Made by a program: the position numbers and the translations under genes. From assembly GCF_041022165.1 (NCBI RefSeq), contig NZ_CP163302.1, positions 496,001-560,000 of the forward strand: a stretch of DNA of 64,000 nt, written 5' to 3'. The notes under the pieces are model-generated. The model was given only the letters and a program-made list of their open reading frames with translations. It made no database searches and was not told the origin of the DNA. Below, in pieces: positions 1 through 64,000 of this stretch; position 1 is the first letter of the stretch, and every line of letters starts with the position of its first letter. The DNA is from Sinomonas sp. P10A9 (GTDB lineage: Bacteria; Actinomycetota; Actinomycetes; Actinomycetales; Micrococcaceae).

Positions 1-9
1 ACATGACCA

Positions 10-29
10 TAAGATTCTGTTGTGCAGAA
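10..29 (+). promoter_or_regulatory. -10 element and palindromic operator at the iclR start
   Basis: TAAGAT at 10-15 is a plausible -10. The palindrome TTCTG-N5-CAGAA covers 15-29, overlapping the presumed transcription start and the GTG at 22. A second copy with identical arms lies at 832-846. Confidence 0.5.
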
Positions 30-831
30 GTTTCAGATCGTGAAGAAGCCGGCCTACGCGATTGAATCGGTAGACAATGCGCTCCAGCTCATCCTCATGC
101 TCCAAGAGCGCGACTCGGTGCGCGTCCACGAGGCGGCGGAACGGCTCGGCGTGGCGCAGTCCACCGCGCACCGTCTGCTCGCGACGCTCGTCTACCGGGG
201 GTTCGCGCTCCAGGACGAGGGCCGCCGGTATACCGCCGGGCCGGCGTTCTCGGACGACTCCCGCCACGGCCGGCTGCAGGACGTCGTGGCCCGAGCTCTC
301 CCGCACCTCGACGAGCTCACGGCGGCGGTAGGGGAGACGAGCAACCTCGTGACGCGGTTCGGAACGAGTGTGCGCTTCCTCGCGAGTGCCGAGTCCCGCC
401 AGATCCTGCGGGTGGGAGACCGGACTGGGTCCGTGCTTCCCGCGAGACTGTCCTCGGGCGGCAAGGCCATGCTTGCGACCCTCGACCCTGCAACCCTCCG
501 CCAGCTGTTCACGGGCCGAGGCGCGCAGATGTCCGGCGAGCAGCTCGGCGAGGAGGCGCTCCGCGCGCTCGAGGCCGAGCTCGCCGCGGTGCGCGAAAGC
601 GGCGTGGCCATCAACAGGGGCCTCACCGAGCCGGGGCTCGTCGCGATGGGCGCCGCCGTCCCGGCGCCGGGCGGCGGCTCGTCCCACCGCGCGTGGCTGG
701 GGGTCTCGCTCAGCGTGCCGGACTCGCGGGCAGGGGCGCTCGACGAGCCGGAAACCCGCGAGGCACTCCTGGCGTGCTGCAGCAGCATCGCGGCCTCGCT
801 CGATGCAGCGGGGCTCACCGAGCCACGCTGA
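22..831 (+). CDS. IclR family transcriptional regulator
   Basis: A 269-residue regulator of usual IclR length. The winged helix-turn-helix lies at about residues 10-70 (AIESVDNALQLI, then RLGVAQSTAHRLLATL as the recognition region). The effector-binding domain follows, with the family motif LSSGGKAML near residue 145. The GTG at 22 is preferred because TAAGAT (10-15) sits exactly six bases upstream, the spacing seen for several leaderless genes in this window; a GTG at 40 is the alternative. A 15-bp palindrome overlaps the start codon and suggests autoregulation. The gene converges on the Rieske/reductase pair. The ligand is unknown; control of aromatic catabolism would be typical of the family but is inference. 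Confidence 0.88.
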   Translation: MQKFQIVKKPAYAIESVDNALQLILMLQERDSVRVHEAAERLGVAQSTAHRLLATLVYRGFALQDEGRRYTAGPAFSDDSRHGRLQDVVARALPHLDELTAAVGETSNLVTRFGTSVRFLASAESRQILRVGDRTGSVLPARLSSGGKAMLATLDPATLRQLFTGRGAQMSGEQLGEEALRALEAELAAVRESGVAINRGLTEPGLVAMGAAVPAPGGGSSHRAWLGVSLSVPDSRAGALDEPETREALLACCSSIAASLDAAGLTEPR

Positions 832-846
832 TTCTGCTCTACAGAA
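832..846. promoter_or_regulatory. Second copy of the iclR palindrome
   Basis: TTCTG-CTCTA-CAGAA begins one base after the iclR stop codon, in the gap between convergent genes. Its arms are identical to those at 15-29. It may be an auxiliary operator for looping; no promoter is evident beside it. Confidence 0.4.
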
Positions 847-855
847 GATAAAGGT

Positions 856-2127
856 TCAGCGCGCGAGCTTCCGCGGATCGACCGTCGGGTCGGCGAGGCG
901 CTCGGGGTCCGGGATGATCCCCCGGTCGATGATGCGGCGCGCGGCCCGGACGACGAGCGGCTGGTCAACGGCCGCGCACCCGAGCAGGCGACCGTCCTCG
1001 GCGAGGAGGAAGGCTGCTGCAGGGACCCCCGTGACCGTCCCGTCCTCCGTGCGGAGGACGACGCGCGCGCCCGGCTCCTGACGTGCATCCATCGTGCCGA
1101 CCGCCTCAGCGTGCACGCCGTAGCGGTCCGACCAGAACCACGGCGCTCCGAACTCCGCCGGCGCCTGGCCGAGCAGGCCCGCCGCCGCGGCCTGGCCCGA
1201 ACGCACGGCGGCTTCCCAGTGCTTTGCTCGCCGCGCTGCGCCCCCGCGCACGACGTCGTCCGGTCGCCGCGTGCGGGTCGCGTCGCCGGCGGCGAAGATC
1301 GCCGGGCGGGATGTGGAGCCGTCGGAGCCGACGAGGATCCCGTCGTCCACGTCGAGGCCTGCGGCCTCGGCGACGTCGGTGTCCGGGGTGATCCCGATGC
1401 CGGCCACGACGATGTCGGCGGGAACGGAGCGGCCATCGGCGAGCCGCACGAGGTGCGGGGCGGCGTCGTGCGTCCCGTCCTCGATCGCCGCCGGCAGGCC
1501 GGTGACCGTGCGGACGCCGTGCTCTGCGTGCATCGCGTGCAGTCTGCGCGCGAGGTGCTCGCCCATCGCGGGGCCGAGGGGGAGGTCGATCGGGTCGATG
1601 AGAGTCACGTTGCCGCCCAGCGACGCGGCGGCGGAGGCCACCTCGGCGCCGATGAGCCCCGCGCCCACGATCACGATCCGCGCGCCCGGGACGAGCACGC
1701 GGCGCAGGGCATCGGCGTCGGCGCGGGACCGGAGGGTTAGCGCGTGCTGACCGCCGGGGATTGCGAGGCGCCGCGGGAGGCCGCCCGTCGCGAGAAGGAT
1801 GCGGTCGGCGGCGAGGACCCGCCCGTCGTCGAGCGTCACCGACGGGTTCTGGCCGGAGGCGTCCAGGGCGGTTGCACGCGAGGCGACCACCGCGACGTCG
1901 TGCTCGCCGTACCAGCGCGCCGGCGCGAAGAGGATCTTCGCAGAGTCCTCGGTGCCCAGGAGGTAGCCCTTGCTCAGGGGCGGTCGGTCGTAGGGCAGGC
2001 CCTCGGGGGAGAGGATGGTGAGGACGCCGCCGTAGCCGCGGGCGCGCAGCTCCTGCGCGGCGCTGAAGCCTGCGACGCCGCCGCCCAGGATGACGATGCT
2101 GTGGGGGAGGGCAGGCGGAGCGCTCAC
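856..2127 (-). CDS. FAD-dependent ferredoxin reductase (NAD(P)/FAD oxidoreductase)
   Basis: A 423-residue pyridine-nucleotide-disulfide-type flavoprotein that moves electrons from NAD(P)H to a ferredoxin. The FAD-binding motif is near the N-terminus (IVILGGGVAGFSAAQEL) and a second Rossmann motif (IVIVGAGLIGAEVASA) lies near residue 150; GDAT-type FAD contacts follow around residue 270. The GTG at 2127 is chosen because the FAD motif must be near the N-terminus and because this places the gene ten bases after the Rieske ferredoxin gene. It resembles reductases of ring-hydroxylating dioxygenases (HcaD/BphA4-like), but no oxygenase subunits lie in this window, so the partner is unknown. Confidence 0.87.
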   Translation of the reverse strand: MSAPPALPHSIVILGGGVAGFSAAQELRARGYGGVLTILSPEGLPYDRPPLSKGYLLGTEDSAKILFAPARWYGEHDVAVVASRATALDASGQNPSVTLDDGRVLAADRILLATGGLPRRLAIPGGQHALTLRSRADADALRRVLVPGARIVIVGAGLIGAEVASAAASLGGNVTLIDPIDLPLGPAMGEHLARRLHAMHAEHGVRTVTGLPAAIEDGTHDAAPHLVRLADGRSVPADIVVAGIGITPDTDVAEAAGLDVDDGILVGSDGSTSRPAIFAAGDATRTRRPDDVVRGGAARRAKHWEAAVRSGQAAAAGLLGQAPAEFGAPWFWSDRYGVHAEAVGTMDARQEPGARVVLRTEDGTVTGVPAAAFLLAEDGRLLGCAAVDQPLVVRAARRIIDRGIIPDPERLADPTVDPRKLAR

Positions 2128-2137
2128 AGCGGCGCCG

Positions 2138-2494
2138 TCACTGCGCGCAGGCCTCCGGGTCGGCGTCCGCGCCCGGGTACAGGACGATCTGGCCGTCGCG
2201 GACCTCGACCCGGTGGGTACGAGCATCCACGGTGGCCGGCAGGCACGTGACCTTGCCGGTGCGGAGGCTGAAGCTCGAGGAGTGCAGAGGGCACTCGACC
2301 TCCTCGCCCTCGATCCAGCCCTCGGCGAGCGATGCTTCCTCGTGCGTGCACGTGTCGTTGAGCGCGAAGAAGCAGCCCGTCTCGGCGTGGAAGACGGCGA
2401 TGGCCTCGGCGAAGCCAGACTCCTCCGGTTCGACGACCTTCGCGGTGCCCTCCTCGATCTCGCCTGTGCTGCCGACCACGATTCCTTCGCTCAT
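2138..2494 (-). CDS. Rieske [2Fe-2S] ferredoxin
   Basis: A small ferredoxin of 118 residues. The Rieske cluster ligands are clear: C49-T-H51 and C68-P-L-H71. Length fits the stand-alone ferredoxins of dioxygenase systems (HcaC/BphA3-like) and also the NirD-type fold. It probably passes electrons from the reductase encoded directly downstream to an oxygenase elsewhere. The ATG at 2494 has GGAG close upstream; an in-frame GTG at 2503 would add three residues. Confidence 0.87.
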   Translation of the reverse strand: MSEGIVVGSTGEIEEGTAKVVEPEESGFAEAIAVFHAETGCFFALNDTCTHEEASLAEGWIEGEEVECPLHSSSFSLRTGKVTCLPATVDARTHRVEVRDGQIVLYPGADADPEACAQ

Positions 2495-2598
2495 GGGCTC
2501 CACTCTACCGAGAGGCGTCGTGCAGGTTCGCGAAGGAGATTGGCGGCCCGGACCCGTGAGGCTGCGCGGCCCCGACCCGCGAGACTGCGCAGCCCGGG

Positions 2599-3408
2599 CT
2601 ACTTGCTCTCGGCGAGCTTGCCGCCCGCGATGCGCAGGCGTCGCTGGGCGCGGCGGGCCACCGAGGAGTCATGGGTCACGAGGACAATCGTGAGGCCCTG
2701 ACGCCAGAGCGTCTCGAAGAGGTCCATGATCTCGTCCCGCGTGCCTTCGTCGAGGTTGCCCGTGGGCTCGTCGGCGAGCAGCACCTTGGGCCTCTTCGCG
2801 AGGGCCCGGGCAATCGCGACGCGCTGCTGCTGGCCGCCGGAGAGCTCTCCGGGACGGTGCGACGCGCGGTCGCCGAGCCCGACCGACGCGAGCGACTGGG
2901 TGGCCCGCTCGGCGCGCTCCTGTGCCGGGAGGCCCAGCGGCGCGAGGCCCATCTCCACGTTGTCCTGAGCCGTGAGCGTGGGGATGAGGTTGAACGACTG
3001 GAATACGAAGCCCACCTCGTGCGCGCGGATGTCCGCCAGTTCGCGGTCCCGCAGCTTCGAGATCTCGTGCCCGGCGAGCGTCACGGTGCCGGACGTCGGG
3101 CGGTCGAGGGCCCCGAGCATCTGGAGGAGAGTGGACTTCCCGCCGCCCGTGGGACCCTGGATGGCCACAAGCTGCCCGGTCGGGATGGTGAGATCAACGC
3201 CGTCGAGCGCGTGGACTTCGCCCCGGGACTGGCGGTACGTCTTGCTGACGCCCACGAGCTGGAACATCGCTCCTGGGGCTGTAGCAGGGGCTGGGGCCGT
3301 GTCTGCCGCCGGTGCTGGTGCCACGGGCCGCTGGGCCTCATCCGGCGTCGTCGTGCTCTGCATCGCTGGTGCTTCCTTCTCGAGTCGTTTCTCGTCCTGG
3401 ACGCTCAT
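2599..3408 (-). CDS. MacB/LolD-type ABC transporter ATP-binding protein
   Basis: A 269-residue ATPase of an efflux or lipoprotein-type ABC system. Walker A is GPTGGGKST (the family usually has GPSGSGKST), followed by the Q-loop VFQSFNLIP, the signature LSGGQQQR, Walker [10 protein letters not shown] and the H-loop THD. About 45 Ala/Pro/Thr-rich residues precede the domain, which is unusual for the family. The start ATG shares one base with the stop codon of the permease gene (TAATG), so the two are translationally coupled. The longer reading frame upstream of 3408 is a shadow of the permease gene. Confidence 0.9.
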
Positions 3409-4943
3409 TACGCCACGCTCCGCAGCGCCTCGGCCGGCTGGAGCCGCGCGGCCCGCCACCCGCCGACAATTCCGGCGATGACCCCGCCGGCGATGGCGAT
3501 GCCCACGGCGATGAGCACGATCGCGGGCGTGATCGGAGCGCCGAGCACCACCTGGGCGGCGCTCGCGCCGCCGAAGCCGCCTGGCCCCTGTCCCGGCCCG
3601 CCGGACTGCGCAGCCTGGCCCGCTGCCTGCCGCGCCGCCTGGCCGGCCGCCTGTCCCGCACCGCCTTGGCCGCCGAAGCCGCGGCCCACGCCGGCGGAGG
3701 CGCTGAGGGTCGGGGCGAAGATGTTCAGCAGCACTACTGCGATGAGCCCGACGGCGATCCCACCCACGGCGCCGATGCCCGACTGCACGAGCGACTCGCC
3801 GGCGACCTGCCGCACGATGGCCGAGTTGCGCCAGCCGATGGCCTTGAGCGTGCCGAACTCCCGCGTGCGCCGCGACACCCCGGAGAGCGTCAGGAGCGCC
3901 GCGAGGAGGAAGGCCGCGACGAGGACCGCGACCGAAAGCCACAGGCCCAGGCCCGAGACGAGGCTCGACGCGTTCGCGAGCGAGCCCGAGACGTTGGCGG
4001 CGAGGTCATCCTGCGTGTTGACGGTCTCGTCCGGGAGGGCCTTCTGGAGCGCGGCCTTGACCGCGGCGAGCTGATCCGATGAGGACGCCTTGACGTAGAC
4101 GGAGCTCACGGCCCCGGCCTGTGACGAGAGGGTCTGCGCGACGTCGAGCGGGACGTAGACGTTCGCCGCCGTCTCGGACTCGGACCCTGTCGCGGAGACG
4201 ATCCCCACGATCGTGAAGTCCGTGCCGCCCACGTTCACGGTCCCGCCGAGCGTGAGGCTCGCCGTCGTCGCGTAGGAGGAATCCACGACGGCGTTGTGCT
4301 GGCCGACGTCCTGCGTGCCGAGAGCACGGCCCTGTGACACGGAGGCCGACGCGAGGGGGCCGACGGTGGAGGCGCTGCCGTCGATGCCCAGGACGCTGAA
4401 CGAGTTGACGCCGAAGGAGCCGCCGGGGCCGCGCTGGCCCTGCCCGGTTGCCGTCTGGCCCTCGCCGGATGGGGCCGGGGCGGTGGGGGCGGCGGTCGGC
4501 GCGCTGCCCGAACCGGTGCCGGTCTGGGTCAGCTGCCCGTTGAGCGTGATGTTCATGAGGGACAGCGCCGCCGAGGCCGACTGGACTCCCGTGGTCGCCT
4601 TGACCGTATCGGCCGACGTCCCTGCGAAGGTCGACGCGCCACGGCCCGAGATGAGCCTGGACTGGCTCACGGAGGTCGAGGAGCCGGTGCCCGACTGGCC
4701 GTTGACGTCGAACCGCTGGCCCGGCTGCGCGCCGGCCGTCGGCGCCGCGGGCGCCTTGGTCACCGTGATGTCGGTGCCGACGCCGTACACGGTGGCGAGC
4801 GCCGCCTTCTGCGCGTCCCGCACCCCGGCGGACAGGGCATTGACGACGATGACGAGGGCGATGGCCAGAGCCAGGGCAATGGCGATGATGGCGGTCTGCT
4901 TCCGCCGCCCTGACAGCTCTCGCCGCAGGTACCGAGCAAACAT
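3408..4943 (-). CDS. MacB-like ABC transporter permease (FtsX domain)
   Basis: A 511-residue permease with one N-terminal membrane segment (about residues 17-40), a large extracytoplasmic MacB-type domain (about 45-320), and three C-terminal membrane segments in an FtsX domain. The last loop carries a low-complexity stretch rich in Gly, Gln and Ala (GGQGGAGQAAGQAARQAAGQ) of unknown use. It pairs with the ATPase overlapping at its 3' end. A TAGCGT hexamer at 4988-4993 on the minus strand may be its -10. The substrate cannot be read from the sequence; antimicrobial peptide or lipid export is typical of the family. Confidence 0.87.
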   Translation of the reverse strand: MFARYLRRELSGRRKQTAIIAIALALAIALVIVVNALSAGVRDAQKAALATVYGVGTDITVTKAPAAPTAGAQPGQRFDVNGQSGTGSSTSVSQSRLISGRGASTFAGTSADTVKATTGVQSASAALSLMNITLNGQLTQTGTGSGSAPTAAPTAPAPSGEGQTATGQGQRGPGGSFGVNSFSVLGIDGSASTVGPLASASVSQGRALGTQDVGQHNAVVDSSYATTASLTLGGTVNVGGTDFTIVGIVSATGSESETAANVYVPLDVAQTLSSQAGAVSSVYVKASSSDQLAAVKAALQKALPDETVNTQDDLAANVSGSLANASSLVSGLGLWLSVAVLVAAFLLAALLTLSGVSRRTREFGTLKAIGWRNSAIVRQVAGESLVQSGIGAVGGIAVGLIAVVLLNIFAPTLSASAGVGRGFGGQGGAGQAAGQAARQAAGQAAQSGGPGQGPGGFGGASAAQVVLGAPITPAIVLIAVGIAIAGGVIAGIVGGWRAARLQPAEALRSVA

Positions 4944-5079
4944 GGGGTGTCCCTTCGCTGCGCGGGCCTTCGCCGCGCCTGCCTCCGACGCTAGGGACGC
5001 ACCCTATGGGCGTTGTAGGGCGAAGCTGTGGTGCGGCTGTGGTGGGCTGTGCGATGGGCAGGCCAGGCGTTCCCGAGCG

Positions 5080-6114
5080 TCAGCGAGCGGGGGGCGCCGT
5101 TGACTCGCGGATCACGAGCTGGGTCGCTAGCTCAACGCGGTGCGAGTCGAGCTGCTCGCCGCGCGCCTGCCGCAGGACGGTCCGGAGCGCGGCCCTGCCC
5201 ATGTCGTGCAGGGGCTGTGCCACGGAGGTCAGGGCGGGAACGGAGTCTTCGGCGAGCGTTGTGCCGTCGAATCCGACGAGGCTCAGGTCCTCCGGCACCC
5301 GGATCCCTCGCCGTCTGGCTTCCCTCAGCACGCCGACGGCGATCGCGTCGTTGCCCGCGAAGATCGCTGTGGGCGGCTCGGGCATCGTCAGGAGCGCCGA
5401 GAGGCCCTCGACGCCGTACTCCGCGCGGAAGTTCCCGTGGATCACGAGCTCCGGCCCAAACCCGATACCGCGCGACATGAGGGCGGACATGTAGCCATGG
5501 AGACGCGCCTGGTTGCACTCGGCGGACTTCGGTCCGCCGAGGTAGGCGATGCGCCGGTGGCCGAGGTCCAGGAGGTGCTCGGCCGCGGCCCGGCCGCCCG
5601 CCCAGTTGGTTGCCCCGACGCTCACGACGTCCCCGGGCGGCGGGTTGAGCGGGTCGATCACGACGACGGGGATCTGGCGCCGCCGGAACGCCATGAGCTG
5701 CGCCTCGGCGAAGGCCGAGGTCACGACGATCAGCCCCGCACGCCCCTCGTCGACCATGCGCTGCGCCCTCCGGGACAGATCGTGCCCCCCGGCCGGGGCA
5801 TGCTGGGTCGCGCTGAGCATGACCTCGACGCCGGCCTCGGCCGCGTAGTCGAGGATGCCGTTGAGCACGGTCAGAGAGTAGTTCGAGTTGACCGAGTCAA
5901 ACGCGACCTCGACGACGGAGGGGCCGGCCGCTGTGCGGCGCTGGCCGGGGGACTGGTAGCCCGCGTCCTCGAGCGCGGCCAGCACCTTGGCCCGCGTCTG
6001 GGGCGCGACGTCCTCGCGCCCGTTGACCACCTTCGACACGGTGGGCGCGGAGACGCCGGTGAGGCGCGCGATGGCGGCCAGAGTGGTCTTCCCGCCGGTC
6101 GTGGTGAGGGTCAT
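5080..6114 (-). CDS. LacI family transcriptional repressor
   Basis: A 344-residue repressor. The N-terminal helix-turn-helix reads TLAAIARLTGVSAPTVSKVVNG and is followed by the hinge and a periplasmic-binding-protein-like sugar domain. It is divergent from the sugar ABC/catabolic operon that begins at 6370. The ATG at 6114 directly precedes the HTH; an upstream extension in the same frame lacks support. Near-identical palindromes in front of both this gene (6130-6142) and the operon (6312-6327) suggest that it represses the operon and itself. The inducer is probably the transported sugar or a derivative. Confidence 0.9.
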   Translation of the reverse strand: MTLTTTGGKTTLAAIARLTGVSAPTVSKVVNGREDVAPQTRAKVLAALEDAGYQSPGQRRTAAGPSVVEVAFDSVNSNYSLTVLNGILDYAAEAGVEVMLSATQHAPAGGHDLSRRAQRMVDEGRAGLIVVTSAFAEAQLMAFRRRQIPVVVIDPLNPPPGDVVSVGATNWAGGRAAAEHLLDLGHRRIAYLGGPKSAECNQARLHGYMSALMSRGIGFGPELVIHGNFRAEYGVEGLSALLTMPEPPTAIFAGNDAIAVGVLREARRRGIRVPEDLSLVGFDGTTLAEDSVPALTSVAQPLHDMGRAALRTVLRQARGEQLDSHRVELATQLVIRESTAPPAR

Positions 6115-6129
6115 GGCCGTCCGAACTTT

Positions 6130-6142
6130 CGAAATTATTTCG
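6130..6142. promoter_or_regulatory. LacI-type operator, repressor side
   Basis: CGAAAT-T-ATTTCG is a perfect 13-bp palindrome 15 bases upstream of the LacI-family start codon. It shares the CGAAA...TTTCG arms with the site at 6312-6327. Confidence 0.6.
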
Positions 6143-6260
6143 TACCGTTTCAGTCTGGCCGTGGAGCCGTGTCGAGTCAACTCTTCGGCGGCTCCTCACC
6201 ATCGCAGCGAAAGCGGGATGGATCATTCGTCAATGTCTTGAACTTTTTCCCTGAAACCCG

Positions 6261-6290
6261 TTGACCGTGATCTGAGTCACCCATTACGGT
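6261..6290 (+). promoter_or_regulatory. Promoter of the sugar operon
   Basis: TTGACC at 6261-6266 and TACGGT at 6285-6290 are separated by 18 bases. Transcription would start near 6297, just before the palindromic operator. Confidence 0.55.
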
Positions 6291-6311
6291 TGCACTGCAA
6301 GCCGAAATCTA

Positions 6312-6327
6312 TTCGAAACATTTCGAA
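6312..6327. promoter_or_regulatory. LacI-type operator, operon side
   Basis: TTCGAAA-CA-TTTCGAA is a perfect inverted repeat with 7-bp arms, placed just downstream of the predicted transcription start, where a bound repressor would block initiation or early elongation. Confidence 0.65.
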
Positions 6328-6369
6328 GCCTTGCGGTCACTGACGACCCCAGAGGATGAACGGAAGACC

Positions 6370-7689
6370 ATGAACATTCGGAAACTGCGCACGGCCGCCA
6401 CCGCGGTCGCCGCCGGAGCACTTGCCCTCACTCTTGCCGCGTGCGGCTCGGCGGGACCGGGGGGAGCGGCGGTCAGCGCCGACTCGGCGACCATGTGGGG
6501 CCTGACCGGAGGCAACCAGCCGGTGCTCCAGAAGTCGGTCGACGCGTGGAACTCGGCCCACGCGGGCGAGTCCATCAAGCTCGACTTCTTCGCGAACGAC
6601 GCCTATAAGACCAAGGTCCGCACTGCCGTCGGCGCTGGCCAGGGGCCCACGTTCATCTACGGCTGGGGCGGCGGCGTGCTCAAGTCGTACGTCGACGCCG
6701 GCCAGGTCGAGGACCTCACGTCCTTCCTCTCCCAGAACCCGGACGTCAAGGACCGCTACCTGCCCTCTGTGCTCCAGAACGGCCAGGTCAACGGGAAGCA
6801 GTACGCGATCCCGAACAACAACGCCCAGCCCGTGGTCCTCTACTTCAACAAGGACCTCTTCGCGAAGATCGGGGCGCAGCCGCCCACCACGTGGGATGAG
6901 CTCATGGCGCTCGTGCCCAAGTTCAAGGCCGCCGGCATCGCCCCCTTCGCGCTCGGCGGGCAGTCGAAGTGGCCAGACCTCATGTGGCTCGAGTACCTCG
7001 TGGATCGCATCGGCGGCCCCCAGGCGTTCGCGGACATCGCGGCGAACAAGCCCAGCGCGTGGTCCAACCCCGCCGTGGCCGAGGCCCTGACGAAGATTCA
7101 GCAGCTCGTCGACGCGGGCGGATTCGTCAACGGCTTCTCATCCATCGCCGCGGACAGCAACGCGGACCAGGCGCTCCTCTACACGGGCAAGGCCGCCATG
7201 ATCCTGCAGGGCGGCTGGATCTACCAGGGCATGAAGACGAACGCGGCCGACGCCATCAAGGGCGGCAAGATCGGCTGGACGACCTTCCCGGCCGTTGCCG
7301 GCGGCAAGGGCGATCCGGCGGGCATCGTGGGCAACCCCTCCAACTTCTGGTCGGTCTCCTCGAAGGGCACCGAGGCACAGAAGAAGGCCGCGCTCGACTA
7401 CGTCAAGAGCGGCATGTTCACCGACGCCGACACTCAGACCCTCATCGACTCGGGCGCTGTGCCCGTGGTCAAGGGCATTGAGGGCAAACTGGCGGCGTCC
7501 CCGGACAAGGACTTCCTGACGTTCGTGTACGGCATGGTCAAGAACGCCCCGAGCTTCACCCTCTCGTGGGACCAGGCCCTCAGCCCGGCCCAGGGCGACG
7601 CGATGCTCGCCAACCTCGACCAGATCTTCCTCAAGAAGATCACTCCCGAGCAGTTCGTCAGCACGATGAACGCGACGATCGGCAAGTAG
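6370..7689 (+). CDS. Sugar ABC transporter substrate-binding lipoprotein
   Basis: A 439-residue extracellular binding protein of the carbohydrate (family 1/MsmE-like) type. The signal sequence ends in the lipobox LAAC with the lipidated cysteine at residue 25. The body has the expected features (YGWGGGVLKSYVDAG, YFNKDLFAKIG, PTTWDEL, ALGGQSKWPDL). The ATG at 6370 is preceded by GGAAG. Two bases separate its stop from the first permease. No ATPase is encoded in the operon, so a shared MsiK-like ATPase from elsewhere is likely needed, as is common in actinobacteria. Confidence 0.92.
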   Translation: MNIRKLRTAATAVAAGALALTLAACGSAGPGGAAVSADSATMWGLTGGNQPVLQKSVDAWNSAHAGESIKLDFFANDAYKTKVRTAVGAGQGPTFIYGWGGGVLKSYVDAGQVEDLTSFLSQNPDVKDRYLPSVLQNGQVNGKQYAIPNNNAQPVVLYFNKDLFAKIGAQPPTTWDELMALVPKFKAAGIAPFALGGQSKWPDLMWLEYLVDRIGGPQAFADIAANKPSAWSNPAVAEALTKIQQLVDAGGFVNGFSSIAADSNADQALLYTGKAAMILQGGWIYQGMKTNAADAIKGGKIGWTTFPAVAGGKGDPAGIVGNPSNFWSVSSKGTEAQKKAALDYVKSGMFTDADTQTLIDSGAVPVVKGIEGKLAASPDKDFLTFVYGMVKNAPSFTLSWDQALSPAQGDAMLANLDQIFLKKITPEQFVSTMNATIGK

Positions 7690-7691
7690 GG

Positions 7692-8594
7692 ATGGCCTTC
7701 ACCAGCACCGCCTCCCGGCGGGCCCGCGAGAGCGGCCCGTCGGGGTGGCTGGCCGCTCCGGCCCTCGTCTTCTTCCTCGTCTTCGCGGTGATCCCGCTGG
7801 CCGGCGTCGTGGCCCTGAGCTTCACGAAGTGGGACGGCCTGAGTGAGATCACGTTCGACGGCGTTGCCTCCTGGGCGCGCACCCTCACCGACCCGGTGAC
7901 CGCCAACGCGCTCTGGGTGACGGCGAAGATCATGGTTTTCTCCTACGTGGTCCAGACGCCGATCAGCCTCCTCCTCGGGGTCTTCACGGCCGGAGGTCAG
8001 CGCTACCGGGCCGTTCTCGCGGTCCTGTACTTCCTCCCGCTCCTGCTCTCCTCGGCGGCGATCGCGATCGCGTACAAGGCGCTCCTCGATCCGAACTTCG
8101 GCATGGGCGCGGGCCTCGGTCTTCCGGCCCTCGCACAGGACTGGCTCGGCAACTCCGACCTCGTGCTCTTCGTCGTGGTGTTCGTCATCGCCTGGCAGTT
8201 CGTGCCGTTCCACACGCTCATCTACCAAGGCGGCGTGCGGCAGATCCCGGGCTCCCTCTACGAGGCGGCGCAGATCGACGGCGCGGGCCGCCTGCAGCAG
8301 TTCTTCGCGATCACGCTCCCGCAGCTCAAGTACACGATCATCACGTCGTCGACCCTCATGGCCGTGGGATCGCTCGCGTACTTCGACCTCATCTTCGTCC
8401 TCACGGGCGGCGGGCCCGGTTACTCGACTCGCCTCCTGCCCCTGCACATGTACCTGACCGGATTCAAGGCCAACGACATGGGCGCCGCCAGCGCGCTCGG
8501 GGTGATCCTCGTCGTCGTCGGCCTCGCCCTCGCGCTCATCCTGCAGCGTCTCGGCGGCACGAACCGCAAGGCCAGCCAATTGGAGGGTGCCTGA
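7692..8594 (+). CDS. Sugar ABC transporter permease (MalF/UgpA-like)
   Basis: A 300-residue inner-membrane permease with about six membrane segments. The coupling (EAA) motif reads LYEAAQIDGAGRLQQF near residue 190. The ATG follows the binding-protein stop by two bases, and the stop overlaps the next permease by one base (TGATG). It forms a heterodimeric channel with the next gene product. Confidence 0.91.
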   Translation: MAFTSTASRRARESGPSGWLAAPALVFFLVFAVIPLAGVVALSFTKWDGLSEITFDGVASWARTLTDPVTANALWVTAKIMVFSYVVQTPISLLLGVFTAGGQRYRAVLAVLYFLPLLLSSAAIAIAYKALLDPNFGMGAGLGLPALAQDWLGNSDLVLFVVVFVIAWQFVPFHTLIYQGGVRQIPGSLYEAAQIDGAGRLQQFFAITLPQLKYTIITSSTLMAVGSLAYFDLIFVLTGGGPGYSTRLLPLHMYLTGFKANDMGAASALGVILVVVGLALALILQRLGGTNRKASQLEGA

Positions 8595-9496
8595 TGGCTT
8601 CCACGACGCAGCTCCCCGTGAACCCCGCGGCGCCCACGCGCCGTCGTGCGCAGGAGGCTCCGCCCCCGGCGCGCGGCGGCCGGAAGCGGCCCAACGTCCT
8701 CGGCGCCCTCGGCGGCTGGTTCTGGCTCGCGGTGATCATCCTGCCCATCTACTACGTGGTGATCACGAGCCTCAAGGACCAGTCCGGGTTCTTTACCTCG
8801 AACCCGCTCGCCCCTCCCACGGATCCGACGTTCGCGAACTACCAGCTCGTGCTCGAGAGCGACTTCGCGCGGTACTTCGCCAACAGCCTCGTGGTGACGG
8901 TCGGAAGCGTCGTACCGGCTCTGCTCGTCTCCTTCATGGCCGCATACGCCATCGTGCGCGGCCGGGGCTGGTTCCTCTCGTCCACCAACCGCCTGTTCCT
9001 TCTGGGGCTCGCGATCCCGCTGCACGCGACGATCATTCCGATCTACTGGATGATCACGCGGGCGCACATGTACGACACTCTGCTCGCGCTCATCCTGCCC
9101 TCGGTCGCCTTCGCGATCCCCATCTCCGTACTCATCCTGAGCAACTTCCTCCGCGACGTCCCGAACGAGCTGTTCGAGTCCATGCGGCTGGACGGGGCGA
9201 GCGACTGGGCCATGATGTGGCGCCTCGCGCTGCCGCTCGTTCGCCCGGCGGTCGTGACGGTGGGCATCTATGACGCGCTCAACGTGTGGAACGGCTTCCT
9301 CTTCCCACTCATCCTCACGCAGAGCCCCGAGACCCGCGTGCTCCCCCTCTCGCTGTGGACGTTCCAGGGCGAGTTCAGCGTCAACATCCCCGCGGTGCTC
9401 GCCTCCGTGGTCCTCGCGACGCTTCCGCTCCTCGTCGTCTACATAGTGGCCCGTCGCCAGCTCGTGAGCGGCTTGACCGCCGGCTTCAGCAAGTAA
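8594..9496 (+). CDS. Sugar ABC transporter permease (MalG/UgpE-like)
   Basis: A 300-residue partner permease. A basic, Pro/Ala-rich N-terminus of about 38 residues precedes six membrane segments. The coupling motif is ELFESMRLDGASDWAMMW near residue 195. The ATG overlaps the preceding stop by one base. Confidence 0.91.
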   Translation: MASTTQLPVNPAAPTRRRAQEAPPPARGGRKRPNVLGALGGWFWLAVIILPIYYVVITSLKDQSGFFTSNPLAPPTDPTFANYQLVLESDFARYFANSLVVTVGSVVPALLVSFMAAYAIVRGRGWFLSSTNRLFLLGLAIPLHATIIPIYWMITRAHMYDTLLALILPSVAFAIPISVLILSNFLRDVPNELFESMRLDGASDWAMMWRLALPLVRPAVVTVGIYDALNVWNGFLFPLILTQSPETRVLPLSLWTFQGEFSVNIPAVLASVVLATLPLLVVYIVARRQLVSGLTAGFSK

Positions 9497-9508
9497 AGGA
9501 AGACCCCA

Positions 9509-10732
9509 GTGACTGAATCCACGCCCTTGCGCGTCGGAATGGTGGGGCACGCCTTCATGGGCGCGGCCCATTCCCACGCGTGGCGCACCGCGCCGCGGTT
9601 CTTCGACCTCCCACTCGCCCCGCGGCTCACGGCCGTAGCCGGCCGGGACCCCGAGCGGGTAGCGGCGGCGGCCACGAAGCTCGGATGGGAGTCGATCGAG
9701 ACGGACTGGCGCCGCCTGATCGACCGGGATGACATCGACCTCATCGACATCTGCACGCCCGGCAACACGCACGCCGAGATCGCGATCGCGGCGCTCGAGG
9801 CCGGCAAACACGTCCTGTGCGAGAAGCCGCTCGCAAACTCGGTAGCCGAGGCCGAGCGGATGACGGCGGCCGCGGACTCAGCGGCGGCCCGCGGTGTCTA
9901 CTCGATGTGCGGCTTTTCCTACCGGCGCACGCCGGCGCTCGCCCTCGCGAAGCGGTTCGTGGACGAGGGCGCCCTCGGGCAGATCCGCCACGTGCGCGCC
10001 CAGTACCTCCAGGACTGGCTCACCGACGAAAACGCGCCGCTCACGTGGCGGCTCGACAAGTCGAAGTCCGGCTCCGGCTCGCTTGGGGACATCGGCGCGC
10101 ACTCGATCGATGCCGCGCAGTGGATCACGGGCCAGAACATCGCCGGGGTCTCGGCACTGCTCGAGACGTTCGTCAGGGAGCGGCCCATCGCGGGCGAGCT
10201 CGTGGGGCTGGGCGGCCATGGCGGCGCCGATGCGCCGCGCGGGCCCGTCACGGTGGACGACGCCGCAATCTTCACCGCGCGCTTCGACGGCGGCACTGGA
10301 TCGGGCGGCACGGAATCGTCTGGCGCCATCGGCGTGTTCGAGGCGACGCGATTCGCCCTGGGCCGGAAGAACGCGATGCGGCTCGAGCTCAACGGCACGA
10401 AGGGCTCGCTCGCGTTCGACTTCGAGGACATGAACTCGCTCTGGTTCTACGACGCCGACGACGAGCCCAACGCGGGCTTCCGCCGGATCCAGGTCACCGA
10501 GCCCGAGCACCCCTACACCGGGCACTGGTGGCCCGTGGGACACGGGCTCGGCTACGAGCACGGATTCACGCATCAGGTGGTGGATCTCGTCGAGGCGATC
10601 GCCGCCGGGAAGCAGCCCACGCCGTCGTTCGCGGATGCGCTCCAGGTGCAGTGCGTTCTGGAAGCCGTCGAGGCGAGCGCCGCGGACGAGAGCCGCTGGA
10701 CCAAGGTTCCGGGCGGGTGGGACGGACGATGA
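9509..10732 (+). CDS. Gfo/Idh/MocA family sugar dehydrogenase
   Basis: A 407-residue NAD(P)-dependent oxidoreductase. The Rossmann N-terminus ([13 protein letters not shown]) departs from the canonical GxGxxG, and the catalytic EKP motif is present (LCEKPLANS near residue 112). The C-terminal alpha/beta domain includes DIGAHSID. It starts with GTG 12 bases after the second permease. Related enzymes (ThuB, DgpA) oxidise sugar C3 to a keto group. Its place with a TIM-barrel isomerase and a ThuA-like protein suggests the same here, but the substrate is not known. Confidence 0.88.
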
Positions 10733-11733
10733 CACGACCCATCACGCTGTTCACTGGCCAGTGGGCGGACCTGCCGTTCGAGGAGGTCGCGCGGCTTGCG
10801 GGGGAGTGGGGCTTCGACGGGCTCGAGATCGCCTGCTGGGGCGACCACCTCGACCCCGTGCGGGCGGCGCACGACGACGCGTACGTCGCCGACCGTCTGG
10901 CCATCCTCGAGCGCAACGGCCTCGAGGTCCACGCGATTGCGAACCACCTCACCGGCCAGGCCGTGTGCGACGACCCGATCGACGCCCGCCACCGGGGCAT
11001 CCTCTCCGATGACGTGTGGGGCGACGGCGACCCCGAGGGCGTGCGGCGGCGTGCGGCCGAGGCCATGAAGGACACGGCGCGGGCCGCGGCGCGGCTCGGC
11101 GTCCCGACCGTCACGGGCTTCACGGGCTCTTCGATCTGGAAAGCAGTCGCCATGTTCCCGCCGGTCCCGGAGGGCATGGTCGAGGCTGGATACCAGGACT
11201 TCGCGGACCGGTGGAACCCGATCCTGGACGTCTTCGACGAGGTCGGGGTGCGGTTCGCCCTCGAGGTGCACCCCTCGGAGATCGCCTACGACTACTGGAC
11301 CGCCAGACGCACGCTCGAGGCGATCGGGCACAGGGAGGGCTTCGGGCTCAACTTCGACCCCTCGCACTTCATCTGGCAGGACCTCGACCCCGTCATGTTC
11401 CTGCAGGACTTCGCCGAGAAGATCTTCCACGTGCACGTCAAGGAATCCGTGCGCCAGCTCAACGGCCGCAACGGCAGGCTCGGCTCGCACCTGCCATGGG
11501 CCGACCCGCGGCGCGGGTGGGACTTCGTCACCGCCGGCCATGGCCACGTGCAGTGGGAGCCCATCTTCCGCACCCTCAACGCGATCGGATACGAGGGGCC
11601 CACGAGCATCGAATGGGAGGACGCGGGCATGGACCGCCTCGTCGGGGCTCCCCAGGCGCTCGAGCTCGTGCGCGGACTCGCCCGCATCTCGCCCCCCGCC
11701 GCGGCCTTCGACGCCGCCTTCAGCACCCGGTGA
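10729..11733 (+). CDS. Sugar phosphate isomerase/epimerase family TIM-barrel protein
   Basis: A 334-residue protein of the AP-endonuclease-2/xylose-isomerase-like fold. Probable metal-binding residues lie in [28 protein letters not shown] and TSIEWEDAG, the usual Glu, Asp, His and Glu positions. Its ATG overlaps the stop of the dehydrogenase gene (ATGA). Members act on free or phosphorylated sugars, and some cleave or isomerise 3-keto sugars next to Gfo/Idh/MocA enzymes, which is the best guess here. Confidence 0.86.
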
Positions 11734-11744
11734 AAGGACCACCC

Positions 11745-12443
11745 ATGACAAACACCAAGAACGCCCTCGTGGTGCGCGGGGGCTGGGACGGACACCAGCC
11801 CACCGAGGCCACCGACCTGTTCATCCCGCACCTTCGGGCCAACGGCTACGAGGTGCGGATCGAGGAATCGCCCAAGATCTACGCGGACGCGGAGTACATG
11901 GCCAGCGTGGACCTCGTGGTGCAGTGCATGACGATGTCCACGATCGAGCGGGACGAGTTCGAGGGGCTGCGCACCGCGGTCGAGAACGGGACCGGACTCG
12001 CGGGCTGGCACGGCGGGATCGCCGACTCGTACCGCAACACCTCGGACTACCTGCACCTCATCGGCGGCCAGTTCGCGTGCCACCCCGGCAAGCACCCGGA
12101 CGAGCGCACGGGCGAGCAGTCGGACAACTACGTCCCGTACACCGTGAACATGCTCCCGGCCGCGGCCGAGCATCCGATCACGGTAGGGATCGAGGACTTC
12201 GAACTCGTCACCGAGCAGTACTGGGTCCTCGCGGACGACTACATCGACGTGCTCGCGACCACTACACAAAAGGTCCGCGAGTGGGATCCGTGGCACCGCG
12301 AAGTGACATCCCCCGCCATCTGGACCAGGGAATGGGGGCAAGGGCGCATCTTCGTGTGCACCCCGGGCCACCGCGTCGAGGTCCTCGAGGACTCCACCGT
12401 CCGCACCATCATCGAAAGGGGCCTGCTATGGGCAAGCCGGTAG
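11745..12443 (+). CDS. ThuA-like domain protein
   Basis: A 232-residue protein of the trehalose-utilisation ThuA family (class I glutamine-amidotransferase-like fold). The characteristic GLAGWHGGIADS motif is at about residue 83 and GGQFACHPG follows. ThuA works with a Gfo/Idh/MocA dehydrogenase (ThuB) in trehalose and related disaccharide use through 3-keto intermediates. Two such dehydrogenases flank this gene. An AAAGGA lies upstream of the ATG; the 3' end overlaps the next gene by 16 bases. Confidence 0.85.
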   Translation: MTNTKNALVVRGGWDGHQPTEATDLFIPHLRANGYEVRIEESPKIYADAEYMASVDLVVQCMTMSTIERDEFEGLRTAVENGTGLAGWHGGIADSYRNTSDYLHLIGGQFACHPGKHPDERTGEQSDNYVPYTVNMLPAAAEHPITVGIEDFELVTEQYWVLADDYIDVLATTTQKVREWDPWHREVTSPAIWTREWGQGRIFVCTPGHRVEVLEDSTVRTIIERGLLWASR

Positions 12444-13573
12444 GGAATCCTCTGCGCATCGGAATCATCGGCTGCGGGAAGATCGTTGGCCAGTACCTGG
12501 ACAGCTTCCGGCGGCTCGAGGACGTGCGGCTCGTGGCCGTCGCGGATCTAGACGCCGCACGGGCCGGCGCCGTCGCCGAGGAGTACGGCCAGGGGGTGCG
12601 CGCTGTCGCCGTCGACGAGCTCCTCGCCGCCGACGACGTGGACCTCGTCCTCAACCTGACCGTCCCCGCAGCCCACGCCGAGGTCGCGCTCAAGGCTATC
12701 GCCGCAGGCAAGCACGTCTACGGCGAGAAGCCGCTCGCCGCCACGACCCAGGAGGCGCGGGAGGTGCTCGACGCCGCGCGGGAGGCGGGCGTCGTCGTCG
12801 GCTGCGCGCCGGACACCGTGCTCGGGACAGGCATCCAGACCGCCCGCAAGGCGATCGACGACGGGCTGATCGGCGCGCCCGTGGCCGCGATGGCCACCAT
12901 GGTCACGCCGGGGCACGAGCGGTGGCACCCCAACCCGGACTTCTACTACGTGCCCGGCGGCGGCCCGCTCCTGGACATGGGGCCGTACTACGTGACGGCG
13001 CTCGTGACGCTCCTGGGGCCGGTGGCCTCCGTGATCGGTGCCGCGAGCCACACGCGCGCCGAGCGCACCATCGGCTCGGGGCCGCGGGCGGGGGAGACGA
13101 TCCCGGTCACCACCGACACGCACGTCACGGGCGTTCTCGTCCACGAGTCGGGCGCGCTCTCGACGCTCGTCATGAGCTTCGATGCGGTCGCGACGCACTC
13201 CGCGAACATCGAGGTGCACGGGTCCCTCGGGACGCTCGCCGTCCCGGACCCCAACCACTTCGACGGCGATACGCGCCTCTTCCGCCTCGGCGGGAGCGAG
13301 TGGGAGACCCTGCCGGTCTCCGCCGGGTACACCGGCTCGGGCCGCGGCTACGGGATCGCGGACCTCGCGCGGACCCTGGCGGGGGACGCTGCTGCGCCGG
13401 GCGAGGAGCCCCGCGCCGGCGGCACACTCGCCTACCACGTGCTCGACGTCATGGAGTCGCTCCTGGCCTCGGCGCACACCGGCGCGTCCGTGGCGGTGAC
13501 GAGCCGCGCGGAGCGGCCGCGCGCCGTCGCCCTCGAGGAGGTCGCAGCGGAACCGAGCCGGCTGACCGCGTGA
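12428..13573 (+). CDS. Gfo/Idh/MocA family oxidoreductase (second)
   Basis: A 381-residue dehydrogenase with a canonical nucleotide motif (IGIIGCGKIVGQYLDSF) and the EKP motif (VYGEKPLAAT near residue 99). GGGPLLDMGPYYVTAL is the conserved substrate-side helix. The start lies inside the end of the ThuA gene and its stop overlaps the next start. It is distinct from the first dehydrogenase of the operon, so two oxidations or an oxidation/reduction pair may be involved. Confidence 0.88.
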   Translation: MGKPVGNPLRIGIIGCGKIVGQYLDSFRRLEDVRLVAVADLDAARAGAVAEEYGQGVRAVAVDELLAADDVDLVLNLTVPAAHAEVALKAIAAGKHVYGEKPLAATTQEAREVLDAAREAGVVVGCAPDTVLGTGIQTARKAIDDGLIGAPVAAMATMVTPGHERWHPNPDFYYVPGGGPLLDMGPYYVTALVTLLGPVASVIGAASHTRAERTIGSGPRAGETIPVTTDTHVTGVLVHESGALSTLVMSFDAVATHSANIEVHGSLGTLAVPDPNHFDGDTRLFRLGGSEWETLPVSAGYTGSGRGYGIADLARTLAGDAAAPGEEPRAGGTLAYHVLDVMESLLASAHTGASVAVTSRAERPRAVALEEVAAEPSRLTA

Positions 13574-14487
13574 GCCCCACGATTCGGGCGGGGGACTACG
13601 CGGCCGTCGTGACGCCCCGGGCGGGCGCGCTCGCCTCGCTCACTTACGCCGGCCGCGACCTCGTGGTGCCGTCCGACCCGAGCCTGCCGATCCCGGACTA
13701 CCGGGGGATCGTCGCGGCGCCGTGGCCCAACCGCCTCGCCGATGGCCGGTACACCGCGGGCGGGCGAGAGCTCGCCGTGCCCGTCACCGAGCCCGAGCGG
13801 GGCACCGCGCTGCATGGGCTCGCCTTCGGCCGGGACTGGGAGGTCGTCGCGCACGACGGCGCGTCCGCGACCCTCGCGCTCGACCTCGCCCCGAGCGAGG
13901 GGTACCCGTTCCGCGTGCGCCTCGAGACGCGGTACGCGCTCGACGCCGGGGCGTCCGCCGAACGCGGCGGACTCACGTGGTCGGTGCGGGCTGTCAACCT
14001 CGGGGAGGGCACAGCCCCGTACGGGGTGTGCCCGCACCCGTACCTCGTCGGCGGTCCGCATGCCCTGGACGCATGGGTCCTCGAGGTCCCCGCGGAACGG
14101 TTCCTCGAGGTGAGCCCGGACCGGCTCCTTCCGGTCGGCCTGTGGGACGTTGCGGGGCACGCGTTCGACTTCACCACCGCGCGCGTGATCGGCGCCACGG
14201 CGATCGATCATGCGTTCACGGGGATCCGGTTCGATGCGGCCGGAACGGCGCAGGTGCGGGTGTGGGACCCCTCGGGGACCGGCGTCGGCATGGCGTGGGA
14301 TGACGAATGCCCGTGGGTGCAGATCCACACCGCGGACAAGGCGCCGCCAGGTCCCAACCGGCTAGGGCTCGCGGTGGAGCCGATGACGTGCCCGCCCAAT
14401 GCGTTCGCGAGCGGGACGGACCTCGTGTGGCTCGCGCCGGGTCAGGAGCATGCCGTCAGCTGGCGGGTATTCGCGCTCGGCGGCTGA
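13570..14487 (+). CDS. Aldose 1-epimerase family protein
   Basis: A 305-residue galactose mutarotase-like protein that interconverts sugar anomers. Family features are NRLADGRYTAGG, TALHGLAF (catalytic His) and CPHPYLVGG (second His), with the acidic residue near AVEPMTCPPNAF. It starts with GTG overlapping the previous stop and closes the sugar operon. The ROK regulator gene converges on it 51 bases away. Confidence 0.87.
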   Translation: MSPTIRAGDYAAVVTPRAGALASLTYAGRDLVVPSDPSLPIPDYRGIVAAPWPNRLADGRYTAGGRELAVPVTEPERGTALHGLAFGRDWEVVAHDGASATLALDLAPSEGYPFRVRLETRYALDAGASAERGGLTWSVRAVNLGEGTAPYGVCPHPYLVGGPHALDAWVLEVPAERFLEVSPDRLLPVGLWDVAGHAFDFTTARVIGATAIDHAFTGIRFDAAGTAQVRVWDPSGTGVGMAWDDECPWVQIHTADKAPPGPNRLGLAVEPMTCPPNAFASGTDLVWLAPGQEHAVSWRVFALGG

Positions 14488-14538
14488 TGGCCTGCCGCAC
14501 GCGGGCTGCCTCCGACGGCCTACCGCGAGGCGCCAGCC

Positions 14539-15753
14539 TCAGGCGAGCAACTCGTGGGGCGCGGCGAGAACCCGGCGCACCGCGCCCCCGGCGGCTCCCC
14601 TCAGGGCAGCGGAGGCCCCGAGGTCGGAAAACGATACCGAGGTGATCTGACCGGGGGCGAGGTCCGCGAGCGAGTCGACGAGGAGGGGGCCGATCCGGTC
14701 CCGCAGGGCGGCGAAATGGCCGCCGAGCACGACGGCGGAGATGTCCACGAGTCGCGCCGCGGCGACCACCGCGACGGCGAGTGCGGCCCCGGCGCGGCCG
14801 ACGGCGTCGGCCGCCTTCCGGTCACCGGCGGCGAGGGCGTCCTGGAGCGCGGCCATGCGCCCCGTCGCCGTGCCCGTGCCGATGCCCGCGGCGGCGAAGA
14901 TCGCCTCCTGTCCGGCCACCGTCTCGAGGCACCCGCGCCCGCCGCAGCTGCAGCGCCGCCCCTGCGGGTCCACGACGACGTGTCCCACCTCGCCCGCGTG
15001 GCCGCCCGGCCCGGTGAACAGGCTGCCGCCGAGCACGAGCCCACCGCCGACGCCGACCTCTCCGGAGAGGTAGAGGTACGCGTCCGCCGCGGAACCCTGC
15101 CCGTACCAGAGCTCGGCCACGGCGGCGCTGTCCGCCTCGTTGGAGAGCGCCACCCCGTACGGGGCGTCCGGCACGAGCGTGGCCAGCGCGTCTGAGACGT
15201 CCACGTCGCGCCAGCCGAGGTTCGGCGCTGTGAGCACGATGCCGGCATCCCCCTCCACGAGGCCCGGCGCCGCGAGGCCGCCCCCGAGCAGCTCGATGCC
15301 TTCGGCGGCGGCACTGTCCCGTGCTCGGGCGGCGAGCCCCTGCAGGTCGGCGAGCACGTCCGCGGGCGCGCGTCCGTGGTTGACCGCCTCGACGGACTCG
15401 TGCACGCGGAGCGTCCCCTTCAGGTCCAGGACACCCACCGCGAGGTAGTCGACGTTCACCTCCGCACCCAGTGCCCCGCGCCGGGGGTTCAGGGCGAGGC
15501 CGACGCCGGGACGGCCGCGCTCGCCGTCGCGCGTCACGCCGAGCTCCTCGACGAGGCCGGTCGTGAGGAGGTCCGTCACGAGGCTCGAGACGGACGCCTT
15601 GGTGAGCCCGGTCGCGGCGGCGATCTCGGCGCGGCTCGCGACGGTGTCCGGGCCGAGGCGGCTGAGCACGAGGGCGAGGTTGCGCCGTCGCACGTCCCCG
15701 ACGCGCCCGGGCGCCTCGCTGGCCCGGGGCCCCGCTGCGGCCTGAGAAGTCAT
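14539..15753 (-). CDS. ROK family repressor, probable xylose regulator
   Basis: A 404-residue XylR/NagC-type repressor. An N-terminal winged helix ([20 protein letters not shown]) is followed by a ROK sugar-kinase-like domain with the zinc-binding cluster [10 protein letters not shown]. It is divergent from xylA-xylB-aldO, the usual arrangement for XylR. The ATG at 15753 has a strong GGGAGGA eight bases upstream; the longer frame upstream runs through the promoter region and is rejected. It probably represses the xyl operon and is relieved by xylose. Confidence 0.88.
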
Positions 15754-15776
15754 GGCGTCCTCCCGGAAGAAAAGTG

Positions 15777-15806
15777 TTGACCACATCACATCACAGTGGA
15801 TACAGT
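15777..15806 (+). promoter_or_regulatory. Candidate xyl operon promoter
   Basis: TTGACC at 15777-15782 and TACAGT at 15801-15806 are spaced by 18 bases. Downstream, TAGT-N11-ACTA (15812-15830) is a weak dyad where the ROK repressor could bind. Assignments are by eye. Confidence 0.4.
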
Positions 15807-15860
15807 CCATATAGTTCAGAACACATACTAATTCGTCCGGCCTCAACGAGGAGCATCACG

Positions 15861-17060
15861 ATGTCCCAGACCAGCCCCGCCGTCCCCAAGCCCGCTGACA
15901 AGTTCACCTTCGGCCTCTGGACCGTCGGCTGGACGGGCAACGACCCGTTCGGCGTCCCGACCCGCGCAGCCCTGGACCCTGTCGAGGCCGTCCACAGGCT
16001 CGCCGAGCTCGGCGCGTACGGCATCACGTTCCACGACAACGACCTCGTCCCGTTCGGCGCCCCCGCGAGCGAGCGCGAGCTGATCCTCAAGCGCTTCCGC
16101 GCCGCGCTCGAGGAGACCGGCCTCAAGGTCCCGATGGTCACGACGAACCTGTTCAGCCACCCGGTCTTCAAGGACGGTGGCTTCACGTCCAACGACCGCT
16201 CGGTGCGTCGGTTCGGCCTCGCGAAGGTGCTGCGCAACATCGACCTCGCCGCGGAGCTAGGTGCCGAGACGTTCGTCATGTGGGGCGGGCGCGAGGGTTC
16301 GGAGTACGACGGTTCGAAGGACCTCAACGCCGCCCTGAACCGCTACCGCGAGGGCGTGGACACGGCCGCGGCGTACATCAAGGAGAAGGGCTATGGGCTG
16401 CGGATCGCACTCGAACCCAAGCCGAACGAGCCGCGCGGGGACATCCTCCTGCCGACCGTGGGCCACGGCCTCGCGTTCATCGCCCAGCTCGAGCACGGCG
16501 ACATCGTGGGCCTCAACCCCGAGACGGGACACGAGCAGATGGCCGGCCTGAACTTCACCCATGGCATCGCGCAGGCGCTGTGGGCGGGCAAGCTCTTCCA
16601 CATCGACCTCAACGGCCAGCGCGGCATCAAGTACGACCAGGACCTCGTGTTCGGCCACGGCGACCTCACGAGCGCATTCTTCACGGTGGACCTGCTCGAG
16701 AACGGCTTCCCGGGGGGCGGCCCCCGCTATGAAGGCCCGCGCCACTTCGACTACAAGCCCTCCCGCACCGACGGGTACGACGGCGTGTGGGCGTCCGCCG
16801 CCGCGAACATGCGCATGTACCTTCTCCTGAAGGAGCGTGCTGCGGCGTTCCGTGCCGACGCCGAGGTCCAGGAGGCCCTTAGCACCTCGGGCGTCTTCGA
16901 GCTCTCCGAGCCGACCCTCGCCGCGGGGGAGACGACGGCGGACCTCCTCGCCGATGCCTCCGCCTTCGAGGACTTCGACGCGGACAAGGCCGCCGAGCGG
17001 TCGTACGCGTTCGTCCGCCTCAACCAGCTGGCCCTCGAGCACCTGCTCGGCGCCCGCTGA
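15861..17060 (+). CDS. xylA: Xylose isomerase
   Basis: A 399-residue metal-dependent D-xylose ketol-isomerase, the usual length for actinobacterial class I enzymes. The catalytic [11 protein letters not shown] (His/Asp) lies near residue 54, the metal-binding region includes [12 protein letters not shown] and [10 protein letters not shown], and the N-terminus reads FGLWTVGW as in Streptomyces and Arthrobacter enzymes. GAGGAG stands nine bases before the ATG. It is first gene of the xyl operon, with xylB following 18 bases later. Confidence 0.96.
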
Positions 17061-17078
17061 GATCCGGAAGGTCCTGAC

Positions 17079-18539
17079 GTGCCGCTCGTCGCCGGAATCG
17101 ACAGCTCCACCCAGTCCTGCAAGGTTGTGGTCCGCGACGCCGAGACCGGGGCCCTCGTCCGCTCCGGCTCGGCCCGCCATCCCGAGGGCACCGAGGTGCA
17201 CCCCGACGCGTGGTGGGACGCCCTCCAAGCCGCGACCACGGCAGCCGGCGGGATCGACGACGTCGCCGCAGTGTCGGTGGGCGGCCAGCAGCACGGCATG
17301 GTCTGCCTCGATGCCGACGGTGCCGTGGTGCGGCCGGCACTCCTGTGGAACGACACCCGCTCGGCTGGCGCCGCTGCCGCCCTCATCAAAGAGGCGGGCG
17401 CCGCATCGAGTACGCCCGACCCTGCCGCCGGCGCCCGGTGGTGGGCTGAGGCGACCGGCACGGTGCCGGTCGCCTCGATCACCGCGACGAAGCTGCGCTG
17501 GCTCGCAGAGAATGAGACCGAGAATGCCGCCCGGACCGCCGCCGTGTGCCTCCCGCACGACTGGCTCTCGTGGCGGCTCGCGGGCCACGGCCCCGGCACG
17601 GCACGGCCAGACGGTGCTGCCGGGGGGCTCGCCGCCCTGGCAACTGACCGCTCGGACGCCTCGGGCACCGGGTACTGGTCCCCGGTCTCGGGGGAGTACC
17701 TCCCGAGCGTGCTTGAGCAGACCCTCGGCCACGTGCCGGTCCTCCCGCGCGTGCTCGGGCCACTCGAGGCGGCCGGGCGCACCCCCGCTGGGGCGATCAT
17801 CGGCCCCGGAGCCGGGGACAACGCGGGCGCCGCGCTAGGGGTCGGAGCGTCGGTGGGCGACGTCGTGGTCTCGATCGGCACCTCCGGAACTGTGTTCGCC
17901 GTCGCCGACCACCCGACGTCGGACGCTTCCGGCCTCGTCGCCGGCTTCGCCGACGCGACCGGGAACTACCTCCCGCTCGTGTGCACGCTCAACGCCTCGC
18001 GGGTGCTGGACGCGACGGCGGCGCTGCTCGCCGTTCCGCTGCCCGAGCTCACCGAGCTCGCGCTCTCGGCGCCCGCCGGGGCGGAGGGGCTCACCCTCGT
18101 GCCGTACTTCGAAGGCGAGCGCACGCCGAATCTGCCCGACGCGACCGGCTCGCTGCACGGCCTTACCCTGCACAATTACACGCGCGCGAACCTCGCGCGC
18201 GCCGCGGTGGAGGGCATTGTGTGCTCTCTTGCGGACGGGCTCACCGCACTCAGGGCTGCGGGGGTGGCCGCCGAGCGGATCATCCTCCTCGGCGGGGCCG
18301 CACGGTCCGCCGCGATCCAGCAGGCTGCCGGCGGGATCTTCGGGCTGCCGGTGCACGTGCCGGAACCGGGGGAGTACGTGGCCGACGGCGCCGCCCGCCA
18401 AGCCGCGAGCCTCCTCTTGGGGCGCCTCCCGGACTGGGAGGCCGCGGGCACCGCGACGGTCACGGCCCCGCCGGCCCCGGGCGTCCTCGAGCGTTACCGC
18501 GCTGCTGCCTCTACGACGTATTCGAAGGGACTGGAATGA
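17079..18539 (+). CDS. xylB: Xylulokinase
   Basis: A 486-residue FGGY-family kinase that phosphorylates D-xylulose. The ATP-side loop [13 protein letters not shown], the substrate motif [11 protein letters not shown] and LLWNDTRS, and the C-terminal [14 protein letters not shown] are present. It begins with GTG 18 bases after xylA and ends overlapping the oxidase start by four bases. Confidence 0.94.
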
Positions 18540-19804
18540 AGAACTGGGCTGGGAATCTGGACTATTCGGCGGCGTCTGTGGTGCGGCCGGAGTCGGTCGA
18601 GGAGCTCGCCGAGCTGGTGGGGTCCGCGTCGGCGCGGGGCGCGCGGGTCAAAGCGCTCGGCTCAAGGCACTGCTTCAACGACGTCGCGGACACCGGCGGC
18701 GTCCAGGTGGTGCTCGACCGGTTGCCGGGGCCCGTGGAGGTTGACGCGCGGCGGCGGGTGGCCCGTGTGGGCGGCGGGCTCACCTACGGCGCGCTCGGGA
18801 CCGCCCTTGAGCGCGAGGGATGGGCCCTGCACAACATGGCCTCCCTGCCGCACATCTCCGTCGCAGGGGCCGTGCAGACCGGCACGCACGGTTCCGGGAT
18901 CTCTAGCCCCGCGCTGGCATCGGCCGTGAAGGCGGTCGAGTTCGTTCGCGCGTCCGGGGACGTCGAGCGGCTCGACGAGGGCGACGGCGAGTTCGCCGGC
19001 TCCGTGGTGGGCCTCGGGGCGCTCGGGATCGTCACGGCGCTCGAGCTCGCGATCGAGCCGAGCTACCAGGTGCGCCAGCAGGTCTTCGAGAACCTGCCGT
19101 GGGAGACCGTGCTGGCGGACTACGACGGCGTCGCCGGCGATGGGTACAGCGTCTCGCTCTTCACGGACTACGCCGGGGACGCCGTTCCCCAGGTCTGGCG
19201 GAAGGTGCGCGCCGACGCCGCGGAGGCCGGACGCGCCGTCGACCGCTCCTCTGACTTCCACGGAGCGGTGCCGGCGACCCGTCCGCGGCACCCGCTCCCG
19301 GGCATGTCCGCCGAGAACTGCACGCAGCAGCTCGGCGTCCCCGGTCCGTGGCTGGACCGGCTGCCGCACTTCCGGCATGAGTTCACGCCGAGCGCGGGAG
19401 AGGAGCTGCAGACCGAGTACCTCCTCCCACGTCGGTACGCAGCCAAGGCGCTCGCCGCGGTGCGCAGGCTCGCGGGGAAGCTCGCGCCGCTCCTGTTCGT
19501 CTCGGAGGTTCGCACCGTCGCCGCCGACGAGTTCTGGCTCAGCCCCGCCTATCGGCAGGACAGCATCGCGCTGCACTTCACGTGGCGGCCTCAGCAGGCC
19601 CAGGTGGAGGCATTGCTGCCCGAGCTCGAGGCCGCGCTCGCCCCGTTCGGCGCGCGCCCGCACTGGGGCAAGCTGTTCGCAGTGCCGTCGGCGGAGCTCC
19701 GCGCACTGTATCCGCGGTTCGAGGAGTTCCGGGACCTCGTCGCGAAGCGCGACCCCGAGGGCACGTTCCGCAACGCCTACCTCGACAGGGTTCTCGGCGC
19801 CTGA
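18536..19804 (+). CDS. FAD-linked alditol/xylitol oxidase
   Basis: A 422-residue VAO-type flavoprotein close in length and motifs to alditol oxidase AldO and xylitol oxidase. H45 in the motif LGSRHCFND matches the histidine that binds FAD covalently in AldO; GTHGSG near residue 117 is the second flavin motif and HWGKLF near the C-terminus is typical of the family. It would oxidise xylitol with O2 to xylose and hydrogen peroxide, feeding XylA and XylB encoded just upstream. The ATG overlaps the xylB stop (ATGA). D-arabinono-lactone or gulonolactone oxidase is a less likely reading. Confidence 0.85.
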
Positions 19805-19821
19805 GCCGCGCCGGGCCCATA

Positions 19822-19860
19822 GCGGGGCCATGTTCCGCGTCGCGGGGGACATGGCCCCGC
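19822..19860 (+). terminator. Hairpin terminator after the xyl operon
   Basis: A perfect 12-bp stem pairs 19822-19833 (GCGGGGCCATGT) with 19849-19860. It separates the convergent aldO and MarR genes and may act in both directions; there is no clear T-run. Confidence 0.65.
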
Positions 19861-19892
19861 GTTGGTGGGTTGGGGCGCGGTCGGTCCTTCGC

Positions 19893-20363
19893 CTACGCGG
19901 CGCCGCTCCAGAGGGCCTTCCGCAGTAGTGACCTGAGGGTCACGGTCTCTGAGGGCGCGAGTGCCGACAGCGTCTCCGCTTCGCTGGCCGCCACTGCAGC
20001 CTCCGCCGCGGCATGGACGCTCGCGCCCTCGGGAGTCGCGAGCACGATCTTCTGTCGCCGGTCCGTCCGTCCCTGCTCGCGCGTCACAAGCCCGCGTCCT
20101 TCGAGCTCGTCCACGAGTGCCACGATCTGGCTCGGATCGAGGCTGAGGAAGTCGGCGAGCTCGCGCTGCGTCGGCTCGAGTCCGCTGCAGGCGAGCCGCA
20201 GCACGGAGTACGAGCGTTCGCGCAGTTCGAAGGCCGCAAGAGTGCGGTTGTTGAGAACCGACCCGGCCGCGTGCAGCTTCGCGAGGAGAAGCCCGATGTC
20301 GTCGGCGATGGCCGCCTCGGCGAGCCGCGGCACGCTCGCCTCTACTTCGTCCTGCACGCTCAC
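19893..20363 (-). CDS. MarR family transcriptional repressor
   Basis: A 156-residue MarR protein: the winged helix spans about residues 50-115 (TQRELADFLSLDPSQIVALVDELE, then the wing VTREQGRTDRRQKIV). The GTG at 20363 is chosen because GGAGG precedes it by five bases; a longer frame to 20408 would run through the operator. It is divergent from the CoA-dependent catabolic operon. A 21-bp inverted repeat over the -35 of that operon (20392-20412) is its likely binding site. The ligand may be an acid or CoA thioester of the pathway. Confidence 0.87.
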   Translation of the reverse strand: MSVQDEVEASVPRLAEAAIADDIGLLLAKLHAAGSVLNNRTLAAFELRERSYSVLRLACSGLEPTQRELADFLSLDPSQIVALVDELEGRGLVTREQGRTDRRQKIVLATPEGASVHAAAEAAVAASEAETLSALAPSETVTLRSLLRKALWSGAA

Positions 20364-20391
20364 GCCGTCCTCCAAGAAGTACTCAAGATAA

Positions 20392-20424
20392 ATCGTTGAC
20401 ATTTTCAATGATCCAGTATTTCAT
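20392..20424 (+). promoter_or_regulatory. Operon promoter overlapped by a MarR-type operator
   Basis: ATCGTTGA-CATTT-TCAATGAT (20392-20412) is an inverted repeat with 7 of 8 matching arm positions. It contains a perfect -35 (TTGACA, 20396-20401); the -10 is probably TTTCAT at 20419-20424, 17 bases on. Binding here would block the promoter and lie just upstream of the repressor gene. Confidence 0.6.
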
Positions 20425-20482
20425 GGACTGTGACAAGGGTCTCACGAACGAGACCGAAGCGGCACACGGCAAGGAGCAGGGC

Positions 20483-21418
20483 ATGAGCCTGGCAGGCAAG
20501 GTAGCAATCGTCACCGGCAGCGGACAGGGCCTCGGCCTCGCCTATGCCCGTGAGCTCGCGCGGCAGGGCGCCGCCGTCGTGATCAATGACGTCAACGCGG
20601 AGACGGCGGCCGCCGCGGTGGCGCAGATCGAGGCCGACGGCGGCAAGGCGACCGCCGTCGTCGTGCCCGTCGGGAGCACCGAGGCCGCGAAGGCGCTCGT
20701 GGACGGCGCGGTGAACGCGTTCGGCCGCCTCGACATCCTCGTCACGAACGCCGGGATCCTGCGCGACAAGAGCCTGCTGAAGATGACGGATGATGACTTC
20801 GATCTCGTCATCAACGTCCACCTCAAGGGCACGTTCACGTGCGTCCGTGAGGCGTTCGCGTACTTCAAGGCCAACAACGTCCAGGGCCGGATCGTCACGA
20901 TCGGCTCCCCGACGGGTCAGCGCGGCAACTTCGGCCAGACCAACTACGCGGCCGCGAAGGCCGGAATCGTGGGCATGGTCCGCACGTGGGCCCTCGAGAT
21001 GAAGAAGGCCGGCGTGACCGTGAACGCGGTCATCCCCGTCGCCGCGACCGCGATGACCAAGACCGTCCCGTACTTCGCCAAGGCCGTCGAGGCCGACGAG
21101 CGCGGCGAGGCCATGCCGGCGTTCTTCCGCCACGATCTGGGCTTCGGGACGGCCGACGACGTCGCCGGGCTCGTCGCGTATCTCGCCTCCGACGAGGCGG
21201 CCGGCATCAGCGGCCAGGCCATCGGCGCCGGCGGCGACCGACTCCAGGTGTGGACCCACCCCGACGCCGCCACGACGGACTACCGCGAGGGCGGCTGGAC
21301 GTACGAGGCGCTCCAGGAGAAGGGCGCCGAGCTCATCGGCGCCCACCTCCAGAGCATCGGCGAGGAGTTCCTCCCGCTTCCCGCCGACCTCCAGCCCGCT
21401 GCCGCAGAGGCCCGCTGA
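20483..21418 (+). CDS. Short-chain dehydrogenase/reductase
   Basis: A 311-residue NAD(P)-dependent SDR. The cofactor motif is VTGSGQGLGLAY near residue 11, NAG is at about 90, and the catalytic Ser and Tyr/Lys are in GSPTG and NYAAAKAG. About 60 residues extend beyond the usual SDR core. It resembles 3-hydroxyacyl-CoA dehydrogenases of the HSD17B4/FabG type. The ATG follows AAGGAG by six bases. It heads a six-gene operon with CoA ligase, acyl-CoA dehydrogenase and MaoC hydratase, so oxidation of a 3-hydroxyacyl-CoA is the most likely role. Confidence 0.88.
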   Translation: MSLAGKVAIVTGSGQGLGLAYARELARQGAAVVINDVNAETAAAAVAQIEADGGKATAVVVPVGSTEAAKALVDGAVNAFGRLDILVTNAGILRDKSLLKMTDDDFDLVINVHLKGTFTCVREAFAYFKANNVQGRIVTIGSPTGQRGNFGQTNYAAAKAGIVGMVRTWALEMKKAGVTVNAVIPVAATAMTKTVPYFAKAVEADERGEAMPAFFRHDLGFGTADDVAGLVAYLASDEAAGISGQAIGAGGDRLQVWTHPDAATTDYREGGWTYEALQEKGAELIGAHLQSIGEEFLPLPADLQPAAAEAR

Positions 21419-21419
21419 C

Positions 21420-22307
21420 ATGGCCCGCTACGAACTCGGGATCGACGTCTCGACCATCGACGCGATCGACATGCACGTGCACATCGAGATCGATGGGCAC
21501 GGCCACTGCTCCCTCCCCGACGCACTCAACGAGGCCTCGGCGAAGTACTTCAAGGCCGAGGACCGCTCACCGAGCCTCGAGAAGGTCGCGGAGACCTACC
21601 GCGAGCTGAACATGGCCGCCGTCATCTTCACCGTCGACGCCCGGACCCAGCTCAAGCACGAGCCCAACTCGATCGAGGACCTCATTGCCGGCGCCGCCGA
21701 GCACAACGACGTCCTCATCCCGTTCGGCTCGGTCGATCCCCGCACCGGCGAGGACGCGATCGCCCGTGCCAAGCACCAGGCCCTCGAGCTCGGCGCGCGG
21801 GGCTTCAAGTTCCACCCGTCGCTGCAGGGCTTCGACCCGTCCAGCGAGGAGTTCTACCCGCTCTGGGAGACGCTCCAGGAGCTTGGCCTCCCGGCCATCT
21901 TCCACACGGGCCAGAACGGGATGGGCGCGGGCCTGCCCGGGGGATACGGGATCAAGCTCGGCTACTCGAACCCGATCCTGCTCGACGCCGTCGCCGCGGA
22001 CTTCCCGGGCCTGACGGTGATCATGGCGCACCCCTCGGTCCCGTGGCAGGACGAGGCGAACTCGATCGCGACGCACAAGTCGAATGTGTTCATCGACCTC
22101 TCCGGCTGGTCCCCGAAGTACTTCCCCGAGTCCCTCGTGAAGGCCTCGAACTCCATGCTCCAGGACAAGGTGCTCTTCGGCACCGACTACCCGCTCATCA
22201 CCCCGGCCAAGTGGCTCGGCGCGTTCGCCGACCTGCCACTCAAGGACGAGGTCCGCCCCAAGATCCTCAAGGACAACGCGGTCAAGCTCCTCGGGCTCGG
22301 TGGTTGA
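21420..22307 (+). CDS. Amidohydrolase-family metal-dependent hydrolase
   Basis: A 295-residue TIM-barrel protein of the amidohydrolase-2 group (relatives include ACMSD and gamma-resorcylate decarboxylase). Metal and catalytic residues are visible: MHVH at residues 18-21, FKFHPS, IFHTG, MAHPSVPW and GTDYPL. It starts one base after the SDR stop. In this operon it could hydrolyse or decarboxylate a ring-cleavage or beta-keto intermediate; the true reaction is unknown. Confidence 0.84.
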   Translation: MARYELGIDVSTIDAIDMHVHIEIDGHGHCSLPDALNEASAKYFKAEDRSPSLEKVAETYRELNMAAVIFTVDARTQLKHEPNSIEDLIAGAAEHNDVLIPFGSVDPRTGEDAIARAKHQALELGARGFKFHPSLQGFDPSSEEFYPLWETLQELGLPAIFHTGQNGMGAGLPGGYGIKLGYSNPILLDAVAADFPGLTVIMAHPSVPWQDEANSIATHKSNVFIDLSGWSPKYFPESLVKASNSMLQDKVLFGTDYPLITPAKWLGAFADLPLKDEVRPKILKDNAVKLLGLGG

Positions 22308-22308
22308 G

Positions 22309-23568
22309 ATGGCAGGCACGACGACGGAGCTCGCCTCAAGTGTTAACCCGGCCGGCGCCGCTTCTCCCACTCTTGGGAGACTGTACGAGGTGGCCGACTG
22401 GTACGACGCCGAGTCCCTTCTCACGTCCGACGAGCGCCAGGTCCTCGGCCGCCTCCGCGACTTCCTCGAGGAGAAGGCCAAGCCGCTCGTGGGCGACTAC
22501 TGGGAGCGGGGCGAATTCCCCTACGAGATCGCGCAGCCGCTCATCGACCTGGACCTCATGGAGCCGGCCGAGCTGACCGAGGGCCGCACCAAGCCGGCCC
22601 GCGGGATCTACCAGGGCTTCCGCATCTTCGAGCTTGCTCGCACCGACGCCTCGATCGCCACGTTCTACACGGCTCAGGCCGGGCTCTTCCGCACGGCCAT
22701 CCGCGTGGGCGCGTCCGAGGAGCAGAAGCGCGAGTGGATGCCGAAGGTCATCGACTTCTCCCTCAAGGGCGTCTTCTCGCTGACCGAGCCCGAATCCGGC
22801 TCGGACATCGCGGGCGGCCTCGCCACGACGGCTCGGCGTGAGCCGGGCGAGAACGGCGACACGTGGATCCTCGACGGCGAGAAGCGCTGGATCGGCGGCG
22901 CGTTCACCGCGGATGTGCTGGCGGTCTTCGCCCGCGATGTCGCGGACGGCCAGGTCAAGGCGTTCCTCGTCCCGCGAGAGGCGCCCGGCGTCACGCTGAC
23001 GAAGATCCACCGCAAGACCGCCCTGCGCATGATGCAGAACGCCCACATCACGCTCGACGGCGTCCGGGTCACCGAGGCCGACCGCCTCCACAACGTGAAC
23101 TCGTTCAAGGACGTTGCCGCGATGCTGAGGGGCATGCGCTCGGACGTCGCGTGGATCGCCACGGGCATACAGGCGGGCGCGTTCGAGGCCGCCCTGCGCT
23201 ACGTCAGAGAACGCGAGCAGTTCGGCCGCCAGCTCGGCTCGTTCCAGCTCGTCCAGGAGAAGCTCGCCCGCATGCTCGGCAACCTCACCTCGAGCCTCTC
23301 GCTCGTGGTCAGGCTGACTGAGCAGCAGGAGAAGGGCATCTACCGCGACCAGGACTCGGCCCTCGCCAAGATGCAGACGTCCCTGCTCATGCGCGAGACC
23401 GTCGCGCTCGCCCGCGAAGTCGTGGGCGGCAACGGCATCACCCTCGACACCGACGTGGCCCGCTTCCACGCCGACGCCGAGGCCGTCTACTCCTACGAGG
23501 GCACCCACGAGATCAACGCCCTCATCATCGGCCGCGCCCTCACGGGGCACAGCGCCTTCACGAAGTAG
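22309..23568 (+). CDS. Acyl-CoA dehydrogenase
   Basis: A 419-residue flavoprotein that introduces an alpha,beta double bond into an acyl-CoA. TEPESGSDIAG is the FAD/substrate motif and the catalytic Glu is in YEGTHEINALIIGRALTG, the form seen in the glutaryl-CoA dehydrogenase-like branch. The ATG at 22309 lies just past the previous stop; a GTG at 22300 in frame would overlap it. The substrate is not evident; a branched, dicarboxylic or cyclic acyl-CoA is possible. Confidence 0.9.
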   Translation: MAGTTTELASSVNPAGAASPTLGRLYEVADWYDAESLLTSDERQVLGRLRDFLEEKAKPLVGDYWERGEFPYEIAQPLIDLDLMEPAELTEGRTKPARGIYQGFRIFELARTDASIATFYTAQAGLFRTAIRVGASEEQKREWMPKVIDFSLKGVFSLTEPESGSDIAGGLATTARREPGENGDTWILDGEKRWIGGAFTADVLAVFARDVADGQVKAFLVPREAPGVTLTKIHRKTALRMMQNAHITLDGVRVTEADRLHNVNSFKDVAAMLRGMRSDVAWIATGIQAGAFEAALRYVREREQFGRQLGSFQLVQEKLARMLGNLTSSLSLVVRLTEQQEKGIYRDQDSALAKMQTSLLMRETVALAREVVGGNGITLDTDVARFHADAEAVYSYEGTHEINALIIGRALTGHSAFTK

Positions 23569-23588
23569 AGAACTCCAAGGAGAATCCC

Positions 23589-24065
23589 ATGACCACGCCC
23601 CGCACCATCGAGCCGAGGCTCGTTGTCGACTTCGACCAGCTCCTGACCATGACCGGCGCCGACCTCGGCGCGACCGACTGGATGGAGATCACCCAGGACC
23701 GCATCAACCTCTTCGCCGACGCGACCGGCGACCACCAGTGGATCCACACCGACCCCGAACGCGCCAAGGACGGCCCGTTCGGCGCGCCGATCGCGCACGG
23801 CTTCCTCACCCTGAGCCTGCTCATCCCGTTCTGGGGCGAGCTGTTCGACGTCGACGGCGTCACCACCAAGGTCAACTACGGCCTCGACAGGGTCCGCTTC
23901 ACCTCGCCGGTCAAGGTCGGCTCGAAGGTCCGCATGCTCGGCTCGATCGCCGAGGTGTCCGAGGTCAAGGGCGGCGCCCAGATCAAGGTCACGGCGACCA
24001 TCGAGATCGAGGGCCAGGAGCGCCCCGCTGTCGTCGCCGAGTTCCTCGCGCGCTTCTACAAGTAG
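23589..24065 (+). CDS. MaoC family (R)-specific enoyl-CoA hydratase
   Basis: A 158-residue single hot-dog domain. The hydratase-2 motif is clear (FADATGDHQWIHTDP then PIAHGFLTLSL), with Asp and His as catalytic residues. It would hydrate the enoyl-CoA formed by the dehydrogenase encoded 20 bases upstream, giving a 3-hydroxyacyl-CoA for the SDR. AAGGAG precedes the ATG. Confidence 0.9.
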   Translation: MTTPRTIEPRLVVDFDQLLTMTGADLGATDWMEITQDRINLFADATGDHQWIHTDPERAKDGPFGAPIAHGFLTLSLLIPFWGELFDVDGVTTKVNYGLDRVRFTSPVKVGSKVRMLGSIAEVSEVKGGAQIKVTATIEIEGQERPAVVAEFLARFYK

Positions 24066-24131
24066 ACCTGCAGTTCCCGCCCCACCAAACCCACCCTTCC
24101 CAGCATCATTTCCGTCCCCAAGGAAATCATC

Positions 24132-25469
24132 ATGTCCGGAAACACCACGCTCAGCCAGATGAGCACGACCGCGCAGCGCAAGGAAGCGCGCACGGTCATC
24201 CTGTCCAGCTACATGGGCAGCACCATCGAGTTCTACGACTTCCTCCTCTACGCAACCGCCGCCGCGGTCGCGTTCCCGAAGGTGTTCTTCGCCGGGACGG
24301 ACCCGTGGGTCGGCGTCGTGGCAGCGTACGCGACGTTCGCGGCAGGCTACGTCGCCCGCCCGCTCGGCGGCGTGATCTTCGGCCACTTCGGTGACCGGAT
24401 GGGCCGCAAGGGCATGCTCATCATCTCGATGACCGTGATGGGCCTGGCCTCGGCGGCCATCGGCCTCATTCCCGGCGCGAACCTCATCGGCCCATGGGGC
24501 GCGGTGCTCCTCGTGGTGCTCCGCGTGCTGCAGGGCATCGCCGTAGGTGGCGAATGGGGTGGCGCGGCGCTCATGGCCCTCGAGCACTCCAACCCGAAGA
24601 GGCGAGGATTCGCGGCGTCGTTCGTCAACGCCGGTGCCCCCACGGGCGCTGTGCTCGGCACGGTCATGATGGGCATCGTCTCGGCGCTGCCCGGGGACCA
24701 GTTCCTCTCCTGGGGCTGGCGCATCCCGTTCCTGCTCTCGTTCGCGCTCCTCGTGGTCGGCCTGTTCGTCAGACTCCGCGTCACCGAGAGCCCGATCTTC
24801 TCGGAGGCCGTCGAGGCAGAGAAGAAGGCGGAGGAGGCCAAGGGTGCGAAGCCGAAGGTCCCGCTCATCGAGGTCCTGCGCCGGCCCAAGGCGCTCATCT
24901 TCATCATGCTTGCGGGCGCCGCGGGCTTCGGCCTCCAAGTCGTGCTGCCCACGTTCGCGGTGACCTATGCGGTCTCCAAGGGTGCCCCCCAGCAGGGCGT
25001 GCTGTACGGCTTCGCGGCGGCCTCGGCGATCTCGATCGCGTTCGTGCTCTTCGGTGGCCGGCTCTCCGACCGGTTCGGCCGGCGCCCCGTCATGATCGCG
25101 GGCCTCATCCTGTTCGTCGCGTACTTGTTCCCGATGTTCGGCCTTCTCGGCTCGGGCAACGTGTGGCTCGTGTTCCTCGCGTTCACCCTCGCCCTCGTCT
25201 TCCACTCGACGCTGTACGGGCCGCTCGCCGCGTTCGTCTCGGAGCAGTTCGGCACCACGTCCCGCTACACCGGCGCGGCGCTGGGCTACCAGCTCGCCAC
25301 CCTCATCGGCGCCGGGTTCACGCCGGGCATCGTCGCCTCGCTCTACAAGGACTCGGGCCAGAGCATCGGTGCGGTGGTCGGGTTCCTTGCCATCATGTCC
25401 CTCGTCTCGGCGGTCTTCATCCTGCTGACCCGCGAGTCCAAGGACAACGACCTCACCACGGTCCGCTGA
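24132..25469 (+). CDS. MHS-type MFS transporter
   Basis: A 445-residue transporter of the metabolite:H+ symporter family with 12 predicted membrane segments. The family signature STIEFYDFLLYATAAAVAFP is in helix 1, and GHFGDRMGRKGML lies in the loop between helices 2 and 3, repeated in the second half as GRLSDRFGRRP. Members import carboxylates, benzoates, shikimate or betaines. It probably brings in the acid activated by the next gene product. Confidence 0.91.
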   Translation: MSGNTTLSQMSTTAQRKEARTVILSSYMGSTIEFYDFLLYATAAAVAFPKVFFAGTDPWVGVVAAYATFAAGYVARPLGGVIFGHFGDRMGRKGMLIISMTVMGLASAAIGLIPGANLIGPWGAVLLVVLRVLQGIAVGGEWGGAALMALEHSNPKRRGFAASFVNAGAPTGAVLGTVMMGIVSALPGDQFLSWGWRIPFLLSFALLVVGLFVRLRVTESPIFSEAVEAEKKAEEAKGAKPKVPLIEVLRRPKALIFIMLAGAAGFGLQVVLPTFAVTYAVSKGAPQQGVLYGFAAASAISIAFVLFGGRLSDRFGRRPVMIAGLILFVAYLFPMFGLLGSGNVWLVFLAFTLALVFHSTLYGPLAAFVSEQFGTTSRYTGAALGYQLATLIGAGFTPGIVASLYKDSGQSIGAVVGFLAIMSLVSAVFILLTRESKDNDLTTVR

Positions 25470-25508
25470 GGCCCCGCCCGCTGCCCAACCCGACCTGAGG
25501 AGGTCCCC

Positions 25509-27065
25509 ATGTACAACAACGGTGTTGGCTCGTGGCTCCACCGGCGTCGCCCGAAGTCGGGCCCGAAGGTTGCCCTGGTCGCGGGAGAGCGCGAAATCTC
25601 CTACGACGAGCTCTCCGAGCGCGCCGACCGCCTCGCGAACGCGCTGCGCCGCCGCGGGGTGGCCCGCGGCGACCGCGTCGCCTACCTCGGCGAGAACGAT
25701 CCGGCCTTCGTGGAGACGTTCTTCGCCGCGGGACTTCTCGGGGCGATCTTCATCCCGCTCAACACGCGGCTCGCCGCCCCCGAGCTGCAGTACCAGCTCC
25801 AGGACTCCGGGGCCCGGCTCCTCGTCAACGGATCAGCGCTCGAGGCCTTGGCCGCTGCCGCCGCTGAGGATACAGGCGTACGGAACCGACTGGTGGTGGG
25901 CCAAGCGGAACCCGCGCCGACCGCACAGGCGGGACTCGCCGTCGAACGGGGTATTGAGCTCTACGAGCAGGCCCTCGCGGCCGCGCCCGCGGAGGTGATC
26001 GACGAGACGGTGACGCATGACGACGGTGCCCTGATCCTGTACACCTCCGGGACGACGGGCAGGCCCAAGGGCGCGCTGCTCACGCACGGGAACATCACGT
26101 GGAACTGCATCAACGTGATCACCGACATGGACGTCAACCGCAACGACGTCGCGCTCATGATCTCGCCCCTGTTCCACGTGGCCTCGCTCGACATGGGCCT
26201 CCTGCCGATGCTGCTCAAGGGCGCCACCGTGGTCCTCGAGTCCAGATTCGAGCCCGGCCAAGTCCTGCGGACCATCCAGGAGCGCGGGGTCACGTCCCTC
26301 AACGGGGTGCCGACCACGTTCCAGATGCTCTGCGAGCACCCCGACTGGGACGCGACGGACCTCAGCTCGCTGGACAAGCTCACGTGCGGCGGATCCGCCG
26401 TGCCGGTGCGCGTCCTCGAGGCGTACGAGGGGCGCGGACTGGGCTTCTCCAACGGCTACGGCATGACCGAGACGGCGCCGGGTGCCACGACGCTGCCGGT
26501 GTGGCGGTCCAAGGAGAAGGCCGGCTCGTCCGGGCTCCCGCAGTTCTTCACGGACATCCGCATCGCCGACCCGCTCGGCCAGGTGCTCGCGCCCGGTGAG
26601 GTCGGTGAGATCCAGATCGCCGGACCCAACGTGATCAAGGAGTACTGGAACCGCACCGACGCGACGCGCGAATCCTACGCGGATGGCATCTGGTTCAAGT
26701 CCGGGGACATGGGCTACCGCGACGAGGAGGGCTTCCTGTTCGTCTCGGATCGGCTCAAGGACATGATCATCTCCGGCGGGGAGAACATCTACCCGGCCGA
26801 AGTCGAGGCCGTCATCGTCGAGCTCGATGCCGTCGCGTCCGTGGCCGTCATCGGGGTTCCCGACGACAAATGGGGCGAAGTGCCGCGGGCCATTGTGACC
26901 CTGAGGGAGGGCACGTCACTCACCGAGGCCAGCGTCCGCGCCCACCTCGATGGGCGCCTCGCCCGCTATAAGATCCCCAAGTCCGTGGTGTTTGTGACCG
27001 AGATGCCGCGCACTGCAAGCGGGAAGATCCGCAAGGCGGAGCTGCGCAGGCAGTACGCGGGGTGA
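25509..27065 (+). CDS. Acyl-CoA synthetase (AMP-forming ligase)
   Basis: A 518-residue ANL-superfamily enzyme that activates an organic acid with ATP and CoA. The P-loop LYTSGTTGRPKGALLTHGN, the adenylate motif GYGMTETAPG, the hinge KDMIISGGENIYPAEVE and the catalytic lysine in TASGKIRKAEL are all present. GGAGG precedes the ATG. It closes the MarR-controlled operon and provides the entry reaction. The sequence resembles fatty-acid or phenylpropanoid CoA ligases, but the substrate cannot be named. Confidence 0.9.
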   Translation: MYNNGVGSWLHRRRPKSGPKVALVAGEREISYDELSERADRLANALRRRGVARGDRVAYLGENDPAFVETFFAAGLLGAIFIPLNTRLAAPELQYQLQDSGARLLVNGSALEALAAAAAEDTGVRNRLVVGQAEPAPTAQAGLAVERGIELYEQALAAAPAEVIDETVTHDDGALILYTSGTTGRPKGALLTHGNITWNCINVITDMDVNRNDVALMISPLFHVASLDMGLLPMLLKGATVVLESRFEPGQVLRTIQERGVTSLNGVPTTFQMLCEHPDWDATDLSSLDKLTCGGSAVPVRVLEAYEGRGLGFSNGYGMTETAPGATTLPVWRSKEKAGSSGLPQFFTDIRIADPLGQVLAPGEVGEIQIAGPNVIKEYWNRTDATRESYADGIWFKSGDMGYRDEEGFLFVSDRLKDMIISGGENIYPAEVEAVIVELDAVASVAVIGVPDDKWGEVPRAIVTLREGTSLTEASVRAHLDGRLARYKIPKSVVFVTEMPRTASGKIRKAELRRQYAG

Positions 27066-27078
27066 CCACGACGTCCGT

Positions 27079-27119
27079 GGCGCACGACGGCGGGACGCGA
27101 CTTCGCGTCGTCGTGCGCC
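27079..27119. terminator. Bidirectional hairpin between convergent genes
   Basis: An 11-bp stem (27079-27089 with 27109-27119) encloses an inner GACGCGA/TCGCGTC stem. The arm GCGCACGACGGCGGG resembles hairpins at 41871 and 47532. Confidence 0.65.
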
Positions 27120-27147
27120 AGTGGGCGGACTACCAGTGGGCGGACTA
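27118..27147. repeat. 15-bp tandem duplication at a stop codon
   Basis: CCAGTGGGCGGACTA occurs twice in a row. The second copy contains the TAG stop of the DUF1206 gene, so the stop is duplicated. Probably replication slippage. Confidence 0.7.
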
Positions 27148-28002
27148 CCGGGCGAAGTCCCCGTACTTCGCCCGCGCGGCGCTGTAGACCCCGTAGCAGA
27201 ACAGGCCGAGGGCGACCGCCCCGAGGATCCAGTCCCCGAAGGGCTGGGCCGCGAGTCCCTTGAGGGCGCCGTCGAGGCCGCTCTGCTGTGAGGGGTCGTG
27301 GCGGATCGTGGCCACGAGGATGAGGATGCCGAGGACCGCGACCGCCACGCCCTTCGCGGTGTAGCCCACAGTCCCGACCGCCCTGACCCAGGCCGGCGCG
27401 GTCTCACTAGGCTGGGCATCCTTGCCGAGGAAGCTCCGCGTGATGCCCGTGTAGCCGAAGTACACGCCCACCCCGAGGACCGCGAGCCCCACAACGATCA
27501 GCAATGCAAAGCCGAACGGGGCCGTGAGGAGTTTCGCCGTGGTCTCCTGGGACTGCTGGCCCGAATTCTCCTGATTTCCGATCGCGAAGCTGATCAGCAG
27601 CCACGTCAGGGCGAGATACGCCACCGCGGTCCCGGCCGGCCCGAGCGCCTTCGTCGGTTTGCCGTAGCGGCGCCACCGGGCCACCGCGTCGAGTGCCATC
27701 CACACCGCGAGGGCACCGCAGCACACGGCGGCCGCCCACAGCAGGAATGGTCCGCCCGGCGCCCCCGCGAGCTGCCCGATCGCGCCCGACTGGTCCGCAT
27801 GGCCGCTGCCTGCTCCGATCGCGATCTGCGCGGCGAGCCATGCGATGAGCGCGTGCACCACTCCCACGAACACGAATCCGGCCCGGGCCAGCATCCGGGC
27901 TGGACGGGAACGAGCCGCCCGCTGCGCTCCGCGCGCCGCGGACCTCGCACCGTCCTCTGCCATCTCGCGGGCGTTGCCGCCCGTCTGTCCTCGATTGCTC
28001 AC
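27145..28002 (-). CDS. DUF1206 membrane protein
   Basis: A 285-residue integral membrane protein with about six hydrophobic segments arranged as three similar pairs, the DUF1206 pattern (ARAGFVFVGVVHALIAW, ALGPAGTAVAYLALTWLL, AVGTVGYTAKGVAVAVLG). The GTG at 28002 is chosen because GGGAGGT lies seven bases upstream; an ATG at 27963 is possible. It is divergent from purA. No biochemical function is known for the family. Confidence 0.85.
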   Translation of the reverse strand: MSNRGQTGGNAREMAEDGARSAARGAQRAARSRPARMLARAGFVFVGVVHALIAWLAAQIAIGAGSGHADQSGAIGQLAGAPGGPFLLWAAAVCCGALAVWMALDAVARWRRYGKPTKALGPAGTAVAYLALTWLLISFAIGNQENSGQQSQETTAKLLTAPFGFALLIVVGLAVLGVGVYFGYTGITRSFLGKDAQPSETAPAWVRAVGTVGYTAKGVAVAVLGILILVATIRHDPSQQSGLDGALKGLAAQPFGDWILGAVALGLFCYGVYSAARAKYGDFAR

Positions 28003-28049
28003 GTGTGACCTCCCGGTGGGTCTATTGCCCCATCTTCGGCGTCTTACGC

Positions 28050-28173
28050 GGCCCTTGGGTAGACTTGGGTGGCAAGAGCCCCGGCTGCCTTGCTTTCCAA
28101 GCGAGTCCCGGGGCCTGTGCATGTAGGCCAACGGCCAGCCGGGCCGCGGGCGGTTTCGGGGAGGAATCCATCC
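28050..28173 (+). promoter_or_regulatory. purA promoter and structured 5' leader
   Basis: TAGACT near 28060 is a plausible -10. The leader then contains a 7-bp stem (28078-28084, GCCCCGG, with 28108-28114) enclosing a small CTTG/CAAG stem, and ends in GGGGAGGA before the ATG. It matches no riboswitch class I recognise. Confidence 0.4.
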
Positions 28174-29460
28174 ATGCCAGCAATCGTGATCGTCGGAGCC
28201 CAGTGGGGCGATGAAGGCAAGGGCAAGGCGACGGATCTGCTCGGACATCGGGTGGACTACGTGGTCAAGCCCAACGGCGGCAACAACGCCGGGCACACCG
28301 TCGTCGTGGGCGGCCAGAAGTACGAGCTCAAGCTCCTTCCTGCCGGCATCCTGAGCCCCAACGCGATCCCGATCATCGGCAACGGCTGCGTGGTGAACCT
28401 CGAGGCGCTCTTCGAGGAGATCGACGGGCTCGAGGCCCGTGGCGGCGACGCGTCACGACTGCGCGTCTCCGCCAACGCGCACCTCGTGGCCCCGTATCAC
28501 CAGACGCTCGACAAGGTCACCGAGCGCTTCCTCGGCAAGCGGGCCATCGGCACCACCGGCCGTGGGATCGGCCCCGCCTACATGGACAAGGTCGCGCGGC
28601 TCGGCATCCGTGTCCAGGACGTGTTCGACGAGTCGATCCTGCGCCAGAAGGTCGAGGGCTCGCTGCACCAGAAGAACGAGCTCCTCGTCAAGGTGTACAA
28701 CCGCCGTGCCGTGAGCGTCGATGAGACCGTGGACTACTTCCTCGGTTTCGCGGACCGCCTGCGGCCGCTCATGATCGACTCGACCTACGAGCTCAACAAG
28801 GCGCTCGACGACGGCAAGGTGGTCCTCATGGAGGGCGGCCAGGCGACGTTCCTCGACGTGGACCACGGCACGTACCCGTTCGTGACGTCCTCGAACCCGA
28901 CGGCGGGCGGTTCCTCCGTGGGCTCCGGCGTCGGGCCCACCCGCATCTCGCGCGCGATCGGCATCATCAAGGCGTACACGACCCGGGTCGGCGCCGGACC
29001 GTTCCCCACCGAACTGTTCGACGAGATGGGCGAGTACCTGCAGAAGACCGGCGGCGAGTTCGGCGTCAACACGGGACGTCCGCGCCGCTGCGGCTGGTAC
29101 GACTCGGTCCTGGCCCGCCACGCCTCGCGCGTCAACGGTTTCACGGACTACTTCCTCACCAAGCTCGACGTGCTCACCGGCATCGAGAAGATCCCGGTGT
29201 GCGTCGCGTACGACGTCGACGGCGTGCGGCACGACGAGATGCCCATGACCCAGACCGAGTTCCACCACGCCAAGCCGATCTTCGAGTACTTCGACGGTTG
29301 GACCGAGGACATCTCGGGCGCCACGAACCTCGACGAGCTGCCGGCCAATGCCCGCGACTACGTTCTCGCGCTCGAGAAGCTCTCCGGCACGCGGTTCTCC
29401 GCGATCGGGGTGGGCCCCGATCGCGAGCAGACCATCGTGGTCCGCGACCTCATCGACTGA
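28174..29460 (+). CDS. purA: Adenylosuccinate synthetase
   Basis: A 428-residue GTP-dependent enzyme that joins IMP and aspartate in AMP synthesis. The N-terminal GTP/IMP loop [17 protein letters not shown] holds the catalytic Asp and Lys, followed by [10 protein letters not shown] (catalytic His), [11 protein letters not shown] and the C-terminal [11 protein letters not shown]. Full length for bacteria. The ATG at 28174 follows GGGGAGGA; the longer frame upstream is the leader. Confidence 0.97.
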
Positions 29461-29544
29461 CGGTGATGGAGCGGAGTCGGAACCCGCACAAGAAATTCCG
29501 TCACCGCGTAACCTTTCCGGGTTCCGGAGCGATTACGTGAGTGC

Positions 29545-29588
29545 AAGCCGGGCTGGAATCTGTCCCCCATCATGTTCCAGCCCGGCTT
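29545..29588 (+). terminator. purA terminator
   Basis: A perfect 14-bp stem (29545-29558, AAGCCGGGCTGGAA, with 29575-29588) with a 16-base loop, followed by CTTCTTCT. Confidence 0.85.
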
Positions 29589-29632
29589 CTTCTCTGCCCC
29601 AGACAGAGGCGTCCGCGCAGCTGGCGGACGGC

Positions 29633-29638
29633 TAGACT
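29633..29638 (+). promoter_or_regulatory. -10 element of the sigma factor gene
   Basis: TAGACT ends nine bases before the GTG at 29648, which leaves a leader of about three bases or none. This supports the upstream start. Confidence 0.5.
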
Positions 29639-29647
29639 GGGCAGATT

Positions 29648-30226
29648 GTGCCCGCAGGAAGTCAGGGAAGCCCCGTGCTCGAACCGATCATCGACGCCGA
29701 CCTCGCGCCGGGCGCCATGACGGAGCATGAGCTGTTCACGCTCGTGTACCGTTCGCTGGCTCCCGCGGTGATCGGCTACATGTCGGCACGGGGCGTGGAT
29801 GATCCGGAGGCTCTGACCCAGGACGTCTTCGTGACGGTCCTATCGCGGCTCGGATCAATCGAGGGCGGCGTGGCCGGCCTCAAGACGTTCCTGTTCTCGG
29901 TGGCGCACGCCCGCGTCGTCGACCATTACAGGCGCAACGAGCGCAGGCCACGGATCGTCGACTACGACCCCTTGACGGATACCCGTCAGACGAACTCCGC
30001 GGAGCACGACGCGCTCGTGGCCACGGGCCAGACCGATGCAGAGATCCTGATCGGCAAGCTCAAGGGAGATCAGAGAGAGGTGCTCACGCTCCGGATTGTC
30101 GCGGAGCTGACCATCGATGAGGTCGCCACCGTCCTCGGCAAGTCGCCGGGGGCGGTCAAACAGCTCCAGCGCAGGGCGCTCCTTGCCCTGCGGGAGCATG
30201 TGTCCGAGGAAGAGTGGGTCCAATGA
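29648..30226 (+). CDS. RNA polymerase sigma factor, ECF type
   Basis: A 192-residue sigma-70-family factor with only regions 2 and 4. Region 2 (about residues 25-100) includes LTQDVFVTVLSRL and FLFSVAHARVVDHYRRNE. Region 4 (about 130-185) has DQREVLTLRIVAELTIDEVA and the HTH GKSPGAVKQLQRRALLALRE. The GTG at 29648 fits a nearly leaderless transcript; a GTG near 29675 is the alternative. The next gene overlaps it by four bases and probably encodes its membrane regulator. Confidence 0.88.
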   Translation: MPAGSQGSPVLEPIIDADLAPGAMTEHELFTLVYRSLAPAVIGYMSARGVDDPEALTQDVFVTVLSRLGSIEGGVAGLKTFLFSVAHARVVDHYRRNERRPRIVDYDPLTDTRQTNSAEHDALVATGQTDAEILIGKLKGDQREVLTLRIVAELTIDEVATVLGKSPGAVKQLQRRALLALREHVSEEEWVQ

Positions 30227-30831
30227 CCATGAACAGGACCGCGTTGCGAGCTCTGCTCGCAGAGGAAGGCCTCGAGCACGACGTCGCACTCACGCACGTG
30301 CTCGAACGGATCGCTGTGCTCGGCGCGGCACCGGCACCCGAGCCCTCGGGCCCTCTGGCGCGCTTCATGGCGGCCTCGGCACTCAAGGCCACCGGTGTGG
30401 GGCACCCACGATGGATCAAGCGTCACCGGGGCGCCGTGATCGGAGTGCTGGTCGCGGCGGGAATGGGACTCGGCGCCAGCGGAGTCGCAGCAGTGACCGG
30501 GCAGACATGGCCCTGGCAGGCCCAGGACTGGTCAGATCTCACCCCGGCCGAGAGCGTCCATACGCAGGCCCCCGCGCCCGAGGGAACGGCGTCGGCCGTC
30601 GACCCGGCCAGTGTCCCGGCGGCGCCGGCGAAGGACAAAGCCTCTGACGCCAAGGGGGACCAGCACGCGCAGGACTCGGCCTCCGAGGGCAAGAACAGCC
30701 AGGGACAGAACAGCCAGGGCGACGCCAATCAGGGTCAGTCAAACCAGAACCAGAACGCGCAGGGCGGACGCACTCCTGGGCGTTCGGACTCCGGCGGCCA
30801 GGGCGCGAGCGGGCCGGGCGGCAACCACTGA
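30223..30831 (+). CDS. Membrane protein, probable anti-sigma factor, with Gln/Asn/Ser-rich tail
   Basis: A 202-residue protein of unrecognised family. Residues 1-65 are cytoplasmic in character, one membrane segment lies at about 70-92 after a basic stretch (RWIKRHRG), and the exterior tail of about 105 residues becomes low complexity, with NSQGQNSQGDANQGQSNQNQ near the end. The ATG overlaps the sigma factor stop (ATGA), and topology and position match an anti-sigma factor. A zinc-binding HxxxCxxC motif is absent, so the assignment rests on context. Confidence 0.72.
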   Translation: MTMNRTALRALLAEEGLEHDVALTHVLERIAVLGAAPAPEPSGPLARFMAASALKATGVGHPRWIKRHRGAVIGVLVAAGMGLGASGVAAVTGQTWPWQAQDWSDLTPAESVHTQAPAPEGTASAVDPASVPAAPAKDKASDAKGDQHAQDSASEGKNSQGQNSQGDANQGQSNQNQNAQGGRTPGRSDSGGQGASGPGGNH

Positions 30832-30879
30832 CCTGGCCCTTCCCTGCGCCCCTTCAGGCTCCGGGGATAGCATGACCCC

Positions 30880-31314
30880 ATGCGGCATGTGAACGATCCG
30901 GCTGTCATTGACCGCCTGATGGAGACCCCAGGAACCTGGGCGATCGTGGGCCTCACCAGGAACGAATGGCGCGCCGCGCATTCCGTGGCCCTCACCGTAC
31001 GGGACGTCATGGGCAACCGCATCATCCCCGTGAATCTCCGCGGCGAGGATGTGCACGGTGAGAAGGGCTATGCGGCCCTCGCGGACATCCCCGCGGAACT
31101 GCACCCGATCGACGTCGTGGACTGCTTCGTGAATTCCCATCGCGTGGGGGACGTCGTGGACCAGGCCATCGCTGTGGGCGCGAAGGCCTTATGGCTGCAG
31201 CTCGGTGTGATCGACGATGCCGCCGCGGAGCGCGCCGAGGCGGCCGGGCTCGACGTCGTCATGAACGCGTGCCCCGACCAGGAGCTCTGGCGGCGGAACC
31301 GGAAACGCGCCTGA
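30880..31314 (+). CDS. CoA-binding domain protein (YccU-like)
   Basis: A 144-residue Rossmann-fold protein of the CoA-binding family (WAIVGLTRNEWRAAHSVA, IPVNLRGE, ALWLQLGVID, VVMNACPDQE). TAGCAT (30868-30873) ends six bases before the ATG, which points to leaderless transcription. It is a paralogue of the protein encoded at 36846-37352. The physiological role of the family is not settled. Confidence 0.84.
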   Translation: MRHVNDPAVIDRLMETPGTWAIVGLTRNEWRAAHSVALTVRDVMGNRIIPVNLRGEDVHGEKGYAALADIPAELHPIDVVDCFVNSHRVGDVVDQAIAVGAKALWLQLGVIDDAAAERAEAAGLDVVMNACPDQELWRRNRKRA

Positions 31315-31327
31315 GGGACGCCACCCC

Positions 31328-31723
31328 ATGGATTCAGCCGAACTGCGAACGCTGTGCCTCCGGTTTCCGGGCGCCTACGAGGATTTCCCCTTCGGCCCGG
31401 AGGCCTCCGTTTTCAAGGTCCGTGCGCCCTCCGGCGGTGAGGACCGGCCGGGGAAGATGTTTGCCCTCTCGAACCTCGACGCCACACCGCTGAGCGTGGC
31501 GCTCAAGTGCGATCCCGTGCTCGCCGTGCAGCTGCGGGCCGCGCATCGGGAGATCACGGGGGCGTGGCACATGAACAAGCGGCACTGGAGCGACGTGCGC
31601 CTCGACGGGGGACTGACGGACCACGACGTGCGCGATCTGGTCGAGGACTCGTATGACCTCGTCGTGGCCGGCCTTCCCCGCACGCAACGCGAGGCGCTCG
31701 GCTGGAGCCGGCTGGCGCGCTGA
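31328..31723 (+). CDS. MmcQ/YjbR family protein
   Basis: A 131-residue protein with the MmcQ/YjbR fold: LRTLCLRFPGAYEDFPFGPEA at the N-terminus, MFALSNLD in the middle and HMNKRHWSDVRLDG before the final helix. It starts 13 bases after the CoA-binding gene with GAGGGA upstream. The double-wing fold is often called DNA-binding, but a function is not established. Confidence 0.85.
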   Translation: MDSAELRTLCLRFPGAYEDFPFGPEASVFKVRAPSGGEDRPGKMFALSNLDATPLSVALKCDPVLAVQLRAAHREITGAWHMNKRHWSDVRLDGGLTDHDVRDLVEDSYDLVVAGLPRTQREALGWSRLAR

Positions 31724-31776
31724 GCGGGTTAGGGTGGGTGCAACGACGCCGCGACCGCCCTGCCCAAGGAGGCCCG

Positions 31777-32412
31777 ATGCTCGACCAGTCCACCCTTGAT
31801 GCCCTCTGGAACTTCTCCGATCCCTCAGGCTCCGAAGCTGCCTTCCGGCGCGCGCTCGAGGACGGTGCCCTTGGCGGCCGCCCGTTCGACGATGCCGAGC
31901 GCGGCGAGCTCACCACCCAACTCGGCCGCGCGATCGGGCTCCAAGGACGCTATGAGGAGGCTGACGCGCTCCTCGACGGCATCGATTGCGAGGAGGACCC
32001 CACCATCTCGGTGCGCGTGCTGCTCGAGCGGGGCCGCGTCCTCAACTCCTCCGGGCACGCCGCGATGGCTGTTCCGCTGTTCGAGCAGGCCGCGGAGCTC
32101 GGCGAGCACCTCGGAGACGAGTTCCTCGCAGCGGATGCCTTCCACATGCTCGCCATTGCGGACTCGGACCACGCCGAGTCCTGGGCCCGCGCGGGGATCG
32201 AGTATGCGCGGGAGGCCCACAGCCCGCGCGCGCAACGGTGGTGCGTTTCGCTCCACGGCAACCTCGGCTGGATGTTCCTCGACGCCGGAGAGCCGCACCG
32301 GGCGCTCGTCGAATTCCAGCTCGCCGAGCAGTGGGCCTCCCGCGTCGGAACCCCGGAGCAGGCCGAGTGGGCTCGCGAGGGCATCGCAGCCTGCCGTGCC
32401 TTGGCCGGCTGA
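31777..32412 (+). CDS. Tetratricopeptide-like repeat protein
   Basis: A 211-residue soluble helical protein whose segments read like TPR units (ALGLQGRYEEADALLDGI, GHAAMAVPLFEQAAELGEHL, GWMFLDAGEPHRALVEFQLA). AAGGAGG precedes the ATG. No partner is obvious; it stands alone and converges on the cupredoxin gene. Protein-protein interaction is the general role of such repeats. Confidence 0.78.
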   Translation: MLDQSTLDALWNFSDPSGSEAAFRRALEDGALGGRPFDDAERGELTTQLGRAIGLQGRYEEADALLDGIDCEEDPTISVRVLLERGRVLNSSGHAAMAVPLFEQAAELGEHLGDEFLAADAFHMLAIADSDHAESWARAGIEYAREAHSPRAQRWCVSLHGNLGWMFLDAGEPHRALVEFQLAEQWASRVGTPEQAEWAREGIAACRALAG

Positions 32413-32437
32413 CGCGGGGGCGCTGGCCGCCTCCGCC

Positions 32438-32815
32438 TCACCGGACCGTGAGCGTTCCATGCATGTCCGCGTGGAACTTGCAGTGGTAGGTGTAGGTGCC
32501 AGGTTTTGCGGGGACCGTGAAGTCGAGAGTCTTTCCGGGCTGGACGGTGACATCGAAAGAGCCATCGTCTGCCGTGACGGAATGGGCCTCGCCGTCCATG
32601 TTCATCACGCTGATGCGGGTGCCGGCGGCGGCAGAGTTGGCTCCTGTGAAAGCGAAGTCCTTCACGTGGATCGTCGCTTGCGAGCTCGACCCCATGTCCA
32701 TGGTCATCGTCGAGGACGGGGAGGGCGTGGGTCCCGCCGGCGGCGAGCACGCACCAACGGTGAGGATGAGACCACTCGCCAGGAGCAGGGTCTGGAATGT
32801 CTTCGGGCGTGCCAC
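32438..32815 (-). CDS. Cupredoxin-domain lipoprotein (type 1 copper)
   Basis: A 125-residue lipoprotein. The signal peptide ends at the lipobox VGAC with C23. After a Thr/Ser/Met linker comes a plastocyanin/azurin-like domain whose copper ligands are all present: His in EAHSVT, then Cys, His and Met in YHCKFHADMHG. It probably carries electrons or holds copper at the outer face. It follows the sortase gene by 26 bases, in one transcription unit with the CHRD protein. Confidence 0.87.
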   Translation of the reverse strand: MARPKTFQTLLLASGLILTVGACSPPAGPTPSPSSTMTMDMGSSSQATIHVKDFAFTGANSAAAGTRISVMNMDGEAHSVTADDGSFDVTVQPGKTLDFTVPAKPGTYTYHCKFHADMHGTLTVR

Positions 32816-32841
32816 GGCTGGTCCTTTCGGTCAGAGGGCTC

Positions 32842-33570
32842 TTACGACGGATGCGTCGCGACGAGATGCGCGTAGACAACCGTGTTGTCCAGAAACTGGC
32901 CTGAGGCGGGGTCGTAGCCGCCGCACGTGATCAGGCGGAGTTCGGGACGATCGGCGTTCCGGTACACCTCAACGGTGGGGAAGGACGCCTTGTGGTAGAC
33001 GTCCACGTGGTCGACGGCAAAGACTGCAGCCGTCCCGTCGGCGCGGACCACGGTTGCCTGCTCGCCGGGGGTGAGTTCGTGGAGGCGGTAGAAGACGCCG
33101 ATCGGGGTTCCAATCGCGTTGACGTGGCCCAGGATGACGGCGGAGCCGGTCTGCCCGGGCGTTGTGGAACCGGTGTACCAGCCTGCCGGCGATCCGGGCT
33201 CGCCCGGTGGGACTTGGACTTCGCCGTCCGGCTGCTTCCCGAGCTGCATGAGCGGCGTGTCGATCCCGACCGCGGGCACCTGGAGGCGCCCGGGCACGGA
33301 GGAAGCAAGTACGGGACCCGTCGCGGCTGACGGCGGTGCGGGAACCGCGGCGCTCGGCGTCGGGGGCGACGCTGGGTCCGGAACAGCGACCGACGTCGAC
33401 GGTGCGGGCGCGGCTATCGCCGACGTCGTCGGGCTGGCGGTAGCTTCGTCCCACGGTGCGTGGACCGCCCCGAGCCCAGCGGCCGCGGTTGCCGTCCCGG
33501 CCGCCATCAGGATGACCGCCGCCGCGGACGCCGCAAGGCGTCCACGGCTACGGCCGATGCCGAAGCGCAT
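32842..33570 (-). CDS. Class F-like sortase
   Basis: A 242-residue sortase with an N-terminal membrane anchor (about residues 12-34), a Pro/Ala/Ser linker to about 90, then the catalytic domain. The active-site His is H149 (VILGHVNA) and the Cys is C216 (LITCGGYD). There is no Arg or Lys after C216, so the usual third catalytic Arg is not visible where expected. The ATG overlaps the stop of the CHRD gene (TGATG). The obvious candidate substrate is the CHRD protein, which ends in a membrane segment and a basic tail. Confidence 0.84.
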   Translation of the reverse strand: MRFGIGRSRGRLAASAAAVILMAAGTATAAAGLGAVHAPWDEATASPTTSAIAAPAPSTSVAVPDPASPPTPSAAVPAPPSAATGPVLASSVPGRLQVPAVGIDTPLMQLGKQPDGEVQVPPGEPGSPAGWYTGSTTPGQTGSAVILGHVNAIGTPIGVFYRLHELTPGEQATVVRADGTAAVFAVDHVDVYHKASFPTVEVYRNADRPELRLITCGGYDPASGQFLDNTVVYAHLVATHPS

Positions 33571-34346
33571 CAGATCCTCTGAGTTGCCTTGGCCGGGGCG
33601 AGTCGGCGCCTGAGAGCAAACGCGGCACCGGCGCCCAGCATGAGCCCGCCGCCGGCCGCGAGAAGACCCACGGTGGGTTCGACGGTACCTGTCGGCTCGC
33701 TGATCCCGGTTCCCGGGGCCCCAGCAGGCATGGCAGTCAGCGTCCCGCACAGGGCAGGAGAGGTGGCAGCCAGGGGGAGTGAGGGAACGAGGTCGCTCGG
33801 CTCCTTCTGTGCGGCGGCGGAGAGTGTCGCCGGGTCCAGCCCGTGCACCACGACCACGGCCGTGCCGGCCTTGAGCGAATCCGAGGTCTTGGCGTCGAGG
33901 GTGATGGTGCGCTGGTAGGTGTAGCTCGAGCCCATGCCCGCAACAGCCAGATCGGTGCCGGCGGCGGGACTCGTGTCACCGCTCGTGGAGAGCGTCGCGC
34001 CGATCCCACCGTAGAAGGGGGCGCCTTCGGTGGTGCTGACGACTCCGTCCCCGTTCGTGTCCGCTGAGGGACCCGGGCACTGGCCCTTCGCCCCGATATG
34101 GATGTGCTGCACATGCGGGTAGGGCTTCCCGTTGAAGGACGCGGCGAGGCCCGAGACCTTCTCGGTGACGGTTGCCTGGTCACCGTTGACCGTGATCATC
34201 ACGGTGCCGGAGGCGTTGGAACCGTTGATCGAAGCGAGATTGGCCTGATACGTCCAGTTATCCGCCGCCTGTGCCGGGACGCCGGACAGGGCCAAGGCGC
34301 CGAGGGCTAGTGCCGGGGCGAACAGAAATGCTGACTTCTTCATCAT
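33570..34346 (-). CDS. CHRD-domain cell-surface protein with C-terminal membrane anchor
   Basis: A 258-residue exported protein. A signal peptide (about residues 1-27, cleavage near AQA) leads to a CHRD-like beta domain (about 30-190) with PHVQHIHIG. An insertion, DTNGDGVVSTTE, fits an EF-hand-type calcium loop. The end resembles a sortase signal: EPTG near residue 220, a hydrophobic segment, then RRRLAP. No LPxTG is present. AGAGGAAG precedes the ATG; ATG at 34343 is an alternative. It is first gene of the CHRD-sortase-cupredoxin unit. Confidence 0.8.
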   Translation of the reverse strand: MMKKSAFLFAPALALGALALSGVPAQAADNWTYQANLASINGSNASGTVMITVNGDQATVTEKVSGLAASFNGKPYPHVQHIHIGAKGQCPGPSADTNGDGVVSTTEGAPFYGGIGATLSTSGDTSPAAGTDLAVAGMGSSYTYQRTITLDAKTSDSLKAGTAVVVVHGLDPATLSAAAQKEPSDLVPSLPLAATSPALCGTLTAMPAGAPGTGISEPTGTVEPTVGLLAAGGGLMLGAGAAFALRRRLAPAKATQRI

Positions 34347-34481
34347 GGTGGCTTCCTCTTGGTGGAGCCTGATGTCCCGGGAGTTCCCGTGAAGCGAAAC
34401 CCGTGGAGGGACTCTGACACAGGTCTTTCGGTGCGGGGCCGGTTCGCGGATTGGTCACCCCGGCCTGGGCAGCGCGTGGCC

Positions 34482-35081
34482 CTATCCGTCGGACCAGCAG
34501 GCGAGGACGTCCGTCGCCACCTGGTAGGCCAGAGCGGTCCGCGTGATTCCATGCGGCCCGACGGGCTCGGAAAGGCCCGTGGCGTCGGCCGTGAGGGTGA
34601 ACGAGTCCTTGACGAACGCCACGGTTCCTGTCGAGGACTGCGCGGCGGGAAAGCCGAGGTTCGCAAGCCCTTCGATGTCCTTCATCGGGCCGCGACGCTC
34701 CTTCACCGACTCGAAGTTGATCCGCGCGGCCGCGGGACTAGCGGATTCCTGGACCGAGAGGGTCAGTGTTCCTGTGGGGAGCCGGTAGAGGCACGAGAAG
34801 AGCCCTTGGGACCATGTCGATCCAGGCTGCGGCGGGTCTGGAAGGGCGAGGATCTGGGCGATGCGCTCCCTGATCTCGGGATCGCAGACCATCTTCGCGG
34901 CGGGCGAAGGCCCCGCGCCCTCTTCCGGGGCTCCAGCCGCTCCCGTGACTGGGGCGGTTGCTCCTGCGCCCACCGGCGACTGTGGGCTCGTGTCACGAGC
35001 CGCTGTGTTGCCACCCTCCGCGCAGCCGCTGAGCATGAGTGTTCCGGCGGCGACCAGCGCCGCCCACCTCGTCGAACGCAT
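34482..35081 (-). CDS. Hypothetical lipoprotein
   Basis: A 199-residue lipoprotein with lipobox LSGC (C20) and a Gly/Ala/Pro linker, then a compact domain of unknown family with cysteines in VCDPEI, FSCLYRL and LACWSDG. The ATG at 35081 follows GGGAGGGAG; the longer frame has no signal sequence and is rejected. It lies upstream of the CHRD-sortase genes on the same strand, so a shared envelope function is possible. Confidence 0.78.
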   Translation of the reverse strand: MRSTRWAALVAAGTLMLSGCAEGGNTAARDTSPQSPVGAGATAPVTGAAGAPEEGAGPSPAAKMVCDPEIRERIAQILALPDPPQPGSTWSQGLFSCLYRLPTGTLTLSVQESASPAAARINFESVKERRGPMKDIEGLANLGFPAAQSSTGTVAFVKDSFTLTADATGLSEPVGPHGITRTALAYQVATDVLACWSDG

Positions 35082-35240
35082 TGACAGCTCCCTCCCTGGG
35101 CGGTCGCGTGGTCCGCCCTTCCATGGGAGTTCGGAGCCGGACGGGACCCGGACTGTTCGACGATTGAGGAAGGACTCGACAGCCACGTGCTTCATTGCGG
35201 CTGCGCTCATCAAGCGGTGGGTGAGCGGAGTCGGAACCCC

Positions 35241-36644
35241 TCAGCCGGCCACGTAGTAGAGGCGCTTGTTGACGAACTCGTCCATGCCGAGCGGGCCGAG
35301 CTCGCGGCCGAAGCCCGAGCGCTTGACGCCGCCGAACGGCATCTCGGCGCCTTCGGCGGCCGGGGTGTTGACGTTGGCCATGCCGGTCTCGAGGCGCGAG
35401 GCCACCTTCTCGGCGCGGGCGGTGTCCGCGGAGAAGACTGCGCCGCCGAGTCCGTACGGGGTGTCATTGGCGAGCGTGAGGGCCTCCTCGTCGCTGGCCA
35501 CCTTGTAGACCACTGCGACCGGGCCGAACAGCTCCTCCTTGTATGCGCGCATGTCCGGGGTCACACCAGTGAGAACCGCGGGGGCGTAGTACGCGGCGTC
35601 GCCGTCGGAGAGCACCCCACCGGCGTGGAGCGTGGCGCCCTTGTCGACGGCGTCCTGCACCTGCGCGGCGATGCCCACGGCGGCGGCGCGCGAGGACATC
35701 GGGCCATACGTCTCTGCGGCGTCGGCGGCGGGGTCGCCGGGGGTGAGGGCCAGCGCGCGGGCAGTCAGCTGGGCAACGAAGTCGTCGAAGATGTCCTCGG
35801 CGACGATCATCCGCTTGTTCGAGTTGCAGGCCTGGCCCGTGTTCTCCATGCGCGTATCCCATGCGGTGTCCGCGAGGCCCTTGACGTCAGTCGAATCGAG
35901 GACCACGAACGGATCCGATCCGCCAAGCTCGAGGACGGCCTTCTTGAGGTTCTTGCCCGCGAGCTCGCCGATGATCGCGCCGGCCCGCTCGGAGCCGGTC
36001 AGGGAGACGCCCTGGATGCGCGGGTCCGCGATGATGTCCGCGATCTGCGCGTGCGACGCGAACACGTTCACGTACGCGCCCGCCGGAACGCCGGCGTCGT
36101 CCATGATCTGCTGGATCGCCAGAGCCGAGCGCGGGCACGACTCGGCGTGCTTGAGGACGATCGTGTTGCCGAGCATGAGGTTCGGCGCGGCGAAGCGGGC
36201 CACCTGGTAGTACGGGTAGTTCCACGGCATGATGCCCAGGAGCGGGCCGACCGGGAGCTTCTGCACCACGGCGCGGCCGCCGGAGAAGGTCTTGATCTCC
36301 TGGTCCGAGGCAAGGGTCGGACCCTCGTCGGCGAAGTACTTGAAGATGTCCGTGCAGAACTCGGCCTCGCCCTTCGACTGGCCGAGGGGCTTGCCCATCT
36401 CCTCGGTGATGATCGCTGCCAGCTCGTCGGCGCGCTCGGTGAAGAGTTCGCCGATGCGGGACACGACCTTGGCGCGGTCTTCGATGGGGGTTTCGCGCCA
36501 AGACTGGTAGGCGCTCTCGGCTGCGGCGAGGGCGGCTTCGACCTCGGCGTCCGTGGCGGTGGGGAACGTCTCGACGACCTCGCCCGTGGCGGGGTTCAGG
36601 ACCCGGTAGCCGGGCTCTGCTGGGGTGCTCGCAGTGCTAGTCAT
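35241..36644 (-). CDS. NAD(P)-dependent succinate-semialdehyde/aldehyde dehydrogenase
   Basis: A 467-residue aldehyde dehydrogenase. The family features are PWNYPYYQVARFAAPN, SLTGSERAG, the catalytic Glu in LELGGSDPFVV, the catalytic Cys in NTGQACNSNKR, and EELFGPVAVVYK. The sequence resembles the SSADH (Sad/GabD2-like) subgroup, oxidising succinate semialdehyde to succinate. The start at 36644 gives the usual N-terminus. No GABA aminotransferase is nearby, so the substrate is an inference. Confidence 0.88.
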   Translation of the reverse strand: MTSTASTPAEPGYRVLNPATGEVVETFPTATDAEVEAALAAAESAYQSWRETPIEDRAKVVSRIGELFTERADELAAIITEEMGKPLGQSKGEAEFCTDIFKYFADEGPTLASDQEIKTFSGGRAVVQKLPVGPLLGIMPWNYPYYQVARFAAPNLMLGNTIVLKHAESCPRSALAIQQIMDDAGVPAGAYVNVFASHAQIADIIADPRIQGVSLTGSERAGAIIGELAGKNLKKAVLELGGSDPFVVLDSTDVKGLADTAWDTRMENTGQACNSNKRMIVAEDIFDDFVAQLTARALALTPGDPAADAAETYGPMSSRAAAVGIAAQVQDAVDKGATLHAGGVLSDGDAAYYAPAVLTGVTPDMRAYKEELFGPVAVVYKVASDEEALTLANDTPYGLGGAVFSADTARAEKVASRLETGMANVNTPAAEGAEMPFGGVKRSGFGRELGPLGMDEFVNKRLYYVAG

Positions 36645-36758
36645 AGATCCATCATGCCCGGTTCCGTGGCGCGGATCACTGTGCTTAAGCACGACCTTGC
36701 GGGGTCACTACTAGACGAATTATCCCGTCGCTTCCCTCGCCCCGCCCCGCCCCGTCGC

Positions 36759-36842
36759 GTTGTGGGGTCTCTGGCGACCACTTGTGGGGTCTTTATGTGC
36801 CAGAGACCCCGCAACGGTGCGCCAGGGACCCCACAACGGGAG
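36759..36842. repeat. Palindromic GTTGTGGGGTCTCTGGC repeat, locus 1
   Basis: Two forward units (36759-36776, 36782-36793) are followed by two inverted units (36798-36817, 36819-36842), giving nested stems. The core is GTTGTGGGGTCTCTGGCG. The same family recurs at 40456 and 45253. It separates the aldehyde dehydrogenase and CoA-binding genes. Confidence 0.85.
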
Positions 36843-36845
36843 GGG

Positions 36846-37352
36846 TTAGGCGAGGGTCTGGCGCTTGCTGGAGATGACCCCCGTGTTGAAGCCGGCGAGG
36901 TGCAGGCCGCCGTGGAAGCGGGCGTGCTCGATCTTGACACAGCGGTCCATGACCACGTTCATCCCCGCCGCCTCGGCGTCGGACGCGACGCCCTCGTGCC
37001 ACGAGCCGAGCTGGAGCCAGATGGTCTTGGCGCCCGCGGCCTTGGCCTCGGCGAGGACGCCGGGCAGGTCGTCGTGCTTGCGGAACACCTCGACGAGGTC
37101 AGGCGTCTCGGGCAGGTCCGCGAGCGAGGCGTAGACGGGCTGGCCCAGAATCGTCTTCACGACGGGGTTGACGAAGTACACGCGGTACTTCGTCGAGGAC
37201 AGCAAGTACGTCGCGACGAAGTAGCTCGCCCTGCTCGGCTTGTCAGACGCGCCGACGATCGCGATGACCTTCGTATCGCGGAGGATCTTGAGGCGCTCGG
37301 GGGCGGTCGGCCCCACCCACGTGCGCTCGGTGCTTTCGACGGCGGCGCTCAC
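36846..37352 (-). CDS. CoA-binding domain protein
   Basis: A 168-residue Rossmann-fold CoA-binding protein (VIAIVGASDKPSRASYFVA, YFVNPVVKTILGQ, TIWLQLGSWHEG, VVMDRCVKIEH). Its GTG overlaps the metY stop by four bases, placing it third in the SAM-riboswitch-controlled sfnG-metY operon. Homologues often follow metY-like genes in actinobacteria as I recall; the biochemical role is unknown. It is a paralogue of the protein at 30880-31314. Confidence 0.86.
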   Translation of the reverse strand: MSAAVESTERTWVGPTAPERLKILRDTKVIAIVGASDKPSRASYFVATYLLSSTKYRVYFVNPVVKTILGQPVYASLADLPETPDLVEVFRKHDDLPGVLAEAKAAGAKTIWLQLGSWHEGVASDAEAAGMNVVMDRCVKIEHARFHGGLHLAGFNTGVISSKRQTLA

Positions 37353-38755
37353 TTGCCCTCCCCTTCCTGCTGGCGACCCGCTGCAGCGGTGACGGACGGG
37401 ATCACGCACGCCTCGCCGTCGTATGTCGGGGCCGCGAATTCCTGCTCCAGCTCGACAACCTCCTGAGACCGGTTTTGGCTTGCAGCAAGTGCCTGGTCGA
37501 GGTCCCAGATGATGTCCTCGACGTCCTCGAGGCCCACGGAGAGCCGGATGAGGTCCGCCGGGACGCCGGCCGCGACGAGCTGCTCTGCGGAGAGCTGCTG
37601 GTGCGTCGTCGAGCCGGGGTGGAGCACGAGGGTGCGCGCGTCGCCGATGTTGGCCAGGTGCGAGGCGATCTGCAGCGCCTCGATGAAGCGGGCCCCGGCC
37701 TCGCGGCCGCCCTTCACACCGAAGCTGAACACCGAGCCCACGCCGAGCGGCAGGAGCTTCTTGGCGTACTCGTACTGCGGGTGCGAGGGCAGGCCCGCGT
37801 AGTTCACATACGTGACGCGCGGATCGGCCTCGAGCCACTCGGCCACACGCTGGGCGTTGGCGAGATGCGCGTCCATGCGCTGCGGGAGCGTCTCGACGCC
37901 CTGGAGGAGCTGGAACGCGGACTGCGCGGGCAGGGACGGGCCAATGTCACGCAACTGCTCGGAGCGCAGCTTCGTGAGGAAGCCGTACTCGCCGAAGTTG
38001 CCCCACCACGAGACGTTGCCGTAGCTCGGCACCGGCTCGGTCATGGACGGGAACCTGCCGTTGCCCCAGTTGAACGTCCCAGACTCGACGACCACGCCGC
38101 CGAGCGTCGTCCCATGGCCGCCGAGGAACTTCGTGGCCGAGTGGATCACGATGTCCGCGCCGTGCTCGATGGGCCGCAGGATGTAGGGCGGGGTGAGCGT
38201 CGAGTCGACCACGAGAGGGACGCCGTGCTCGTGGGCGACGGCGGCGAGGCCGGCCAGGTCGGCGATGTCGCCGGAGGGGTTGGCCACCACCTCGGTGTAG
38301 ACGGCCTTGGTGTTCTCGCGCAGGGCGGTCTTGAACGCGGCCGGGTCGGTCGAGTCGACGAACGTGGTCTCGACGCCGAAGCGGCGAAGGGTCACATCGA
38401 GCTGCGTGATGGTGCCGCCGTAGAGCTTGGACGACGCGACGATGTGGTCCCCGGCCTGGGTGAGCGCGGCGAACGTGATGAACTCCGCGGCCATGCCCGA
38501 CGCCGTCGCGACCGCGCCGATGCCGCCCTCGAGAGACGCGATGCGCTCCTCGAACGCCGCGACCGTTGGGTTGCCGATGCGCGAGTAGATGTTGCCGTAC
38601 TTCTGCAGCGCGAAGAGGTTCGCGGCGTCGTCCGAGTCCTTGAACACGAACGAGGTGGTCTGGTAGATCGGGACGGCCCGCGCGCCGTGTTCGGCGTCGG
38701 GCGTGCCGCCGGCGTGCAGGGCGCGGGTGCGGAACCCGAACTGGCGCTCCGCCAT
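37349..38755 (-). CDS. metY: O-acetylhomoserine/O-acetylserine sulfhydrylase
   Basis: A 468-residue PLP enzyme of the Cys/Met metabolism family. It condenses O-acetylhomoserine with sulfide to homocysteine and releases acetate. Family features: the N-terminal FRTRALHAGG, GTITQ with the PLP-contact Asp in VDSTLTPP, and the PLP lysine in IHSATKFLGGHGTTLGG. About 30 C-terminal residues extend past the usual end. The ATG overlaps the sfnG stop by one base, so synthesis is coupled. Expression should follow the SAM-I riboswitch at 39996-40089. Confidence 0.94.
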   Translation of the reverse strand: MAERQFGFRTRALHAGGTPDAEHGARAVPIYQTTSFVFKDSDDAANLFALQKYGNIYSRIGNPTVAAFEERIASLEGGIGAVATASGMAAEFITFAALTQAGDHIVASSKLYGGTITQLDVTLRRFGVETTFVDSTDPAAFKTALRENTKAVYTEVVANPSGDIADLAGLAAVAHEHGVPLVVDSTLTPPYILRPIEHGADIVIHSATKFLGGHGTTLGGVVVESGTFNWGNGRFPSMTEPVPSYGNVSWWGNFGEYGFLTKLRSEQLRDIGPSLPAQSAFQLLQGVETLPQRMDAHLANAQRVAEWLEADPRVTYVNYAGLPSHPQYEYAKKLLPLGVGSVFSFGVKGGREAGARFIEALQIASHLANIGDARTLVLHPGSTTHQQLSAEQLVAAGVPADLIRLSVGLEDVEDIIWDLDQALAASQNRSQEVVELEQEFAAPTYDGEACVIPSVTAAAGRQQEGEGK

Positions 38756-39945
38756 CAGGCGTTCGCCCCGGCGAGGCCCGCGGCAGAACCAGTGACTGGC
38801 AGCAGGTCCGTGCGAAGCTCGGTGCCGTTCTTGCGGGCGAGGTCCGCCTCGAGCTCGCGCACGATCGGGAGCACGTCGCGGCCGAACGCCTCGAGCTCCT
38901 CCTGGAAGTGCAGGTAGCCCGTGAGGAACAGGTTCACGCCGATCTTCTTGTACTCGACGACGCGCTCGGCGATCTGCTCGGGAGTGCCGATGAGCTTGGT
39001 GCGGAAGCCGTCGTTGTACTGGACGAGGTCCTCGAACGTCGAGTCCTCCCACATGCCCTTGCCGTCCTTCGTGGACTGGCCGGCCTCCTTCACAGCGGCG
39101 GCGAAGCCCTCGACGGCGGGCTTGTGGGCCTTGGCGATGATCTCGCGCAGGGTGTCCTGCGCCTCCTTCTCCGTTTCGCGCGCGATGACGAAGCCGTTGA
39201 GGCCGAAGCGGGGGGCTGCGGGGGCCGTGCGGCCCTGGCCGGCGGCGGCCAGGACACCGCGGATGTTGTCCTTGAACGGCTCGAGGTCGCGGCCGTTGGA
39301 GAAGTACCAGTCCGCGGTGCGGCCCGCGGCGGCCTGTGCTGCCGTCGAGTTGCCTCCGAAGAAGATCTCCGGGTGCGCGCGGCCCGGGATGTCCAGGGGG
39401 GCGGGGTTGAGGGTGAAGTCCGTGATGTTGTAGTACTTGCCGGACTGCGAGTAGTCCTTCTGGGTCCACAGGCCGCGGAGGGCGTTGATGAACTCCTCGG
39501 TGCGGACGTAGCGCTCGTCGTGCTCGAGCCACTCCAGGCCGAAGTTCACGAACTCGTCCTTGAGCCAGCCGGAGACGATGTTCACGGCCGCACGGCCGCC
39601 GGAGAGGTGGTCTGCGGTGATGATGAACTTCGCGAGGACGCCCGGGTGCCACATGCCCGGGTGCACGGCCGAGATGACCTTGAGCCGCTCGGTTGCCATG
39701 AGGAGGGCGAGGCTGAAGGAGGTGGCCTCGTGCTGCTTGTCCGCGCCGTAGCTCGCGGCGTACCGGGTCTGGGTCAGTGCGTACTCGAAGCCGGAGTTCT
39801 CCGCGATGCGGGCGAGCTTCTTGTTGTACTCGAACTCCCAGTTGGTGCGCTGCTCGATCGTCGAGACGACAAGCCCGCCGGAGACGTTGGGGACCCAGTA
39901 GGCGAACTTGAGCGGGGTCTCGAGGTCAATCACGTGATCGGTCAT
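38755..39945 (-). CDS. sfnG: Dimethylsulfone monooxygenase (FMNH2-dependent, SfnG-type)
   Basis: A 396-residue luciferase-like monooxygenase. The N-terminus (KFAYWVPNVSGGLVVSTIEQ) and the motifs ENSGFEYALTQTRYAA, DHLSGGRAAVNIVSGW and EWLEHDERY match SfnG, which converts dimethylsulfone to methanesulfinate and formaldehyde with FMNH2 and O2. It needs an external flavin reductase; one is encoded at 47812 under a SAM-IV type riboswitch. The ATG follows AAGGAG by seven bases. An alkanesulfonate or other C1-sulfur substrate is the alternative. Confidence 0.88.
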   Translation of the reverse strand: MTDHVIDLETPLKFAYWVPNVSGGLVVSTIEQRTNWEFEYNKKLARIAENSGFEYALTQTRYAASYGADKQHEATSFSLALLMATERLKVISAVHPGMWHPGVLAKFIITADHLSGGRAAVNIVSGWLKDEFVNFGLEWLEHDERYVRTEEFINALRGLWTQKDYSQSGKYYNITDFTLNPAPLDIPGRAHPEIFFGGNSTAAQAAAGRTADWYFSNGRDLEPFKDNIRGVLAAAGQGRTAPAAPRFGLNGFVIARETEKEAQDTLREIIAKAHKPAVEGFAAAVKEAGQSTKDGKGMWEDSTFEDLVQYNDGFRTKLIGTPEQIAERVVEYKKIGVNLFLTGYLHFQEELEAFGRDVLPIVRELEADLARKNGTELRTDLLPVTGSAAGLAGANA

Positions 39946-39950
39946 GGTGG

Positions 39951-39982
39951 CGCTCCTTGGAACTCGGGCGCGACGTGGAGCG
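39951..39982 (-). promoter_or_regulatory. Shine-Dalgarno-sequestering hairpin before sfnG
   Basis: CGCTCC (39977-39982, minus strand) can pair with GGAGCG (39951-39956), which contains the AAGGAG ribosome site. It could be the expression platform of the adjacent SAM-I aptamer, acting on translation; no T-run terminator is seen. Confidence 0.5.
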
Positions 39983-39995
39983 TTGCTGACACTCG

Positions 39996-40089
39996 CCATC
40001 GCTTCTGGCAGTAGCACCCTGTGGCTCCCAAAGCGGAGCCAGGGTTGCTGCGGCGTCACAGATCCAGATCTCTCGGCCGCTCGGGATGG
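39996..40089 (-). promoter_or_regulatory. SAM-I riboswitch (S-box) of the sfnG-metY operon
   Basis: Read on the minus strand, P1 pairs CCATC (40085-40089) with GATGG (39996-40000). Between them are the S-box landmarks: GCGGCCGAGAGATCTGGATC (P2 and kink-turn), GTGACGCCGCAGCAACC, the P3 hairpin CTGGCTCC/GGAGCCACAG, and GGTGCTACTGCC. SAM binding should turn off the sulfur-scavenging and methionine genes downstream. Confidence 0.88.
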
Positions 40090-40097
40090 TCCTTCTG

Positions 40098-40135
40098 ATT
40101 GTGCGGAAAATGGGCGTAATGAAGCAAATTGTTTC
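40098..40135 (-). promoter_or_regulatory. sfnG operon promoter with overlapping dyad
   Basis: On the minus strand TTGCTT (40122-40127) and CACAAT (40098-40103) are 18 bases apart, so the transcript would start just before the riboswitch. A dyad GAAGCAA-A-TTGTTTC (40121-40135, one mismatch) covers the -35 and may bind a regulator. Confidence 0.5.
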
Positions 40136-40238
40136 GTCACACTCCGATGCCGGCGGTGAGTGCCGAATAAAGTTCGACGGCGCTCCAAGGGGACCCGTCG
40201 CCGTCGTGCGCGGCCGCCGTTGCGTTAGGCCGCACAAC

Positions 40239-40266
40239 ATTCCGTAACCGACATTCCGTAATCGAC
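40239..40266. repeat. 14-bp tandem direct repeat in the sfnG divergent region
   Basis: ATTCCGTAACCGAC and ATTCCGTAATCGAC lie head to tail with one mismatch, 75 bases before the truncated gene at 40341. They look like paired activator half-sites. The rest of 40136-40340 shows nothing else. Confidence 0.45.
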
Positions 40267-40340
40267 CCGAATCTCCCGGGTGGATCGAACCATGTTCGAG
40301 CATTCACACCTCTGTCCGGGCGCGCTTGAGGGAGGGAACC

Positions 40341-40455
40341 ATGGGAAGCACGACGCCGCGGGACGGCTCATACGCGGAGCTCGCCGAACGCTTCGCCCCG
40401 GTCTTCACCCGGATCGCCGAGGGCGCGCTCGAGCGGGAGCTCAACCGGACATTCT
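40341..40455 (+). pseudogene. Truncated acyl-CoA-dehydrogenase-like (SfnB-type) N-terminus
   Basis: An ATG with GGAGGGA upstream opens a frame of about 38 residues (AELAERFAPVFTRIAEGALE) that resembles the N-terminus of SfnB/DszC-like acyl-CoA-dehydrogenase-fold monooxygenases. At 40456 it runs straight into the palindromic repeat array, and no remainder of the gene exists. The position, divergent from sfnG, fits sulfone metabolism. Family assignment from 38 residues is tentative. Confidence 0.5.
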
Positions 40456-40586
40456 CGTTGTGGGGTCTCTGGCGGGCGCTTGTGGGGTCCTTGGTCGCGC
40501 CAGGGACCCCGCAACGGGGTGCCAGAGACCCCACAACGGGGTGCCAGAGACCCCACAACGGGGTGCCAGAGACCCCACAACGGGGC
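40456..40586. repeat. Palindromic GTTGTGGGGTCTCTGGC repeat array, locus 2
   Basis: Two forward units (40456-40474, 40479-40494) are followed by four inverted units of about 22 bp in tandem (from 40497, 40521, 40543 and 40565), the last three nearly identical (GTGCCAGAGACCCCACAACG). The array ends exactly at the stop codon of the regulator gene. Confidence 0.88.
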
Positions 40587-41575
40587 TAGGCCCGCGCGAG
40601 CAGCTCCTCGCCTACCCGGCCGCGCTGGTAGAACACCTCGCGCCCGGCCCGAAGCGCCTCAGCGAGCCCTGAATCTGCCAGCACCTTCAGATGCGAGTTG
40701 ACCGTCCCGGCCGCGAGGTCGAGGGCACAGGCGAGCTGCGTCGTCGTCATCGGCACGTCCAGCTGTGCGAGGATCTGCGCCCGCGTGCGGCCGAGGAGCC
40801 GCGAGACGGGCGATTCGCGCGTCTCCCGCGTGGTTTCCCACAGCCGCCCGACCCCGCGCGGCGCGTACGTGATCGTCGGGACGAACGGCGCGATGTTGAG
40901 GACGAGGGTCGAGGGCCACACGAACGCGTTCGGCACGAGGATGAGCCCGCTGCCGGGCGCGGGCAGGTCCGTGGCCTCGCAGCCGCGCGTGATCTCGAGG
41001 CCAGTGGACGTGGCGCGGACGCTCGGGTGGAGGGTCTTGAAGACCTCCTGGATGCCGTAGCGCGAGAGTTCATCGAGCCGCGAGTCGATGTCCGCCAGCA
41101 GTATCGAGCGCAGCTTGGGCCAGTAGGGCTCGACGGCGGTGTGCCAATACCAGCGCAGCGCCGCGACAATGCGTGGCACGGCGGCGTCGACGTCGGCGCG
41201 GAGCTCGTCGAGCGTCGCCCGGACGTAGCCCGTGGGCTTGCGCCCCTCGAGGCAGTCGAGGTCGCGCAGCCACAGCTCGGCCGGGACTTCCGCGACAGCG
41301 TTCAGGGCCTCCGCGAACGTGTCCGCCCGCGTGGGCGTGGGCGTGAGCGAGTCCGCGATGAAGCCCTGCGGCTGCACGAGCGTGGTGAGGATCCGCAGGT
41401 GCTCGCGCCCGAGAGGCTCCTCGCTCGCGGTGATGCGCTGCCGCGCCTCCGCGATCCACGGCCGGTGCAGCGGCGTGCCAGCCTGTAGCGCGCGCAGGCT
41501 CGTGACCGTCTCCCAGAGGGGAGACGCCTCGAAATGCACTTTGGTGAGGTCCTCGCTCGTGAGCGTGATGAACAT
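40586..41575 (-). CDS. ArsR-like winged-helix transcriptional regulator (DUF5937)
   Basis: A 329-residue protein. The first 240 residues form a domain of DUF5937 type that starts MFITLTSEDL. A C-terminal ArsR-like winged helix (about 255-325) reads TTTQLACALDLAAGTVNSHLKVLADSGL and ends REVFYQRGRVGEELL. The ATG at 41575 is chosen from the domain start; the much longer upstream frame is a shadow. Its stop codon lies within the repeat array. The regulated genes are unknown. Confidence 0.83.
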   Translation of the reverse strand: MFITLTSEDLTKVHFEASPLWETVTSLRALQAGTPLHRPWIAEARQRITASEEPLGREHLRILTTLVQPQGFIADSLTPTPTRADTFAEALNAVAEVPAELWLRDLDCLEGRKPTGYVRATLDELRADVDAAVPRIVAALRWYWHTAVEPYWPKLRSILLADIDSRLDELSRYGIQEVFKTLHPSVRATSTGLEITRGCEATDLPAPGSGLILVPNAFVWPSTLVLNIAPFVPTITYAPRGVGRLWETTRETRESPVSRLLGRTRAQILAQLDVPMTTTQLACALDLAAGTVNSHLKVLADSGLAEALRAGREVFYQRGRVGEELLARA

Positions 41576-41668
41576 GCAATCAGGGTAGGTTTGGAACCCG
41601 CGCGAAAGCGAGGATTCGGTGAGGGTCGAATCGTTGGGGCGCGGTTCGGGGCGGCGCACACTCAGGGC

Positions 41669-42160
41669 ATGGCAACGAACACCCGCACCGAAACCCCCGC
41701 CGCATCGGCCCATCGCGTGCCTGATGCCCACGCCGTCGAATCCGCCGGCGTTCGCACTCCAGTCGGCCACGCGCCGTCGCCCGCCGACGAGCGACTCCTC
41801 CACCCGGTCCGCCCTATCGCCCCACGCCCGGCCCGGGGGACGCACGCCGGAACCACGGCGGTCGGCGGGCGCACGACGGCGGCCGGGAACCCGCCGTCGT
41901 CCACTCTCCTCCCGCTCGGCGCGGCACCCAAGGCCGGGGCGCGCCCCCTCGTGCCTCCGACGGCAGTCCCCGAGCTCGCGGGGGACCTCCTCGGGCTGCC
42001 GGACTTCTCGGCGCTCCGCCGCGGGTTGCGCCGCGCGTGGGCCTGGCTCGCTGACCAGCTGCGGGCGTCCGCCGAGATGGATGCACGGCTGCGTGTGCGC
42101 CGCGACGAGGATTCGGCCGCGATGGCCCGCGCGGGCGTGAACCCGAGCCGCTTCGGGTAG
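41669..42160 (+). CDS. Hypothetical protein, Pro/Ala/Arg-rich
   Basis: A 163-residue frame with no recognised domain. The first 100 residues are low complexity; the last 60 look like a real helical segment (LLGLPDFSALRRGLRRAWAWLADQLRASAE is split by hydrophobic faces). CACACT ends six bases before the ATG, a weak leaderless-type -10. It contains a GCACGACGGCGG hairpin at 41871-41900 within the coding frame. Coding status is uncertain. Confidence 0.5.
   Translation: MATNTRTETPAASAHRVPDAHAVESAGVRTPVGHAPSPADERLLHPVRPIAPRPARGTHAGTTAVGGRTTAAGNPPSSTLLPLGAAPKAGARPLVPPTAVPELAGDLLGLPDFSALRRGLRRAWAWLADQLRASAEMDARLRVRRDEDSAAMARAGVNPSRFG
41871..41900. repeat. GCACGACGGCGG hairpin, internal copy
   Basis: ACGACGGCGG (41873-41882) pairs with CCGCCGTCGT (41891-41900) around an 8-base loop. 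Related hairpins lie at 27079 and 47532. Confidence 0.55.
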
Positions 42161-42176
42161 CAGATTGGATGCCCAC

Positions 42177-42238
42177 CTCCTTGTCTGGCCCGCTTCTCCT
42201 TGCCTGGCCGGGCACGGAGAAGCGGCTGAGGCAAGGAG
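42177..42238. terminator. Large two-part hairpin, probable terminator
   Basis: CTCCTTG (42177-42183) pairs with CAAGGAG (42232-42238), and inside it CCGCTTCTCC (42190-42199) pairs perfectly with 42216-42225. It sits between two genes on the same strand. No T-run follows. Confidence 0.5.
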
Positions 42239-42295
42239 ATGTGCCGTCCGTCGCGCCCCGTTGACGGCACCCGGGCACCGACGGACGCTTGCTGC

Positions 42296-43147
42296 ATGGG
42301 TGTCCCCGAGCTCCAGGGCGTCAACGTTGGCGGCCTGAACATCGCGTACCGTCGGGCAGGCACGGGCCCGCCGCTCGTGCTCCACGGGGCGTACGAGGAC
42401 AGCCGCATCTGGGAGCGCCAGCTCGCGGACCTCTCGGACGAGTTCACGGTCATCGCGTGGGACGCCCCCGGTTGCGGCGGCTCCGACGACCTCCCGCCAG
42501 ACTTCGCCGGGAGCCTCGGCCGGGTCCTCGACGGGCTGCTGACCGAGCTCGGGCTCACAGGGGAGCGGCGCCCGCACGTGCTCGGCCTGTCCTTCGGTTC
42601 GACGGTCGCCTTGGACCTTGTCGGGGTTGCGTCGCAGGCCGCGCGGACGCTGATCCTGGCCTCGGCGTACGCCGGCTGGGCCGGTTTCCTGCCGCCGGAG
42701 GAGGTTGACCGCCGGTATGCGCAGGTGCTCGCCGAGCTGGACCGCCCGGCCGCGGAGATCATCCCGGTCTGGCTGCCTACCCTCTTCACGCAACGGGCCA
42801 CGCCGGAGATGCGCGATCTCGTCTCCCGCGTCATGGCCGACTTCCGCCCCTCCGGCATGCGTGCGCTCCTCGAGCTCGCGGGCCGCGCTGATTACCGGCC
42901 CGTCTTGCCGACCATCTCGGTCCCGACCCTCCTCCTGTACGGGTCCGAGGACGCGCGCTCACCTGTCTCGGTGGGCGAGGCCCTCTGTGAGCAGATCCCG
43001 GGCGCCACGCTCGAGGTGCTCCCCGGCGTCGGGCATCTGAGCTTCATCGAGGCGCCGGACGCGTTCGACGGCGCGGTGCGGCGTTGGATTCGAGCCCATC
43101 CGGGGGCTTCCCGGCCGGACGGGCGTCAAAGGGCGGGCGGACGTTAG
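42296..43147 (+). CDS. Alpha/beta hydrolase
   Basis: A 283-residue alpha/beta-hydrolase-fold enzyme. LVLHGAYEDSRIWERQ is the oxyanion-side loop, WDAPGCGGSDD follows, the nucleophile is Ser in GLSFGSTVAL, the acid is Asp in LYGSEDARSP, and the catalytic His is in PGVGHLSFIEAP. Full length. The ATG is six bases after GACGCT, a possible -10 of a leaderless transcript. The substrate is unknown. Confidence 0.87.
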   Translation: MGVPELQGVNVGGLNIAYRRAGTGPPLVLHGAYEDSRIWERQLADLSDEFTVIAWDAPGCGGSDDLPPDFAGSLGRVLDGLLTELGLTGERRPHVLGLSFGSTVALDLVGVASQAARTLILASAYAGWAGFLPPEEVDRRYAQVLAELDRPAAEIIPVWLPTLFTQRATPEMRDLVSRVMADFRPSGMRALLELAGRADYRPVLPTISVPTLLLYGSEDARSPVSVGEALCEQIPGATLEVLPGVGHLSFIEAPDAFDGAVRRWIRAHPGASRPDGRQRAGGR

Positions 43148-43265
43148 GAGCCGGACGGGCGCTAAAATGTAGGTGCTGGGCAGCGACGTCGAGGAGCGCT
43201 TGGCCGAGCGCGGCGCTGCAGACGGCCACACCTCCGACCCCGCACTCCTTGATCGGCCCATTCCC

Positions 43266-44441
43266 ATGACTCCCCAGAGCCGCGCCCTCCTGCGCGTGTC
43301 CGCGGCGGTGGCCGCCCTCGTGCTCGCCGGATGCTGGTATACGGCGCCAGACCCCACGCCGACGGAATCCATCCCCACCGCCGCCGCGTCCATCGACAAC
43401 CAAGCCAGACAGTTCATCGCCAACGGGGCGGTGGCCGCCGTGGTCCGGGTCCGCTGGCCGGGCGGCGAGTGGTCCAAGGCCTACGGCGTCCGAGACCTCG
43501 ACACCAAGAAGGCGGCCCAGCTGGATGACCGTCTCGGAGTCGCCAGCGTCACCAAGACCATGACCGCCGTGACCGTACTCAAGCTCGTCGACGATCGGCT
43601 GATCGGGCTCGATGATCCGGTCAATGACGTGATCCCGGGCTTCACGACGTCGCTGCACCCGCCCGGGCCGATCACCGTCCGACAGCTGCTGAACCACACA
43701 TCTGGCATCCCAGAGGTCAACGATGCGCTCCCGCAGGATCCCGACTTCCGGCCCGTGCTCGCGCAGAAGATGACCATGGAACGGGAACTAGAACTCGCCG
43801 GAACCCTCCCGTGGACCGCCTTCAGCGTCGGCGAGTTCCACTACTCGAACACGAACTACGCAGCACTCGGACTGCTCGTCCAGACGCTCCGGCATCGGCC
43901 ATTCGCCGAAGTGCTCCGCGACGAGGTCATCGTTCCGCTCGGGCTCTCGAAGACGAGCACGGACCGGGTCGACATCCACGCGGCCGATCTCCTGCACGGC
44001 TACGTGACGCTGCACGGGGAGCGGATCGATCTCACTGACAACAGCTACAACGCGGGCCTGCCGGACTCAGGGGCGGTATCGACGATGGGCGATCTGAATA
44101 CGTTCTTCGCCGCGCTGTTCCAGGGCCGACTGCTCTCCGCGGCCTCGCTCGCTGAGATGAAGAAGGCACCGTTATCGCGGTTGCCCTATGGGCTCGGTGT
44201 GTGGATGCACTCCGACGGGTGCTCCTCGGGCCAGCGATACGAAGGGCGAGGCGGGTTCTGGGAGTACCGAACCGTGGCGGTCGTGAGCGACGACGGCAAG
44301 TACCAGGCGGCAATGAGCCTCTCGGTGAAGCCGATGGCCACCGAGCTCGAGGACTCGGACACCTCGAAGCAGAGGGACCTCTACAGCGACCAGGTCGAGT
44401 CTGCCCTCAACGACGCACTGGACCGGCTGTGCCAGCAATGA
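43266..44441 (+). CDS. Serine hydrolase lipoprotein, beta-lactamase/D-Ala-D-Ala carboxypeptidase family
   Basis: A 391-residue class C-type serine hydrolase. The signal ends at lipobox LAGC (C23). The active-site motif is S94-V-T-K97 and the YxN motif is YSN in FHYSNTNYA; ASQ-like turns and GRGGFW near residue 320 complete the fold. It probably acts on peptidoglycan peptides or esters outside the membrane. A TAAAAT at 43163-43168 looks like a good -10. A GTG at 43173 would add 31 residues before the signal and is less likely. Confidence 0.84.
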   Translation: MTPQSRALLRVSAAVAALVLAGCWYTAPDPTPTESIPTAAASIDNQARQFIANGAVAAVVRVRWPGGEWSKAYGVRDLDTKKAAQLDDRLGVASVTKTMTAVTVLKLVDDRLIGLDDPVNDVIPGFTTSLHPPGPITVRQLLNHTSGIPEVNDALPQDPDFRPVLAQKMTMERELELAGTLPWTAFSVGEFHYSNTNYAALGLLVQTLRHRPFAEVLRDEVIVPLGLSKTSTDRVDIHAADLLHGYVTLHGERIDLTDNSYNAGLPDSGAVSTMGDLNTFFAALFQGRLLSAASLAEMKKAPLSRLPYGLGVWMHSDGCSSGQRYEGRGGFWEYRTVAVVSDDGKYQAAMSLSVKPMATELEDSDTSKQRDLYSDQVESALNDALDRLCQQ

Positions 44442-44465
44442 GTCATATGAGATGGCCAACAGGAT

Positions 44466-44514
44466 GTTGATGCGTCAACTGACGGCAGTGTAGAGTGTTG
44501 GTTGAAACGTCAAC
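44466..44514 (+). promoter_or_regulatory. Promoter with two palindromic operators before the FMN reductase gene
   Basis: GTTGA-TGCG-TCAAC (44466-44479) and GTTGA-AACG-TCAAC (44501-44514) have identical arms and start 35 bp apart. The first overlaps the -35 (TTGATG, 44467-44472); the -10 is TAGAGT (44491-44496). The second covers the transcription start. A MarR-type repressor would fit; none is adjacent. Confidence 0.6.
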
Positions 44515-44534
44515 TACCTACCCTGTGAGGCATC

Positions 44535-45254
44535 ATGTCCTGGCTCAAGAAGCTCTTCGGCAAGACCGAGACCCCCGCCCATCGCGCCGAGGCCCCTGTC
44601 GCTGACGCCGAAGCCCCCGCGGCTCAGGCGACGGTCGCGCCCGAGGCGCCGGTCGCCGTCGTCCGCGAGGGTGCGCCGCGCATCGCCGTCGTGACCGGCA
44701 GCACGCGCCCGGGTCGCAACAACCGTCAGGTGGCCGAGTGGGTCGTGGCCCGCGCGAGCCGGCGCGGCGACGCCGTCTACGAACTCGTGGACGTCGACGA
44801 CTTCAACCTGCCGCTCCTCGACGAGGCCTTCCCCGCCGCATTCGGCAACTACCAGGGCGAGCACACCAAGGCGTGGGCCGCGAAGATCGCGGAGTTCGAC
44901 GGCTACGTGTTCGTGAGCCCCGAGTACAACCACTCGACGACGCCGGCCCTCGCCAACGCGCTGTCGTTCCTGAACGCTGAGTTCGCCAACAAGGCCGCCG
45001 GCATCGTCGGCTATGGTTCCGCGATGGGCGCCCGCGCCGTCGAGCACCTGCGCGGCATCCTGTCGGAGCTGCAGGTCGCGCACGTGCAGAAGACGGGCAT
45101 GTTCTCGCTCTTCACCGACTTCGAGGACTTCTCGGTGTTCAAGCCGACCGAGCTGCAGGCCGCCTCGGTGGACCCGATGCTCGACCAGCTCGTCTCCTGG
45201 ACCATCGCGTTCTCGAAGGTCCGCGAGGGCGAGCTCGAGGCCGCCGCGGTCTGA
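44535..45254 (+). CDS. NAD(P)H-dependent FMN reductase
   Basis: A 239-residue flavodoxin-like reductase. About 48 Ala/Pro/Glu-rich residues, starting MSWLKKLFGK, precede the domain, where IAVVTGSTRPGRNNRQVAEW binds the flavin phosphate and VFVSPEYNHSTTPALANAL is the second family motif. It reduces FMN or quinones with NADPH. Two palindromes over its promoter suggest induction by a stress compound. It converges on acs across a repeat locus. Confidence 0.88.
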   Translation: MSWLKKLFGKTETPAHRAEAPVADAEAPAAQATVAPEAPVAVVREGAPRIAVVTGSTRPGRNNRQVAEWVVARASRRGDAVYELVDVDDFNLPLLDEAFPAAFGNYQGEHTKAWAAKIAEFDGYVFVSPEYNHSTTPALANALSFLNAEFANKAAGIVGYGSAMGARAVEHLRGILSELQVAHVQKTGMFSLFTDFEDFSVFKPTELQAASVDPMLDQLVSWTIAFSKVREGELEAAAV

Positions 45255-45340
45255 GACCCCGCAACGGTCCGCCAGAGACCCCACAACCGGATTCGTTCGG
45301 GTTGCGGGGTCTCTGGCGTTTGCCTGTGGGGTCTCTGGCC
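45253..45340. repeat. Palindromic GTTGTGGGGTCTCTGGC repeat, locus 3
   Basis: Here two inverted units (45253-45267, 45269-45290) come first and two forward units (45299-45318, 45323-45340) follow. The first unit overlaps the stop codon of the FMN reductase gene. Lying between convergent genes, the structure may serve as a two-way terminator. Confidence 0.82.
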
Positions 45341-45345
45341 GGGGA

Positions 45346-47331
45346 CTACCGGGCCGCGAGGACCTTCTCGATCTCCTCGATGCACGGCTCGTTCTGAAGG
45401 CTCGTCGTGTCGCCGAGCACGGTGCCCTCGAAGAGCTGCGTGAGCAGGCGCCGCATGATCTTGCCTGAGCGCGTCTTGGGCACGTCCGGGACCGCCACGA
45501 CGTCGCGCGGCTTCGCGATCGGGCCGATCTCCTTCGTGATGTGGGCGCGGAGGGCCTCGGCGAGGCTCGACGGGCCGTCGGGGAGCGCCGCTACGGCGTC
45601 CGGATTCACGACGACGAACGCCGCCACCGCGTGCCCGGTCTTCGCATCAGAGACCGGGCAGACGCCAGCCTCGACCACGGCCGGGTGCGAGACGAGAGCG
45701 GACTCGATCTCGATTGTCGAGAGCCGGTGCCCGGAGACGTTGAGCACGTCGTCGACGCGCCCGAGGATCCAGGTGTCGCCGTCGGAATCGAACTTCGCGC
45801 CGTCGCCGGCGAGGAACCAGCCCTGCTCCGCGTACTTGCGCCAGTACGAGTCCAGGTACCGCTGCGGGTTGCCCCACACGGTGCGCGCCATGGCGGGCCC
45901 GGTCTCGGTGACCACGATGTAGCCCTGCACGCCCGGCGGCACCGGAGCGCCGTCGTCGTCCACGATCGCGGTGGCGAGACCGGGCAGCGCCCTCGTGGCA
46001 CACCCGGGCTTGAACGCGGCGTCGGTCTGCCGCGGGGAGAGCACCGTCGCGCCGGTCTCGGACTGCCACCACGTGTCCACCATCGGGACGTGGTGCGGGC
46101 CCACGGCGGCGTCGCGCCCGATGTTGGCCCGCAGCCATCGCCATGCCTCCGGGTTCACGGCCTCGCCCACGGTCCCGAGGACCCGGATCGAGCTGAAGTT
46201 GTACTCGGCCGGGACGCCGTCGGGGAACCAGCCCATGAGCGAGCGCACCAGCGTTGGCGCGGTGTAGTAGCTCGTGACGCCGTAGCGCTGGATGATCTCG
46301 AAGTGCCGGCCCGGGTGCGGCGTGTTGGGCGTGCCCTCGAAGATCACCTGCGTGACGCCGTTGGAGAGCGGCCCGTAGATCTCGTACGTGTGCGCCGTGA
46401 CCCACGCGAGGTCGGCTGTGCACCAGTGCACGTCCCTGTCGCGCAGCGCCGGGTCGGGGTTCGAGAACAGATACTCGTGGCTCCAGGACGACTGGGTCAG
46501 GTAGCCGCCGGTCGTGTGCACGAGGCCCTTGGGCTTCCCGGTGGTCCCGGAGGTGTACATGATGAACAGCGGCGTCTCGGCGTCGAACGCCTCGGCCTCG
46601 TGCACGTCGGGCTGCGCGTCGACGAGCTCGTGCCACCACACGTCGCGGCCCGGCGTCCACTCGATGTCGGACCCCGTCCGCCTGATCACGAGGACATGTT
46701 CGACGGCGTTGTCCCCGGCTTCCGCTCCGCCGCGCACCGCGGCGTCGGCGTTCTCCTTGACGGGGACGGCCTTGCCACGGCGGTACTGTCCGTCCGTGGT
46801 GACGAGCAGCTTGGCTCCCGTGTCCTCGACCCGGAATCGCAGGGCCTCGGCGGAGAACCCGCCGAACACGAGCGAGTGCACCGCGCCGATTCGGGCGCAC
46901 GCGAGCGTGATGACCACGGTCTCGACGAGCACGGGCAGGTAGACGACCACACGGTCGCCCTTGCCGACCCCGAGCGCGAGCAGCGCGTTTGCCGCCTGGG
47001 AGACGCGCCGCTGGAGGTCCGCGTACGTGACGGTGAGGCGGTCGCCCGGCTCACCCTCGAAGTGCAGCGCAACTTTGTCTCCGCGCCCCGCGGCCACGTG
47101 CCGGTCCGCGCAGTTCACCGCCGCATTGAGGCGGCCGCCCTCGAACCAGCGGATCACCGGGGGCTCGTTGGCCTCGGGGTCGGCCGGGATCCAGGTGTGG
47201 ACGGTGTCCCACTCGCGCTCCCACGCGAGGCGCCGCGCGGCGTCCTCCCAGAACGCGATCCGCTTGGGGTCGGTCTGGGCAGAACCGCTCTGGTCGGAAT
47301 TGGGGGCGGGGGCAGGGGTTACTGCGGACAT
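45346..47331 (-). CDS. acs: Acetyl-CoA synthetase (acetate-CoA ligase)
   Basis: A 661-residue ANL enzyme that makes acetyl-CoA from acetate, ATP and CoA. MYTSGTTGKPKGLVHTTGGY is the P-loop, WWQSETGATVLSP the adenylate motif, GRVDDVLNVSGHRLSTIEIE the hinge, and KTRSGKIMRRLL holds the acylatable lysine. Length is typical. The ATG lies six bases after GGAG, which is itself part of the P1 stem of a SAM-I riboswitch, an unusual controller for acs. The gene is divergent from the flavin reductase gene. Confidence 0.94.
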   Translation of the reverse strand: MSAVTPAPAPNSDQSGSAQTDPKRIAFWEDAARRLAWEREWDTVHTWIPADPEANEPPVIRWFEGGRLNAAVNCADRHVAAGRGDKVALHFEGEPGDRLTVTYADLQRRVSQAANALLALGVGKGDRVVVYLPVLVETVVITLACARIGAVHSLVFGGFSAEALRFRVEDTGAKLLVTTDGQYRRGKAVPVKENADAAVRGGAEAGDNAVEHVLVIRRTGSDIEWTPGRDVWWHELVDAQPDVHEAEAFDAETPLFIMYTSGTTGKPKGLVHTTGGYLTQSSWSHEYLFSNPDPALRDRDVHWCTADLAWVTAHTYEIYGPLSNGVTQVIFEGTPNTPHPGRHFEIIQRYGVTSYYTAPTLVRSLMGWFPDGVPAEYNFSSIRVLGTVGEAVNPEAWRWLRANIGRDAAVGPHHVPMVDTWWQSETGATVLSPRQTDAAFKPGCATRALPGLATAIVDDDGAPVPPGVQGYIVVTETGPAMARTVWGNPQRYLDSYWRKYAEQGWFLAGDGAKFDSDGDTWILGRVDDVLNVSGHRLSTIEIESALVSHPAVVEAGVCPVSDAKTGHAVAAFVVVNPDAVAALPDGPSSLAEALRAHITKEIGPIAKPRDVVAVPDVPKTRSGKIMRRLLTQLFEGTVLGDTTSLQNEPCIEEIEKVLAAR

Positions 47332-47337
47332 TCACAT

Positions 47338-47430
47338 CTCCATCGGTTCTGGCGGTAGCACCAGTGGCACGTGGTGGCCAGGGTTGCTGCGGCGTCACGG
47401 AGCCAGATCTCTCGGCCGCTCGGGATGGGT
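47338..47430 (-). promoter_or_regulatory. SAM-I riboswitch fused to the acs ribosome-binding site
   Basis: On the minus strand P1 pairs CCATC (47424-47428) with GATGG (47340-47344). The landmarks between are AGCGGCCGAGAGATCTGGCT, CGTGACGCCGCAGCAACC, a P3 hairpin CTGGCCAC/GTGCCACTGG region and GGTGCTACCGCC. The Shine-Dalgarno GGAG (47338-47341) begins inside the P1 3' strand, so SAM binding should hide it directly. Confidence 0.88.
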
Positions 47431-47531
47431 TTGCTTCAACTTTCACGCAATTCGCGGTCTGGGCGCAAAACCGGCGGTGCGCGGCCGTAATAATCGCGGC
47501 GTGCGCAGGCGGCGTGTGCAAGGGCGGTGAG

Positions 47532-47563
47532 GCACGACGGCGGGTGCCCACCCGCCGTCGTGC
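47532..47563. repeat. GCACGACGGCGGGT hairpin
   Basis: A perfect 14-bp inverted repeat (47532-47545 with 47550-47563) with loop GCCC, in the 480-bp gap between the divergent acs and flavin reductase genes. It shares its arm with 27082-27094 and 41871-41882. Apart from this and the two riboswitches, the gap (47332-47811) shows nothing I can name. Confidence 0.75.
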
Positions 47564-47657
47564 GTCAGCGGCGCGGGGGCTCTCAGAATGCCCACAATGT
47601 GTCTCATTGTTGCCGCGTCATTGGACGACCCCGAATCCAGATCCGTAGGGTGGAAGG

Positions 47658-47763
47658 CAGGATCAAGAGTCCCGGCGTTAAGCTCTGGCTGGCCGGGCGG
47701 CAACCCTCTCCCGTAGTGGGGTGCCCCAGATGAGGATCCGGCCGCGGTGTCCATCCGCGGCAA
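47658..47763 (+). promoter_or_regulatory. SAM-IV type riboswitch before the flavin reductase gene
   Basis: P1 pairs GGATC (47660-47664) with GATCC (47735-47739). Inside are CGTTAAGCTCTGGCTGGCC, GGCGGCAACCCTC, and CGTAGTGGGGTGCCCCAGAT, in the SAM-IV order. A downstream hairpin CCGCGG/CCGCGG (47742-47760) fits the extra 3' stem of this class. Exact class (SAM-IV or SAM-I/IV) needs covariance scoring. Confidence 0.75.
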
Positions 47764-47811
47764 GTACGGCGCCTGATGCACCGGGCGTCCTTCCGATGCT
47801 GGAGCAACCTC

Positions 47812-48294
47812 ATGACCGCGATGCCGCTCGACCTTGTGACCGGTGCTGACCTGCGCCGCGCCATGGGGCGCTGGGCGACGGGCATCTCGGTCATGACCAC
47901 CTCGGACGGCGGCACGGTTGCGGGCCTCGTGAGCAACTCGTTCACCTCGGTCAGCCTCGACCCGCCGCTCGTCTCCTGGGCGGTGGACAAGAAGTCGAGC
48001 TCATTCGAGATCTGGAACCGCACCGACAACTACGCCGTGCACATCCTGTCCGAGTCCCACCAGGACTTGGTCAAGAGGTTCGCGGCGAAGGGAACGGACA
48101 AGTTCGCGGGACTGGCCTGGGAGCCCGGGACCCTGGGCTCTCCCATCGTGGCCGACGACGTCCCGCACCTCGAGTGTCGCCTCTGGCAGCGGGTGGACGC
48201 AGGGGACCACGTCATCCTGATCGGCGAGGTAGTCACCGTCTCGGATCAGGACGACTTCCGCCCCCTCACGAACCACGTGTACTGGGCAAAGTAG
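47812..48294 (+). CDS. Flavin reductase (FMN-binding split-barrel)
   Basis: A 160-residue NAD(P)H:flavin oxidoreductase of the HpaC/SsuE-like split-barrel family: LRRAMGRWATGISVMTTSDGG at the N-terminus, LVSNSFTSVSLDPPLVSW for flavin binding, and GDHVILIGEVV near the end. The ATG at 47812 follows GGAG (47801-47804) by seven bases; a longer frame starts inside the leader. A SAM-IV type riboswitch precedes it. It likely delivers reduced FMN to SfnG, whose operon is also SAM-repressed. Confidence 0.88.
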   Translation: MTAMPLDLVTGADLRRAMGRWATGISVMTTSDGGTVAGLVSNSFTSVSLDPPLVSWAVDKKSSSFEIWNRTDNYAVHILSESHQDLVKRFAAKGTDKFAGLAWEPGTLGSPIVADDVPHLECRLWQRVDAGDHVILIGEVVTVSDQDDFRPLTNHVYWAK

Positions 48295-48301
48295 ACCCCA
48301 C

Positions 48302-48355
48302 CCGCCGGGGCCCCGACTCCGAGTCAACGGAGGGGGCTCCGGCGGCTTCTTCTTT
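48302..48355 (+). terminator. Terminator of the flavin reductase gene
   Basis: A 13-bp stem with one G-T pair (48302-48314 with 48333-48345) followed by CTTCTTCTTT. Confidence 0.85.
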
Positions 48356-48374
48356 CCGGCCGTACGCTGGGGAG

Positions 48375-49286
48375 GTGCCCCTCGACGCGCTCGGCCCGCT
48401 CCGCACCCGCCTCCGCCTGACCTTCGCCGGCCAGTCCGAAAGCGTTCCCGCATGGGAGACGGCCCTCGAGGAGGGCGATGACGCGGGCTTCTTCGCGCCC
48501 GACTCCGCCGTCTGGGCGGTCCACAGCTCCATGTCGCCGATCGCCGGCGGCATCCGCGCCCTCCTCACCCAGGCCCTCCACCCCGGTGTGCTGGCCGGCG
48601 TCGCGGACCACTCGGACTACCGCACCGACCCGCTCGCACGGCTCGCGGGGACCATCCGCTGGATCTTCACGGTCACCTACGGGGACACGACGGCGGCGCG
48701 GCGCGCGTGCGCGTACGTGCGGCGGCGCCATGAGCCGGTCGAGGGCGACTACGTATCCGGCAGCGGCAAGCACCTGCACTATTCCGCCAACGACCCGGCC
48801 CTTGCCGAGTGGGTCCACATCGCGTTCACGGACGCGTTCCTGCGCACGTACGAGGCACTCCACGGGCCGGTGCCCGGCGGCGCGGACGCGTACGTGGGCG
48901 GGTGGGCGCTCGCCGGCGAGCTCATGGGCGTGGCGGATCCGCCGCGTACCGAGGCCGCGTTGCAGTCGCGCATCGAGGCGTTCGACGCCGCGCGGCAGCT
49001 GGCCGGCGGCCCCCGCGTCGCCGAGGTGGTCGCCTTCCTGCGGCGTCCGCCCCTCGACCCGCTGCTCAAGCCGGGCTACGCCATGCTGTTCGGCGCCGTG
49101 CTCGAGACGATGCCGCAGCGGCACCTCGACCTGCTGGGACTGTCGCGCCCCCGGCTCGGCCCGATGCCGCTGCCCGCGACCCCGGCCGCGAAGGCGACGC
49201 TCGCCGTCGTGGGCCGCGCCCTCGGTCCCATCGGGCCGAGCCAGGCCGCCGCCCGACGCCGCCTCGCCCGGCTTGGCGCACTCTGA
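48375..49286 (+). CDS. Oxygenase MpaB-like (DUF2236) protein
   Basis: A 303-residue protein of the DUF2236 (MpaB/latex-clearing-like) family: SSMSPIAGGIRALLTQALHPGVLAGVADHSDYRTDP is the conserved N-terminal helix region in two parts, and AFTDAFLRTYEALHG follows with its His-containing helices. Some relatives are b-type haem oxygenases, but a substrate cannot be named. TACGCT ends six bases before the GTG at 48375, so the transcript is probably leaderless. Confidence 0.83.
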   Translation: MPLDALGPLRTRLRLTFAGQSESVPAWETALEEGDDAGFFAPDSAVWAVHSSMSPIAGGIRALLTQALHPGVLAGVADHSDYRTDPLARLAGTIRWIFTVTYGDTTAARRACAYVRRRHEPVEGDYVSGSGKHLHYSANDPALAEWVHIAFTDAFLRTYEALHGPVPGGADAYVGGWALAGELMGVADPPRTEAALQSRIEAFDAARQLAGGPRVAEVVAFLRRPPLDPLLKPGYAMLFGAVLETMPQRHLDLLGLSRPRLGPMPLPATPAAKATLAVVGRALGPIGPSQAAARRRLARLGAL

Positions 49287-49355
49287 CGACCACGGCCAGC
49301 ACCTGCAATTGCGTCAGCTCGCGGCGTGCAGCTCGTGGCGCGGGAGAATGGGCGC

Positions 49356-49649
49356 ATGTGGATCGCCTGGATCGAGCTGGACCTGCTGCTGGGAGACGTT
49401 CACTCGCTCAAGGAAAAGCGGTCCGTGGTGAGGCCGATTATCGCCGAGGTTCGGAAGAGGTTCGAGGTTTCGGTCGCGGAGGTCGGGGACCTGGACCTGC
49501 ACAGGCGGGCCCGCATCGGCGCGGTCGTGGTGAGCCCGGACCGAGCGCACGCGCTCGAGGTGGTCGACGCCGTCGAACGCCTCCTGGCGGGCCGGCCCGA
49601 GGTCGAGCTGCTCAGCGCGCGGCGCCGGGACCTGCACAGTGAGGACTGA
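49356..49649 (+). CDS. DUF503 family protein
   Basis: A 97-residue member of the YlxP/DUF503 family (WIAWIELDLLLGDVHSLKEKR at the start, VAEVGDLDLHRRARIGAVVV in the middle). The family is often found near rbfA and truB; here it stands alone. GAGAAT (49344-49349) ends six bases before the ATG, which supports a leaderless start at 49356 rather than the frame opening at 49326. Confidence 0.85.
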   Translation: MWIAWIELDLLLGDVHSLKEKRSVVRPIIAEVRKRFEVSVAEVGDLDLHRRARIGAVVVSPDRAHALEVVDAVERLLAGRPEVELLSARRRDLHSED

Positions 49650-49655
49650 TGCGCG

Positions 49656-50087
49656 TCAGCGCACGAAGAGCATGACCACGTGAAGCGCGCTCAGCGCCAC
49701 GCCCCCGATCGCCATCGCCGAGATGCGTGCGGCTCGGAACCTCGAGCGGGCGAACGATCCCCACGCGCCGAACACCGAGCCGAGGAGAGGCGGTGCCGCG
49801 AGGAACGCGCCGATCCACGGCACGAATCCCAGAGTGAGCGCGAGGAGACCCAGCCCCAGGGAAATCCCGCCGAGAGCCGTCGCGAGCCGGGAGACGGGCT
49901 TGTACGGGCGGGGCCCGCGCTGCCGTGTCGGAGCCACGGCCGACGGCGCCGACTCACCCCTGCGGACGAGCTCACCTCTGCGCTGTTCGGCTGCGCCGGG
50001 CGTGCCGGCCAGCGGGACGCCGTCGGGCCAGTAGGCGCTCGGGTCTCGGTAGGGGTTCCTCCGTGGGGCGTGGCCGGGTGTGCTCAC
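49656..50087 (-). CDS. Small membrane protein (DUF4190-like)
   Basis: A 143-residue protein with a polar, Pro/Arg-rich N-terminal half of about 68 residues and two or three membrane segments afterwards (LATALGGISLGLGLLALTLG, IGAFLAAPPLLGSVFGAWG, SAMAIGGVALSALHVVMLF). CATAAT on the minus strand ends six bases before the GTG, so a leaderless transcript is likely. Function unknown. Confidence 0.75.
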   Translation of the reverse strand: MSTPGHAPRRNPYRDPSAYWPDGVPLAGTPGAAEQRRGELVRRGESAPSAVAPTRQRGPRPYKPVSRLATALGGISLGLGLLALTLGFVPWIGAFLAAPPLLGSVFGAWGSFARSRFRAARISAMAIGGVALSALHVVMLFVR

Positions 50088-50200
50088 CGTTCGATTATGC
50101 CCGCTCAGCCCCGCGACTACTCTCGGGGTTCACCCTGAGCGGACCCTGAAACGCGCGGGGTACGCAGGGATTTCGGAACGTGCCGGGGAGAATCGGGAAC

Positions 50201-51925
50201 ATGGCATCAGAGGAAGGCACCGACGGGGTCCGCGTCGCGAACGCACCGACACACAGGCGCGCGAGCGTGCACCTCCTCGTCGCACTGCTTGCCCTGGCAC
50301 TGATCGTGGTCGGCTTCTACGCGGTCAGGACGCTCACGCTCTTCGTTTCGCCGATGCTGTTCCTCGCCGCGGTCTTCCTCGAGGCGGTCGCCGTCATCAT
50401 CTTTGTCTTCGCGGTCGTGAGGGCGCTGACCCTGCCGGGGAAGGTGCTGCGCTCCCTCGGGACATCAGCCTGGGAGGGCCTCGCCTCGAACGCCTACGTG
50501 GTCAGACAGCGGACGAGCGATGCGGCCGGGATGAGATGGCTCCGCGGCCGATTCAGACGGGACAGCCCTGCCGGGATCTGGCTGACGGGCACCGTGGCGA
50601 TCGCCGCGTGGCCTCTCGTGAGCTTCCTGGGGGTAGCGTTCACCGTTGCCACCGGTGGGGCGCTGACCCGGGTCGACGAGCGGATCGCGAACCTCATGCC
50701 AGCAGTTCGCACCCCAGGGGAAACCGCCTTCTTCACCGCCGCGACGATGCTTGTGAACTGGCAGGCCCTCACCTTCCTGACCCTCGCCGCCGCGGCCATG
50801 CTGTGGTGGGAACGACGGCGGTTCCTGGCCGTGGTCGTCGTCGGCGCCGTCGTGGGACAGGAACTGCTCGCGACGGTGGTCAAGCTGCTCGTCGGCAGGC
50901 ACAGGCCGGACGCCTCGCTGGCCCTGCTCGACGTGGGCACCCTCGGCTTCCCGAGCGGACATGCCGTGCGCGTTACCGTGGTCTACGGGCTCCTTGCCTA
51001 CCTGCTGGTCAAGGCCTATCGCACCACGGTGGCGCGCACCCTAGTCGTGGCGGGGTACCTCGTGGTGGTGCTTCTCGTCGCGATGAGCCGCGTGTACTTG
51101 GGGGTGCATTTCGTGAGCGACGTGTGGGGCGGCGTGCTGCTCGGTGCTGCATTCCTGACCGCGGTCGTCGGCTTCCTCGAGATCGCGGCGCGGTTCCCCA
51201 TCGTCCGCCACGAACGGCGAGCGGGCAGCGCGGGGCGGGCGTTCGCCGTCGTGCCGGCGATCGGGATCGTCTTCGCGGTTGTGACCGCGCCGCTGCTGAT
51301 CCACCCGCACGAGCACCCCGGGGAGCCGACCAGCCAACAGCTGCCTGCCCTGGACGCGGCGTCCTTCTCCAGACTGCCGCTCTACAGCGAGACGCTCACC
51401 GGCGACCACATGGAACCGGCCAACTTCATCTTCGTGGGCACCGAGGACCAGCTCGTCGGGGCCTTCGAAGGCGCCGGGTGGGCCCGTGCCGACCGGTCGA
51501 CGTTCGCCAACACGCTTCAGGCGTTTGCGGTGGGGATCCAGGGCGGCCAGTACGCCTCGGCCCCAGTGACGCCCGCGTTCATGGCGGGCGAGCCGGAGAC
51601 GGTTGCGTTCCAGAAGGCGACGGCCTCGAACTCGTTGCGCCAGCGGCACCACACCCGCATCTGGCGCACCGACTACGCCGCCCCTGGCGGTCGTCCGATC
51701 TGGGAGGCCACGGCGAGCTTCGACGACGGGATTGAGTTCGCCGGGGCGGCCAAGGTGCCAACCCACCACATCGACCCGAACATCGACGCCGAGCGGGCTT
51801 TCATCATCGGCACGCTCGGGTATCCCGAGCGGCTCGTGCCGCTCACGCACCCCCAGATGGGGCACAACGGCAGCGGCGATGAGTTCTTCACGGACGGGAA
51901 GGCGCAGCTCGTCGTCCTGCGGTGA
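50201..51925 (+). CDS. PAP2-family phosphatase with LssY-type C-terminal domain
   Basis: A 574-residue membrane protein. The N-terminal part has about seven membrane segments and the phosphatidic-acid-phosphatase motifs KLLVGRHRPD, PSGH and SRVYLGVHFVSDV. The C-terminal 230 residues are soluble and match the LssY-like domain (FIFVGTEDQLVGAFEGAGW, IEFAGAAKVPTHHIDPNID, ERAFI). GAGAAT (50188-50193) ends seven bases before the ATG at 50201, so this start is preferred over the GTG at 50180. It probably dephosphorylates lipid phosphates at the membrane. Confidence 0.86.
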   Translation: MASEEGTDGVRVANAPTHRRASVHLLVALLALALIVVGFYAVRTLTLFVSPMLFLAAVFLEAVAVIIFVFAVVRALTLPGKVLRSLGTSAWEGLASNAYVVRQRTSDAAGMRWLRGRFRRDSPAGIWLTGTVAIAAWPLVSFLGVAFTVATGGALTRVDERIANLMPAVRTPGETAFFTAATMLVNWQALTFLTLAAAAMLWWERRRFLAVVVVGAVVGQELLATVVKLLVGRHRPDASLALLDVGTLGFPSGHAVRVTVVYGLLAYLLVKAYRTTVARTLVVAGYLVVVLLVAMSRVYLGVHFVSDVWGGVLLGAAFLTAVVGFLEIAARFPIVRHERRAGSAGRAFAVVPAIGIVFAVVTAPLLIHPHEHPGEPTSQQLPALDAASFSRLPLYSETLTGDHMEPANFIFVGTEDQLVGAFEGAGWARADRSTFANTLQAFAVGIQGGQYASAPVTPAFMAGEPETVAFQKATASNSLRQRHHTRIWRTDYAAPGGRPIWEATASFDDGIEFAGAAKVPTHHIDPNIDAERAFIIGTLGYPERLVPLTHPQMGHNGSGDEFFTDGKAQLVVLR

Positions 51926-51935
51926 ACCTGCAGGG

Positions 51936-52565
51936 TCAGACGGTCCGGGCGAGCTTCGACGCCTCCCAGGCAAATCCGTCGGGATCCGTCACCGCGCGGG
52001 CGCTGCCGGTGATCGCGAGGCGGTGGGAGCCGGTCCCCTCAGGGGCCACCCCAGCGTCCTTGGCCAGCGCGCGACGGCGGTAGAGGGCCAGCTTGACCGG
52101 GCCGTCCGCCGCGAACTCGACGTACATGCGGCCGAAGGCCTTGGCCACGGTGAGCCCGCGATCCGTGTAGAACCTCCTGCTGGCGGCCACGTCGGCAACG
52201 CCCAGCAGCAGAACGACCTCGTCGGTCTGCCGCTGTGCCGGGCCCGAGTCCTTCTTCTCGGACGTGGCAACCTTCCAGATGGTCCCGTCCGGGGCCTGGA
52301 TCACGCCGCCGTAGCCCCAGAGTGACTTGGACGCGGGCTTGAGGGCTGCCGCTCCGCCGGCGAGGGCGGCGTCGAGGAGGAGATCTGCGTTGGCGGGCTG
52401 GGACACCACAAAGGATAGGGTGAATCCCCGGAAGCCGTTCGTGGCCTGCTGCGATTCGCGCAGCCGCACATGGGCGGCCAGGTCCAGGCCAAACGCGCCG
52501 GTGTAGAAGTTCCGGGCGGCCGCGAGGTCCGCCACTTCGAGGGTGATTGAGTCGATGATGCCCAT
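51936..52565 (-). CDS. VOC family protein with two glyoxalase-like domains
   Basis: A 209-residue protein with two vicinal-oxygen-chelate modules: residues 1-110 (SITLEVADLAAARNFYTGAFG) and 120-209 (LLLGVADVAASRRFYTDRGL). Such proteins bind metals and small molecules or detoxify antibiotics; no ligand is evident. It is last in an AraC-VOC-miniAraC-VOC unit, five bases after the shortened regulator gene. Confidence 0.83.
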   Translation of the reverse strand: MGIIDSITLEVADLAAARNFYTGAFGLDLAAHVRLRESQQATNGFRGFTLSFVVSQPANADLLLDAALAGGAAALKPASKSLWGYGGVIQAPDGTIWKVATSEKKDSGPAQRQTDEVVLLLGVADVAASRRFYTDRGLTVAKAFGRMYVEFAADGPVKLALYRRRALAKDAGVAPEGTGSHRLAITGSARAVTDPDGFAWEASKLARTV

Positions 52566-52570
52566 GGTCT

Positions 52571-52876
52571 TCACGCTATCCGCGGCGCGCTGAGCGCCGC
52601 TTCTCGATTCCTGACCGGTCTGCAGACCGGTTCGTCGCGGCGCAACGCCGCGTATTCTTCCGGGGACATCCCGTAGGCGAGCGCGAACTCGCCGGCGAGC
52701 TGGGCCGCCGGTACGCCGGCCGCGCGGGCGAGCGCGGCGGTGTCGAGGTGGCATGCGCAGTTCCCGCCGCTCCGCGCGGCGTTTCGGTCGATCAGGTCGC
52801 GGACGCGTCGCACCCGCGCGAGGTCGCACGGGTACGGCACGGGTGCGTGCACCGGGCCCCAGGCGGGATGGCACAT
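52571..52876 (-). CDS. Shortened AraC-like protein
   Basis: A 101-residue protein resembling the AraC regulator encoded upstream at 53296-53736 but lacking its second helix-turn-helix. The shared parts are LARVRRVRDLIDRNAA against LALLRRVRDRIDRDYA, the first HTH (LDTAALARAAGVPAAQLAGE), and the tail RPVRNREA against RPIRNREA. It also has cysteines (CHPAWG, CACHLD) that the full copy lacks. The ATG overlaps the VOC stop by one base. It may be a decayed paralogue or a modulator. Confidence 0.68.
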   Translation of the reverse strand: MCHPAWGPVHAPVPYPCDLARVRRVRDLIDRNAARSGGNCACHLDTAALARAAGVPAAQLAGEFALAYGMSPEEYAALRRDEPVCRPVRNREAALSAPRIA

Positions 52877-53286
52877 CAGCGAATCTCTTGGACGCGGATC
52901 TGGTTGCCCGCCGGGTCGCGGAACGCACAGTCGCGCAGGCCGTAGGGCTGCAGGGTCGGTTCCTGGATCACCTCGGCGTCGGTGGCCTGGACCTTCTCGA
53001 AGACCTCGTCGATGTTGGGGGTGGCCAGCAGGATCCAGCCGTAGGTGCCCTTGGCCATCATCTCGGAGATGGTGCGGCGCTCGTCGTCGGTGATCCCGGG
53101 ATCGATGGCCGGCGGGGCCAGAAGGATCGATGTGCTGGGCTGGCCGACGGGCCCGACAGTGATCCATCGCATGGTGCCCTTGCCGACGTCCTGACGGACC
53201 TCGAAGCCGAGCACGTCGCGGTAGAAGGCCACCGAGGCTTCGGGATCAACATGGGGGAGTGCGCTTGCGTGAATGGTGAGTTCCAT
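52876..53286 (-). CDS. VOC family protein, single domain
   Basis: A 136-residue glyoxalase/bleomycin-resistance-like protein (LPHVDPEASVAFYRDVLGFE, GWILLATPNIDEVFEKVQ, LRDCAFRDPAGNQIRVQE). It starts nine bases after the AraC gene and ends overlapping the shortened regulator. The ligand is unknown. Confidence 0.85.
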   Translation of the reverse strand: MELTIHASALPHVDPEASVAFYRDVLGFEVRQDVGKGTMRWITVGPVGQPSTSILLAPPAIDPGITDDERRTISEMMAKGTYGWILLATPNIDEVFEKVQATDAEVIQEPTLQPYGLRDCAFRDPAGNQIRVQEIR

Positions 53287-53295
53287 GCCTTCACG

Positions 53296-53736
53296 CTAGA
53301 GCGTGCGGGCAGGCCACGCTTCTCGATTCCTGATCGGTCTCGTGACCTGCTTGGCGATGCACGGCAGCATGCCTTCGGTGATGTCCGCGCCGTGGTCTCG
53401 GTAGGTGCTGGGAGGGACCCCCACGAGCTCCGCGAACCGGGTGCTGAACGTGCCCAGCGACGAGAAGCCCACCTCGAAGCACACGTCCGTGACGCTGAGT
53501 TCCCCCACCCGTAGCAGGGCCATGGCCCGCTCGATCCGGCGCGTCATGAGGTACTGGTACACCGACTCGCCGTACGCGGTCCTGAACAGCCGGCTCAGGT
53601 GCCCCGCAGACATGTGGATGCCCTGGGCGAGTGCCTCGACGTTCAGCGGCAGCGCGTAGTCGCGGTCGATCCGGTCCCGGACGCGCCGCAGGAGGGCGAG
53701 GTCTCGCAGGCGGGAATCGGCGGGTGGTTGCGTCAC
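53296..53736 (-). CDS. AraC family transcriptional regulator
   Basis: A 146-residue protein consisting almost only of the two helix-turn-helix units of AraC: LNVEALAQGIHMSAGHLSRLF and VTDVCFEVGFSSLGTFSTRF followed by VGVPPSTYRDH. No sensor domain is present, so it may act like MarA/SoxS, or the VOC proteins encoded after it may do the sensing. It begins with GTG and heads the four-gene unit. Confidence 0.86.
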   Translation of the reverse strand: MTQPPADSRLRDLALLRRVRDRIDRDYALPLNVEALAQGIHMSAGHLSRLFRTAYGESVYQYLMTRRIERAMALLRVGELSVTDVCFEVGFSSLGTFSTRFAELVGVPPSTYRDHGADITEGMLPCIAKQVTRPIRNREAWPARTL

Positions 53737-53792
53737 CCCTCGATGCTGGCAAGGGAGCGGCCCCCTGTCGAGACACGGTGCTCAGATACCGG

Positions 53793-53969
53793 TGAAAGCG
53801 TTTCCAGACAAGGGGGATCAACGGAATCCGTCGAGACTGATGACAGGAAACACACTCGCAAACGATGGGGCTGAAAGCCCTTCCAGCGCACGTTCCGGAG
53901 GCAGTCTTCCAAACCCTTGTCACGCAAGTGTGACTCGTGTCATAGTTACCCGCGGTGTAAACGTTTTCA
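53793..53969 (+). promoter_or_regulatory. Amylase promoter with two LacI-type operators
   Basis: TTGTCA (53917-53922) and CATAGT (53941-53946) are 18 bases apart. TGAAAGCGTTTCCA (53793-53806) and TGTAAACGTTTTCA (53956-53969) resemble maltose-type LacI-family operators; the second lies right after the predicted start and before AGGAGG at 53971. Confidence 0.6.
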
Positions 53970-53981
53970 TAGGAGGTTTCC

Positions 53982-56900
53982 ATGAAGAATCGCCGTATCC
54001 CTTCGCGCGACGCGAGAGGACGGGCCGCCGCAGCCGCCGCCGTCGTCCTCGTTGCCGGGCTTCTCGCAGGAGGCGCGACGACGGCGCTCGCCGCCCCGCC
54101 GCCGTCGCCGCCCGATCCGGCTACTGGGGCCACCCACTCGTTCCGCACGGCCGCGGGCGCCGAGAATTACTACTTCGTCATGACGGACCGCTTCGCGAAT
54201 GGCACGAGGGCGAACGATCTGGGCGGGCTCGCAGCCGACCCGATGGTTTCGGGCTTCGATCCGACCAACAAGGGCTTCTACCACGGAGGCGACCTCCAGG
54301 GCCTCACGGGCAAGCTCGACTACATCCAGGGCCTGGGCACGAGCGCGATCTGGCTCACCCCGAGCTTCAAGAACAAGGCCGTCCAGCCGCAGGACAAGAG
54401 CGCGGGCTACCACGGCTACTGGATCACGGACTTCACGCAGATCGACCCGCACCTCGGCACCAACGCCGAGCTCGGAGACCTCATCACCCAGGCGCACGCG
54501 CGCGGCATGAAGGTCTACTTCGACATCATCACGAACCACACCGCGGACGTCATCAAGTACACCGAGGGCGACCGTATGCCCTACGTGAGCAAGACCGTCT
54601 CGCCCTACAAGGACGCGTCGGGGAAGACGTTCGACGACGCCGCCGTTGCCGACCAGCCGACCTTCCCCACGATGGATCCCGCGACGTCGTTCCCGTACCA
54701 CCCGTACGTCTCGCCCGGCGACGAGAATGCCAAGGTCCCCGCATGGCTCAACGACCTGAGCCTGTACCACAACCGCGGAGACTCGACCTTCGCTGGCGAG
54801 AGCGCCAACTATGGCGACTTCTCGGGCCTCGACGACCTGTTCACCGAGAACCCGAAGGTCCTCAACGGGTTCATCGACGTCTACAAGAAGTGGATCGGCG
54901 ACTTCGGCATCGACGGCTTCCGCATCGACACGATGAAGCACGTCAACGACGCGTTCTGGCAGAAGTTCTCGCCCGCGATCCTGGACTACGCGCACTCGGT
55001 GGGGAAGAAGGACTTCTTCATGTTCGGCGAGGTCTACGACACCTCGCGGGACTTCACCTCGAAGTTCACGACGTCCGACGGCGTCCAGGCGGTCCTCGAC
55101 TTCCCGTTCCAGCAGGCGGCGCGCTCGTACGCGTCGGCATCCTCGCCCGCCACGACGCTCCAGAAGCTGTTCCAGGGCGACGACTGGTACACGACGGCGA
55201 CCTCGAACGTGTACCAGCTGCCCACGTTCCTCGGGAACCACGACATGGGCCGCATCGGCTCCTTCATCAACACCGACAACCCCAAGGCGTCCGACGCCGA
55301 GAAGGTGGCGCGCGACCGGCTCGCGAACGAGCTCATGTACTTCTCGCGAGGCAACCCGATCGTCTACTACGGCGACGAGCAGGGCTTCACCGGCACGGGC
55401 GGTGACCAGCTTGCCCGCCAGGACATGTTCGCCTCCAAGACGCCCGAGTACCTGGCCGACAGCCTTCTGGGCACGACGGCGACCCACGCCACGGATAACT
55501 ACGTCACCACCCATCCGCTGTACACCTCAATCGCCGACCTCGCGAAGGTGGTCAAGGACAACCCCGCGCTGCGCTCGGGCGCGCACCAGGACCGCTACGC
55601 CGACACGACGGCGGGCGTGTACGCGTTCTCGCGCATCGACGCGACGGCGCAGCGCGAGTACGTCGTGGCGCTGAACAACACTGCGGCTCCGCGTACGGCC
55701 GCCGTGCCGACGTACATTGCCCAGCGGCCGTTCACCAAGGTGTTCGGCGCGGGGGCAACGGACCGGCTCGACACGGCCGCGGACAAGACGCTGAACGTGA
55801 CCGTGCCGCCGTTCTCCGCCGTGGTCTACGAGTCCGACGGGCGCATCCCGGACTCCGCGGCGGCGCCCGTGCCCCAGATCGGAACGCCAGCGGCGACGGG
55901 CGGGGACAACACGCGCGTCAACGTCACCGCGGACCTCCCGCACGACTCCTTCTACGAGGTCACGTTCCAGGCCCGGACCCCGGGCGCGCAGGGACCGGCC
56001 GGGCAGTGGCAGAACATCGGCACCGACGACACCTACCCGTACCAGGTGTTCCACGCGACCAAGGGCATGACACCGGGCACGCCGCTCGAGTACCGTGCGG
56101 TCTCGCTGGACAACACCGGCCACACCGCGACCTCGGCGACCGTCTCCGCCGTCGTGCCTACCCCGGTGGACCCGGACGCGCCGAAGGGCCCCGCGCCGCA
56201 GCCGCTCTCGGTGAGCATCGCGGGCGATTACCAGCACCTCGCGGGCTGCACCGGCGACTGGGACCCCGCGTGCCAGGCGACGATGGCACAGTACGACCCG
56301 ATCGCCTCCGAGTGGCGGCTCACCGTTGACCTGCCGGCTGGGACCTACCAGATCAAGGCTGCGCTCAATGGCTCGTGGAAGGAGAACTACGGGGCTGGCG
56401 GCGCGCCGAACGGCGGAAACATCACGCTCAACCATCCTGGCGGGAAGCTCACGTTCACGTATCGGCAGGACACGCATCTGACCACGGTCTCAGAGCACGC
56501 GTCACAGCCCTCCGCCGTGTCTGTTCCGGGGACGCTCAACACGGCGATGGGGTGCGCGAGCAACTGGGATCCCGCGTGCACGCAGGCGCAGCTGACGTTC
56601 GACGCCGCGCTGGGAGTCTGGCGCGGGACGTACACTCTGGCGGCTGGCAGCTACTCGTTCAAGGCGGCGCTCAACAAGTCCTGGGACGTGAACTACGGCG
56701 TGGGGGGCGCGGTCAACGGCCCCAACATCGGCCTCGACCACCCGGGCGGGACGGTCGTGTTCAGCTACAACGACTCGACCCACCTCGTCACGGCCGGCTG
56801 GCCCGTGACGCAGCCCGCTTCGGTCAACTTCCCCGGCACGTACCAGCACCCCGTCGGATGCGCGGGGGACTGGGATCCGGCGTGCGCTGCGACGTCCGCG

Positions 56901-57113
56901 ACGTGGGATCCCCGCTCGCAGGGGTGGATCCTTCGGCTTGCCTCACTGCCGGCCGGGTCCTACTCGTTCAAGGTGGCGCTCAACGGGTCCTGGGACACGA
57001 ACTACGGGATGAACGGGGCCTTGAACGGGTCCAACATCGGCTTCGACCACGCAGGCGGGCCCGTAGCGTTCCGGTATGACCACACGACTCACTTGGTGAC
57101 GATCGTTCAGTAG
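53982..57113 (+). CDS. Secreted GH13 alpha-amylase with three X25-like modules
   Basis: A 1043-residue exported enzyme. Signal peptide residues 1-38 end at ALA-A. The GH13 barrel spans about 50-520 with the catalytic residues D316 (GFRIDTMKHV), E350 (MFGEVYD) and D421 (LGNHDMGR). A beta domain follows. Residues from about 743, 844 and 945 begin three repeats of about 100 residues with GCxxxWDPAC and GSYSFKxALNxSWDxNYG, like the X25 modules of amylopullulanases. It degrades starch or related glucans outside the cell. AGGAGG precedes the ATG by five bases. Confidence 0.92.
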   Translation: MKNRRIPSRDARGRAAAAAAVVLVAGLLAGGATTALAAPPPSPPDPATGATHSFRTAAGAENYYFVMTDRFANGTRANDLGGLAADPMVSGFDPTNKGFYHGGDLQGLTGKLDYIQGLGTSAIWLTPSFKNKAVQPQDKSAGYHGYWITDFTQIDPHLGTNAELGDLITQAHARGMKVYFDIITNHTADVIKYTEGDRMPYVSKTVSPYKDASGKTFDDAAVADQPTFPTMDPATSFPYHPYVSPGDENAKVPAWLNDLSLYHNRGDSTFAGESANYGDFSGLDDLFTENPKVLNGFIDVYKKWIGDFGIDGFRIDTMKHVNDAFWQKFSPAILDYAHSVGKKDFFMFGEVYDTSRDFTSKFTTSDGVQAVLDFPFQQAARSYASASSPATTLQKLFQGDDWYTTATSNVYQLPTFLGNHDMGRIGSFINTDNPKASDAEKVARDRLANELMYFSRGNPIVYYGDEQGFTGTGGDQLARQDMFASKTPEYLADSLLGTTATHATDNYVTTHPLYTSIADLAKVVKDNPALRSGAHQDRYADTTAGVYAFSRIDATAQREYVVALNNTAAPRTAAVPTYIAQRPFTKVFGAGATDRLDTAADKTLNVTVPPFSAVVYESDGRIPDSAAAPVPQIGTPAATGGDNTRVNVTADLPHDSFYEVTFQARTPGAQGPAGQWQNIGTDDTYPYQVFHATKGMTPGTPLEYRAVSLDNTGHTATSATVSAVVPTPVDPDAPKGPAPQPLSVSIAGDYQHLAGCTGDWDPACQATMAQYDPIASEWRLTVDLPAGTYQIKAALNGSWKENYGAGGAPNGGNITLNHPGGKLTFTYRQDTHLTTVSEHASQPSAVSVPGTLNTAMGCASNWDPACTQAQLTFDAALGVWRGTYTLAAGSYSFKAALNKSWDVNYGVGGAVNGPNIGLDHPGGTVVFSYNDSTHLVTAGWPVTQPASVNFPGTYQHPVGCAGDWDPACAATSATWDPRSQGWILRLASLPAGSYSFKVALNGSWDTNYGMNGALNGSNIGFDHAGGPVAFRYDHTTHLVTIVQ

Positions 57114-57132
57114 GCGGTGGGAGGTACCCCGG

Positions 57133-57165
57133 GGGCTGTCAGCGGAGGTAGCCCGCTGACAGCCC
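57133..57165 (+). terminator. Amylase gene terminator
   Basis: A perfect 13-bp stem (57133-57145, GGGCTGTCAGCGG, with 57153-57165) around AGGTAGC, 20 bases after the stop. Confidence 0.75.
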
Positions 57166-57216
57166 TCAACCGCGCTCATCCCCCTTGCACCGAACCTGCT
57201 CGCGCTCTGGGGAACC

Positions 57217-57243
57217 TGCCGGGGCGGCTTCGCCGCCCCGGCA
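57217..57243. terminator. Bidirectional terminator
   Basis: A perfect 12-bp stem (57217-57228 with 57232-57243) with loop TTC followed by TTCT, between the convergent amylase and AbrB-family genes. Confidence 0.8.
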
Positions 57244-57245
57244 TT

Positions 57246-58493
57246 CTAGGAGACGGCGGACTCCGTCACGACCGGAAGGCGCCGGTTGCTGCCTGCCGCA
57301 CGCGCAGGCTTCCGCACCTCGGAGGTCTTGCGGGCCAGCCAGCTGATGATCGGCGGGGTCACGAGCATCACGATGAGAAGGCGGGTGCTCTGGACGGTCG
57401 AAATGGCAGGGAGGTTCGCGTCCATGGAAGCGGCGGTGGCCAGTACGGCGTTGATGCCCCCGGGCGTGGTAGCGAGGTAGGCGTCGACCAGCGGAAGGCC
57501 CAACGCTGCCGAGAACGCCCAGGCCAGCCCCCCGCACGCGAGGCAGACGGCCACCGTCCAGAGCAGCACGTGGGGAAACAGCCTGCCGATGCTCCGTACG
57601 GAGGCCCAGGTGAACCTCAGGCCCACTTCAAGGCCGACCAGGACGAAGAGGAGGCCGCGCAGTACGCCATCGGGCGCAAAGCCCTGCGCGGTCCCCGTGA
57701 ACACGAACAGCGCGGTCATGACCATCGGCCCGAGCAGCGCCGGGGCCGGCATCGAGAAGCGCTTGCCGGCCCTGACCCCGAGGATGCAGACGGCGCCCAG
57801 CATGAGAAGTCCCGGGAGCTGATGCGCGCCCTGTGAGAGGTGAAGGATTTGATGTGGGTCGTCCCAGAGCGGCGTGCCCCCAGCCCTCGTGCTCCCGTCT
57901 GTGTCGGGATGCATCGCGGTCGCGACGACGGGTGCCGTGAACGCCACGAGCGCGACCCGGAAGTATTGCGAGAAGGCGACGAGGCGGGAGTCGGCGCCGA
58001 GATCGTCCGCAGCCGCCACGACGGCGGCAGAACCGCCTGGAACGAGGCTCAATGCGCCTTCGGCAAGGCCTGTCCGGCCCCATCTGGCCAGAAGAGCTCC
58101 GGCCGCGAGGCACAGGGCGATGGTCAGGACGGTCACTGCCATCATCGGCAACGCCGTGGCACCAACTGACTGCAGGGCGGCCGGGCTGACATAGCTGCCC
58201 ATGAGAACGCCGATTCCGGCCTGGGAGGCCGTGGCCGCAGGCTTCGGCAGCTGCCGCTTCACTGCCCCTGTGAGGGCGGCAGCAGCACCGACCAGGAGCG
58301 CCATCAGCAGATGCGGTGCGGGAAGGCCAACCAGCGAAGCGGCCTCGCCGAGGGCGTAGGCGACTCCTCCCAACCCCAGCCACAGGACGGCGGACGCGAC
58401 ACTATGTCGGCCAAATGGCCCGGCCAACGGCCAGCGCTCTGAGCTTCCTCCACGTGATGTCGCTGCGGGAACATCCACTCCTGGGCTGAACAT
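57246..58493 (-). CDS. AbrB-family membrane protein
   Basis: A 415-residue membrane protein with about ten hydrophobic segments in two similar halves, the AbrB (formerly ammonia-monooxygenase-related) pattern: GAVKRQLPKPAATASQAGIG, EGALSLVPGGSAAVVAAADD and, in the second half, DAYLATTPGGINAVLATA. The ATG at 58493 has GAAGG eight bases upstream. Transport of an organic compound is suspected for the family; the substrate is unknown. This is not the DNA-binding AbrB of Bacillus. Confidence 0.86.
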   Translation of the reverse strand: MFSPGVDVPAATSRGGSSERWPLAGPFGRHSVASAVLWLGLGGVAYALGEAASLVGLPAPHLLMALLVGAAAALTGAVKRQLPKPAATASQAGIGVLMGSYVSPAALQSVGATALPMMAVTVLTIALCLAAGALLARWGRTGLAEGALSLVPGGSAAVVAAADDLGADSRLVAFSQYFRVALVAFTAPVVATAMHPDTDGSTRAGGTPLWDDPHQILHLSQGAHQLPGLLMLGAVCILGVRAGKRFSMPAPALLGPMVMTALFVFTGTAQGFAPDGVLRGLLFVLVGLEVGLRFTWASVRSIGRLFPHVLLWTVAVCLACGGLAWAFSAALGLPLVDAYLATTPGGINAVLATAASMDANLPAISTVQSTRLLIVMLVTPPIISWLARKTSEVRKPARAAGSNRRLPVVTESAVS

Positions 58494-58715
58494 TGGGTCA
58501 CCTTCCGTCGACTTCGCGTGCTCCGGACCCACACGACCCTCCGGGCCGGACGTTACCGACGGGGAAATTGAGGAGTAATTCGAGCCTTGGCCGGGGTGAA
58601 GGTTCACGGGAGGGTAGTGAGGTTGGCCACTGACCCTGCGATCGCGCAGTGACGGGAGGTGCCCAGCGCCGGACGGGCCCAATGCCCGGGGCGCGCCAGC
58701 TGCTAGCGTGGGACC

Positions 58716-59444
58716 ATGGCGCTGCTGGAGACCCTCTGGCCCCTGTTCGGCCTCCACCTCAAGACCCCGCGGCTCGTCCTGCGGCCCCTGCGCGACGAGG
58801 ACATTCCCCACTACGTCGACGCGGCCGCCTCTGGCATCTACGAGCGAGTGAACGGACACATCCCCTTCCCGACAGCATGGGCGGAATCACCCGAGCTGGG
58901 GCCGACCGCGGCGCGCTGGATCTGGGAGAACCGCATCAAGTCGCGTCCCGAGTCATGGACCGTGATGTTCGGTGTCTGGTCGTCGGCGGGGGAGTTCCTT
59001 GGCTCCCAGGACGTCGCGGCGAAGAACTTCGCCGCGCTCCGGACGGTGACGACCGGCTCGTGGCTGCGCCGCAGTGACCAGGGCCGAGGGCTGGGGAAGG
59101 AGATGCGGGCCGCGGTGCTCCTGTGGTGCTTCGACTCCCTCGGCGCGGAGGTGGCCATGACGAGCACGTTCGAGTGGAATGCCCCATCGATCGGGGTGAG
59201 CAGGAGTCTCGGATACGAGCCCAACGGCGAGGCGCGGCTGGAGACCTCCCTCGGCGTCGTCGAGCGCGAGGTGCGGTTCCGCCTCGCCCAAGAGCGATTC
59301 CAGCGCCCGCCGTGGGAGCTCAGGGTCGAGGGGCACGAGGCGGCCGCCGCCGCGCTCGGGATCCCAGAGGAACGGGGCGGGCACCCAGCCCGCCTTGACG
59401 GCGGCGACGACGACGGCGACGGCGGTGGGCCTCGGATGTCCTGA
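58716..59444 (+). CDS. GNAT family N-acetyltransferase
   Basis: A 242-residue acetyltransferase of the RimJ/RimL type: LKTPRLVLRPLRDEDIPHY at the start, the acetyl-CoA loop RRSDQGRGLGKEMRAAVL, and NAPSIGVSRSLGYEPNGEAR. The last 30 residues are Gly/Asp-rich and overlap a terminator stem. TAGCGT (58704-58709) ends six bases before the ATG, so the transcript is probably leaderless. Confidence 0.88.
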   Translation: MALLETLWPLFGLHLKTPRLVLRPLRDEDIPHYVDAAASGIYERVNGHIPFPTAWAESPELGPTAARWIWENRIKSRPESWTVMFGVWSSAGEFLGSQDVAAKNFAALRTVTTGSWLRRSDQGRGLGKEMRAAVLLWCFDSLGAEVAMTSTFEWNAPSIGVSRSLGYEPNGEARLETSLGVVEREVRFRLAQERFQRPPWELRVEGHEAAAAALGIPEERGGHPARLDGGDDDGDGGGPRMS

Positions 59445-59454
59445 GGCCCACCGC
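59422..59454. terminator. Bidirectional terminator overlapping a stop codon
   Basis: GCGGTGGGCCTC (59422-59433) pairs perfectly with 59443-59454; the stem includes the acetyltransferase stop codon and lies 11 bases from the convergent binding-protein gene. Confidence 0.7.
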
Positions 59455-59465
59455 AGCGGTGTGCC

Positions 59466-60518
59466 TCAGAGGAGCCCGGCGCGGGTCATGAGGTCCTCGA
59501 CTTCGGGGCTGTTGAGCGTGCCGGGGTCGATGGCGGGGGACTGGAGGTCGGTGAGTGGCACGAGCTTGGGGTTGGACGGGACGTTGGATCCCACGGTGTA
59601 CTCGAAGGACTTCCCGTCCGCCAGGACCTGCTGGCCGGCCTTGGAGGTGATGAAGGCGATGAACTTCTGGGCCTGCTCCTGGTGCTTGCTCGACGCAAGG
59701 ACCGCGCCGCCGGAGACGCTCACAAACGCGCCGGGGTCCTGGTTGCGGAAGTAGTGCAGGGCGACGTTGTTGCTGTTCTCCCCGGTCTGGGCCTGGTCCA
59801 CGAACGAGTAGTAGTGGTAGAGGATCCCGGCCTCGATGTCGCCCTTGTTCACCGCGGCGAGCACCGGGGTGTCGTCCTGGAAGCTGCGGGCGTTGTCCTT
59901 GATGCCCTTGAGCCAGGCCAGGGTCGCGTCGGGGCCCTTGAGCTGGTCCATGGCGCTGACGATGGCCTGGAAGTCGGCCCCTCCGGTGGATGCGCCGATG
60001 CGATCCTTCCACGCCGGGCCACTCAGGTCCATCAGCGAGGCCGGGATCTGGGCCTCGCTGAGCTTCGTCTTGTTGTAGGCCAGCACCGTGGAGCGGGCAG
60101 CGATGCCCGTCCAGTCGCCTGCGGCAGGGCGGTATCGCGCGGGGACCTGGTCGAGGGTTCCCTGATCGAGCTTGGCGAGCAGGTGCGCGTTCTCGACCTG
60201 GTCCATGGCCGGGGAGTTCTCGGTCAGGAAGACATCCGCGGGGGACGCCTTGCCCTCCTCGATGATCTGGTTGCCCATCTCGAGGTCGTCGCCGTTGCGC
60301 AGGAGGACCTTGATCCCGGTCTCCTTCGTGAAGGCGTCCGCCCAGGCCGCGGTCAGCTGCTCGTGCTGGGCGTTGTACACCGTGATCGTGGTGCCGGCGT
60401 CTCCGCCGCCCGAGGACGCGGTAGAGGACGTGGCCGCGGGGCCTGAGCAGGCGGCCAGCGCTGTCGCGGCTGTTACGGCGGCGACGAGCTTCACAGTCGT
60501 CAGCTTGGACATGGGCAT
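59466..60518 (-). CDS. Fe(III) ABC transporter substrate-binding lipoprotein
   Basis: A 350-residue FbpA/FutA-like binding protein. Lipobox LAAC places the lipidated cysteine at residue 24. Ferric-ion tyrosines are likely in LYHYYSFVD; ITVYNAQHEQL begins the mature fold. Three ATGs stand in a row (60524, 60518, 60512); 60518 has the best spacing to AGAGG. An iron box precedes it. No permease or ATPase gene follows, so the rest of the system is elsewhere. Confidence 0.88.
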   Translation of the reverse strand: MPMSKLTTVKLVAAVTAATALAACSGPAATSSTASSGGGDAGTTITVYNAQHEQLTAAWADAFTKETGIKVLLRNGDDLEMGNQIIEEGKASPADVFLTENSPAMDQVENAHLLAKLDQGTLDQVPARYRPAAGDWTGIAARSTVLAYNKTKLSEAQIPASLMDLSGPAWKDRIGASTGGADFQAIVSAMDQLKGPDATLAWLKGIKDNARSFQDDTPVLAAVNKGDIEAGILYHYYSFVDQAQTGENSNNVALHYFRNQDPGAFVSVSGGAVLASSKHQEQAQKFIAFITSKAGQQVLADGKSFEYTVGSNVPSNPKLVPLTDLQSPAIDPGTLNSPEVEDLMTRAGLL

Positions 60519-60565
60519 GGGCATGGGCCTCTCGGGAACGGACGTATAGGGCGGCACAGCGTGGC

Positions 60566-60584
60566 TTAGGCAAGCCTTGCCTTG
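60566..60584 (-). promoter_or_regulatory. Iron box (DtxR/IdeR-type operator)
   Basis: The 19-bp site TTAGGCAAG-C-CTTGCCTTG has perfect 7-bp inner arms (AGGCAAG/CTTGCCT) and matches the actinobacterial iron-box layout. It lies 42 bases upstream of the cluster of ATGs of the Fe(III) binding protein. Confidence 0.75.
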
Positions 60585-60758
60585 CACTGGAAAGATAACC
60601 TCTGGATCCGGTCCTTGTGAAATTAGCGCACATTTATGTTCCCGAATATGACGACTCGCGCCGGACGGGAGAGGAGTCGAGGGGCATCAGTGGTTACCAC
60701 GCGAAGCCTGTTGTCGGGAGAGATGATCATCATGAGTTCGCCCTGTACCGTGTGGGCC

Positions 60759-61151
60759 ATGGAGATGCGTCTTGAAGTCGTGCAGGTGCCCGTGGCTGAT
60801 GTCGATAGGTCGAAGTCGTTCTACGTAGAGACGCTGGGTTTCGCCCTTGACCACGACGTCGAGCACATCCCCGGAATGCGTGTGGTCCAGCTGACGCCCC
60901 CGGGCTCCGCTGCCTCGATCGTCATTGGAACGGGGATGACGAGCATGAGACCCGGAAGTCTCGAGGGGCTGCAGCTCGTAGCGCCCGATCTGGGCACAGT
61001 CCGCACCCAGCTCCTCGAGCGTGGTGCGGACATCAGCGAGATCCAGGATATGGGCGGGGTTCAGTTCGCCCACTTCGCTGACCCGGATGGCAACCGTTGG
61101 GTCATCCAGGGCGCAACGCCTCCTGATCTCAGGGCCGCCCACGTGGACTGA
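60759..61151 (+). CDS. VOC family protein
   Basis: A 130-residue single-domain glyoxalase-like protein (VPVADVDRSKSFYVETLGFAL, MRVVQLTPPGSAASIVIG, FAHFADPDGNRWVIQG). TACCGT (60746-60751) ends seven bases before the ATG at 60759, supporting this start over the longer frame from 60636. Ligand unknown. Confidence 0.84.
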   Translation: MEMRLEVVQVPVADVDRSKSFYVETLGFALDHDVEHIPGMRVVQLTPPGSAASIVIGTGMTSMRPGSLEGLQLVAPDLGTVRTQLLERGADISEIQDMGGVQFAHFADPDGNRWVIQGATPPDLRAAHVD

Positions 61152-61226
61152 GCCGCCCGAAGGGGTCCGCCAAACTTGCGGCTGCGGACCCTGTCCCTGC
61201 CCAGCCGGGCAGGTGAGAATAGCGCC

Positions 61227-62252
61227 ATGCGCGCATGGTGGGTGGACGTCCCGGGCCCGGCGGGCGGGAGCCCCGGCCCGCTGGCCTTCGGCGAGAGGCC
61301 CGACCCCGTGCCCGGGCCGGGGGAGATCCTCGTGCGGGTCTCCGTCTGCGGCGTCTGCCGCACGGACCTGCATCTCGCCGAAGGAGACCTCGCCCCGAAG
61401 CGGCATGGCGTCATCCCCGGGCACGAGGCCGTGGGCCGCGTGGAGGCCCTCGGCCCCGAAGCCCATCGGTTCGAGCCAGGCCAGCGCGTCGGGATCGCGT
61501 GGCTGCGCAGCACGTGCGGCACGTGCCGCTTCTGCCTCTCGGGCCGCGAGAACCTCTGCGAAGCACCTCGGTTCACGGGGTGGGACGACGACGGCGGGTA
61601 CGCGGAGCTCGCCGTCGTGCGCGAGGACTTCGCGTACCGGATCCCGGACGCGTTCAGCGACCGCGAGGCCGCTCCGCTGCTGTGCTCCGGGATCATCGGC
61701 TACCGGGCGCTGCAGCGCGCCGCGATGCCCGACGGCGGCAGGCTGGGCATCTACGGGTTCGGCGGCAGCGCGCACCTCACCGCGCAGCTCGCGATGCACC
61801 GCGGAGCCACGGTGTACGTCATGACCCGGGCGCCCGAGGCCAGGGAACTCGCGCTCGAGCTCGGCGCCGCGTGGGCTGGCGGCGCGGATGAGGAGCCGCC
61901 CGAGAAACTCGACTCGGCCATCCTCTTCGCGCCCGTCGGCACGCTCGTTCCGCCCGCGCTCCGCGCCCTCGATCGCGGCGGAACCCTCGCCGTCGCAGGC
62001 ATCCATCTGAGCGACATCCCGGCACTGAACTACCAGGAGCACCTGTTCGAGGAGCGGCAGCTGCGCAGCGTCACCGCCAACACGCGCTCCGACGGCGAGG
62101 AGTTCTTCCGCCTGACCGCCGAGATCCCGATCCGCGCCACGACGGTGCCCTACGCGTTCGAGGACGCCGACCGGGCGCTCGCGGATCTCGCCGCGGACAG
62201 GATCACCGGCGCGGCCGTCCTCGAGGTCACATCAGGAAGCGCCGCTGTGTAA
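61227..62252 (+). CDS. Zinc-dependent alcohol dehydrogenase
   Basis: A 341-residue medium-chain dehydrogenase. The catalytic zinc ligands are in CGVCRTDLH and GHEAVGRVE, the structural zinc cysteines in [15 protein letters not shown], and the NAD motif is [17 protein letters not shown]. It resembles AdhA-like enzymes of mycobacteria acting on primary alcohols. GAGAAT ends six bases before the ATG (leaderless type). The frame opening at 61176 includes the promoter and is rejected. Confidence 0.9.
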
Positions 62253-62318
62253 AGGCCGGCATACGCGCCGGCGCATCAGGGCGACATATCGTCTCCACGT
62301 TGAGCGGCAGGCCCCCCA

Positions 62319-62657
62319 TCAGCAGATGCCGGGCACTCCCCGAGCGGGTGCCCGGTATCCGCGCTGCTGCCAGGCGGGGACGTTCGCGGGTGCGCTGTAC
62401 TGAACAGCGGACAGGGCAACGCCGTGGAAATCGGCGTTGGCGGCTGAGCTGGACGCGATGAGGGAGGTCCCGTCCACGACGGTGACAGGGCTCACCGTGC
62501 CTTGCCCCGTGTCGGAGACGGCTGCGGCAGCTGACGAAGTTCCAAACAGGAGCACTCCGGCGACGGCGAAGACCGTGCGCGGGGCCCCTCGTGTCATTCT
62601 GGTGGCGCCCCGGGGCTCTGCGGCATTCAGCAGAGGTGACGCATGCTGTGCAGACAT
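62319..62657 (-). CDS. Small secreted hypothetical protein
   Basis: A 112-residue frame. After about 20 residues comes a signal peptide (TRGAPRTVFAVAGVLLFG, cleavage near AAAA), so an internal ATG at 62597 (92 residues) is also possible; AAGGTGAG lies seven bases before the upstream ATG. The mature part of about 65 residues has no recognised domain and ends in a Cys. Confidence 0.6.
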   Translation of the reverse strand: MSAQHASPLLNAAEPRGATRMTRGAPRTVFAVAGVLLFGTSSAAAAVSDTGQGTVSPVTVVDGTSLIASSSAANADFHGVALSAVQYSAPANVPAWQQRGYRAPARGVPGIC

Positions 62658-62799
62658 CGAAACTCACCTTCTGTGGTTGTGGTTGCCGAATCAGAATCGT
62701 CCTTGGCGGAGGTCATGCACATCGGGCCAACACCCTGAGATGAGGACCCGCGCACCCTGAGATCTGCACTCCGCGACGCGAGAGTGGCACTCTTGATTC

Positions 62800-64000
62800 A
62801 TGGCGGGAAGGAGGCTGGCGGGCGCCCCGGCGCTCGTCGGACGCACCGATGAACTGGCGGCTCTGGCCGAGGCCATCAACGCCGGCTGCTCGGGCCGGAC
62901 GGGGACCGTCCTTGTCACCGGCGATGCAGGTATCGGCAAGACGGCCCTCGTGGCTGCGGCGTGCGATGCAGCCGATTCCCGCGCCCTGATCCTCCAGGGT
63001 GCTGCGCTGCCGATGGCAGCGGCCGAGGTACCCTACCTCGGCCTGCGTTCGGCCCTACGGCACGCGGGGGCAGACTTCGGGCCGGTGCCCTTGCTCGATG
63101 GCGTGTCGCGCTCAGATGTTCCGCGACTCATCGATGACTGGATATCCGAGATCAGCGAGCGTCAGCCCGTCGTCCTTGCGATCGATGACCTCCACTGGGC
63201 AGATCCGGGCACGCTTGATGTGCTCCTGTACCTCATGGGCGGACCTGACGAGCGTCGGCTGGCCGTTTTCGGAACCATCCGGATGCGTGAGCTCGAGGAG
63301 TCTCACCCGCTTAACCAGTGGCTCGCGGTCACCCGACGCCTTCCCAATGTGGCGACTGTACCCCTCGGTCCCCTCGATCGGCCCGAGACCGAGGCGCAGC
63401 TCGCGCACCTGCTGGACGGCCCGCCCATGCAGTCGCTCGTCACCGAGGTCTACGCGCGCTCGGCCGGCAACCCCTACTTCACGCGCCTCCTGACGGAGGG
63501 CCTGACAGCCGATGCCAAGCACCTCCCGGCGGGCTTTCCCGGAGACCTGCGCTCGGCGGTGCTCCGGTCATGGCGCGCGCTCCCGCCGAAGGGCCGGCTC
63601 CTGACCCAGATCATGGCGATTGGCGGGCGGAGTGTCGGTGCGGAGTTGCTACGGGCCGCCGCGGCACCCGCGATCGATCCACCTGCCGTTGCAGGGCTGC
63701 TCCATCTGGCAGCAGACGCTGGAATCCTCGAGTTGTCGGCTGACGGGATGTATTGGTTCCACCACCCGCTCATCGCCGAGTTGCTTGAGCAGGGGATGTC
63801 GGAGGATGAACGGCGCGGCTGGCACGCCGCCTTCTCCTCGGCTTATGAGCAGCAGGCCGCGCTGGTGATGGCTCCCGCCGGAGACCTCGCCCTGGCACTG
63901 GCCGACCATCACTACCACGCCGGTCACCGACCGGAGGCCTACCAGTGGGCGCTGAAGGCTGCGGATCCGGATGCGCCGTCGATCACGGCGGCCGAGAGGC
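62800..64000 (+). CDS. Large AAA-ATPase regulator, LuxR (LAL)-like, partial
   Basis: The first 400 codons of a gene that continues past the right edge. The N-terminus reads LVGRTDELAALAEAI; Walker A is GDAGIGKT (residues 41-48) and Walker B VVLAIDDLHWAD with D129 and D130, the STAND/AAA layout of LAL regulators. Leucine-rich helical segments follow. A C-terminal LuxR helix-turn-helix is expected off the window but is not seen here. The ATG at 62800 has only a weak upstream signal. Confidence 0.82.
   Translation, partial: MAGRRLAGAPALVGRTDELAALAEAINAGCSGRTGTVLVTGDAGIGKTALVAAACDAADSRALILQGAALPMAAAEVPYLGLRSALRHAGADFGPVPLLDGVSRSDVPRLIDDWISEISERQPVVLAIDDLHWADPGTLDVLLYLMGGPDERRLAVFGTIRMRELEESHPLNQWLAVTRRLPNVATVPLGPLDRPETEAQLAHLLDGPPMQSLVTEVYARSAGNPYFTRLLTEGLTADAKHLPAGFPGDLRSAVLRSWRALPPKGRLLTQIMAIGGRSVGAELLRAAAAPAIDPPAVAGLLHLAADAGILELSADGMYWFHHPLIAELLEQGMSEDERRGWHAAFSSAYEQQAALVMAPAGDLALALADHHYHAGHRPEAYQWALKAADPDAPSITAAER

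Follow-up and report, generated by a model that had tools for sequence, protein, structure and literature searches.

The stretch of DNA analysed here, referred to as the window, comprises 64,000 nucleotides of Sinomonas sp. P10A9, whose genome is a single contig of 4.29 Mb. Its minus strand carries acs (45346..47331), which encodes an acetate--CoA ligase of 661 aa, the second copy of this enzyme in the genome, and directly before it a SAM-I (S-box) aptamer (47337..47431, minus strand). Three riboswitches are found in the window with Rfam models, two SAM-I and one SAM-IV; no SAM-I was found elsewhere in the genome, and SAM-IV was found five times in it. The SAM-IV riboswitch of the window (47661..47772, plus strand; RF00634, 95 bits, gathering threshold 38) diverges from acs and is followed by a flavin reductase gene (47776..48294, plus strand; PF01613, 131.8 bits), the start codon of which may be further down. 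SAM-I and SAM-IV are thus arranged back to back, 229 bases apart (47432-47660). SAM-IV was present in all nine Sinomonas loci scanned, which represent at most eight genomes (L101 and L116 are apparently one contig); SAM-I stands beside it on the opposite strand in seven of the nine and falls just under the cut-off in an eighth (L098).

The second SAM-I (39993..40092, minus strand; RF00162, 45.1 bits) lies before sfnG (38755..39945, minus strand), a dimethylsulfone monooxygenase gene (TIGR04021, 603.2 bits, cut-off 382.95), and metY (37349..38755, minus strand), a member of the O-acetylhomoserine sulfhydrylase family (TIGR01326, 590.8 bits, cut-off 495.1) whose ATG shares one base with the stop codon of sfnG. 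A gene for a small CoA-binding protein (36846..37352, minus strand, start inferred; PF13380, 136.1 bits) comes after metY, as it does in many relatives, including other families, and an aldehyde dehydrogenase gene also belongs to the sfnG-metY cluster. The preliminary description of the window had placed MetY under this second S-box; the S-box is indeed upstream, but sfnG is the first gene and metY the second, and a simple metY switch was therefore rejected. At the sfnG S-box, the distance from P1 to the likely start codon of sfnG is about 50 bases; this ATG comes with an AAGGAG of its own that is not part of P1, and an ATG within the P1 strand GATGG opens a frame running into sfnG.

The acs leader and its ribosome-binding site

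Scoring the acs leader with the RF00162 covariance model, proposed in the preliminary description as a check on its SAM-I assignment, gave 51.8 bits against a gathering threshold of 44.4 (E 5e-9 in the window scan) for a match at 47431-47337 on the minus strand that covers model positions 1-108, and the boundaries originally proposed (47338..47430) prove correct to one base. A second covariance model, R1, scored the leader at 94 bits (E 3.6e-21 over 1.11 Mb). This model was trained on 53 of 97 S-boxes, none with acs within 1 kb, after exclusion of 20 S-boxes near acs and of non-acs ones below 49 bits or outside 84-102 nt, although the training set may contain S-boxes whose operon ends in acs. 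Assignment to the SAM-I/IV class was rejected, as RF01725 had no match anywhere in the genome at E 1. Folding energy was likewise dropped as evidence for the aptamer, since the leader has a z-score of -0.42 and 55 of 200 shuffled sequences were at least as stable.

Both surveys described below together yielded 50 acs leaders (46 distinct sequences), 27 of which were aligned, with most long, duplicate and decayed ones omitted. The alignment contains 23 pairs with 99.7% of cells paired, the P1-P2-P3 junction, and a pseudoknot with 98.5% of its cells paired. Three pairs are changed on both sides, compared with 0.2 in shuffles; with so little variation in P1 and P3 there is not much covariation to go by, and the assignment rests mainly on homology. 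In the window, the pseudoknot is intact between CTGGC in L2 (47402..47406) and GCCAG in J3/4 (47349..47353), and the core letters GCAACC (47382..47387) and GGTGC (47362-47358), all on the minus strand, are invariant in the alignments of 53 and of 27 S-boxes. These core letters are known to contact SAM in SAM-I riboswitches; the aptamer before acs is predicted to bind it. The leader had been called a complete S-box, which is true of the core only, as the P4 helix is absent and the space for it too small. The gap between GGTGC and P1 measures 12-14 nt in 111 of the 117 S-boxes of the genome survey, the other six not being measurable by the pattern used. The SAM-I aptamers of these relatives (the 117 S-boxes, L037-L115 included) can be regarded as a P4-less subtype, with no room for this helix in 111 of them.

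The P1 helix is formed by CCATC (47428-47424) and GATGG (47344-47340), and the last two G of the latter are the first two of the Shine-Dalgarno sequence GGAG (47341-47338), six bases before the acs start codon (ATG, 47331-47329; all minus strand); the letters agree here with what had been described. Counted over all 50 leaders, 42 of the 46 distinct sequences keep all five P1 pairs, with P1 leading directly into GGA or GGG, the four with a decayed P1 being G034, L121, L141 and L168. More generally, by simple rules based on predicted starts, 90 of the 117 S-boxes have a P1 that passes into GGRG or a purine run, and 74 of the 117 have the start codon of an ORF of at least 100 aa within 20 nt of P1. 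Neither terminator-like nor promoter-like sites were found when looked for at the acs leader. In the Glutamicibacter-like loci L138, L140 and L147, the ribosome site at P1 precedes a 26-codon ORF, perhaps a leader peptide, and acs follows later. Since P1 includes half of GGAG, translation of acs would be blocked when P1 is closed. The overlap, its conservation and the lack of a terminator-like site agree with the original proposal that the ribosome site is hidden with no separate expression platform, and the closing of P1 by SAM would make this leader an instance of the direct type of control already described, in which the ribosome site lies in P1.

Distribution of S-boxes upstream of acs

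A survey of S-box-acs pairs, also suggested in the preliminary description, was carried out on 58 genomes including the source genome, with stricter filters and mostly within one family. It returned 117 SAM-I matches in 39 of the 58 genomes, and 20 of these 39, mostly Micrococcaceae, have an acs match whose start is no more than 1 kb downstream of an S-box; the distance is measured to the start of the tblastn match, and those in G024 (731) and G041 (771) leave room for a short gene. For a further eight S-boxes acs lies 2.9-4.3 kb downstream. The first genes after S-boxes encode flavin-dependent monooxygenases (20), Acs (19), SsuB-like ATPases (18), MetY (17), SfnB-like proteins (12), MetF (8) and fewer of others, according to a crude ORF rule with partly interpretive names, under which the sfnG S-box of the source genome is filed under MetY.

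Seen from the side of the enzyme, the best 80 of 579 acs relatives in the genome collection were divided by distance. An S-box stands at most about 740 nt upstream of the acs match in 30 of these 80 loci and 2.3-3.1 kb upstream in 14, of which 13 have an SsuC-type permease gene directly before acs; the remaining 36 have none by this distance rule. The 30 near loci include four of Nesterenkonia (L148-L151) in which a small gene separates S-box and acs (a flavin reductase in L148-L150), the three Glutamicibacter-like loci, where only tiny ORFs intervene, and the three weak matches L121, L141 and L168. Eight of the 36 loci bear Micrococcaceae names; of these eight, L142, L160 and L190 are on contigs that break off within the transporter genes upstream of acs, while L129 and L146 have an S-box further upstream, before transporter genes. 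The idea that S-box-free relatives use SAM-IV instead was discarded, as tRNAs alone were matched in the ten of the 36 loci that were scanned. In a tree of Acs, drawn without L227 and L228 (minus-strand loci that were misread, which also makes the L227 row of the paralog counts invalid), a clade of 53 tips consisting of Micrococcaceae and one Brevibacterium holds 31 near (window included), 13 far and 9 without an S-box, so that 44 have one.

The nearest acs relatives among named genomes are from Sinomonas, with 90% identity. Six of the ten Sinomonas with this Acs have the S-box directly before it and one (G003) only before the preceding transporter genes; in the other three (G005, G009, G010) no S-box was found there and acs has a plain ribosome site, which indicates that SAM control is not essential everywhere. 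Sinomonas relatives whose acs lacks an S-box (L208, L209 and L210, as well as L118), with an ordinary ribosome site, offer a natural unregulated control. Among 60 genomes sampled evenly across the phylum, Acs was matched at E 1e-240 in the source genome and one other of the same family only, a strict limit at which more distant members would be missed. Five plasmid records, from Rhodococcus and Nocardia, gave short matches of 60-80% identity.

Acs, MetY and the proposed recycling of acetate

The Acs of the window scores 766.6 bits with TIGR02188 (cut-off 724.95) and 562.2 bits with the solved acetyl-CoA synthetase 2p20. The residues that we take to form the acetate pocket are kept in all 81 aligned Acs; they are kept in six validly read other copies too and hence do not single out this enzyme. 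Acetate is the predicted substrate. The other Acs of the genome is 56% identical and has no S-box, and acetate kinase (AckA) is also present, so acetate can be activated by other routes, a point that counts against the recycling reading given below. Among 27 related genomes, which were picked partly for their S-boxes, the type of Acs studied here (at least 63% identity) occurs in 23, and 22 of these, all but G028, have a further copy of lower similarity at E 1e-150.

MetY is the constant partner of this enzyme. Within the best 80 of 579 relatives, acs is followed by metY at no more than 1.5 kb in 27 loci and at no more than 60 nt in 11, and 40 have metY somewhere in the retrieved flank; metY also follows acs in loci of Brevibacterium, Cellulomonas, Actinotalea and Brachybacterium that have no S-box. 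Every one of the 23 genomes that carry this Acs also has a matching MetY (at least 75%), the match in G033 holding a stop, and three of the four genomes without the Acs also lack the MetY; given the selection partly for S-boxes, these co-occurrence counts are not a fair sample. Ten of 14 Sinomonas have both proteins, three have neither and one (G006) has MetY alone. An SsuA-type protein, found at E 1e-60, occurs in eight of the 27 genomes, all among the 23 with this Acs and the source genome not among them, and the SsuA transporter was on these counts rejected as the main partner, a comparison that favours a link to MetY. A second MetY (MetY2) stands behind a SAM-IV riboswitch, and after it comes a match to MetX. 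The matched part of MetX is above the cut-off of the PRK00175 acetyltransferase model (447.3, cut-off 331), just below that of the MTB-type acetyl model (462.2, cut-off 475), below that of TIGR01392 (421.7, cut-off 500) and far below that of the succinyl model (337.3, cut-off 560).

MetY is known to release acetate from O-acetylhomoserine. Given these findings, we consider it probable (roughly 70%) that the SAM-I riboswitch hides the ribosome site of acs and that Acs recycles the acetate released by MetY when SAM is low, a reading drawn from the DNA and protein sequences. At high SAM, ligand binding would keep P1 (CCATC/GATGG) closed and half of GGAG covered, blocking acs translation. At low SAM, P1 would open and Acs would be produced alongside the products of the other SAM-switched genes, namely SfnG, MetY, the flavin reductase and the MetY2-MetX pair. 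MetX would then form O-acetylhomoserine from homoserine and acetyl-CoA, MetY would replace the acetyl group with sulfur and release acetate, and Acs would return this acetate to acetyl-CoA. The recycling link, already put forward in the preliminary description, gains from the position of metY after acs, from the MetX score above one acetyltransferase cut-off, and from the fact that among the 27 genomes this type of Acs was never found without that type of MetY. The gene thrA is a homoserine gene. Its place in a SAM-switched acsA operon of Bacillus methanolicus (PMC4342826) is counted in favour of recycling.

The most serious competitor, though an unlikely one, accepts the riboswitch as proposed and has Acs serve the carbon left from scavenged organosulfur, for example after desulfonation, rather than acetate from MetY. 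In 29 of the best 80 of 579 relatives, acs has an SsuC-type permease gene no more than 400 nt upstream, a binding protein near acs in relatives is above the SsuA-family cut-off, genes for sulfone and other flavin-dependent monooxygenases and SfnB-like genes occur beside S-boxes (names partly interpretive), and the aldehyde dehydrogenase within the sfnG-metY cluster would also fit. Of the 23 genomes that carry this Acs, nevertheless, eight have the SsuA-type protein, the source genome not being one of them, compared with MetY in all 23, and there are 13 loci where metY is adjacent to acs and no permease gene lies within 400 nt. The chemistry of SfnG, moreover, yields C1 products rather than acetate. 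What keeps this alternative alive is the sulfonate-type transporter beside acs in many relatives together with a published operon, filed under sulfonate uptake, in which the SAM-switched acsA1 of B. methanolicus comes after ssuACB (PMC4342826).

Two further alternatives concern the switch itself. Just two of the four GGAG bases are paired and P1 is short, so a real riboswitch might control acs by way of mRNA stability or Rho instead of hiding the ribosome site. Such side effects are common among translational riboswitches. Nonetheless, we regard this as improbable, because a terminator-like site is absent, five bases separate the aptamer match from the ATG, P1 leads into GGRG or a purine run in most S-boxes (90 of 117), and direct translation control has been described for SAM-I in Actinobacteria (PMC2258182). 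Least credible of all is that the S-box before acs is a relic with no effect. Decayed S-boxes do stand before some acs genes (L121, L141 and L168, with 24.5, 33.7 and 51.7 bits by R1, and G034) and three Sinomonas have none there, but the aptamer of the window retains core, pseudoknot and P1, the last of which is retained in 42 of 46 distinct leaders, and G034, L121 and L168, with their decayed P1, have an intact S-box further upstream.

Hiding of the ribosome site combined with recycling of MetY acetate is therefore the reading that we prefer. If correct, it would extend the S-box regulon in many Micrococcaceae from methionine synthesis and import to the recycling of a by-product of synthesis, offer a reason for the second acetyl-CoA synthetase of this family, and predict a specific role, MetY-coupled acetate recovery, for a gene that annotation would file under general carbon metabolism. 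A broader and more tentative proposal, to which we give somewhat less than even odds, is that Micrococcaceae possess a by-product loop under SAM feedback, with a dedicated SAM-I-switched Acs for the acetate of one MetY, such that organosulfur scavenging, homocysteine or methionine synthesis and acetate recovery form one module controlled by SAM. That MetY, whose gene is found together with those of sulfone and other flavin-dependent monooxygenases, may take methanethiol as well as sulfide and so make methionine in one step, and the ssu-acsA-thrA operon of B. methanolicus would be a second case.

Comparison with known systems

SAM-I P1 stems that contain the ribosome site are known, and direct control of this kind is most frequent in Actinobacteria (Barrick and Breaker 2007, PMC2258182). 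The acs leader shares with that SAM-I the core, P1-P3 and the pseudoknot, would like it control translation directly without an additional expression platform, and differs from it in the missing P4, which nearly all measured relatives lack too, and in the target gene. SAM-IV also has no P4 (PMC6890682). The SAM-IV of the window (RF00634) resembles the acs leader in belonging to a SAM-sensing class, in lacking P4 and in its place within the intergenic region that both occupy, on opposite strands, but SAM-IV has a second pseudoknot and P5, whereas the acs leader scores as SAM-I. The SAM-I of the Xanthomonas met operon acts mainly on translation, as predicted for the acs leader, yet it uses a separate sequestering hairpin, for which the acs leader has no room, and senses tRNA (PMC7270179). 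As to the enzyme, this Acs is above the cut-off of the AcsA acetate--CoA ligase family (TIGR02188), but it is a second copy tied to metY by position and co-occurrence.

The closest published arrangement is the operon (SAM)-(PyrR)-BMMGA3_03030-ssuA1-ssuC1-ssuB1-acsA1-thrA, listed in a transcriptome table of B. methanolicus (PMC4342826). It has in common with the present locus a SAM-switched acsA, and its transporter is of the same kind as that before acs in many Micrococcaceae. There, however, acsA1 is internal to a long Firmicute operon, is filed as sulfonate uptake and has a PyrR site too (PMC4342826), and the likeness to this Acs is one of gene name and operon. The preliminary description called acs an unusual gene to find under an S-box, a fair remark against which this one precedent has to be set. 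In the accessible text of PMC2700814 no acs under a SAM riboswitch was found. Neither an acs under an S-box in Actinobacteria nor a tie to MetY was found in the literature searched, as far as its texts were available and with regulon databases, supplements and most subscription journals outside the search. The riboswitch class, its mode of action and one acsA under a SAM riboswitch are thus already known, while the spread of S-box-acs pairs, mostly in Micrococcaceae, is new as far as the literature was searched. Compared with these systems, the switch itself is ordinary and the gene that it controls is unusual.
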